The notes below the pieces were generated by a model. That model ran no database searches and was not told the origin of the DNA. It worked only from the letters and a program-made list of their open reading frames with translations. The translations under genes and the position numbers were made by a program. From positions 7,311,586 to 7,375,585 of the forward strand of contig JARUPZ010000007.1 in NCBI GenBank assembly GCA_031213475.1: DNA of 64,000 nt. Direction: 5' to 3'. Shown piece by piece: positions 1 through 64,000 of this stretch; the stretch's first letter is position 1, and every line of letters starts with the position of its first letter. This DNA comes from Nereocystis luetkeana. Its lineage: Eukaryota; Sar; Phaeophyceae; Laminariales; Laminariaceae.

Positions 1-355
1 CGCTGCGCTGTCAAGTACCGACTGAGCGTATGCTCAATTACATAGATCCAGAACCGAATGTGCGGCGAGATTACTCGCCTTGCCGTACCGTGCCTACCTT
101 CGCGACAACATCAACGGTTACACATACACTTGACTCCTGTATACCAGCCTGATCATAAATATATGGGGCATTTACATGTCCGCAAAACGTCAAAACGCAC
201 CTCATGTTCAAGATTAGACTGGTATCGAATACGAACAAGATGATACACCATGCGACTATTCGAGGCTTACGGGGCTAGGACACAAAACAAAAAATGAAAA
301 ACGCTGTCGGGGTGTCCTCGACGTGCGCTTGACGCCACCGGGAGTTGGTACTTAC

Positions 356-3300
356 CAGCGGCAGGGACGCGAAGGAATAGACCACCGCGGCTGTGAGCGC
401 GGAGGCTAGATGGGTTCCCTTGTTGTCCCCCAGTATCGGCGTCAGCATGGTCTTAGCCTGGTCGTACGTCCCTAGCTGCGTCATGGACACGACCATGGCG
501 CGTGACACTTTTTATCCGTCACCCGCCAGATAAACAGAAGGAAAAGTACACCAAAAAAAGAGAAGCGAAAAAAGAGGGGTTGACTTCGGTGTGCTACTGC
601 AGTCGCTGACAGTGTGCTGTTATGTAGTAAATCTCGGTGCATCAAGAGAGATAAGGGGATATATAGAGGGGGGCAAGGAGATGAACAGAGGAAGCCGGCA
701 CGAGAGAGAACAAGCGCACAGGAAGGGCTGTACGTTAGGGAGTATTTGCAGCAAGGGCTAACACGCTCAACGACAATCGTCGAAAGCTAGAGCAACCCAG
801 AAAAAAAAACGAGAAGGAATGCGCGACAGTTTACCATGGGCTCCGGAGATGCGGTAAGCACAAAACATCATCTCAGGGTGGGCCCACCATTGGTTGACCG
901 AAGGAGTAAAGACCGTCACTGATCGGTCGCTCGACACACGACCAACCCCAAGTTTCGAGACTTCGGGATCCTCATACGTCATACACAACAAGAAGCCTCG
1001 AGAGCCGCGCTCGCGCCCCTCCCCCGAAATTTACGCTATTAATAGTCAGCACAGGCACCAGCACCGGCACCAACACCAACACCGTACTCCACTGAATCGC
1101 TCAACCGGACCTTTCCGTACTCGAAGACAATGTCAGTCGGCTATAGACGCAAGGATTCGGGAACAAGTCTCATGAAGGTCCTGACGCCCACGGGCCGGAA
1201 ACGCCTCCACAAAAAACAGATTCCAGGTACTAGTAGAATGACACTAGATATGAATGAAAAACCGCAAAAAAAAAACAAAGATTGCGGCGCAAGACCGTCC
1301 AATCGCCCTGACGGAACGGCAGCCCCGAACAACACGACGACATCGGAAGAGAGGCGCCCCCAGACGATTACTCGGGAAGCAGTCCGGCCGCAAGCATCGG
1401 GCGCGCCAGGGCAGAGCAAACACGAAACGTTTTATATACCTAAGGAATTTGTCTTGGCTCGCACGCACCATTTCAGGAACTTCATCTTGCTTGCACGCCA
1501 TATTTCAGGGACTTGATTTTTTTCTTACACGCATAATTTCAGGGGCTTTATCTTGCTTACGCGTCACATTTCAGGGGCTTCATCTTGATTACAGGCAACC
1601 AACCTTTCAGGGACTTTATACCTTGCTCACACGCAACATTTCACGGACTTGAGTATGACTAACCCGCAGCATTTCGGGGATTTTTATGTAGATTTACCCG
1701 TTGGCGTAGCCCCCCGCCAATACGTCCGCACCCCTTCCTCTTTGGCGATGCGAAATAGGGCGTCACCGATGTGTTTGTAGCCCAGCCGACTCGCCACGGG
1801 TAGCCGAGCGTCGCTTTGCATCCGCACCATGCACACCTGACCTCGTTGGTCGTATTAGAGAAAAAAAAAGAGGCGTGTCGATGCGCCGTCAGAGTTTATG
1901 GTGGTGAGAGGAAGCTCGCAAAGTGGTTCGCGCGAGGAGATGGCGAGGGAGGGGCGTTCGGGGTTTGTTTGTCCCAATCAGCCGTTGCAACTCTCGCCCT
2001 GTGCATTGGCGAAAAAATGAGCATATGTTGGCGGCCAATCGGAGCGATTTCCGACCGAAAGTCGGAAAGGGGGGTGATAGGGCACAAGAGATGATAAAAA
2101 ACACCCAAACAGGTCGTGTATAATATGTGCGAGCGTATAGATTGACCGAATGTTCGACCGAAACACTGCTCGGAGTCCCGCTCTGTAAACGCCACTCGGA
2201 ACATGTGGAACTTGGCGCTCCTTCGCTTTCAGCGTTAGAGGGCAAAGCTAACCATCGGCCCCGCCTGAGCAATCACAGAGGGGACACACAAAACCGGCAG
2301 CCAGGTCGGGTCTACTTGTGTTGCCGACAAGAAAACCATGGCGGTAACGAAAGTACGCAAAAAAAAAAAAAACTCAAACTCCGTCGCGCTCGTACCTCGA
2401 TGGGACAGCACATAAAGGAGGCGATGCCGCCGGCGGCGAGCCCGACCCCCGCCCTGTACAAAACGTTCATCTCGGCCGGTTTGACGAACTTGGAGACGAC
2501 GTTGTCCTACGAAAGGCGAGTTTTTTCCATACACGTGGGGTCGATTGCAGCGCAACACGCGGGGTTGGCGAGGCAAGGGCGGAAGAGAAGAGAGGGCGAG
2601 ATCTTCGGCAAGCGAGCGGTGGGCTTGAGTTCTGTGTATTTGAATGCTAAGCTCCACACCAAAATGGTAAGTCCACGGTACATTTGGGCGTTCAAACCAC
2701 GTTTTTTTTTTTGGCCTCGGCACACAAGTTCTCTGATGCGCGTCGCATGAGAATCACGACCCAAACGTTGCTACTGTGGCACCAACCGATGTGCGTCGAA
2801 TACACGGCTAGTACGGGTCACCATTTATCTGGCATCATGATCCCCATGAATACTCATGTCACATCGCACGACGCCGCCTACCGCCACGCGCATCGCTAAG
2901 CGTGCGGCCAGGCACTAAAACGTAAACACTACATGATGAGCACAACTTTATACAATACGGTAGAGCTTGGATGGTCTCACTCTGTCTTCGACGCGAAATT
3001 CAATCGCCCGAGAAAACAGCGGTTTCGACCCGACCACGCGGCCGTCAGGATCCCGGCGGCCAATTCTTCACCGCGCTCTCACCCGTATCCAGTCATACAA
3101 CCCCACTCTCAGTGTGGTATACACAGCCTGCCTCGTGACGGCCGCTGACAGCCCCGCGTACATGCCACTCATGCCAGATTCTCCGTACACCAGCTTCGCA
3201 GCCGCCACGGGATTCCCGCCCCCCGCACCGAGCTGCATTCGAACCTATCAGGGAGGGTTTTGATTGGGGCGAGGGGGGGGAGGAGGTGCCGTCATTCATG

Positions 3301-5841
3301 ATAAACGATTGAATAACCATGAGTATTCGGGGGAGCTTGAAGTAGGGGGGGCTCAGAGGAAAGCGGCGGAACCTGCAAGCCTTGGTCATAACTGCGGCGA
3401 AAATTGGGCTTGGGCGCAATCTGGAAAGCTGTGCTTCTGGTAGCATGCACCTCGAACATGGAACGTTGGAGCGAATGCTTGTGGTCATTTTCTTTCAAGT
3501 ATATTGGTTCCACTTCAAGGCGGTGTCGCACCGTTGAAAAGGAAAGCCGATCGCCAGGATGTCTCATAGTCGTGCAATTAACGCTGCTGTATATTGCACC
3601 TGTCGTAATCGTTCGTTTCCGTGGTAACGGAGTGATCATATCGCGCGTGAGGAAAACAGACAGCGCTATCCCCTTGCAAATTGACGCTCTGCTACTACCG
3701 TGCAGCGGTACATACTGCTTCTGCCCCGCTTTGTCTACTGCATGATGACTGTTGGGGTTGGTTGTTGCTTCTCTTCGAAAACGGAGAGAAACTCCTCGCA
3801 TCTTAAGGTCGGTGCAAAAAATAAAGCGGAGACGTCATTCATGTCTGTTGCTGTATCACATGTGACACATAAGAGCGGTCGAACTCGGCGTGGGGACTGG
3901 CGTACTCGGCTCCACTGGAAGCGGACCTGATTTGCTCGATTTTTTTAAGCTTTACTGCTGTACCAGGTTTGCGCATATCATGATACGTATAGCACTGCTG
4001 CTGCCGGCGAGTTCCTTCCACCATTTGATGAAAACTAACGTAGCATCAACAGGCTATGCAACCGAAACAGGGGGAAGGAAGGAGTACCAAGAGCCTGAAA
4101 CACCTGTGCTCGCAATTTTCTTGGACCAGATACCAGAGTCCACCAGAAGTGTATGGACCATTTGGTTATTCGTTATTCATATATATACTGGCACCGGTAT
4201 ACTTGTATATTACGAGCGACCGCCAGTTTCAAGTTGGGACTGAGCCAAAAAATAGTCACCCCTTTCGAAGTCGCGGTAACATGGATCTACGCACGACCGC
4301 CATGATCTCACCGCGATGATCTCCGAGAAAATCGCGGCGGAGTAACATCACACATCAGAGCCATCGAACACATTTTTCTTTTCCCCGCAATAAGAGATCG
4401 TTGATCGCATCAGCACAGACGGAGAGCACAGCGGGACCCATCCACACAGCACCAGGCAGCAGGACAGCCGCCACCGAGGCCGCGAGCACCCAGTGTTGTT
4501 CGGGTGGGAACGGCTCGGTGGGCTACCTGCTATGCTTCGCTGGTCTCTCGCGCGCCCCCTGTTGTGCGATCTCTTCCACGGCAAACTCTACCCCCGAATT
4601 AATTCTACACTTGGGTACCAAGGTTACCTCGGTTCTCATCTCGGCTTCGTGACCTTGACGGCACAAGAGCCACAGCCAGTATACGAACAGTAGGGACTCG
4701 CCAGCGAAAAGCACCCAACGTGAGCAAGGTTGAAGCCTTAACCTTATGGTGACACCAATCTTGAGCAAACTTTGAGCACGGCCTATTCTATACCAGTAGT
4801 ATTTGGTGTTGGGTTCGCCGCTGCGCGCGATTACGATTTCGTAATCCAAATTTCTTATCAGGTACCAGGTATCAGGGACCAGGCATACTACAGCAGCAGC
4901 GTCCCCCCAAAAATGAGCCTTATGTTCGTATATACCGTGGTACCAGGTACACGCCAGGTGCGTTACTTCATACTCGCGGCCCTTTACTGTGTGGCGGAGT
5001 CCACTTGACAACGACTTTCAAAACAGTAGGACGAATCCCCCAGGGGTCGGGCTGATGATCGATCACGATTCTCGGGCTAGGATGCACTTGTAGTTGTGGG
5101 AGCGTGTCAAACACCGGGTATTGTGCTGATGTCGTACTGCTACCTGTGCCGTACACCGCTGTACATTGATAATGAAACTCGTACGACGCCAACTGCCAAA
5201 CGTCACAAAATTAATTTGTACGTACGAACGCAGCAATTGTCATACGTAGTGGATCTTAACGTGTAGGACACGGTGGGTCCCTCCTCCCTCGCATATGTGT
5301 GTCGTTTGCGGTGGCTACGAGTACCGCAACACAGCAACAGCAGTAAAGTAGTACAGCAGTACGAGTGTACACGTGCACAACGTCTTTACGTTTTTGCCTT
5401 GTGCTTCGTGCTTTCTGTTCTGGCGTTCTGGCATAGAGGCAAAAAAATGCGGTGGAATAAAAAAAAAACAGCGCCGACATGCGGACATACTCGTACTACT
5501 GCTGTTCCATTGCTCGTTGATGTCGATTATCTGGTCCAGTGACGGCTCCTCAAAGCATCATCGAACGACGCGCTTGACTGACCTATCCGTAACATACGAA
5601 TTTATGCCGATCCGTCAATGCGTCCATGACTCGTAGCGGGCATGCATACCTACAACCGCATACCTGCTGCTGCTGGTCGTGGTAACACACATGTGAATTG
5701 AATCGAAAATCAATTGTTTACCTTGATCACGTCCATTGGATGGACGAACATCCACGCAGAGATTCCGCTGGCGCCAGCGATACCGAAGCTCACGGCCGTA
5801 GGGATCCTCTTGGGGGTACCGTCAGCATGTTTGGTAGCCAT
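356..5841 (-). CDS. Mitochondrial 2-oxoglutarate/malate-type carrier (SLC25 family), 3' end off the window
   Basis: Exons (minus): 5841-5722, 3244-3083, 2506-2396, 1836-1698, 507-356, all with GT-AG introns and matching phases (0,0,0,1,0). They give 228 residues of a roughly 300-residue family. Mitochondrial carriers have three repeats, each with a PxD/ExxK/R signature. Repeat 1 shows HPMDVIKVRMQLG across the first splice, then GMYAGLSAAVTRQAVYTTLR. Repeat 2 shows CPIEVCMVRMQSDARLP and YWRGATPTVSRAMVV, then TQLGTYDQAK. Repeat 3 begins at SLPL, where the last visible exon ends, so the final exon(s) lie left of position 1. These matches point to the oxoglutarate/malate carrier group (SLC25A11-like), which swaps dicarboxylates across the inner mitochondrial membrane; a close dicarboxylate carrier is the alternative. 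The start at 5841 is chosen because the sequence right after it resembles carrier N-termini. An in-frame ATG at 5895 would add 18 residues but overlaps a palindrome in the promoter. Confidence 0.85.
1441..1690. repeat. Degenerate tandem repeat, about 42 bp per unit
   Basis: Six or so units share the core CATTTCAGGGGCTT followed by CATCTTGCTTACACGC. The array lies in carrier intron 4, next to the donor of exon 4. Confidence 0.7.
3245..5721 (-). other. Intron 1 of the carrier gene
   Basis: A 2.5-kb intron. It holds short TACCAGGTA-type motifs near 4860 and 4945. I see no coding similarity on either strand. Confidence 0.7.
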
Positions 5842-5892
5842 GGTTAGCCGTGAATCGTGAGGTGCGCCTCGGCCTATGCGATTGATGCGAGG

Positions 5893-5919
5893 CAATGGGA
5901 ATGATAGTCATTCCCATTG
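5893..5919. repeat. Perfect 12-bp palindrome with a 3-bp loop
   Basis: CAATGGGAATGA, TAG, then TCATTCCCATTG. A third single copy of the arm lies at 6062-6073. Confidence 0.9.
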
Positions 5920-6190
5920 CTCTTTGTGTTCTTCCGAGTCTGGGAGTTCAGTCAAACTATTGGCGTGTTTATTAGGGGTTGGAGGGAATACAAGCCCCTG
6001 ATTTGTTTTTGGTCTTCCAGTATGTGTGTGATGAAAACCAATACTCGTACGTAAAGGAAACCAATGGGAATGAAACAAAAGTTCCACGGGAAGTTTCGGG
6101 CTGTGCAGCATCAAATGTCTACGACTACGACTGACTGCTGACTGCTGCTACAGCTAGGCCTGATTAACCCCGAAACAACAAAGGGTGTGA

Positions 6191-6205
6191 ATGCTCACCG
6201 TGTAA
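6191..6205 (+). other. Four-codon upstream ORF before the GRAM-VASt start
   Basis: ATG CTC ACC GTG TAA ends 34 bp before the chosen ATG at 6240. If it lies in the 5' UTR it could dampen translation. The transcription start is unknown. Confidence 0.4.
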
Positions 6206-6239
6206 CTCTGGTGAGAAGAAACGGAGAGAAAGCCAGAGG

Positions 6240-9200
6240 ATGGCAGGGAAGGAAGGAGCGAGGGAAGGTACCGACGCGAGCACTGCTGCCGCCGTTGAAA
6301 GCATAGCAGCAGGAGACAGCGGCACAGGCGAACCGTCTACCAAGAAGGTTCCTGTGCCTTCTGCTGGCCCCAAGAGAAGCACCTCTCAAGAGGTGAGTTA
6401 GTTCGAAGCGGTTCCACTCGGATCTCGGACCGCCGCCGCTGGGGTGTGGCGCCCTCGTGTATGTGTATATAGCAACACGGCGCGGAGGTTGGGGTGTGTG
6501 TGTGCGATGGGCGGCTTGTGGAAAAATACCGAGATGTCAACTTGGCCTTGACGAAAAGACAAGGGTACCCCTGCTGTTGTAGTATTAATAGTTGTCCCCC
6601 TCGTCGTAACGTGCTGCCTTCTGTCTCATCGCTCTGAGTGTATATGGTCTCTGATCTGAGGATGATACATGAGGCTCCGTGTGAGCGCTGTGTCGTGCGT
6701 TGACCACGAGAGTAAGGGCACTCGTGGCGTGTGCCTGTAACTATGCTACTACATAGTTGTTGCGTGCTTGTGTTTACGCTTTTTACTGCTGTACGCACGA
6801 GCTATTTGTGCCGCGTATACCTGGACTGCATTGTACGGACAGCGAAAAGGAGCAGGAGATACACGTAAAGACTTGACGACGATGGAGTGGTTGACCGTGG
6901 TGGATGATCGACCGGCTCTCTTCTTCGTAAACAATTCTTCTGCGAGTGCGATTTATGACGTGCTCGTGCACTGCTGCTGCTGCGTACTCTGCTGTGTACT
7001 GCTGCTGGCGCTGCTGCTGCTGCGGTACCATAATGCACCTACTGGTGCTGCGACCTATCGCAATCATATACCGGTACGAGGTACCTACCAGCTACCTGGT
7101 ATACTATTAATATTTATTAGCCCTTTTAGAACCGCAGTCTCGTTTCGGGGACAAACCATTCAAACTTCAAGTAGTTTGTCCCCAAAACGGGACTGCGGTT
7201 CTAAAGTTCATATTAATAGTGCGAAATCATGAAGTTGTACTTCGTCTTGAACAGCATTGACCATCGTATGCTATTAATAACTGTAGTCAATCAAACTTAG
7301 ACATCCGGTCGCCCCGGTGGTTCAAGTGGTTAACCTCGAATTCTACTTGTTTGAGTCCTGGGTTCGAGCCCTAGGAGGGTCGGACTTTGACTTTATTTGC
7401 AAAAATAAAAAATAAAAAGGGATTCAATTGTTGAGAGCGCCTTGCAGCGTGGGTAGGCACAATTCGATGCGAGTCGACGAGGGAAGAAAGGCTGAAATCT
7501 TCTCGCGATAAAAAAAATGAAGGCACGTACCGTAGCGGGAAGGGGGGAGAAGAGCCTGCTATGTGACCCCGGATCTGAGTTACGAGTTGGAAGGAGAGAG
7601 AGAAGAAGATGTGCGAAGATAATAAATAGGATGGAAAAAAAAAAAAAAAAAAAAAAAATATATATATATAACGGCTGTACCGGCACACTCAGAGTCCGTG
7701 GAGGTTGCAGGACGCAGGACTGCCGAACGTATCTCAGTCCGAACTCAGTACTAAAAAATACATACGTGTACATGTAGGTGAAGATCTTTCTGCCGTTCGG
7801 CTCGGCCGCAAGAAAAGCCCGAACGCACCGCCAGCATTCACAGGAAAATCCGACAATCGGATAGAAATCCAATACCCGAATACCCAATTTACCTGGTACA
7901 CGGCGGTGTACATATACACCGGTATATCCCTGGATTTTGCCCGTAGAAATCAACTCCCCCCGAATACACTCCAGGGGGCAACAGGATTTTTGGGGGGGGA
8001 AGAGTATTTTACGCTACATACACTCACAAACTGCTGCATCCGTGGTTGTGTATTTCCGTACATTGTGAGCGATATGTTACCGATGTTATCATATGTACTC
8101 TCACGTCTTCGTCATTCGTGTTGCACCCAAAGCGAGAGCGGTACGCATGTAGTGGTTGCCCCCTTTGTACGAGTACGTCGTATGAGATTCGAAGATAACC
8201 ATCCAGCGGTCAAAGGCAACATGCTCGCGTGTCGGGATATTTCGTTGTTGCTCGAAACACACGAGACACACCCATCGATATTATACCAGTTGGTAAACCC
8301 CTTGGCAGTACAGGTACGATACTGTCGCTTTTATGCGTAGATCTTCGACATACCATACCAGGTATACTTTACCTGGTTTACTATAGATAGCTTCACTTTA
8401 AATATGTCCGAACATTTTTGCGGGCATACGCGGAGCAGCGGCGGGCATCACCCCGCCGCGGCGACGCCCCCCTTGTGCAAAGATGGGGAGTGACGGCGCG
8501 ACGGCGCGTCACCAAAAAAATGAGCAGCGGTCACGGCGTACGGCCGCAGTGTCCACATTGAATCGTAGTTGTTACGTACTGGCAAAGATCGGTAACGCCA
8601 TTTTGTCCAAAATTGACGTCACACGATAAACTACTTTTCACTCCCCATCTTTGCCCGCGTATATAACAGGTACGAATATATTATTTGGAGTCTGCGATAA
8701 CATGTTTGTAGATAAACAACCTCTGTAGCAACAAAAGGCAAATAAGGTATCGTCTAGGGTACCTGGTTTGATCATGATCATGGTCACTACTGCCGTAGCT
8801 ACGAAAGGCAGATGAGCAGACGAGAGAGCGTGTTGCAGTTGGACCTTTTATCATGAGTAAAGCCTGAGTCGATTGGAGCCTTAGACCCCCATGGGCACGG
8901 TAGAACAATGCAGTCATAAACTGAAACTCCCAGCCTCGATTGTGCTGTGTACGTAGATCCGATGACAGGTGGTATATCATCAGAGAAAATGCCGCAAATA
9001 ATGCTGAGCTGCTTTTTTTTTAGGCGCCAGAATGATGCCCCTTCGTTCTAATGCCGAGGGTGGATTCGAGTGCAAAAACACCCATCAGGATACCGACGAG
9101 GTTACGCCGCACTGCTTGTGTCTTTGCCTGGTACCTGGTACACCAGTGCCAGAGGGCATTATGTGCCTGGTAGCCGCGTGTTTTGGGTATCAGTCGAGTA

Positions 9201-12200
9201 ATGCCACAGGACGATAGGACAACGGAATCAGCAGTGACGGTCGCTGCAGACGTTGGCCTACTTGCAGACGATGAGGGAAGGCATGGCCGCAGTGTTCGCC
9301 GAAGAGCCGGGGTTGGGTGGCTGGCTCGGGCGTCGCAGGAGATGAGACAAACGACACAAATTTCTGGGAGTTGGGTTTGTTTGTAGGGCGACGAACGCCA
9401 ACCCCTATCAAGCGCACGAGCACCTCCCTCTCGCCACCCGACTATGATGCCATCGCTTGTCGGATGAGCATCACCCGACCTACCTCACTCGTAACTCACC
9501 TCTCTCCAAGCCACATAATTCAGAGACGTGCTGACCCCTCGTGCGCAAGGCTTCCTAGTTTTACTAGAACCGAAGGCATTTTGTTCATGTCGCTCTATTT
9601 GTTCGTACCGACGTCCAAATTATATCTCGTGGGAATAACAATATCAGGCGGCGAAACAGAAAGCACTGCATCCGTCGCAATATCGTTTCTTTTCCGTACG
9701 TACCCATTGGTCTTGCCATGTTACGGGCACCATTCGACCCAGGCCTTTTTTTGTAACGTAGTGTATGAGTTCTTGACAATGATCCAGTTCTTCACATTTT
9801 AACCTGTCGACACAAGAAGGCGCAAGGAGTTAGTCTAAAACGATAGTATCACAGCAGCAGCTTGCATGCATACTTCATGACGAACAAACGTGCTGCAGAG
9901 CACGCGAGACTAGCGTTTCACGTTGCTTGCAAAGTCGAGCCTGCCCCGGTTTCGTCGAACTCCTATCTGATAGCTGGCGTGTTGGTATTATGTTGATCGC
10001 AGAAACACAATACAAGTAGAGTGTTATCCTCCTACCGAAAAAACCTTGAGCATGCTGCATGACGCGGCAACAAAAACATGGAAGAAGAATCCCCGCCACG
10101 TCGCCCAAAACGCACGATTTTTTTTTTACATATGACAGCAGCAGTAGTGGTCGCGGTAGTTGTTGTACATTTAATACGGTACATACCGGCATACGGTACG
10201 CTAAGTTATGGTTGTTGAGGATCTTTTTCTTAACTTTCGCACGAAACATAAGAAAATGCTTTTATACTGAAAGTGTTGTATGTACAGGAGACAGAAACCC
10301 TGCCTCATACGATAATTTGACGCTCTGGCCCGAAGGTAGTTGTTGTGCATGCGGTACCGTCTCACAGCAATACGCGAAGCTAAGAAATTGGGATTTTTTC
10401 GGCGTTTTTGGGCGTCGAGTTTTGCACGGGACGTCAACTCTAGTAGTGTTCGCTTTCACTAGAGCACCGGGGCGATCGGCTTGTCGTGCACATGCCTGGT
10501 ATCCACGGTACCGTCACACAGCAGTAGTAGTACGCGAAGCTAAGAACTTTGAAAAAAAATGGCTTTTCTGGCGCGCCTTTGGCACGACCCATAAGAAAAC
10601 CAGTTTTGATACTGAAATTACTACTAATAGTAGTGTTGGAGACAGACACCGTGTCTCATGCATATGATAATTTGACCCTCTAGCCCGAAGGTAGTTGTTG
10701 TGCATACGACACCACCACACAACAGTAGTACGCGAAGCTAACCAAATTAGACTTTTGCGGCATTTTGTTGGCGTGTACGTTGCGTGGAACATGAGAAAGT
10801 GTATTTTTGAACTGAATTTTGGAGACAGACACCTTGCCCCACACAATAATTAGACCCTCGGGGGGGGCAAACGAGGAGTCTATTTCGTGGTGTTGGGTAC
10901 TGTATGCGTACAAGAGGGGGAAAGGCTCAAGCTGCTGCAACAGGAGCCTACAAGCAAAACTCTATTTGACGGGTTCAAGACCGCTGTAGCGTGACTTCAG
11001 CCGCCGGAGTGAACGCCACGATTAGTACGAGTATCACTCCTGTAGTATTCGTGTTAATAACACTTCGTAATAATAGTAGCTGAAGGTTTTCCCGCCGCTC
11101 GCGTGCAGCACAAGAACCAGGTATACTCGTGTACGGCCCAGATGTCATCTACGTACAGCAAGCAAGCCCCCGGCAAGTAATCCAGGTCCAAGAGGAAAAT
11201 ATTGGGACAAGTTTTTTTTTTTTTTTTCTCATCCCATTCATTATCTTCGCACATCTTCTTCCTGCTTCTCTCCCTCCTTCCAACTCGTAACTCAGATCCG
11301 GGGTCACATAGCAGGCTCTTCTCCCCCCTTCCCGCTACGGTACGTGCCTTCATTTTTTATCGCGAGAAGATTTCAACCTTTTCTTCCCTCGTCGACTCGC
11401 ATCGAATTGTGCCTACCCACGCTGCAAGGCGCTCTCAACAATTGAATCCCTTTTTTTATTTTTGCAGATAAAGTCAAAGTCCGACCCTCCTGGGGCTCGA
11501 ACCCAGGACACAAACGAGTAGAATTCGAGGTTAACCACTTGAACCACCGGGGCGACCGGCTCGTAAGGTATCATGGCCTGGAGAAGATAGATACTGGTCT
11601 ACCATACCAGGTGGATAATATTTCGAAGGTGCTTTTTTAGACCAACTATTATGGGAATTTTTTGAAGGGGTCTCAGAACTGGCTTTTTGTGCCGAAAACC
11701 GGCGATTTACTCGACTGGACTGTCAAAAACACCGGTACTCCTCAGGTTGCTCCCTTTAGTTTTCCGAGAGCTTTCTCGAGCACTTTTCCGTTTCTCCAGC
11801 GTCGTAGTTGGACTGTTTGTCCATATTTCCAGTTCTGAGGACATCATGATTTTTCATCGAAGATCCATTATTTCTGGCCCCAGTTCTAACCTACAGCCTG
11901 ATTTCTGAGCCTCCAGAGAAACTGATTGGCTGCCCCAAAAAATAAAATAGGATTCCGGAGAAACGGGAAATTGTTCCTGAAAGCTCGCAAAAAACTACGT
12001 GGAGCATTTTGAGGAGTCTATGGGTGTTTTTGGCTTTCCCGCCGAGTGAAACGCGTAGTTTTTTGCGAGTTTATTTTTTGGAGCAGCCAATCAGTTTTCT
12101 CTGGAGGCTCAGAAATAAGGCTGTTGGTCAGAACTGGGGCCAGAAATAAGGGATCTTCGAAGATTTTTGATGAAAAATCATGATGTCCTCAGAACTGGAA

Positions 12201-15200
12201 ATATGGACAAACAGTCCAACTACGACGCTGGAGAAACGGAAAAGTGCTCGAGAAAGCTCTCGGAAAACTAAAGGGAGCAACCTGAGGAGTACCGGTGTTT
12301 TTGACAGTCCAGTCGAGTAAATCGCCGGTTTTCGGCACAAAAAGCCAGTTCTGAGACCCCTTCAAAAAAATCCCATAATGGTTGGTCTAAGACGAATCTT
12401 GGACGTCCTACAGGTAGTACGAGTATACGATCGTAAAATATGTCATATTTGGCGTGCTGGGACGAATCTCAGACGGAATACAATAGTACTCCAGTTACAC
12501 ACTAAGACACGTGAGATTGGAACGTCTAAGAAAAGAAAACTCACACCGCATCGTGTCTAATCCATACCCATATTGTAGACAAGTCGGAATCAGTCGTTCC
12601 GCCAGACGCGGTTCGCGCTTCTTGACAAGTTCGCCTGGTGGTGGCACAGGCAACAGTTTCCAATGTATGGAAAGAGTTTCCAACGTATGGAAGGCGTATC
12701 TAGTTTTTCCTTCCTTTCTTCTCGCGGGCGATAAATCTACAATCTACCGGTATAATCTGATATAGCAGCAGCAATCCGAGTGAATCAAGTAAGACTGGTA
12801 AACCATCGGAACCGTGAGGAATGAAAAATGCAGAAGAACTCCGTGCCCGCAAAATGTTCAGGTCAGAGCGTTTCGTGGACGGGCTGCAGCACAGAGCCAA
12901 AACGAATAAACACCAAAAATGAAAGTGGAAACGAAAACAGAAACTAAGACGGGAGCAAGGACAGGGCCAAACGCGAAGGCAAGGGCGAGAAAACGAAATC
13001 TAAGCGAGGGTGCGAAACCCCTATTTTTCTCGCAGTACTGTAGCTAACAGGTCGCTCCGTTACGTATACTGTTCCACTGACTGACATGTTCGGCATGGTA
13101 CCTTGCCGACGTCTGGTTTGCCTTGCGTTTTGGGAACGAAACCGATCTTCGCGGACGTGACTATATATTGCAATTCGCCATGCCATTGGTCATTGGTTGT
13201 AGGTCATTGGTCATTCGTGTCTGGTCGTTGGTCATTAGCCGCTTGTCAGGTCGACTGACATCGTAGTTATCATGTCTGACTAGAGGTAGGACCCTGCGGG
13301 TACCCGCCAAAAACGGGTACCCGCCAAATTTTGGAGCCCGGACCCTACCCTACCCGCCGGGTAATGCTATTTTGACGACCGGGTACCCGGGTACCCGTTT
13401 TTTTGCCGGGTACCGGGTACCCGGCCATATTTTTGATTTTTTTTCACATAATTTCAGTGCCACAAAGAATGAAATTGAAGTGGAGGACAGTGTGCAGTAC
13501 TGTGTTCTTTCCGAAACGAGGAGTACGAACAGTTTCTATGATTGATTCGATACACAAGCCGCCTAAAGTTGCCGTGCCGTGTAATACTTCATTGGGCTAG
13601 CGTGATATTTTGGGTTTGAATCCGCGGAAAGTGTGAGAATATGTACGATCGATATGGTTGACGGTCTCCCGCTTAGAAGACTGCTGTGGCCTTTTTTCAT
13701 TTTTCGACCCACTGCTACGTGGCAGGCATCGGAAAGTAGCACTACTATGTCAGCAAGATAATTGAACGTGTAACGCTGACTGGCAATCCGTTGTATCATA
13801 GCATAGTAATGCCGAACTACCTGTACCGTCGATAACATGTCAACGACCGCCTGCGCTCGAAAATCGAAGGAATCGTGGACGGATAGAAAACAAATAGCAT
13901 AAAAAAAACGAGTACATGGTTGCTCGCGAAGAAGCGGCTACCCACACCTACACCCCTGAACTCAGGAGGGGCAAGGGGCAAGCATCACAGAAGCACACTC
14001 CGATACGACTCTCCACTGCTGCTGCTGTCCGAGCCGGGGCCTGCAGAGCCGTCGCTGTGCTGCTGTCTGTATCGCTTTCGAGGGTGCTTTGCACTTTGCA
14101 CAGACAGGCGGCTTGGAACTTTCGGCAGGATTCTCAGAAATAATCGCCCCCCGCCAGCAATTCAGTTTCCTGAGAGACCGCGTAAGCATCGCTCGCCTCT
14201 TGGCTCATTGTGCCTAGCTGGTGCCGTGTGACGATACTGCCGTGTGCCGTGGGCGTTTCCTTGAGCGTTGAATGTAGCTAGTTGATGGTTTGTGTGCCTG
14301 GCTTGTGTGAGTGCGTGTTTTGTGTTTTGAAAGGGTTTCCTACAGAGATTGTACAGGCATAATGAACCGGGAATACCAATTACCCGCGGGTACCCGGGTA
14401 CCCGGTACCCGACGACCCAATTACCCTTCAGGCCCCGATTACCCGCGGGTAAGGAGCTCGGACCCTACCCGCCAAACGGGTAGGACCCTCACGGGTATAC
14501 CCGCCGGGTACCCGGGTAATTGAAATCAGGGTCCTACCTCTATGTCTGACGCATGATCCGACCGCGTGGCGGTTTCATTTCTCCTCCCCGCCCTTCCTCT
14601 GCCCGCACCCCAAACACCTCCTCTTGTGGGGGACTCTCTCATCTCTGCTGTTGGTTTCTCTGCCGCCTCTTGCCCCTGAATGTTGTTGTTTGTTGATGTT
14701 GTTTTTTGTTCGCTGTTGTTTACGTTCGTTGCTTTTTATTTATTTATTTTCGGATGGACGCACTTTTCGTGGATGTGTTGGTTCCTTGGCGGGTGCAGGT
14801 GCGGGGCAACGGCGCGCCGGTGACGGCCGAAGACCTCGCCTTGAGGGAGGACATTTGTTATCAGATCTTCGGCGATGTCGGGTCGCTGGTCAGAGGTGAG
14901 CGTAAGGCCGTTTCCTAGGCGGAAAACTCAGATTTATTGTGTGTGTAGAGATTCGAGCAAACGCCGAGACCAACTGCTGTTTTTGTGGTTTGGCGCCGCG
15001 AAGAGACGCGCTGGGTGCTCTGCCCTGCGCGTAGGACCCAAGCGTGCGAGCCAAGGCTGACTGCCTCTGGTCTGGTGGCAAAGAGACGTGGCGAGTGCGC
15101 TAGAGCCAACCTGTCTTGGTATTTTGTGTTCCATCTTGTGACTGACTGCTGTTGCTGCTGCTGTACAGCAGTGTAGTCTGCGAGTACTCGTACGTATCCA

Positions 15201-18200
15201 CGGAGAGGTGCGCGCCGAGTGCGCTTCTCTTGATTTCTAGGCCTGAGCCCGCGCCAGGCGACAGTAGTTTGACCACGGAGGGACGGGCCGCCCGAGCGTC
15301 GGGCGCGAAGCAACGTCGCTATACCGCTTTGTCACCATCCAACTCATCGATCGTTCTGCTGCTGCTGTTTGCTGTCACGGATAACATCTTGAATTTAGAG
15401 AGCATGCCATTTTTCGATTTGAAAATCTGATGACCCAGGTCGTCAGATTTTGGGCCAAAACCCGACGACTTGGGTCATCGGATTCTCAAATCGAAAAAAT
15501 GCCGGTCGCATTTTGCATATTTGGACTACATAAGCAGGATCATTCGTTTTTGAGATCGAAAAACACAAATCTGAAGCTCGAAATCGAACCGCATAGGAAA
15601 CAGCCTCAGGCCCGAGGCGCATTGAAGCAGATCACTTTATAGTTGACAACCAGGTCCCAAGGCAAATGTATGCACGGACAGTCAGATCGACAAAGCATGC
15701 CGACAAACACATACAACGCACATTCGTGCAGACGCACAGACAGAAAGGACCACAGACAGACATATGGACAGACAAACGGACACGCCGACAGGTATGCCTA
15801 GAATTTGACTGTGATCCCCACTCTCTTCTGCAATATGGTGGACCCAGGGAGATATATGGTGATAGTAGCTGGTGAACCTTAGAGTGTGTAGGCTGATAGT
15901 ATCTAGACGGTCTGATGAGCACCTCATTCCGGAGGTTTTGTTTTCGTTATGTACAGGCAAATTAATAGGAATACCGATATACAGACAGATAAACAGAATG
16001 ACAGAAATACGGACAGAGTGTTGTTGCGGCAAGGCCCCGAGCTGTTTTACGGGGTGCACACCAAGGGTAACCGACGCTGCGCAGGAATCCATTTGGCGGG
16101 GCAGGGATGGTCGCGTGGTACCGACTGCCTTTGCATGCTTGCTATCTAATACGGGATATAGCTCGCTTGCACGTCTGCTCGATTGCTGCCTTCCTTGCTC
16201 GCATAGTTACACTTCGTCGAACCTTTTTTGTTTGTTTTTCCGTATCCGCAGACTCCTGATGTGTTTGTTCGTAGGCTTGTGCAGCTTCTCCACCTCTCCT
16301 CCCGCGCCGCCGCAGCCGCCCCCATCCCCACCTCACCACCCCCCGACCATTCCCCCCCCGTGCTGATTGGTTGGCGCCCCCTCCGTGTTGGTTGGGTGAC
16401 GTCACCCTCCGGATTGGAATTGGACGTCCCCCCAGACTTTTCGTGCGCGTGGGACCACAAGGTGGTCATGCACGGGCGAATGTACGTGACGGATCGAAGG
16501 CTGTGCTTCTACGCGAACTTCTTCGGCCTCGAAGCGAAGATGTCGCTCAGGTGCGGACGGCACTGCGCGCGATGGAAGGTGGTGGCGGTGGGGGGAGGCG
16601 GCGGTGGCAGGTGGTGGCTGTGTACGCACACCTGTGTGTGTAAGACAAAGCGAAACTATTAAAAGCTCCTACCCCTGGTATAAAATTGGAAGCATTTTTT
16701 TGGGACAGGCTACTTTGAATTTTAGTGGAACTGTTTTCGCAGCAGTAAAAGGGTTTGGCTAGGTCGGTGCCAGCGTTGGAGAATATTTTGCGCGTTGTTG
16801 TGTTCGTTCAGCATCGTTTCGGCTCCCCCTCTATCTCGCCCTAAGTTGCTCTCTACGGTCTCTCGCTCTCTCTCGTTTATCTATCTCTCCTTCTTTCCCT
16901 CGCTTCATCTTTCTCACTTTTCCTCCCCCTCTCTCTCTTTTGTGGGTGTCACCGGTTATCATTCATCAGCTATCATGCTATCACGGAGGCGCCAAGGCTG
17001 CCGCGACCCTAAGCCTTGCCCCCCACCCCCCTGCGACTCCTAACGCCGCCGCATGCACGAGACCGCCCTACGCCGACTCCCACAGATTCGCCGCTGGGTG
17101 TGTGATAGTACGGTCTTCTCTAAGTTGAAATGAAAACGGTACGAATACCCGAACGGTACTTACATTTCAATACAGGGTGGTAAGCACTACGCACTATGTA
17201 GCCACGGACTGGGTTGTGGCCATTGGTTGAGGTGAAAACAGCAATCGCGACAGCAATGGCGACAACAGCAACTGCCAAGAACAACGAGCATCAGCAGCAA
17301 CAGCAGCAACAACAACAACAACAACAGCAACAACAACGGCTTGGAACAATGAAACAACGCAACACGTTGTTCGTTGGAGTTTTGTATCAACAGTGCTATT
17401 GTGTTCACAGCAAACAAAGGGTTGACGTTTGCGCCTTGCAACCCCCTCGTCGCGTGTGTGCTCCACTGTTTTCGTCTGGGACGGACGATGGCTACATATG
17501 CCTTGGGTCCTGTCGCCGACTCCCGCTGTATGTATACTTCGTACAATTTTAGACACGAGGACATCGCCCGCTGCAACAAGGGAAACTCGGCAATCTTCAT
17601 CCCTAACGTGATCGTCGTGCAGGACAAGTCAGGCAAGGTGAGTTTTGTTTGTTTTTGCGTGTTTGGTATATATTCGTGGTTGTGTGGTTTGATGTAGCAG
17701 TGAGAGTCGCCGAGCCAAGGTTGTATGCGGGAAAACGTACCTCATTTTGCCGTATTTGCTCTGAAACGAGAAGGCTACGTACGCAGGACGCAGAAGAGTC
17801 GTTGTTGGGACACTTCTCACGTACGTACGGATAAACCCGTTAAGAACTACACACACCTTTTTGGGTACAAAGTACACTACTTGGAAGTAGTGTGGGATAT
17901 TCTTGCAGTGGTGAAACGGTTACCGAACCCCCTTCGGGCTTGATAGGGAGAAAATCACGATAAATAAAGACGATTTTCAGCAACAAACGGCCACTGCGTG
18001 ATTAGGGGATTTCACACTTTGGCGTTCGAGGTGCAATGCAAGAGCTCGTACGCGCACGGACGCAGCATGATCCATCCTATCCGTACTGCTTGGCGCTCAC
18101 GCTGCTCGTAGACGGTTCAATGGTTGACAACACCCAAAGTTATCAACCAATGTGTTTGTCGCTATCAACAGAGACTCGAAGGGATTAATGGGACGTTTTT

Positions 18201-20316
18201 GTGTGTGTTTGTTTTTTCGCCCGGTGGATTCTCGTTGATTGTTTTTTGTCTTCCTTGTATTTGTATTTTTGCCGAATTACATGAGTGGTTCCGCTGGGGC
18301 ATATGGCGATGGTGATTGGGCGGTGCGGTGCGTCATTGTGGTCGTCCTTTTGTCGCTTCGTAGTTGCTCAAACCCAATTCTGCAGTGTGCTGTGATACGT
18401 GCTGCGAGAGATCTTGCTCGTACGGTAGTTACGCGTGAACTTTCATGGACAAGAACAACTAATTATACCAGGTACTTTCGTACACGCGCTGTTGACGAAC
18501 TATAGAAGTACAAAAAACTGATTTTTCCTGAGGCAACCGCTGCATGTTCGCCGCAGGCGAGGACGTAGAATCCCCCCCCCGCCCCCGGTGAGAACCCAAC
18601 GTGCTCCGTCCCGGTATTGTACTCGTAGTGTTGCGAGAGTCTATGGTCATACGACTACGGCCATTCATGACATGAGTACACCGTTCACCCCCCCCCCCCC
18701 CCCCCCCGCCCCCGCCTCCCCTTGCGCCCCCGAGTCGTTCCGCCTGCCTCCTCTGAAGTAAACCCTCCCGTGTTGCCATCTGTATTATGTATGTACTTGT
18801 GATGACTGTATACTAGGATTTCGTGTTCCGCAGCTTCTGGGAGAGGGACGAGTGCCACAGCCTGCTGGAGAGCCTCAGGCTCAAGGCGAAAAATGACGAA
18901 GAGAATGCGCCGGCGGTGGCGGCAGCGGCAGCCTCGACGACGTCATCAGCGGCGGCGGCGGCGGCGGCGACGGCACCAATGGTTCCGGCTTCGCTTAGCT
19001 GGGATGCTGGGCATAACACGGTGCGTGCCGGGTGCCGACAAACTTGACAGCTCATTCAAATGGGGCGGAAGGAGGCGGGGGCACGGGGGGTGGGCGGGAG
19101 GGGGGGAGGTGGCGCGCTCCGTGAGCTTATGCTTGCGTGCGGCGTTTGGCTCTCATGGTGGTGATGGTGCTGTTGATGTTGCTGTTGCTGTTGCTGCTGT
19201 CGTCGTTGTTAATGCTGCTGCACAGATGGCCGGGTGGGGAGGTTACAGAGGTTGGAGGAGGTATTAGACGGGGGGTGTAGGTTTCCGTCCGTGCCAAAGC
19301 ATTGGTTTGGTTTGTTGCCTCTGGCGGCAGAGGAGGACGGACGTACGGACATCCAGATGCCTGCTACGGCCTGCCATTCCGAAGAGTGTCAGCTACTACC
19401 GTTGTTGTAGGGGAAAGGTTGACGCACAGCACGCAGGAGTCCGATACACGAGATGGACCTTTTTCGGGGCCCTCGCTACTTTCCTTTTTCACGAGAGTTG
19501 CAAACTAAGCTCTCGTCGGCGCTGCTTCGTATCCGTAGCCTTGTTTTGTTTTCGTTTGGTTTTACGAGCACTGCCTGGTTATTGGTCTTACCGGTGTCAA
19601 ACTACTAGACATACCTGGTATACCATACACCACTCTGTCCGGAAATGCAAGAACCGGCTGGGTATACATTCACACCGACACCCAAACCGTCCTTGCATTT
19701 CCGTACAGAGCCTTGTCTGGTGCCTGTTTGTTCGTCGATTTTTTTTGGGTTGACAACTGGCTGCCCCCATCACACTCGCGCGCGAACCACCTCCCCGCTG
19801 CTTCAGCGGCCGGGCCGAAGTGACCATCAGGCAGCTGGCCCGATTCGCTCCCCGGACGGCCGCACCAGAGGAGAAGGAGGCGGGGGAGGCGGAGGGGGCG
19901 GCGGCGGCCGGCGTCGCTCTAAGGTGAAGAGAGGCCCCGCTGGCCGCAAGCAGTTGCTGCGCTCTGCGCTAGCGTGTGTGTTTTATGTTTTATCACCCGG
20001 CGGACGGTGAAAATGAAGGTGAAGTGCTCACGAAACTTCCACTTCTATGTCGTGTGCCAGTTTTCACTCGATTCTACACTTTTGTGGTGTAAAACAAACG
20101 AGGGGTCTGGCTAACACACGCTGAGCCAACTGCGCGGACTCCCCTGCCCCCCCCCTCACTCCTACTCCCTGCTTCGTTGCGCCGTTCCGGAGAGGCGCGC
20201 TCGAGAAAGTATCGGACGACTGTGTGGCTCGCGAAGGGTTTCGTTTTGTAACGCCGTGATTTTCGGTTCGTCGCTCCAGCATGCTATCGTGGCCACTCCA
20301 AAACGCTGCCTCTGCC

Positions 20317-20356
<40 letters not shown>

Positions 20357-23300
20357 CCCGCGCTTTGCTTTCGGGCGTTCACTATCGCTTTCAATTTCTA
20401 ATTTCAAATGTTCGTGTTCTCTATAAAAAATCGCGTTTTGTGCTCTGGACAGACGCGCTCCGAGCATAGCCGGCCCCTCTCACCTCCGCCTACAGGAATC
20501 CGCCCCTCGTCGGTCCCGCCTCCCGAACGGCGCGTAGCCGGCGCCGGCGCTGCGCCCGCGTCCTCGCTACCCTGTTCCCCAGATCCGGCCCGTACCGCGA
20601 GGGCCACGTCGCTCCTCGAACCGTACCGCCCTTCCTACTCCCCCTCTTCTTCCTCCTCTTCTTCCCCTACCTCTTCCGCCGCGGCGGCTATCGCTGCCGC
20701 CGCTGCCGGTGGCGGTGGTGGTGGCGGCGGCCGTGGATTCGAGCCCTCCCCCGTCGCCCGTCCTGCCGCGATGTTGGCTGGCGGTGGGGTTATCCGGAGA
20801 CCGTCAACCCTCGGCTTGGCGGTCGTGGGCGGCGAGCACGAAGCACCGCACTCGTATTCTCCTTACGGCGGCGGCGGCGGCGGCGGTGGTGGTGGTGGTG
20901 GTAGTGGTAGTGGAGGTGGCGCCGGTGGCGCCGGTGGCGTCGGTGGCAACGTCAACGGACGCCTCCACGGAGCACAACGGGCTTCACCGGGCGTGACGGC
21001 CGTGATCACGGGGGCCGGGCGGGGGGGGTGGGGCTCCCCCAGCCCTCCCCTTCCCGGGGCTGTGAACGGGAACAGGAGCAGGTACGGGAGCGCCCCCGCC
21101 TCCGTCGACCTCTCCATCGCCTCCGCCATTACCCCCCCCAACGCTAACGGGCCTCTTCCTGCGAACCCAAAAGCGAGGGAGGGAGGCGTGCGGGATCGTC
21201 GGGGCGGCGGCAGCGGCGGTGGTGGCAGCAGCAGAGAGGACAAGGTAGCACCCGCGGGAAAGCCCCCGCTGTCGCCGAACGAGACGGACAGCGATGGGGA
21301 TTATCGGTGTAAGGATCGGCACGAGGACCGGCCCGAGGATCGGCGCGAGCATGGCGAAGGGGCGCAGCAGCAGCAGCAGGTGTCGAACGGGGGCAAAACG
21401 AAGCAGAGGTCGGGGTTGACGCGGCAGGGGTCCAAGCTGTGGCGTATCATGAGGTGGAACAGGGGAGAGGCGGAGACGGAAGCGGAGGAGGATCCGGCGG
21501 CGGATCGGAGGGCGATGAAGGAGGTCATTTCCGCTGGAAGAGGTCACGTGAGATATTTGCTAGGGGGAAAAGGGGTTGGAGACGGGGCGGAGGGGGGGTG
21601 GGGGGGTTCTCGATATTATGCATGGCTGTAGTCGTGTGACCAGGGGAGGGCGGGAGGGGAGGGAACGGGGAGCGGGGAGGGGGAGAGGGAGTCGGGTGGT
21701 CTGTCCTTGTCGGCGTTCGTGCTTTTCGCGCGCGCGGATGGTGACGCTTGGTGTTGGTGTTATTGTGTTGGTGGTGCTGCCTGCGTATTGTTTCTTATCA
21801 ACTCTGTTTTTGTGTTATTGTCTACCCGCTGTGGCTCTGACTACAACTCACCATACGTATAAATCCTCCGCGCGCAGCGTAATATTCTTTGTTCGGATGT
21901 TGCGGAAGCGGATCACCTAACCGCTTTCCGACCGCACCTGTTGTATTGTTCGGGACTCATCTATAAATTGGTTAGTTCACAGTCGGAGAGTTGATGCAGT
22001 TGTATGAAGTAGGTGAACGGTTCGTTTTTTATGCTCTGCGACCACCGCCGTGTGAACGTGTTCTTTTTTTTTCCTGGCGTCGTTGGCGAGGGGAGAGGGG
22101 TTGGCTTTTCCACGCACCCACGGGGGAGGTCCAAATTTCTCCGGGCAATATATGTATGGTCATACGACTACGGCCATGCATGACCATGGGTACACCCCCC
22201 CCCCCCCCCCCCCCTTATATGGTCATACGACTACGCCCATGCATGATGATGAGTACACCCCCCCCTCCCCTCGGGGCACCGCTATTACGAGGGACGATCA
22301 TTAGTTAATAGGACCAAATATTGCTAGCAAAAATAGCGAATTATATAGGTTTTTGCGTGTACCGTAGGTCCTATTAACTATGGTCCCCCGTAATAGTTCA
22401 TTCTTTCTCCCTGTCCCTGCGAGAAAGTTAAAGTTTCAAGTTTCAAGCGTAGCGACAAAACGATCGTGGGACTGACTCGCAGGAGGCGTGGACGCTTCCC
22501 CCCCTCCCTCCTGTCCGCCCCCCTCCGCTCTGTCCTCGAAACAACCTCCACAAACACGGCGCAGACGGAGGTGGAAACGGCGGAATTCGGCGTTTCTGTG
22601 CGGGAGTTCTACGAGAGTTTTTTCGCTGACGATGCACCGTACGGGCTGCCGGACTTTCACATGAGCCGGGGAGACTGGGAGGTGAGGGGTTGGCGTTGTT
22701 CGGTGTGTGGAAGTATATACTCCCAGCAATTTTTGGTGTGTCCGTGCGTGATTTTGCTTTGTTTTGTTTTGTTTTGTTTGCTTGTTTGCGGTAATTGATG
22801 AGTGAGATGCGCCCGAGGAAAGCTTGTTGAAGGTTTTGCTGCTGTTGTTGGGGTTGAAGTTGAAGCTGGTGTTGAAGTTAGCGTTGGTGGTGTTGGTGTT
22901 GGTGTTGGTGCCTTCATTGCATGTTGTTGTCGTTGTTGTATTGTCGGCTCCCCGCTTTTTGTCTCCTCATTCTTGCGCTTATTTTAGTTTCGTTTCGTCT
23001 GATGCTCCTGCTGATGCACGGGGTATCTTGTTTCCTCTTCAATGTTTTCGTGCCGCCCTCTTGCCTCCCCTCCCTTGGCTGCTGCTAGGTGGATGCCGGT
23101 GAGTGGCAGCAGGCGGCGGAGGAGAGAGAGGGGGACGGGGACGGAAAAGCCGGGATTTCCATTGATGGTGGCGGAGTGGGAGGAGGGGTCACGCGCGCCA
23201 TACGCTTCAAGACGCCTTTGCATGTGAGGGTCGAGCTGCTATGGCATAGTTACGGTGCGGCACACGAGCACAGCCCGGACGCACCCTTTTTGCGCTTGCC

Positions 23301-26300
23301 GGCCAGGCTGCGTACGAAAAGACAAGAACAAAACTCGCCCTTTGTTGTTGTTTTTTTCTATCGCGGTGTTTATAAAAACAACAACCCTTTCGTCACTGAA
23401 AAACGGTGTACGAGTCTAGTTTCAACTTGTTTGTTCCCGCATGGTGGGAGGAGCGGTTTTAAGGTGCCAGTTGTCAAAATTGAGCACAAAACATGGACCC
23501 GTTTTCGCTGCTTTATCTGCGCGCGATGCATCAAAAATGGTGAGCTGTTGTTTTATGTGCGATTGCTCCTGTTAAACTTATGCGGGGCTACCACTGAATA
23601 TACGTGGTTCCAACTCGTTGTTCCCAGAGCATGGCCGCAGACTGCAAGGCGCTGCAATACCTGGTAATATTTTCACACCGCGGACAGATCATCTACAGAT
23701 AATCGGTTCTCAGTTAATGAGCTATCTAGATCATTCAAGGCATCTCTATCCCCCACCTCATGTTGCCGGGTGGGACCCGTATAATCCGCACGATCTACTG
23801 CTGTAGCTCATACTCCCTTGGTTGGATCTGTACTAGGCAGCAGATCCTGCATAATCTCTCAGAACGGCAGGCGAGGATACTGGATGATATATCTGTAGAT
23901 GATATATCTGTAGACAGATCAGATAGATCATGATCTGTCCGAGGTGTGGAACACTTCAAGAAAACGTGGGCGCACTTACCAAGACATAACCCTTTGCCCC
24001 ATTCCTTTTACCAGTAATGCAGGGTCTCTTTTACCAGGCCTGTGAATTAGGCAATGCCTTGGCTGGGCTTGACTTGACGGCTACGTGGTATTTGTAGCCA
24101 TAGGTTGGGTGGCGAAGAGATAAGCCGACTACCTATGCATCACCCATCATGCTCGGGCGGGGAATATAAGCTGCGTTCTTGATGTTCATGTCATCGTCCC
24201 CACCAAAAACGGGGGTTGTTGTATTCAGCCATTGTATGGCCGGAGTGGGGTAGTATTTTATCAGCAAAAAGTGCACGTGGAGCCGTAACCCGCGTCTGTC
24301 AGACGTAAGACGCAAAACTCCGCAAGTTACCGGGCGCAACTAACTGGCCACTACTGTAGTCGGCGGCTTATAGTCGGCCAACTGACGGCTCTATCTTTTT
24401 TACCGACGAAAACTTTTCCCTACACTATTTGCGAATATTGTCGTCGCCAAAAACGTCGGTGAGTGCGGTGCAGAAGGGTGTGTTGGGGCATGTGCCGTAC
24501 CTCATCCCTAAAGGGTTGTGCTATCTGTAGTTTCGATGCTCGGCGCGGCGCCACCGACACCTTGATCGTGACGTTGGTCTCCATCGCGAAAAAAACCCGA
24601 TGAGAATCGAGCACGACACGTAACGACTGATGTCTGCGACTGATAGCTCGGGCGTGATTTGTGTTTTGTTTTGGGTTGGTGTTGGTTTCGATGTGAATTG
24701 ATGTTTTTCGCGATCTGCCATCATACATACGAATAAACTGTTTGTGTGTTTTGTTTATTTGTCGGCTTGATTGCCTTGATTTTTGCTCGGAGTTTGTTAT
24801 CGTATATTGTTGGTGTGGAGCTGAGTTGATGTTAGCACTGTTGGTGTTGGTCGTGGTGTTGTTGCTACTGCTTTTGATGTTGTCGTGGTTGATTTGCTTT
24901 ACATTTTTTTCGGGTGTTGTTGCCGTTTGTTGCTGCTGTTGCTGCCACTGTCGCTGTCTGTTTGCCACCGCGGCAGATCACGTTCATGAGCAGTCCGGGG
25001 CAGGTGCGCACCCTGAAGCGGCAAAGGTCTTGCTTCTTCGGCCGCCAAGGTTGCGTCGTGGACACCATTACCACGGTCGAGGACCGCATCCCTCTCAGTG
25101 ACAACTTCCACGTGGAAGACCGGTGAGGGGGACCGACTCGGCTCCTACTGCTGCTGCTGCTGCTACTACTGCTGCTGCTGCTACTGCTGCTGCTGCTGCT
25201 GCTGTTGCTGCTGTCGCTGCTGTTGCTGCTGCTGCTGCCACACACACACCAGCGCTTGGGGGTAGGGACCTAAAGTCGTGGCCGTGCAGAGCTACTTAGC
25301 CTAATTGCCGTTTCTGCCACGACTATTTATTGTTGTGTTCTTCCGTCTCCGTCTCTCTCCTTCGTCTCTCTTCCTTTCTCCCTCTCCCCGTCTCTCTCTC
25401 TCCCTCGCCCGCCCTTGCTCTCTCGCGCTCCTCTCTCATTTCTCTCTCTCTCCCCCCCTCTCTCACTCTCTAGTTCCCTCTCTCTCGCTCTCCTCGCTTC
25501 CCTGCCCCTCCCCTTTATCCCACCCTGTCTTTCTTACCCCCTCTCCATTCCTCGCTCTCTCTATACAAAAGCACTAGTAGTGATTGGTTGGCTCAATATT
25601 ACTCCCTGCGCCGCACGCGTGTAAATATTATTAAACATTTCATTACAAAATACCGTGCGTAACCCACGTGTACGTACATCGAGCGCCATTAACAACGAAC
25701 TCAAATAGTTATGAGAAGACATAAGAGGTACACGAAACAAAAGAGAAACCGGAGCCACCCTCGCTACGATGTCGGAATCGAAAACAAACTACGAGTCGTA
25801 GCGGGTAGAGATTTTTGTCGTATAAACTGATGTTTTTTCGCCCATTTTTTTTACCTAATATGCCCCCCCCTGTGTGGGAAAAAAGTGGGGTGTCTATTTT
25901 TTATTGGTGTACCCTTGAAAGACTACTTGTATAAAATGAAAAATACATGAAATTGAAATAACCCATGCGTAACGCACCATCGAGCGTCAACAATGATGAA
26001 CACCTAATGCGTAAATACTGGCGTTTTTTTGCCTCCGGCATGCGCAGGCAGCATAAGCTATTAATACCATCGTTCCGACGTGTGCAATATAAGCTAACAC
26101 TGATCATTCATAACGGTGACTAGCCAAGAATTTTGGTGGGAACCAATTTGGTTGGATTTTCTTGCCGTCTGTTGGCTATATATAAATGACCGCAGCCCAT
26201 GAAACCCTTCTAATAAGGGCTACAACCCAATCCGATATTAATTATTGTAGGTTAAACGTGGCGTTTTGGCCACTTTTCGCAACAACCTTGAGAAGATCCT

Positions 26301-29300
26301 AAAGTTTCGTGGGTTGGGGGGTCCTTTTTTATGTGTGCATACAAGGGGCTACGCCGGCGGCCTGGACGGCCGTCGGTCGCAGACTCGCGTGAAGGGAGTA
26401 TAAAGTGGAGGAGTAGGAGGAAGCTGAGACTCGATGCCAAGAGATTGAGAGCGTGTGGACTCCACTCTGAAAAGTGTGAGCTGAACTCATTGAGGTATTT
26501 TATGTCTTCATTATATAACAGCGAATTGAGAAATGAAAAGGCTGCAGAAGCGCTGACGGTTACTTGCCGATTGACCGAAAAGCGGCGGAATCCTAGAAGG
26601 CGGTGTAGCTAACTTCTAGCTCGGGAAGTACGCGATGATCGACAGCGCAGCTCCGTAGAAAGGTGCCGTCACAGCAGCTGCTGTAGCAGTACTGCTGCAG
26701 CTGTACATCTCCGCAGCCACGCCGTGCAGCTCCTCTGCAACTGTCGCTGTACGACGGCGTACACACCTTAAGTGCCGCTGGCCGTCACAAGTGCTGCTGG
26801 CTATAACATGCGATATCTCTCTCATATATCCCCGGCATAGTTTTTGATGGATAACAGTTCTCAACTAAGCCTGGGTGGCATGTGCTATCGGGGCGTTCCA
26901 TCGATGCCCCATATACAGCCACCCGCGCAGCCCCCCACAATGGTGACGCCGGCCGGGTAGCTGACCCTCCCCATGGGTCGGAGAGGACGTACCGGATAGA
27001 ACCAACCGAATCAATGCACTCTGTCGAGAGACCATGGGCCAAAACACTGACAGGGCAGGGATTTTCGGAGATTCCTTCGTACCTGGTAAATCTCAACGTC
27101 AAGGCTTCGCGCAGGCGCTACGGCGCTGAGCAGGCGGATCCTCCGACGCGTGCGATTGACGTAGAGGGGGCACACCCCGGTGAAGAAACCGCGCGGGAAG
27201 ACGGTCAGAGGCGGGAGAGATCCACCGACCAAGAACGGATCGGATCACGCTGAGGATCATCATAATAGATATATTAATAGAAAACAGACCACAAGAAACT
27301 CAAGAAAATTGGTTTCAACCAAATTTCTACGCAGACACCTTCTCTACAAATATGCAGCTACGGTGGAGGCTGAGGCCTCTTGCTTGAAGAGGACCGTACC
27401 TCGCTTGCTCAGCGACCAGCCTCGAGAAAAATCGCGGAGCGCTGGAGTCCGATGCACAATCAGTCCCATCTAAGGAACATTTTGTAGTGGAAAAAGTTAC
27501 ACCGATACATTAAATGTTTTTATGTTTGTGAATTTCTCGTACTTTTTCGAACGTATAATATGTATCTCTTCGTACGAGCAGTTTTTGGCGAAACGCTAAG
27601 GAGCCGACACGGGAAGCCCGGCCGGACACATTGGTTGAGGTCCGGGCGCGATTCGTGCCGTCCGGAGCGCGTTCCTCGGTTGCAAAGGTTGATGCAACGA
27701 AGGCAATGGTTGGGGAACCCTGGCGGTGATTTGTGGTTTTGCACTCAAAAAAGTGTAATACCAGTAATAAATACTATCCACACCCCGCACTCAGAAATTT
27801 TGACGTAAACTCGCCGAAAACGAAAAAATCGTCGTACGCAACGTGCCGTCAAGAGCGCGCTTTGAAAAGCCCAGACGGTCGAACCAGCGGTGGCGGCGGC
27901 GGCTCAACAAACGAAAATACTGGTGCAGCAGTATCGCCTTTTTGACCCCGAGGGAGCGAGGCACCTGACCTATAACCAACCCCATTGCTGCCTGACTGAC
28001 CCTATTTCTGACCGGCTGGCCCTGTTACACCGACGGACTAATTGCTGCATGACTGACCCTATTTCTGACCGGCTGGCCCTGTTACACCGACGGACTAATC
28101 CTATCACCGATCGCTTCGACCTATTTTCGATCAACGGGCTGAAACTCTCCTACCTGGTATTATTTTCCATTTTAATTATATTAATTATAGACCATCGCGG
28201 TATTATCAACCGGCTAGGAACCGGTCTGCCCAACTACCGACCGTTCTACCCAACTACCGACCGGTCTACCCTACTACCGCCCAATCTACCCTATTATGTA
28301 CCGATCGATCTACACCTTGTCGACCGATCTACCCTGTACCCGGACGGATTGACTGACCGGTGACATGATGTGTGCTGTCTGTACGTTCCGCATTTTTTTT
28401 CGCGAAGGTGGATTATCCGACCGGCGGGCAAGGACGGGAACGAGTGCACGGCGACGGTCACGTGGCGCTGCGTGTGGCACAAGTTCACGGTAATCAAGGG
28501 GCTCATCGAGGGCAAGTGCCGCTCGGACGTCAAGTCCTTCAACTGTGCCTTCCTCGAGGTGTGCATTATTCGTCCGTTTTCTCTTTGCTTGTTTGGCTGT
28601 TTGAAGGTTTTTGTTGCCTTGCTTGCTTGCTTGAGTGCATGCTTGATTGCCGTCGTTTTTTTTTGTTTTTTTCGCTTTGGCGGTGTTTTGCTTCCTCTAT
28701 CTCTCCCCCCCCTCTCTCTATCTGCCCGTCATCGGCCCGACCACTTGACCCAACCTTATCTCAGCCTAACCTTAACCAACCCAACCCTACCCAACCTATC
28801 GTGACCGAGCCGAACCGAACGTAACCTAGCCTAACCTAACTTATCCTATCCTAACATGACCTAAACCAGCCCAACTCAACCTATCCTAGCCTAACCTAAC
28901 CTAACCTTAATTAACCCAACCCAACCCAACCCGACCTGCCTCAAAACGCAGGGCATGCGAGAGCACCTGGCCGAGAAGAACCCACGGGCTTCGAAGCACC
29001 GCCTCGGCCTAAGGGAGTCCCTGTTGACTGCGGCAGTCGTGGCCGCGGCGGCAGGGGGCGGCGGGGGACGGCGAGCGTCGCGGGAACGGGAGAGGTCGCT
29101 CTCGGTCCGGAGCGAGCTGTCGTTGTTCGCAGCCTCTGATGATGACGACGATGGCGGCGGAGGCGACGGCGGTGGTTGGGCGCGCGGGGGAAGGCGTGTT
29201 GAGGTAGGGGTGGACGGGGGGAGGGGCGATGAGCTTAGTGGTTTGGCCAGGACGTGGGGACTTTTTTGTTGTTGCTATTGTTGTCGCTGTTGCTGTTGCT

Positions 29301-32300
29301 GCTCGTGATGTTGCTTGTGCTTATGCTGTTGCTGTTTACCATTGATCCTGTTGTAGCTGGTGCTGTTGCTGATGCTGTCGCTGTTGCTGTGTGTTTCTCG
29401 TGCTGTTGTAGCTGACTGACGCTGTATTGCTGCGCGTTTAACCTAGCCCAACAGCGACACACGCAGGGCTGACAAGCCACAGCAATTCGGGGGGTACTTA
29501 GCTTAGAACCTCGTACACGCTGCCCCTCCCCTCATACCCCTCCCTTATATGGGCCCCGCCCATTGAAGATGAAGTAGTGAAACACGCACGTTCAGAAACA
29601 GAGCACAGGCAAAGGAGGTAAAAGTGCGTTTGCATGTGTATTTCGTGATTCCCTTCACTCCTCGTCTTGCGTCCCCCCCCCCCACTCCCCTCCCCTCCCC
29701 TCCGGGCGCCTGCCATCCATGTCCACAGCCTTGTTTGTGTCATTTGCGTGCTGCAGTTCTTTGTTTTCCATCTTGTTCCAGCTTGTTTTCGTTGTGCGTA
29801 ATCGTTCGTGTTTGCTTTGTATAATTTTGTCTCATTTTGTTTCCGTTTCTCGTGTGCGTGTTGCGTCACCTCGTACTCTTCGGTTCGTTTCTTTTCTTCG
29901 GTTTAAAGAGTTTCATGTATCTTGTTTGTTCATTTTTTTTGTTGTGTGTACGAGTTTTTGGTTAATTGTTTGTTCGTTGTTCTTGATGTCGCCGTCGTCG
30001 TTGTTGCAAAAAAGGGCGAGACGATCGGTTCGAAGATGGCGTGCCTTCTCGAACGCTACGTCCCCGCGATCCGCGTCTGCTCCATTTGCTTCATCCTCTA
30101 CATTTCCGTCTTCTGGGTGCGGTACCAAATACGGGACGGCGAAGGGGGTGGTGGAGAGGGGGCGTCCGGGTGGAGGAGCGGGTTGTTCGGCGGCGGCGGC
30201 GGCGGCGGTGGTCGAAACAAGGAGGACACCATGCGCCTCTACGGGGTGAGAGTAACCAACGCTTGAACTCGTTTTTTGTCTGCTGTCCAAAATTAGTGTA
30301 CTCTCCTTTCAAGCAGTTATCGAGCTACGTTGGTGCATGTGCTATTTTATAAGTTGAAAAAAAAAACAACAGGGGATACGAAAAGGTGTATCGCCATCCG
30401 CGGTGATTCTGTACTTTGGATTCGGACAAAGTGAGTACCATGTCGGTACAGTGTTTGTATTTTTGCTGCGGAAATAATCAAAACCCTGACTACGTACAAG
30501 ATTACTACCGATACTAGGTAACGTGCGCTGTGTCTCGTACCTGGTAGAATATGCAGCCTGGTACACCCCCGAATCGTGAGTTTCTTCGGTGGTGTGACGG
30601 TAGCTGAAAAGAGAGTTTAGTCGAGATTGTGCTGGGGGCGTTGCGGGAAAGACGGAAACCGCAGCTGTTGCTGTGGCTGCTTGGGTTGATGTCGGGGGGG
30701 GGGGGGGAGATCGCTTACATTTGTGTCCGGTCTTCTCGGCGCGATATTTGCTGCCGCAACCTCCGCTGATCGACGCGTGATCTCGACGTGCCACCGGTGT
30801 GTGATAATGCCGTCACAACGGCAACATACTCCCCCCCTTCTTCGCCCCTCCACCGCCGTCATATGTGCTTTACTAATGTCCGCCCTCACCCCCTTCACTC
30901 CCCGTCCCTCCTCCTCTGACGACGCGTGCTACAACAGAGGTGTAGATCACTTTTCGGCCAAATATTTCATGTCTGACCGGGTTCTTTAACCCCGATCTTT
31001 TTTTGGAATACAACCAAGTTTTTCACGAATCTTTTTCGTGATACGCGTAGGCTTTGTTAGGATTTTGTCCCATCAAGGTCGCACCACTAGCTTTTCTCAA
31101 AATCTGTTTCCGGGGTGAGGTATGGAGCTCCTTAAGGTCGACTGAGGAGCCTCATCGAGTTTAGGTGCTTCCTCTACCGTAGCATGGCTCTCACCCCCCC
31201 CCCCCCCCCCCCCCCTTTCCCCCTTCCCCCTCTTCCTCCTCACTATAAAAACGTCTGATATTCGTAACGCCTATTTTGATATGTTGTGTATTCGATCGGC
31301 ATGCAGGAGTGGGGCCGCAGCAGCCTGGCCTTGTTCGACGTCCGGGAAGAAACGAAACGCCTGTCGGACGAGCTCGCGCAGTTTAGGCTGGCCGCCGCCG
31401 GCGGGGGAGGGGGCGTCAGCAGCGTCAGCGGTCGACCGCGCGGCGGCTCTAACAAGCCAGCTGCTCAGCACGACTCGGTATCGATGGAGAAGTTTCTGCA
31501 AGGCTTGGAGGATAAGGTCGGTTTTTTGTGATGTATTCTTTGTTTTTCCCCAATGACGCATATTTTACGCACACAACAATCGGTTTGGTCTATAGCCTGT
31601 GTATCTATATCTTCAGCACCATTTTTTTCCTGGAAGACCGGCCTTTTTTTGCGTGTCTAGCCAAAAAGGCCTCTTTGATCGACCTTCACCCCTTACGGGG
31701 ACCCCCTTTGATCCCGACCAAGACACCAACTTTGGTGTTGTCAACCGCCTACGAGACAAGTGAGCGCCCTGGCAGACGGGTAGGATGGCCTAAGCCTGTG
31801 CCGTACGACTCCTTTGCATTGTAAATCCACACCAATTTTTGTATCGTCCCCCGATCGCGCGCTGACCGTCGATGTAAGTGTCGTTTTTTTCGTATTTTTT
31901 TCCCCTCCCCCAAAGAGGGTTAATATACCAGGATTAGTCTAGGGGGCGGTCAGTCAAGGGATCTAACTGCTGACTCCAACCAGCTTTTGCACGCTCGATG
32001 GTATTTTTCTGGCACGGTGGTGGTGGTGATTGTTGTAGTGGGGGAAGAGACTTCGGAGGGCAGAGGGGTTCGGGGGGAGGGGGTGGGTGGGGGGAGGCGG
32101 GGGTGGTATTGGTCCATCGCTTGCATAGTGACGGTATATATTGCGTCCGGGGCAAGGCACTTCGATCCATCCATGGAGCATGGAAAAACTACTGCAAAGG
32201 TGTATTTCGTTAGGGTATACAGGACGCTCCGCTTCGCGGGCTCCACCGCCAGCTACGCCCGCTCACAAGGAAGAAAAAAGCGAACAGCGATCCACGATTA

Positions 32301-33834
32301 TAGATGCAACTTGACGACTAGCAAATGCCAAGAGCTCCTACGAGTACGAGCACGAAAGCATTTTTTTCTTGTAGGCCGAGCAGAGGTCGATGTCTTCGTT
32401 CGTTTTGAGAACACTGCGAGCTGTAAAAATGTTCGACGACATGCTGGCCCTCGCGAACTTTGTTTGTTGGCTTTCGTTGTCGAACTCTGATCGGCACGTG
32501 CTTGTTTTGCTGCTTTGTGCGGGGCTGCTTTGCTGTGCTGTGATGCGCTTGCGGTAGATGTTCGACGACAACATGTTCGTACGTACAAAAGAAAGACCCA
32601 CAAAAAAAATGTCTGCTTGCAAAACTGAATGAAACTAAAAGGGAAGGCTCGCCGGCAAATAACAGAACGATGAGATCCAAATCGGCATAAAATAACTCGG
32701 CGATCGGTCCCCAACAAACCGTAGTTTCGTCGGAAATTACGGGCTGACGGGGGCTGTGAGGTGGGAGAATATACCGAGGGCGTGCTTTCAAGTAGGCGAG
32801 GTTTCGGTGCGAATGTTTATAGTAAAAGCTCAGGTACTCGGGTACCAAATCCGGCTGTTTTGCTCATGTTCGGGTAGGTACCCGGGTACCTCCAGGGTAC
32901 GTACCTGGATAAATCCAGAGTAGATACCCGAGTACCCCCAGAGTAGGCACCCGGGCTCTCCCAGAGTAGGTATCCGGGTACCCCCAGAGTAAAAACCTGG
33001 GTAACCCCGGAGTAGGCGTTACTCTTCTCTTAGGGACTGCGGATCATGCGTATGATACGATATACCAGGTATCTGATACTACGTTTTTTTCGGGAGCGAC
33101 GGGAGAAACGCACGACGGGGGAAAAGACAAAGGCCACCGGTATGACACACAAAAAAGGCCATGACATTTGGTTTGGACAGCGATGGCTAGGAGACGCGTG
33201 GGATGCGCACCACCCCGGCAACGCGATATATCCTAGCCCCGTCGGAACGTTATCAGATACCAGTACGCGCACCCTTCTTCGTGTCTAATTATCCCTCCTC
33301 CCTCCGCCCCCCTCGCCTCGCCTCCCCTCGCTTTTATCCCCTTCACTTGCCCCACCTGCCTTGATTTGCATTTCCCTACCCTGCCCCCGCCTGCCTTGCC
33401 TTGCCTTGCCCTGCCCCCCTCCTTCTCTCTGCCTATTGCGCGACCGTGCCGTTTTTTTTCTTCTGCTTATCTTTCTCGGCTGTACGTGTCGATGTATTCT
33501 GTGTGTCTTTCTTCCTTATTGTCTTCTTAATCTGGAACAACACCACCACCACTATTCACCACATCATCATCACCGTCGCCGCCATCGCCGCCGCCACCAC
33601 CACCCTAACACGACCACCATCACCACCCCCAACACCGCCATCACCACACCACCACGGCCACCACCACCACGAAAGGTGGCCATGATCTCACAGCAGGCAG
33701 ACCGCGCGCTGGCGACCCTCGACGCGACGGCGTCTCAGATAAGAGACGCCGCGGACCGTCCCTCCCCCTCGCCCTCCGCCGCCGGGTGCGAGCGGGTCTG
33801 CGCGGCGCGAGATACTGACAAGGGCGACGATTGA
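6240..33834 (+). CDS. GRAM-VASt domain membrane protein (Aster/Lam/VAD1-like sterol transfer type)
   Basis: Fifteen exons, phases matching throughout: 6240-6392, 14799-14895, 16436-16550, 17553-17637, 18817-19020, 19807-19923, 20453-21547, 22565-22681, 23089-23223, 24977-25122, 28408-28558, 28952-29203, 30015-30245, 31307-31516, 33676-33834 (TGA); about 1088 aa. GRAM domain at about 75-172: DFSCAWDHKVVMHGRMYVTD, LCFYANFFGLEAK, NSAIFIPNVIVV. A Gly/Ser/Pro-rich linker follows, 365 residues of it in one exon. VASt domain at about 623-805: FGVSVREFYESFFADDAPYG, TRAIRFKTPLH, SDNFHVEDRW. One membrane span at about 905-926 (ICFILYISVFWV), then a short coiled coil (REETKRLSDELAQFR). GRAM-VASt proteins of yeast (Lam), animals (GRAMD1/Aster) and plants (VAD1) are ER-anchored at membrane contacts; the Lam and Aster proteins move sterols. 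Least certain: the first exon, joined across 8.4 kb, and the 39-residue exon at 19807. Confidence 0.83.
7121..7207. mobile_element. Small palindromic MITE, copy 1
   Basis: The arms TTTAGAACCGCAGTCTCGTT and the near-exact inverse ending CTGCGGTTCTAAA enclose GGGGACAAAC and its inverse, with a loop of about 14 bp. A related copy lies at 46796-46890. ATTAATA sequence flanks both sides. Confidence 0.7.
7305..7658 (+). mobile_element. tRNA-derived SINE, copy A
   Basis: A tRNA-like head carries an A-box-like TGGTTCAAGTGG and a B-box GGTTCGAGCCC (7361-7371), as in RNA polymerase III promoters. A body of about 270 bp without further tRNA similarity follows, then about 20 A at the 3' end. Nearly the same sequence lies inverted at 11212-11559. 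No clear target duplication was seen, and an AT repeat follows the tail. A short ORF in the body is shared by both copies but has no recognised product. Confidence 0.8.
8477..8654. mobile_element. Short terminal-inverted-repeat element (MITE-like)
   Basis: GCAAAGATGGGGAGTGA at the left matches TCACTCCCCATCTTTGC at the right in inverse orientation, about 178 bp end to end. Only one copy is seen here and no target duplication was recognised. Confidence 0.5.
10150..10870. repeat. Tandem array of about four 170-200 bp diverged units
   Basis: Units start near 10157, 10335, 10500 and 10690. Shared blocks are GGTAGTTGTTGTGCAT, ACGCGAAGCTAAGAA, ATAAGAAAATG or ATGAGAAAGTG, and GGAGACAGACACC followed by ATAATTTGACCCTC. 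Some units are truncated. ORFs crossing the array on either strand follow the repeat and look non-coding. Confidence 0.7.
11212..11559 (-). mobile_element. tRNA-derived SINE, copy B (inverted)
   Basis: Reverse complement of copy A over almost its full length: poly-T at 11212-11227, the shared body, then the B-box and A-box of the tRNA-like head ending at 11559. Copies A and B are about 3.5 kb apart in the same intron, so the pre-mRNA could pair with itself. Confidence 0.8.
11640..12387. mobile_element. 748-bp foldback (hairpin) DNA element
   Basis: The outer arms (about 11640-11880 and 12147-12387) are nearly identical inverted copies, starting GACCAACTATTATGGGA. The inner parts continue the inversion with gaps, e.g. 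CTGATTTCTGAGCCTCC against GGAGGCTCAGAAATAAGG. A loop of roughly 100 bp remains. TA flanks both ends, compatible with a Tc1/mariner-type TA duplication. No transposase is present, so this is a non-autonomous element. Confidence 0.8.
13281..14542. mobile_element. Non-autonomous hAT-type element with 8-bp target duplication
   Basis: The ends are TAGAGGTAGGACCCTG and its exact inverse. Subterminal regions are full of GGGTACCC-type motifs, typical of hAT-derived elements. TGTCTGAC lies directly outside both ends (13273-13280 and 14543-14550), a perfect 8-bp duplication as hAT elements make. No transposase domain was recognised in the 1262 bp. Confidence 0.85.
14908..15612 (+). mobile_element. Inverted-end repeat element, copy 1 (internally deleted)
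   Basis: About 700 bp matching 48038-48736, e.g. CCAAGGCTGACTGCCTCTGG, GAGTGCGCTAGAGCCAACCT, CAACTCATCGATCGTTCTGC, and a palindromic stretch around 15415-15500. The right end inverted reads CCTATGCGGTTCGATTTCG. The left end reads CCTAGGCGGAAAA and lacks about 85 bp present at the left of the other copy. A class II element is likely; the superfamily is not identified. Confidence 0.65.
17293..17337 (+). repeat. CAG/CAA microsatellite
   Basis: About 15 CAR triplets in the intron before the exon at 17553. Not coding in the assembled gene. Confidence 0.85.
17930..18175. repeat. Dispersed repeat family R4, copy 1
   Basis: Shares with 36660-36850, 37130-37345 and 38630-38865 the blocks ACGGCCACTGCGTGATT, TTACAATGCAAGGAGTCGT, GGCGCAACATGATCC and GCTCGTAGACGATTGATAAC (diverged). 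Here it lies in an intron of the GRAM-VASt gene. The ends are unclear and no protein is recognised. Confidence 0.6.
18598..18720 (+). repeat. C-tract intron repeat, copy 1
   Basis: GTGCTCCGTCCCGG, then GGTCATACGACTACGGCCAT, then GAGTACACC and a run of about 20 C. It sits about 100 bp before the acceptor of the exon at 18817, in the sense orientation of the gene. Confidence 0.75.
20317..20353 (+). repeat. CTG microsatellite
   Basis: About 11 consecutive CTG triplets just before a diverged fragment (about 20355-20435) that resembles the right end of the 14908-15612 element. Confidence 0.8.
20453..21547 (+). other. Giant low-complexity exon between GRAM and VASt
   Basis: A single 1095-bp exon (residues about 258-622) is open throughout. 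It is rich in Gly, Ser, Pro, Ala and Arg, with runs of 8 and 12 glycines, an acidic-basic patch (CKDRHEDRPEDRREHGEG) and a Gln run. It enters after GGACAG at 20452 in phase 0 and leaves at CAC/GTGAGA. An alternative donor, AGAG/GTCACG, lies 6 bp earlier in phase 1 but would not match the next exon. Confidence 0.75.
21590..21642 (-). repeat. C-tract intron repeat, inverted fragment
   Basis: A G run, then CTCGATATTATGCATGGC and TGTAGTCGTGTGACCA. Antisense to the host gene and just downstream of the donor at 21547. Confidence 0.65.
22155..22268 (+). repeat. C-tract intron repeat, two tandem copies
   Basis: Two copies of TATGGTCATACGACTACG followed by a CCATGCATGA core and GTACACCCCCC, each ending in a C run (to about 22214 and 22268). 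Sense orientation, in the intron before the exon at 22565. Confidence 0.75.
22282..22396. mobile_element. MITE with CTATTACG ends, copy 1
   Basis: The left end CTATTACGAGGGACGATC, with TTAATAGGACC, is the inverse of the right end GGTCCTATTAACTATGG with CCCCGTAATAG. A second copy lies at 53861-53960. Confidence 0.75.
23671..23951. mobile_element. About 280-bp MITE rich in GATCT motifs, copy 1
   Basis: Left end TTTCACACCGCGGACAGATC; right end GATCTGTCCGAGGTGTGGAA in inverse orientation. The interior has many ATGATCTA-type motifs. A second copy lies at 57427-57738 with the same ends. Confidence 0.75.
25148..25244 (+). repeat. CTG-rich microsatellite
   Basis: An interrupted run of about 30 CTG/CTA/TTG triplets directly after the donor of the exon ending at 25122. 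Confidence 0.85.
27984..28100 (+). repeat. 57-bp direct tandem duplication
   Basis: Two nearly identical units begin ATTGCTGC, contain ACCCTATTTCTGACCGGC, and end CGACGGACTA. Looser CTACCGACCG-type repeats follow to about 28300. Confidence 0.85.
28740..28940 (+). repeat. Degenerate CCTAACC-type array before an exon
   Basis: Short units related to CCTAACCTAACC, CCTATCC and CCCAACC fill about 200 bp up to the acceptor of the exon at 28952. They also form its pyrimidine-rich stretch. The unit resembles a CCTAA/CCCTAA telomere-type repeat, but it is heavily diverged. Confidence 0.6.
32868..33018. repeat. Minisatellite with GGTACCCGGGTAC-type units
   Basis: About six units of 24-28 bp built on CCCAGAGTAGGTACCCGGGT. 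Located in the last intron of the GRAM-VASt gene. Confidence 0.75.
33538..33670 (+). repeat. CAC/CAT-rich tract before the last GRAM-VASt exon
   Basis: Nearly pure CAC, CAT and GCC triplets run up to the acceptor at 33675. The plus-strand ORF through them is a low-complexity intron reading that continues into the true exon frame. Confidence 0.7.
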
Positions 33835-35457
33835 TTACGGGCAGCAGGAGACCTGGAAAACGAAAACAAGTCAAGTCACGCTTGCCGACGAGGGCATCTC
33901 CATGCTCGTTCTATCAATCTAAGCTTGACCGAAAGGGGTCTTACTTCCCAATCTGAGCTATAGCTGTACCGCGGGGATTCTGACTTCCCCGGCTTGAGTT
34001 CAACCATTCCGTGAGAATCTGACCTTAACCGTGCCGCGAGGCTCCCGACTTCCCAGTCTGGGCTTAGCCGTACCGTGAGACGTCCGTGTTCCCAGTCGTG
34101 GAGTTTCCATCGACGCCGGGTGTTAACCCATTTGGGGCCAACCATGGCGACCTACGTATACGGCGGGAGGTGCGGTCTCATCAACCTTCTAGGCATGACT
34201 TCTGGGAAGAGTGTGCAGCAGTGCGAGCACCTTCGTGCCGCACTGGTGTCGAACATCTTCCTAGGTACACCATGTTGAGCGCATCTCCTAATATACCCCA
34301 GCAGCCCGGTATGCTTGGTGTGTTGCCGATACTGTAATCGTACATTGGTTTCGACAGTTAATCTCCTCTTGAGGTCGCAGGGGTTATTAGGAAAATATCA
34401 TATAGTGTGTGGTGCAGGTCTGCTTTACCTAGCCGGCAGTAGCGGTGGCAGCAGCGGCCGTGGAGAAACATAGACGCGACACCAGGATCGAAACTGCTGC
34501 GCTCACCCTTGCTTCGTCTTTGGGGGGCGGCTCAGCAGAACGCCAATCTTTTTTCTTTTACAGCAGTCAGAGATTTTTTTATCTATTGTTGTTTTGTTGT
34601 GTTTGTCTTTTTTGTCTTTTTGCTATTATTTGGTTCGTTTCTTGTTCTTGTTTTTTGTTTTTCTGTTTTTTTGTTTTGTGGGGTTTTTTGTCTTTCATGT
34701 CTCCCGGTATTTTCTTGGGTGTTTGTTGACCGAACAGCAGTGCGTCGACGTCTACCACTCTCTACCTGTATCATGATTTTAGGCAGAAGCCGGAGAAACA
34801 GATTCAGACATCGGAGCATACGAGACGGACGTAAGAAAAAAATGTCCGTTGGTACTCGTAGCTGTAGAAGGATTGGGCGGCCGGGAGGGATAGATGGGGG
34901 GAGAGGGGAGGTACCCGGTTTTCTTAAATACCGTAGGCGGTGGTAAAAGGATGAAACGCAGTCCCAGCCCCCCCCCCCGCCGTAATTTCCGGACGGTTGC
35001 GCGGCCTTCAATACTAAGCGTTTTTTTTTGTTGTGTGTGCGTGCGGATATATGGGGGATGCATAGCAATAGCAAGCGGACCTCCCCCCTCACAGCGCGCG
35101 CCCTCTATAGATGCAGATGCACCCGCTTTGGTGTGTGTACTTTCGTGTTGCCCCGTAAAAACTCGTCAACTTCTCTATTTTACTTCTAAGAGTATTGTAG
35201 GGATGTTGGAGGCTCTCGTCGCTATTTTCTTTCGGAAAGCTCGCGCACTGGTGTCGTTGTGCGAGGATCGATCGACCCACTCCATCACGTTTCTTTACTA
35301 TACCTCGGCATACAGATATCGTACGCTTGAGTCTTACGCCCCCTCTTTCTCCTCCTTCCCTCTCCCCCCTCGCCCTTCCGAACGTTGAATGGTGAAGTGT
35401 GAATTATGTGTCTTTGATTGTGTTTGTTTTGTGTTTTTTGTCGCCATTTTTTTACGG

Positions 35458-35572
35458 CGGTCGGGTCGAGTCGGGTCGAGTCGGGTCGGTTGTCGGGTCG
35501 AGTCGGGTCGAGTCGGGTCGGGTCGAGTCGGGTCGAGTCGGGTCGGGTCGAGTCGGGTCGGGCCGAGTCGGG
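35458..35572. repeat. GGGTCGAGTC minisatellite
   Basis: About ten units of GGGTCGAGTC, some shortened to GGGTC. Long serine/arginine-rich or threonine/proline-rich ORFs here only reflect the repeat. A related GGGTC/GACCC stretch lies at about 46018-46140. Confidence 0.9.
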
Positions 35573-36659
35573 TGGGGTGCTTCGGTTGACGACCTCGACG
35601 TTTGGGTGAACAGATACGTTGACACATACCTGCCTGTTTTTTGCGTTGCTGTGCGTGCTCTGTGCGTGCTGTGCACACACCCCCAAGACGACGTCGACGA
35701 GACTGCAGAGGCTACATATCGCCGTTTTTAGATGATCCCGCAGCGTTTCTAAGACGGCCGTTTGTGAAACCGTCGTTTTCGAGGCCGTCCTGTATGAAAA
35801 CGCCGGTTTTGAAACCGTCGTTTTTTTACCCGTCGATTTTTAAATCACCGTTCCGCCGTTTTTTTTCTCGGTTTCGTGACGGTGATGGGTGTGGCGGAGG
35901 TTTACATAGTATGCAGTGCTTAGGGTCCGACAGGGGTATTCGTATCACTGATATCCGGGGGTCTACGGTGAGAAGAACTCGTCGTGCTGTGTGATGGCGA
36001 GGGGTTACTACACCAGTAAACGGGAGTGGGCGGGACAAGACCCATGGACGCAGTCGGGTCTGTTTTTCTTGTCTGCAAGAGGCACCGATTGTTGTTTTTT
36101 GTTGAGCGGGTTTCGTCGACAACTGGCTTGTATTATTTTACTACTGTAGGTACCTGGTATACGGTTTCGTCCAAAGCATGTAATCGGAATGCATGATTTT
36201 TTCAAAGTGGCATTCTTATGAAAATATATATAAAAATGGAGTCTACGGTATGGTGCAAAACATGCAATCAAAACCCACTTTTTTTTTTTGCGCCAAGTTT
36301 AGCACCCCTTTGGGCACACAGGGCAAAGCCACACAACATCGTTAGCTTTTCTTGCTTTCATACTGACTTTTCTTCAGACATGTTTATGAAGGGGGTGGTA
36401 TTTTTTCCCGGCTCCCTTGATTTTCTTCTTTCTGGTGATGATAATATTTATTTGTGATCAACGCTGAGGCTCCATTGTCCGATGACAAACGCAATAATAA
36501 GCATGGTGACAATAATACCACAGTAATACGTACTACAGCAGTACATACAGTATTGTTTTTATCCACTGTGGTACAGTACAGTGTTGTTTTCATCTACTGT
36601 GGCACAGTAGTACCTGGTTTTAATAGTAGATACCTGGTATCTATTGTCCCTCTTGGGAC

Positions 36660-36850
36660 GTCAGAGGGAAACATTGACAGCAGTAGAAAGTGACGATTAC
36701 AGCAAACGTTCATAGCGTGGCTGGGGCATGGTAGACATGGCTGTCCGAGTTACAATGCACGGAGTCGTACGGCACGGCCGCGACATGCTGGACGCATGCT
36801 GCTCATAGACGAATGTTTGCACCAAAAATTATCATTGCTTTGGTCGCTAC
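36660..36850. repeat. Dispersed repeat family R4, copy 2
   Basis: Blocks GTGACGATTACAGC, GAGTTACAATGCACGGAGTC, GCTGCTCATAGACGA. Same orientation as the other copies. Confidence 0.6.
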
Positions 36851-37129
36851 CTATTTCGGAGGCCCCATAGGGTTGATGCTATGCTGGATGCTGTGCTTCG
36901 TAGATTGATTGTTAATAGTGGGTGTGTTTTTGGGCGATGAAAGCGAAAACAACAACAAACACCTGATACAAGGAGCAGTTTGTCGTTCGAGAGCAAGGAC
37001 GCTGTTGTTATAATAGCAGACCGTGGCTTGGGCCCTTGACTGACCGCTCCCTCACGCTAACTAACTACGTACGGGTATGAAAATATGAAGGCAAAATAGT
37101 CCTTGACGCGCGCCAAAAACTAAACCGAG

Positions 37130-37345
37130 TATATTGCCCCTCGGGATTTGAGGGGAAAACTGACTAAAAAATGTGGCGGTTACAGCGACGGCCGCTGCGT
37201 GATTGGGAGATGATACAAGGGTTGGTGCCTTGAGTTACAATGCAAGGAGTCGTGCGGCATGGGTGCAACATGAATTATCCTATACCCGGACTTCTGGGCC
37301 CGACGGTTGGTAACACCAAAAGTTGTCTATGTTTTTGTTACTGAC
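37130..37345. repeat. Dispersed repeat family R4, copy 3
   Basis: Blocks GGCCGCTGCGTGATTGGG, GAGTTACAATGCAAGGAGTC, GTGCAACATGAATTATCC, GGTAACACCAAAAGTTGTC. Confidence 0.65.
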
Positions 37346-37835
37346 TCGGAGTCCTAAAAGCCCAAAGAGGCCTTGATGCGCCCAGAAACACCGGTTTCCT
37401 CCCATCATTGTTCGAGAGAGAGAAGTAGTGTGGTGCAGTATGCAATGTGCGATAGACTGGGGGAGGATTTCTCGTGCGAGCGTCCAATGCTCATAATCGA
37501 GCAGTACACAGGGGGAACAGCAGGGCAACGCATATCGTTGACGCAGCCCTGCAGGTTCTTTTTTTAATTGTTTGAATGGGCCTTGGAGTAGAGGGGAAGG
37601 CTGCGTATTTATATGATACGTGTCAAAAGTAAGTTATCAAAGAGGATCAGATAGAGCACGTTTCTTGCACTCTTTGTTTTTGAGCGAGGTTTCGGTGGAA
37701 TGCAGTTGGCTTTGTACGCAGTAAGTTTACCTCTATTCATAGGGTGGCCTATTTGAACAACATGCTTTTAAGTTTAGGAGATCGCTCGTAAAAACGACCG
37801 TCCAACCTAAAAACATACTGCGTAGGAGAACAGCA

Positions 37836-38332
37836 CAGCAGTTCTCAGTTCGTAAAACTGAGTCTCTATTTTGGAAATTGCAAATCTGTCTGCCCGTCCT
37901 TATTATTTCAAACTTACCTTGTAGTACGTTGCAATGATCGATATTATGGGTATGGTATGGTACGGTGTGGCATGGCGTGCGGTGTGGCATGGTATGTGAT
38001 ATCGTATGTTGGTATGTTAATATGGCACGGTTTGATATATTATATGGAAAAATCACGGTATGTGACATGGTATGTTGGTGGTATGGCATGATGGTACGGT
38101 GTGGTGGGTGTATTTTATGGCTAAATATTGCCTGGTGATATGGTATGTTTCAGTATGTAAGGTTCGTGAGAGTCGACTACGTCGTGTGAACATAATCTGT
38201 ACCGACCTAATATATCGATCATTGAAACGTACTAATGTAAGTTCGAAATTATAAGGGATGCGGACAGACAGGCAGACAGATTTGCAGTTTTCAAAATAGA
38301 GACGCAGTTTTACAAACTGAGAATACCTGTGC
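37836..38332. mobile_element. About 500-bp foldback element around a GGTATGGTATG-rich loop
   Basis: CTCAGTTCGTAAAACTGAG with TCTCTATTTTGGAAATTGCA at the left is inverted at the right (TGCAGTTTTCAAAATAGAGA and GCAGTTTTACAAACTGAG). The arms are about 80 bp. The interior is a degenerate tandem of TATGGTATGGTACGGTGTGG-like units. No protein. Confidence 0.65.
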
Positions 38333-38629
38333 GAACTAATTTTTTTATCCTGAGGTCATATACACCCCGTAGTACGCGCGATCGAAGTATCACACACAGC
38401 TTGCAAAGGTGAGTTACGACGAAATCCTCGATTTCACAGCCCTGATGCTTCATACCAGGGATTTATAATTGGTATTCTTTGTTTTAGCCTGCGGCGGACG
38501 GGCCGCAAAAAACACTGAATCCCTCGATAACTGGGTCCACGTTTTTGAGGGGGGGAAAACACTTGGGGCAGCAGGAAACTGGAACGTTGTTTTGCAGTAT
38601 AATACGTAGGGAAAGGGTTTCACAACAAC

Positions 38630-38865
38630 CCTCCTGGGACTTTAGGGGGGGGGGGAACGACCAGAAGTGACGATTACAGTCCACGGCCACTGCATAATTG
38701 TTAGGGGATGATACCAATTAGAATCCGAAATTACAAAGGCAACGAATCATGGGGCGGCACGGGCGCGCAACATGATCCTGCCCGCACAGCTGGGTCGCCC
38801 ACGCCGCTCGTGTATAGACGATTGATAACGCCAAACCAGTCGTTGTTTTGGTCGGTATCTCCGGG
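38630..38865. repeat. Dispersed repeat family R4, copy 4
   Basis: Blocks GTGACGATTACAGTCCACGG, CCACTGCATAATTG, GCGCAACATGATCC, GCTCGTGTATAGACGATTG. Confidence 0.65.
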
Positions 38866-39524
38866 TCCCAGCGGGGTTAAGCTCACCACACGTCCGCATC
38901 ATCTGTGTCGCGTTGTCATATTCAACTCGGCTGCGAAATAAAAGAGAACGCAAACGGCGGTGGCAGCGGCAGCACGGGCTGCCCGCGGCATACGGCTGGT
39001 TCTCCGTGAGTATGCCGACCCGCCCTGGTCATCCCTCCCACTGGGAGGGGTGTTCAAAGTTGCGGTGAAGAAAGCCACCAGGGGAGAGGGCTCTGGTTGG
39101 CGCGAAAAGCGTGGAAGTGGTGCGTGCGTGTGCAGCAGCGAGTGCAAAACCTATTGTTTTTACTTTTTCAAAGAAAAAGGGCGCCTGCTCTTGCCATTTT
39201 GTTTTCAATACATGACGTTAGAAACGCGTACCCCGCCCGGCATGTGCCGACCAGACCAAAAAAAGACTCCCTCCGCGTACGTACATACAGTAGTACAATT
39301 CAAATCGGCGGTCGGTAAGCTGCGGTGACTAAAAATATCGTACGAAGTACCGCGCGTAGGACGCAACCAAAGCAGCGAAAAAACAGCAGGGGTTTCGATA
39401 AGATAAACCGGCGGGCAGCGAGCGGGGGTGGTCGGTGCGTTATTATGGCCGACCATGTGAGAAGAAGCGACGCAAAATAACGTGAGACGAGCGAACGTGT
39501 CGCACATATCGTTGTTTCCCCCAT

Positions 39525-53044
<13,520 letters not shown>

Positions 53045-53802
53045 CTTGCACTGCTAGTTGTAGGTGTTGTCTGCTACAATGTAGGGGTTGCACAGCGGGG
53101 CCCTGTAAACAGCAACCCCGCATGTTGCGGGTTTTATATAGAGGTAAAATTGATGGATGTGTTGGGAAATGAAACGGCAAAACGGCCAAACACGACAAGA
53201 CGAAACGAAAACAAACGGTTCTTCGCCGTTCTTTCTACTCGTAGACATCCAGCACACCCAGTGTCCTGGTGTCCGTGCCAAATCTTCAGAGATACAAGCC
53301 CTCTGTGGCCAAAAAACCACGACACGGGTATATATGTATGTACCCTACGAGATACCAGTACGAGATACCTGGTGTGAGTTACGAGTGCCAACGACAAGTA
53401 TCCTCATCATCTATCTGCTACCCGCGACTCGACAGAAGACGTGTGCGTGCGTCATAAGAAATTGGAAACAACAAAAAACCGACCGGATCTATCATGTGCG
53501 TACTGCACTGTAGCTACGTATCTGCGGGTTACCAGGTTGGTGTACGTACTGCTATAAATTTGTAGTAACGGAAACGAATGCTGTCAAACGGCTGAAAAAC
53601 AGAAAAACTATTAGTGAGTGGGTCAGTCGATCATGACGTCGACTCCCGATCCGATGTTTTATTGGGGAGAGGTTACTTATTATCTACTACTGCTGCTGTA
53701 CAGAGCATACGTACAAGTACAACAGCATAGTAGATGCCTTCTTAGCGATCAGGCCAGGCCTCTCGCGTAATAGTAGGACCTGCCGATTTTAGATCTCCGG
53801 TC

Positions 53803-54001
53803 GAATGGGGCCACACCGAAACGCGACGTACAATCTTGAGACACCGCTGATTGCTATATTATTACGGGGGGCCATAGTTAATAGGACCAAATATTTTTCT
53901 TAAAAATGGTTAAATACTCAGGTTTTCTTGTGTACCATAGGTCCTATTACCTAAGGCCCGAATGGGGCCACACCAGAACGTTGCGTACAATCTTCAGACA
54001 T
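53803..54001 (+). repeat. 40-bp direct repeats flanking a MITE
   Basis: GAATGGGGCCACACC and CGTACAATCTTGAGACA (53803-53843) recur with few changes at 53959-54001, just after the MITE right end. Confidence 0.7.
53861..53960. mobile_element. MITE with CTATTACG-type ends, copy 2
   Basis: ATTACGGGGGGCCATAGTTA with ATAGGACCAAATA at the left; CCATAGGTCCTATTACC at the right in inverse orientation. Same family as 22282-22396. Confidence 0.7.
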
Positions 54002-54633
54002 AGTCGGTCGCGTATAGTTGTATCCCCCTTGGGTGCACCCGTTTACCTGGTATTACTATCATCGTGGCGGAATCTTCCGGCGCGTGGAACGGTTCTCGCC
54101 CGTACTATACTCAGATACTCAGCGATCATGATGATCCCGGTAGTACAAGCCCCACGTGGATACTCGTACGTCACCTGGCTTGTTACTTGCATTTGCCACC
54201 TCCACGTAAGGGAACGGCCGTCGGCAACGTCCATCGCAACGGCGCTGTATCATAAATCAACATAATGGGGACCCTTCACGACGATCTCGCCGACGACGAG
54301 CAATAGGTCTTCCCACATACCTGGTAGTAGATGTCCCATATACTGCTCTATAATTATTTTGGCGATCGAACCATCATCATTGATTGAACCCCGTTGTAAA
54401 TGATGTGGTTCTTCTTCAGAACCTAATATCGTGATTTTTAAATCGAAATCATTTCTCAAACAAACTATGGCGCGCTAGGAAGGAGAAGAGAAGGCCACGT
54501 TGTTGGTAAGGCAGCCGCGGCACCGGGTAGGCTCCTGGGTGGTGTGCTGATGCTGGGAGTTGGAGGCGTGCGTGCGTGGGGCCCTCCTAGCAGTGCGCAG
54601 TGGCAAGGCTGGACAGATGGAGCGGAGTGTTGT

Positions 54634-54860
54634 GGTACTGCTTTGAATGAGGCTGAAAGCATTTGCAGTACTTGAGAGGCGTATCTGAGATGGAAAAGCA
54701 GGGGTTTTCACTGCGAGGCACAACCTTGGTTCTCAGTCTCCGCGCACGAAAGGAATAAAACTGCTCTTCTTCTATCTCTGAGCAAACAACACTCGTGAGT
54801 ACCAACGAGTACCGACTTACAAGGCAAACCTGTCCAGGAATACAAAGTGTTCCGAGACCT
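54634..54860 (+). repeat. Dispersed repeat family R3, copy 1
   Basis: Shares GCACGAAAGGAATA, CTGCTCTTCTTCTATCTCTG, GAGTACCAACGAGTACCGAC and CAGGAATACAAAGTG with 58695-59012 and 59312-59590. All three lie in the same direction. Confidence 0.7.
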
Positions 54861-55389
54861 TGATCTTAACAGGATGCAGCATATTTTGCAGAAAGCACTC
54901 ATGATTGTTTTATCCGTGATTATAGTTCTTCGCTTCTCTACTAACGGGCATATTTGTTTGCGCCATTCACGCGTAAATGGCTTAATCTCCAGGTTGCGCT
55001 CACAACAAACAACTTTGTGTCACGTGAAACGGTAACACTGAGGCTAACCTATCCCCCCGAACGCCGGCACAAAATCCCTTGGCATTTATAAGAACATAAT
55101 ATTATTGAGGGGGTCCAATGAGGGGCGCGCGTTGAAGGACACGTCCCGCCTCACGCCTGCCAAAGTGACTAATCGATCCAGTAAATCACTTAATTTGTCT
55201 GCGCGAAAGATGCTTTTGAACGGCGTCGCAGGTCATCGGCCTAAATGATATCACTTGTCGACTAGGGGTGTTCCACCAATAAAAAAATATCTTTGATTTT
55301 TTGTATTACTGAGAGAACTGTCGGCACCGAATACCTCTCCCAACAGGACTTGCCATGCGCAGGATACACAATACACCGGACGAGATAGA

Positions 55390-58300
55390 TCAAACGCTGT
55401 CCTTCGGCACTGGTGTCGGTAGTTTTAACGCAGACGTGACGAGCTCCTCGACTTCGATCAGGCAGCCCGTGCAATCTCTAAGCCGTTGCTGCCCTCCAGG
55501 AACTTCCCGATACAGCGAGGAAGAGATGCCGAGGGCGTCCTTCACCCTCCTGCTTGATAGGCCGCGGTGACAGTCGAGTCCACGCGTCGGATGGCGAGGT
55601 GGGAAAAAGGAGCCGCAAACAAGCGAGGTGGTAACAAGATCGAGATGCGAGTTGACGTGCGAAAGATAGAAACATGTCGTAACACATGGAATAAAATATC
55701 ACAAACGAAATTGACGTGGAACACCTTTGCACCTCAGGCTATGTTTTGGTCGATTTCTTCTTTCCTTTCGGTACGAAACAAACCGACCACACAGTACAAC
55801 CGCTTTTCTTCTGTACGGCGCAGGTAGTCCGTATACTAGCTCTGCGCACAAGCTGCACGTGATAACCACTGCGACCCTTCACCTCGTGTATAGTGCACGC
55901 AGAAACCCCTGCGACCCTTCACTTTGCAAGCCACATCATGCAAAACACCTTGCCTCCAGCACCCGACGCTTACCGGGCCTCAGCTTCTCCCACCACGGGA
56001 TCCCCAAGGCCGTGGACCATCGCCATCCACTGGCAGCCCCTCCTCACTCGCGGCCAAACGTACGCCCTTCCGTGCCTTTCTCCAGCGTGATACATTTCAC
56101 CTCCGGGACACACGAGAACTGCCCCCCAAACCTGGAGGACAGCAAAGCGGCGTTGTTGCGCAATTGTAACGTATGGAACGAAGAACACAGCGCCGGCGGG
56201 AAACGCTGTGTTATTTCCGCGTGGACTGCGCTTCAGTCGCCGACACCGTACGCGCTCCTCGCTTCGTTCAACAAGGGCAGTGGTGGAGCTTCCCCCCCGA
56301 AATACACAATCAAAGCTGGTCGTCAGGGCGGGTGCGCGCACGTATTATTCATTGACTACGTGCTGTGCGTTGCGCTCAAGTAAAGCTGAGGATGACGAGC
56401 CCAACAAAGTGAAGGCGGTGCTGTTTTTTTTGGGGCTGCGCTAACGGCTGGAGGGACTACTTTAGTATTTTGTCGGAAGGCAAGGAGAGAGTGCCCTCAT
56501 GCGTAGAGTATGGTGACCCAGAGAATAACACTCTCAATAACACCCGTATGCCGATGCTCCCACCGTCAGTTTTTTCGTGTTTTTGGGTACACAACTACCA
56601 ATACGCAGCATGGTGTTCGAAAGACAGGTCTCGCCCTGGGACTCATGATCTAGTGTGTCCGTGCCCCTCGGGCGAGATTGGTTTCAAGTCGTAGTACTAG
56701 TCATCCCAACAGGGTAGGGGCAGAGTGCTCTCACAGGGATGTCACAGGCCATGACCAAAAGGCACGAAAGCAAATGGCAAGACCCAAATATCCCATGATA
56801 TGCCGCACCCCATATTATGCCGATAGCCTGAAACGGGCATTGCAGCTGTCACAATGTAGAAGAGTCCAAACCAACATACTGCGGGGGCCACCGTTTGAGA
56901 AGGGCGATGGAAACGCTCACCAAGCTAGTCACGCTTACTTAACCCCTATAGGACTGCACCCACGTTTTTGGGGCCCAACTATTTGGAATTAGTGTTAGAT
57001 ATAATTTCAAGTAGGAACAGAGTTAGTCTCTCTCGCCGATAAGAAAATGCGGTCTCGATAATCGAAAGCGGCGTAAGTGTGGCGCGCATGCTCTGCCCTC
57101 GGGGTGCAAACTGCGCCTGGCTGGCCAGTAGTAAGGCCGACCGGCAAAACGTACGCGGTGCTATTTAGAGATCAGTGGAAAAACCTTGCCTCGTGCTTCT
57201 CGGCGAAACGGAGGACGGCATCCGCTGCCGTACCATGGGCCACCACAAGCGTCCCCGGGCAAATGACAAGCTCGTCCACCATAGCGTTCAGCCAAAACGT
57301 TTCATACCTGTGGCGGCAAACGCCAACGGGAACATGCAACAATTATGCTAAGTATTCGACGGTTGAGCTTATGGTTTTGAAACCATGAAGGGATGAACGG
57401 AGACTCCTACGCGTATGATACGACGGTTTCACACCTCGGGCAGGTCATCTGCAGGTCATTCCCACTTGATGATCTAGATCCCTCAAGACAGACCTATTCC
57501 CGGTCGTGTATGATCTACTGTAGCTCGTGTTGCCAGTTAGGACCCGTTCAATCTGCATGATCTAGCACATGTTTCCTGGTTTGGATCTGTCCAACGCAGA
57601 TCCTGCAAAACATCTCGCTAAGGCTGGTTAGGAACAAGATGATCTACTGTAGATGGATAGATAGGTAGATAGATAGATACTTATATATATATATATATAT
57701 ATATATCATGATCTATCTGATCTGTCCGAGGTGTGGAAGGTTCGTTGTCGGTGTCTCAAGTACAAACAGCGAAGGATCGCCGGCAAACACTGGTAATATG
57801 ATACCAGGTAGCCAATCTCTACCAGCAGCTATCATTGATACTTCGTACAAATATCAACACTTTACTTTCGGTGGAGGTGCTTGTTTGACTATTAATCATC
57901 GCGGCTGTAGACGCGTCCGCTAGTTGCACGCGTGTCTTATCACCATGATCGAGGAAGAGAGCATGCTGGTACAAACGATTCACACCACCACCAACACACA
58001 CATGGGTCGTGCCTTAAATATCACAGACCCCACGCATACTTGAATTGTATCCTTGTATTATTACAGCAGACCCTTGCCATGTACCAACATGCCACGTACC
58101 CGGGTCGCACCATTCCATGTATGTATCCGACTGCCTCGAGGGGCAGGCCCACCAAGCCAAGGACTCATCTGGAAACAAGTAACTCAGAACAATAATACAG
58201 CATTATTAGTGCCCATAAGCAGATCCCAGCGCAAGGAGGAGGGTTATGCCGCTCAATGGAATCAGGTAAAAAAATGCCTCACCTCTTGGTATTGAAAGAA

Positions 58301-60257
58301 TACGGGTCTGGCATGCCTTCGATTGATACATCCATGCTCTTTTCCGCCAGCAGCGTCGCCTACACGGACGGGTGCGCCGAATCGTAATGTATGGATGTCG
58401 GATATTTGGCTCGAGACAGACAGATGGATCAGTTCAACATTCCAATCCTCTAAAATCTAAAATAGAACCCCGTGGGCATCACCCCCTCCCCCGTAATTTT
58501 GTGCCCAACACTGAAAGACTGTGGTGTACTATTAATACGAGTATAGGATACAAGAGTACGGGTCCGCCAACAAGAACACCTGACCTGAGCTAGCCTCAGA
58601 CAGCATCCTTGTTTGACCTTGCGTATTTACTATTATATATGATTTAGCGTAGAGCTCGCCGCTGAGGGCATTTTATTTCTCCAACTTTCTTAGCGTCCGT
58701 GCTATGATACGGCCTTGAATGAGGTTGAAAGCCCGGTAATCACCTGGGTTCAGGCACTGGGATCGTATTTGTAGCACTTGGAAGGCGTATTTTAGGTGGA
58801 AAACCAGGGGTTTTCCAGGAAACCAGGGGTTTTCCAGGAAACCAGGGTTTTTCCAGAGACGCATGCATGAGCTTGGTCTCAGTTTCCCCGTGCACGAAAG
58901 GAATACAGCTGCTCTTCTTCTATCTCTAAGCAAACAACACACGTCGGTACCAACGAGTACCGACTTGATATGCAAACCTCTCCAGGGATACAAAGTGTCC
59001 CGCCTGCTGGTGGCGTCGACGGCAGGACAAAATCGTTCACGCTTTTCCTTCGACGGCAGGACAAAATCGTTCACGCTTTTTCCTTCGACGGCAGGACAAA
59101 ATCGTTGACGATGTTTCCTGCCTCTGAAGGCTAGGTCTTCCTTTCGTTTTTCTCTACGTACTTTGTCGGCTTCGTTGCCTTGCCGTTCAGAGGTGTGGGA
59201 GTGGGTTTTGAGGAGCCACATCTTCGACTCATGCTCTAGTCTAGTCCGTGGAATCGGGGTTTCCATGATTTTCCCATAACGCTGCATGCACGGCTAATCA
59301 GAGTGGGCTAGTGTAATGATGCTGCCTTAAATGAGGTTGAAAGCCCGGTAGTTACCTGGGTTCAGGCACTGGGATCGTATTTGTAGTACTTGAAAGGCGT
59401 AGTTTAGGTGGAAAACCATTTAGGTGGAAAACCAGGGCTTTTCCAGAGACGCACGAGGTTGGTCTCAGTCTCTCCGTGCACGAAAGGAATACAGCTGCTC
59501 TTCTTCTATCTCTAAGCAAACAACACGCGTGAGTACCAACGACTACCGACTTGATAGGCAAACCTGTTCAGGGATACAAAGTGTCCCGCCTGCTGATCTT
59601 GACATCCGCCCAAAAGTGAGCCTTTTGTTCTTATTCAGGTAGGCTCTTTCTTATTCGTGGGTCTATACTATAGTATACTTCAGACTTCGGAGTATAGTGG
59701 TATCATAGCTGTCGAGTTTCAAACTGACCAGTCGCCTTTGGTACAAAGTTTTGCTTGTTGTTAAATCTTCTAATCGAGTCGTAGTGCGGCGGTACAACAG
59801 TAAGTCCTGATGGGTGTCCAACACGACACATGGCAACTTGAACATGTCGTCCACATCACCGCACTTGTTCACAGTTTGGTAGAACGACGATATACCATAC
59901 CTGGTTATTTCAAACCGAGTTCATCCTTTGCCCTTCTAAATGCGAACACCCTCATGTCCCATATATAACTGCTGCTGTGGAGAAAGCCTGGCCGAGGTGA
60001 TCACCTTCAATTTGTTCGCACCTACGCACGCTTCGTGACTCGGGAGTGCTTGCCTTCAGATGGTGATGCCACAGATCCCTGTCGAGCACCTCGGCTCTGC
60101 TGTCCGGCAATATCAACACTCGCCTAGGGAAGCTTGGGCGATCGTGCGATTGCGGTTTGGCTGCACCGCCGCCCCGAGGGGAAGCGGCCACACCGAACGC
60201 ATCGACCCCTTCGCTTGAGATCAGCAACGTTGCTACTGCTGTTATCGCGGCGTACAT
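55390..60257 (-). CDS. Plastid-addressed RBBP9-family alpha/beta hydrolase-like protein, catalytic residues apparently lost
   Basis: Exons (minus): 60257-60030, 58359-58283, 57307-57190, 56131-55974, 55549-55390 (TGA); 246 aa, phases match. MYAAITAVATLLISSEGVDA/FGVAASPRGG is a signal peptide plus complex-plastid cleavage site. The mature part follows RBBP9: RRVLILP and LWHHHL; GMPDPYSFNTKRYETFWLNA (human NMPDP...IWLPFM); TLVVAHGTAADAVLRFAEKH (human IIIGHSSGAIAAMRYAETH); VHGLGDPVV (human FGSTDDPFLP); LYREVPGG and EVEELVTSAL at the C-terminus. The nucleophile box GHSSG reads AHGTA, so Gly replaces Ser. The Asp is kept. The position of the His reads PGGQQ. A non-catalytic role is likely. The intron after 57190 needs a GC donor (GAG/GCAAGG); the nearby GT would break the frame. 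The exon-5 acceptor is NAGNAG (55549 or 55546). The start at 60257 is preferred over the ATG at 60338 because the signal peptide begins there. Confidence 0.77.
57427..57738. mobile_element. About 310-bp MITE rich in GATCT motifs, copy 2
   Basis: Ends TTTCACACCTCGGGCAGGTC and GATCTGTCCGAGGTGTGGAA in inverse orientation. The interior has a GATA/TA microsatellite (about 57655-57707). In an intron of the RBBP9-like gene. Confidence 0.75.
58695..59012 (+). repeat. Dispersed repeat family R3, copy 2
   Basis: Begins CCTTGAATGAGGTTGAAAGC, includes GGTTCAGGCACTGGGATCG and three short GGTTTTCCAGG units, and ends AGGGATACAAAGTGTCCCGC. It spans much of a 204-codon minus-strand ORF, which I therefore discount. 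Confidence 0.75.
59018..59112 (+). repeat. 34-bp tandem repeat, three units
   Basis: Units of CGACGGCAGGACAAAATCGT followed by TCACGCTTTTCCTT, directly behind R3 copy 2. Confidence 0.9.
59312..59590 (+). repeat. Dispersed repeat family R3, copy 3
   Basis: Same block order as copy 2, starting GCCTTAAATGAGGTTGAAAG and ending ATACAAAGTGTCCCGCCTGC. It lies with copy 2 in intron 1 of the RBBP9-like gene. Confidence 0.75.
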
Positions 60258-60582
60258 TTGCTTCGTACGACGTGGTACAGTACTGCAAATGTGGAGATCG
60301 AGACATGTCTCATGAACAAGCGGGACTGTCAGCTCCAAAACAACATAAGGTACATTTTGTCTTTTGTGACTATATGAGCATCCCTTATATATACGATCAT
60401 TACGAGTTCTTTACTGGTACGTATCTAAAGCATAAGTAAAGAAGGGTTTCCAATGTAAGAAAACAACGCCGCCTGCGGGGTCTGCCCCAGATATAGACTG
60501 CTGACTCGGCAGCTTTGTGCGCAGTGTGTGCCGCCCCGATTCGAAGAGCAGGAGAGGACGTCACCATCCCTGCGTGACGACC
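60258..60582. promoter_or_regulatory. Shared promoter region of two divergent plastid-protein genes
   Basis: The RBBP9-like start (60257, minus) and the lumen-protein start (60583, plus) are 325 bp apart and point outward. Near the plus start, GGACGTCACC and GCGTGACGAC carry two TGACG-type (bZIP/CRE-like) cores. Co-regulation is inferred from the layout. Confidence 0.5.
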
Positions 60583-63266
60583 ATGAAGATCTCTGTGCTG
60601 GTCGCGTTCGTTGCCTGCACGGTGTCGAATCGCTCTCGGTGTGACGCATTCTACGGCTCAGTTCAAGTGATTCCCAGAACAAGACACCACTGCTTGTGCA
60701 GCGGCAGTAGCCGCAGCATCATCGACAGCAGGTGCTCTTCCCACACGAGCTACAACCACCGCCGCTCCCACCGCCGCAGCTCCCTCAAGGCGGCTAAGGG
60801 CGGAGGCGAGGAAGGGAAGAAGTTCAGCAGCAGCCCCAGTAGCTCGGATAGGCGTGACTTCGTGCGGGGCGCGGCGGTGGCACTCGGCGGCTGTTCTGCC
60901 ACGATCTTCGGCGGGGGCAGGAAGGCCTGGGGGGTAGGAACACAGCCCGGGGAGAGAACAACTGCGCCGCCAAATCCGCTGCTACTTGTGCCGGCTGTGC
61001 GCGCGAAGGTACGGGAACCGCTTGCAGCGGTAGTAGTGCATACTTATTGTGCTGTAACAGTTGATGGTGGCGTGTCGCGTGTACGGTACGTGAGGTCACC
61101 GTGTCTGTTGCCGTGTTGAAGAAACACGAGCTTGCGGGACGTGTGCGATCATGTAAAAATACCAAGCTCTGACTCGTCCCTACCTCCGTCGATCGAACGC
61201 ACTTGATTTCTTCTGCATATACTTGGAATGCTTGACTACCTCTTGACACCCAGTCGCCAGTGTGATGGCACGGAGAGGTGGGCTGTACGCCGGAGTCGTG
61301 CCGACAGCAATATGCAAGATTCCCCCCTCTGCTTCGAATAATCCATCAAGCAGTAGTGGCAGTCGTGGACTACGGAGCTGCCAAGCGTGAAGATAAAAAT
61401 ATCAAGCTTGGCAGACAGCTGACTGCCTTGCTAACAAACTGCCGGCACGGGGGCCCTAAATACCATAAATACCTGGTATCATATAAGCTCAATCTGCAAT
61501 CTTCGATACTGGTACAGCAGTATCACAAGGTTACGAATGCCCTCTAGGGTTTGTGGACTCCGAGTAAGGGTATGGAAGTCTTTCAGAACTTAAAGAAGTT
61601 CCAGGCAGGGGTATGGAAGTCTTGCAGAACTCACAGAAATTCCCCGTATTTTATGGACGTCCCATTTAGAAAACTCACAGAAGTTCCGCGCGGGTACGTG
61701 AATGTTGTACCCGTGTACCGTATCGGGTACCGGGTATATATATACCCCGGTATTTACCCTATTTTGCGGGTATTCACCCTACTCAAAGGCCGGGTACGAG
61801 TATGGGATGCCTTACCCATACCCCGGGTATTATGGCATGGGCGCACATGACTTCCAGAAGTTACGGGCATGGGTATGAATTCATACATACCTCACATAAG
61901 TCCCGGGTACAAGTATGAATATCGTACGGAGCTTACCGAAGTTCATTGTGGGGTAATACCCGAGTAAATACCCCGGATATGGTGCTGCATGTGCCATACA
62001 GAACACAGCGTTGCAGGTTATGTTAGCTTGATCTTTCATCCCTGCCTTTCCTGGTTGCCGTGCGTTGTGCCTTGTCTTAGTATCTGTTGCTGGTGGTACT
62101 GCTGCTCGTAGTGTCGTAGTGACCACTTTGTCTTACGATATACCGTTACGCTTAGTGTATGTACTCCGTAAAAGGCACCATTTACCTTGCAGGAGGAGGC
62201 ATGGGGTACTCTGTCGAATCTCCTACGAACTGTAGGTACGAATCATGTCACTGAAGGAAAAACCGCTGAACGGTGAGGTCCTCAGGTATCCATACCAGGT
62301 ATAGGATACCAGGTATAGCAATGTACGTACATCGACATGTTTCATGCTGGTACCCAACTTGCATGTTTTTCAAGTATAACATCAGCCGCCGACGTTCGCT
62401 GTTCAGTGCCCAACACCAGGGAGCCCTACGTGCCGTAGTGCTAGGACATTCATGGCACGCCCGTAGCATTCAGTGCGCACAGGCGTGTTGTATAGTTCCG
62501 CGGAGTTAATTGCTGTGTGGCGGCTGTAAAACCTTCAGTTGTTTTATTGTTGTCTTCATGCCCACGGCTGATGGCATGTTGCGAGCGACAGACCCAGAGG
62601 CAAGGCAGGACTTTGATGCCTGGTAAGGGATACCCAGAGGGTTCGAAAGGCTCGTACAGCACGATATTTACATAGGGCATACTAGACGTATCAAGTTAGT
62701 GCGTACTACTCGTACCACCACATGCTGGCATGCTTGCAAGAGGGCGCTCAATACTTTCATGAAACAATCGCCGCTACGAGGGGAGCGCTCTGTACCTGCG
62801 AACTATTGCGTGTGTCTCGTATTTTGTGACCACAGAGCTTGTATCTCTCTAGCATGAAGAGTCATCACGGATATTGGATGTGGTAGAGGTCGATGGGTAG
62901 GAAGAGCGGTGTAACATGAAGAATACACGCACACTCTAATTTGCTTTCTTCGACGGTATCCGAGCACCAACAACTCTAAACACCACCGCCCTCTGTCCTC
63001 GTCATACCCACCTGATGTCCCCACGTCCGAATCATACCGAGACGTTCTAATCGTACCGTCGCGCCCGCCAATACCAGCTAGCGGTGGAGGGGGTGCTGAA
63101 ACTGCTGAAGGATCCCTCCAAGTGGGACGAAGCGCGAGAGGCGCTCAAGTCACCCCCCCTGGCCCCGGCAGACTTCAAGACCTGCTTTCGTACGTACAGC
63201 GATGCGGACCCGGAGCAGCACCTGGCTTTCGACCTGTACCGAATACAGGCGCAAGAGGCCCTGAAG
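60583..63266 (+). CDS. Thylakoid-lumen protein with twin-arginine signal, possibly PsbQ-like; 3' end not resolved
   Basis: Exons 60583-61008 and 63078-63266 join in phase 0 (205 aa visible); a further exon must follow GTAATT at 63267, inside or beyond the window. MKISVLVAFVACTV...DA/FYGSV is a signal peptide with the complex-plastid Phe site (Phe at 23). A basic Ser/Arg-rich transit-like region follows. Then DRRDFVRGAAVALGG (RR at 90-91) is a twin-arginine signal, so the mature protein should cross the thylakoid membrane. The mature part reads NPLLLVPAVRAKLAVEGVLK, then LLKDPSKWDEAREALKSPPL and DFKTCFRTYSDA. It is helical and resembles the PsbQ four-helix family in layout (helix, DP-W-ARxxL, FKxxFxxYSD). 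That family call is tentative, and any small lumen protein is possible. Confidence 0.68.
61551..61965 (+). repeat. Degenerate tandem region with CAGAAGTTCC and GGGTATGGA units
   Basis: Roughly 55-60 bp units built on GGGTATGGAAGTCTT and CTCACAGAAGTTCC, interrupted by GGGTACCGGGTA-type stretches. In the intron of the lumen-protein gene. Confidence 0.6.
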
Positions 63267-64000
63267 GTAATTGGCATCGCCACCATCACGACCATCACCA
63301 TTATTGCCATTATTGTCATGGTCTTGGTCGTGATGATTATCGTCATCGTCTCTCGCGTTGTCGGCGGGCACTTGTTTTGTTTCTTCAGACGTAGGAATGA
63401 TGGGGTGGGGGCTGGATTCTTGTGCGTGCCACTGGGTATAGTTTCCTCACGTGCCGTGCTACCACAACTGCAATTGTTACTACTACTATACTACTGCGTA
63501 CAGCTGTGGTTCTAATGAGTGCCCCCGCCTTTTAGGCGAAACTCGTAATCGTCGGACAGATGCCACCCGGATCTGGCGAGCAGTTACTTCTCGTATCGCC
63601 CGGCAGGGGTGCCGTAAGGCACGCACTCGATCGACCGCCGGCTGGAGGTCTGGTCTTGGCCTGTATAAGACCAAAACCCAGGATCGTCGTTCACATTATC
63701 AACCGCCATCATTAATTACGGTCGAAATAAGTAAAGCTGCGGTTGGCTGAAATCGCGTCGCCGATTGATGTTATATACTACCAGTACAGTACCACTATGT
63801 CCATAAAATAAGGACCGCTTGCATATTGATATTAAATATAAACGGTTTTATATTTCGGGAGGTATTGGAACCCAAGTATATCTACCTCAAAAGTGGCAAG
63901 TGCGATCGTAGCAACCCTCTGGGAATCGAGCGTGCAACAACCGTACGCGTCTTCTCATGCTGCGCACGTGTCGTGCATATATATATATATATACATACTA
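63267..64000 (+). other. Right-edge intron sequence, no exon confirmed
   Basis: Begins with CAT/CAC triplets (63283-63350). TTTTAG at about 63530 is followed by an open frame of about 60 codons (KLVIVGQMPPGSGEQ), but it shows no similarity to the first two exons' family, so I do not add it to the gene. A TA run lies at 63978-63992. Confidence 0.4.

Follow-up and report, generated by a model that had tools for sequence, protein, structure and literature searches.

This locus raises the question of what a relative of RBBP9 (human retinoblastoma-binding protein 9) is for when its catalytic Ser and His appear to be missing, and whether such a gene is being kept or is decaying. It lies in a stretch of 64 kb, which was analysed as a whole and is referred to here as the window. 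Overall, the best explanation, probable and not proven, is that the gene encodes a maintained plastid pseudoenzyme of the RBBP9 family.

A five-exon gene and its family

The first-pass annotation had described five exons joined in phase, with a frame open throughout, and re-splicing matched its exon coordinates and junctions exactly. The five minus-strand exons, running from 60257 to 55390, were all open and together gave 717 nt from ATG to TGA, encoding a product of 238 aa in which each of the previously reported motifs (AHGTA, MPDP, FAEKH, GDPVV, and GGQQ) was present. The exons are as follows.

Exon 1, 60054..60257, minus strand: ATG, a signal-peptide-like core, DA followed by F, a basic transit-like stretch, the first strand RRVLILP, and the loop DSRAE
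Exon 2, 58283..58359, minus strand: ATLLAEKSMDVSIEGMPDPYSFNTK; carries the MPDP family motif
Exon 3, 57190..57307, minus strand: YETFWLNAMVDEL...LVVAHGTAADAVLRFAEKHE; nucleophile elbow, in which Gly occupies the Ser75 position
Exon 4, 55974..56131, minus strand: VWGAVLVCPGG...GLGDPVVGEAEAR; loop of the catalytic acid, with Asp138 retained
Exon 5, 55390..55549, minus strand: RVKDALGISSSLYREVPGGQQ... up to TGA; Gln at the His165 position

To splice in this way, two introns of the four must use GC donors, at 60053 and 57189. For exon 1, inspection also showed a GT donor that is in phase and lies 24 nt further downstream than the GC donor; splicing there would lengthen the protein by 8 residues.

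When the spliced protein was compared with the PDB using phmmer, the best solved relative was human RBBP9 (PDB 2QS9, 7OEX, and 9FCR), with E values of 2.9e-10 and 3e-10 over residues 44-194. Across the domain the two proteins are collinear, with identity at 48 of 174 aligned residues, and W23, MPDP, H74, and D138 of RBBP9 are retained in the window protein. YdeN of Bacillus subtilis has the same domain (39/164 aligned residues identical). The Pfam profile PF06821 scored the spliced protein at 18.4 bits (E 0.0022), under its curated cut-off of 22 bits, and an HMM built from 49 family members gave 22.0 bits. With this family HMM, exons 3 and 2 ranked first and second among 260 frame segments of the locus (E 0.021 and 0.84, neither significant alone). 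A tblastn search of the 64-kb window with RBBP9 residues 4-155 likewise placed exon 3 best (E 2.7e-4; next 0.41), while the remaining exons did not stand out singly, exon 2 appearing at E 22. In the tree, RBBP9, which alone among the other rows is eukaryotic, paired with the window protein (100/96), and the branch leading to the window protein was long (3.93); repeats (L047, L063, and L067) and weak matches with E above 1e-40 (L062, L064, and L065) were left out of this tree. These comparisons support the assignment of the window protein as a sequence-family relative of RBBP9/PF06821. Of the earlier description as an RBBP9-type fold, the family relationship thus stands, and the fold itself is predicted from sequence.

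Loss of catalytic residues

The report that human RBBP9 is an aromatic aminopeptidase dates only from 2022, and the S75A mutant was described there as catalytically inactive (PMC8866121). Alignment with RBBP9 placed Gly at the Ser75 position of the window protein, in agreement with the earlier reading of the nucleophile box as AHGTA, a box with no GxSxG Ser, and Asp138 aligned to the Asp of GDPVV, so that the catalytic acid is kept as had been claimed. His165 was replaced by Gln in two alignments; the loss of the catalytic His was therefore borne out, but not the pairing proposed for it, since GGQQ aligns under CGHF/GGHF and a His165-to-Gln change is indicated instead of a replacement of GHFQ by GGQQ. 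The losses also extend more widely than the Ser and His first noted: Gly12 was replaced by Asp, the loop DSRAE in exon 1 standing where RBBP9 has GNGGG, and Gly77 was replaced by Ala, and of the residues that contact ligand in RBBP9, Y99 and L103 fell in gaps and E108 was Tyr. Three minus-strand GxSxG matches were found in 55000-60600, none of them usable as an alternative exon; two were each interrupted by a stop codon, and the third, at 56564, lies inside intron 3 in an unrelated context. Taken together, the alignments support the view that the catalytic Ser and His have been lost from the predicted protein.

The depth of these losses is apparent from the conservation of the same positions elsewhere. 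Pattern scans of genome contigs gave 51 matches with 0 relatives in the first round and 84 matches with 47 relatives in the second (because the scan pattern included W23 and W26, counts of these two residues among family members are circular). Among the 49 family members, Gly12 was present in 48, Ser75 in 47, and Gly77, Asp138, and His165 in all 49. Unlike the window protein, the prokaryotic PF06821 relatives keep Gly77 and His165, together with Asp138, in 47/47 and Ser75 in 45/47. Within the window protein, 2 of 9 active-site positions were kept versus 17 of 36 other conserved positions, which is not a significant enrichment of losses (Fisher p 0.26), indicating broad divergence of the protein.

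One could suppose that the protein is still an enzyme, working by an altered mechanism that needs neither Ser75 nor His165, in which a cysteine, the elbow His, or Asp138, for example, takes part. The two last-named residues are indeed retained, and the Ser97 position is occupied by Cys. However, the elbow His is found in 49/49 family members, so its retention is nothing special, and the oxyanion-loop Gly, the second elbow Gly, and the RBBP9 ligand residues are gone as well. We consider an altered mechanism quite unlikely.

Maintenance, decay, and nucleophile-less relatives in bacteria

A gene that had lost catalysis recently could also be dead, with the copy drifting neutrally and a stop codon not yet acquired. 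The long tree branch is consistent with this, as is the requirement for two GC donors, possibly a sign that splice sites are decaying, and GC3 was lower in the exons (0.65) than in three further pieces of the window presumed to be coding (0.75, 0.79, and 0.79). Against this, all five exons are open and in phase with both start and stop present, and in neutral simulations (2000 trials per divergence) the frame escaped a stop with a probability of 0.054 when 0.15 changes per site were allowed and of 0.006 when 0.3 were. The joint probability that no stop arose and that 6 or more of the 9 active-site positions changed did not exceed 0.0013 at any of the four divergences simulated, under the assumptions that the nine positions, which were picked after viewing the alignment, were still intact at the time of the loss of catalysis and changed independently. 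The open frames and the depth of active-site loss thus argue against neutral decay.

Nor was an intact copy found elsewhere: exon-by-exon searches of the 465-Mb genome, which have limited sensitivity, revealed no second copy or intact paralogue. The whole window protein recovered its own five exons and a single other hit (L007), rejected as a chance match. The PF06821 profile gave 0 matches at E 0.001 and RBBP9 gave nothing beyond E 7.8 (L008), both searches missing the window gene itself too, and a YdeN query gave no match in this genome. When exons 3-5 together with their introns served as a DNA query, at least 41 other matches were returned, and those counted lay in intron 3. Relatives were found neither in viral contigs in three scans nor in plasmids and phages; a viral-contig hit (L001) was an 11-residue chance match inside an unrelated 691-aa ORF.

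New in this analysis is the finding of nucleophile-less YdeN-type proteins in the genus to which Acinetobacter guillouiae belongs, where 16 of 36 proteins (30 loci) were without the nucleophile Ser. In 14 of the 36, Ser was replaced by Gly at the identical position as in the window protein, but with His165 kept; two proteins (L079 and L080) had Glu for Ser plus Gln at His165. Two pairs of Gly proteins gave dN/dS of 0.058/0.769 and 0.079/0.868, and a pair without both Ser and His gave 0.075/0.745. With dN below dS, these Ser-less proteins indicate that nucleophile-less members are kept in the RBBP9/YdeN family. They are bacterial and, unlike the window protein, have no plastid-type leader, and at the Gly77 position, where the window protein has Ala, 85 alignment rows showed Ser in nine and Ala in none. 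Based on the open frame, the active-site losses set against the neutral simulation, and these conserved bacterial relatives, the window protein is likely a maintained non-catalytic protein, and we regard a recently dead gene as unlikely.

The leader and a possible plastid role

By inspection and simple scoring, the leader has a hydrophobic core (AAITAVATLLI), F21, and a net charge of +4 across residues 21-46. The likely cleavage site after DA is followed by Phe and then by a 24-residue basic, acid-poor stretch ahead of the domain. The hydrophobicity of the leader was equalled in 249 of 10000 shuffles, which is suggestive only. In 63 diatom plastid precursors, Phe or Tyr was reported after the predicted signal cleavage site, with mature ends 13-42 residues further on (PMC3774753), and the leader resembles a presequence for import into a secondary plastid. 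It could instead be an ordinary signal peptide or serve another membrane system, the maintained non-catalytic protein then acting outside the plastid; positive charge is absent ahead of the hydrophobic core, as this would allow. The Phe and the basic, acid-poor stretch, as in the diatom precursors, point the other way, and a location outside the plastid seems decidedly improbable.

Since the catalytic parts have been exchanged but the remainder of the protein retained, together with a plastid-type leader, this is probably a former enzyme that now serves in another capacity. The reading we favour, with moderate confidence, is that of a nuclear-encoded, plastid-sent RBBP9 relative that has lost catalysis and now serves a binding or scaffold function. 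The gene would be a nuclear one in an alga whose plastid is secondary, probably an ochrophyte, and its alpha/beta-hydrolase relative would be directed into the plastid and its leader removed there. With the nucleophile Ser, the base His, the oxyanion-loop Gly, and the second elbow Gly replaced by Gly, Gln, Asp, and Ala, respectively, Asp alone would remain of the triad, and aromatic aminopeptidase work by the RBBP9 mechanism would not be possible. Most likely, a stromal partner, either a protein or a peptide, would be held by the retained fold. This role is suggested by likeness to the one attributed to non-enzymatic proteins of the alpha/beta-hydrolase fold: in the NDRG family and other such proteins, the triad is described as swapped for non-reactive residues with the fold kept (PMC7022630), as predicted here. 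NDRG is nevertheless another family, known from human studies and absent from the seven PDB sequences matched by the window protein. Our literature search found no link of RBBP9 to a pseudoenzyme, to the chloroplast, or to algae, and we propose a plastid role as a new one for this family.

More tentatively, and with chances that we place a little below even, the RBBP9/YdeN family may repeatedly yield selected non-catalytic proteins in which Ser75-to-Gly and His165-to-Gln changes recur, the alga combining both in a plastid-imported binder and bacteria having arrived there several times, with living and dead copies sometimes adjoining. RBBP9 is named for its binding of the retinoblastoma protein, and thus it may also have a catalysis-free activity. 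If our reading is true, a plastid member without catalytic parts, together with the bacterial nucleophile losses, would be natural separation-of-function material with which to look for roles of the RBBP9 fold other than hydrolysis. In the Acinetobacter genus, a Ser copy adjoined a Gly copy at 4 of the 30 loci.

Gene structure and family placement

The first-pass annotation had described a gene of five exons with an open frame, and splicing of these exons, which all join in phase, yielded a 717-nt frame running from ATG to TGA and encoding 238 aa.

60257-60054, minus strand, exon 1, joins in phase
58359-58283, minus strand, exon 2, joins in phase
57307-57190, minus strand, exon 3, joins in phase
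56131-55974, minus strand, exon 4, joins in phase
55549-55390, minus strand, exon 5, joins in phase

Introns 1 to 4 are 1694, 975, 1058 and 424 nt in length, with donors GC, GT, GC and GT, respectively, and acceptors AG in 4/4. The RBBP9 alignment, by inspection, is gap-free across both GC-donor junctions (AAG/GCAAGC and GAG/GCAAGG). For intron 1, an alternative in-phase GT donor lies 24 nt further on, and its use would add 8 residues; inspection of the sequence showed no donor as good as this one for intron 3. Intron 1 and the region downstream of the gene together contain three copies of a 145-nt repeat (54717-54861, 58865-59009 and 59451-59595) and two of a 108-nt repeat (58699-58806 and 59311-59418), and intron 3 contains dispersed-repeat pieces (56649-57019) present on many contigs of the genome.

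When the spliced protein was compared with all PDB chains, human RBBP9 gave the top matches (E 2.9e-10 and 3e-10), in agreement with the annotated RBBP9 type, the E value being somewhat flattered because the exons had been chosen for their resemblance to RBBP9. The match to PF06821 (Ser_hydrolase) reached 18.4 bits, below the cut-off of 22, and the NCBIfam search of the protein returned no match. When the whole window was queried with residues 4-155 of RBBP9, exon 3 ranked first (E 2.7e-4; runner-up 0.41), and the remaining exons, taken singly, were not distinguished. The protein is identical to RBBP9 at 48/174 aligned residues and to its Bacillus subtilis relative YdeN at 39/164, so that its distance to each is about that between RBBP9 and YdeN (45/172). 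Judged by sequence, the protein belongs with RBBP9 and YdeN, though below the Pfam cut-off; judged by the defining catalytic features, it fails as a family member.

Active site and leader

As annotated, the catalytic Ser and His are lost (S75G and H165Q in RBBP9 numbering) and the catalytic Asp (D138) is kept in the alignment. Further changes are G12D and G77A, while H74 is retained; the His loop reads GGQQ, aligned to GGHF in the alignment behind the 85-row tree described below. Conservation at these positions was assessed in 49 family members (47 prokaryotic relatives, RBBP9 and YdeN): Gly is present at G12 in 48/49, Ser at S75 in 47/49 (Gly in 2/49), and His at H74, Gly at G77, Asp at D138 and His at H165 in 49/49 each. 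The window protein thus deviates at 4/6 of them. The MPDP motif stressed by the first-pass annotation is less strict in the family (Met 37/49, first Pro 48/49, second Pro 16/49). PMC8866121 describes human RBBP9 S75A as catalytically inactive and gives Tyr99, Leu103, Glu108, Ser76, Phe140 and Leu141 as the ligand residues of the RBBP9-Phe structure, all of which are gapped or altered in the window protein. As predicted from the losses at the active site, the protein cannot work as a serine hydrolase by the RBBP9 mechanism.

The N-terminus has a hydrophobic core at residues 3-13 (AAITAVATLLI), whose Kyte-Doolittle mean of 2.42 is reached by 249/10000 shuffles of the first 63 residues. The core is followed by VDA/FGVAASPRGGGAAKPQSHDRPSFPRR, with a net charge of +4 over residues 21-46. 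A diatom study (PMC3774753) reports that Phe or Tyr follows the predicted cleavage site of the signal peptide in 63 plastid precursors, with mature ends 13-42 residues on; by comparison, the domain of the window protein starts about 24 residues past the Phe. The divergent neighbour, which starts at 60583 on the plus strand, has a similar plastid-type leader (CDA/FYGS) and a twin-arginine stretch, RRDFVRGAAVALGG, and its first-exon frame is without a Pfam match. We take this stretch to be as in a Tat-imported thylakoid-lumen protein. The two leaders, the size of the genome and the introns together suggest an ochrophyte and probably a brown alga.

Probable maintenance and nucleophile-less relatives

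No usable alternative exon bearing GxSxG, a possibility that the first-pass annotation had raised against its own reading, was found in the locus. When 55390-57320 (exons 3 to 5) was searched as DNA against the 465-Mb genome, the locus itself was recovered; the other matches, at least 41 with 40 of 50 candidates scored, fall at query positions 302-672, within intron 3. For exons 1 and 2 the search was by protein only, and the window protein found its own five exons and one chance match in the genome. Exon-by-exon searches with PF06821, RBBP9 and YdeN found no intact paralogue, which is weak evidence of absence because of that format and because the PF06821 and RBBP9 queries overlooked the window gene itself.

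Evidence for maintenance is indirect: under random point changes (2000 trials), the frame stayed stop-free in 5.4% at 0.15 changes per site and in 0.6% at 0.3. Of the nine active-site positions common to RBBP9 and YdeN, six or seven have changed, according to how the His loop is aligned. The joint probability of these changes and no stop under neutral drift was at most 0.0013 at each of four divergences tried, assuming that the nine positions, picked post hoc with the alignment already seen, were intact at the loss of catalysis and changed independently, indels being ignored. Counted against maintenance are a GC3 of 0.65 (three other stretches presumed to be coding in the window have 0.75, 0.79 and 0.79), the two GC donors, and losses not significantly concentrated at the active site (kept 2/9 vs 17/36, p 0.26).

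The two Gly75 relatives among the 49, from a proteobacterial MAG and Acinetobacter guillouiae (L030 and L047), both read AHGLG with Asp and His intact. In a sample of 79 genomes from the larger group of the latter's genus, 52 gave matches at E 1e-30 or better, and 36 proteins from 30 of the genus's loci (L068-L097) carry Ser (20), Gly (14) or Glu (2) at the Ser75 position. The Gly proteins retain His165. The Glu proteins (L079 and L080) have an AHEFG elbow and Gln for His165 (AGQF), the same His change as the window protein; the bacterial relatives thus share its Gly and, in this one pair, its Gln. For nucleophile-less pairs dN was far below dS (dN/dS 0.058/0.769, 0.079/0.868 and 0.134/1.14; L079/L080 0.075/0.745). 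For most of the other pairs listed, dS exceeds 1 or could not be estimated, so that the ratio is approximate, and one pair is the same gene twice. The RBBP9/YdeN family therefore yields nucleophile-less members retained by selection. In the tree, counting 85 rows and leaving the window protein aside (Ser 68, Gly 15, Glu 2), Ser versus not-Ser needs at least 6 changes. Ser and Gly copies occur together, on the same strand and about 140-175 bases apart, in 4/30 loci (L075, L082, L089 and L097), perhaps as living and dead partners.

Proposed role and other frames

The alpha/beta-hydrolase fold is probably intact, because the retained parts (W23, M44, P45, P47, W55, R83, E86 and D138) are family core positions. 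A similar case is NDRG3, described in PMC7022630 as an alpha/beta-hydrolase-fold protein with its triad fully replaced and its fold intact. The window protein would then be a putative plastid binding or scaffold protein. As a whole, we consider a maintained, plastid-addressed pseudoenzyme of the RBBP9 family, with this putative role, the best explanation and on balance a probable one.

Two other frames in the window gave domain matches.

45421-45924, minus strand, frame matching a CLIC-like N-terminal domain (PF22441, E 4.8e-5)
16207-16659, plus strand, frame matching a GRAM domain (PF02893, E 1.5e-6)
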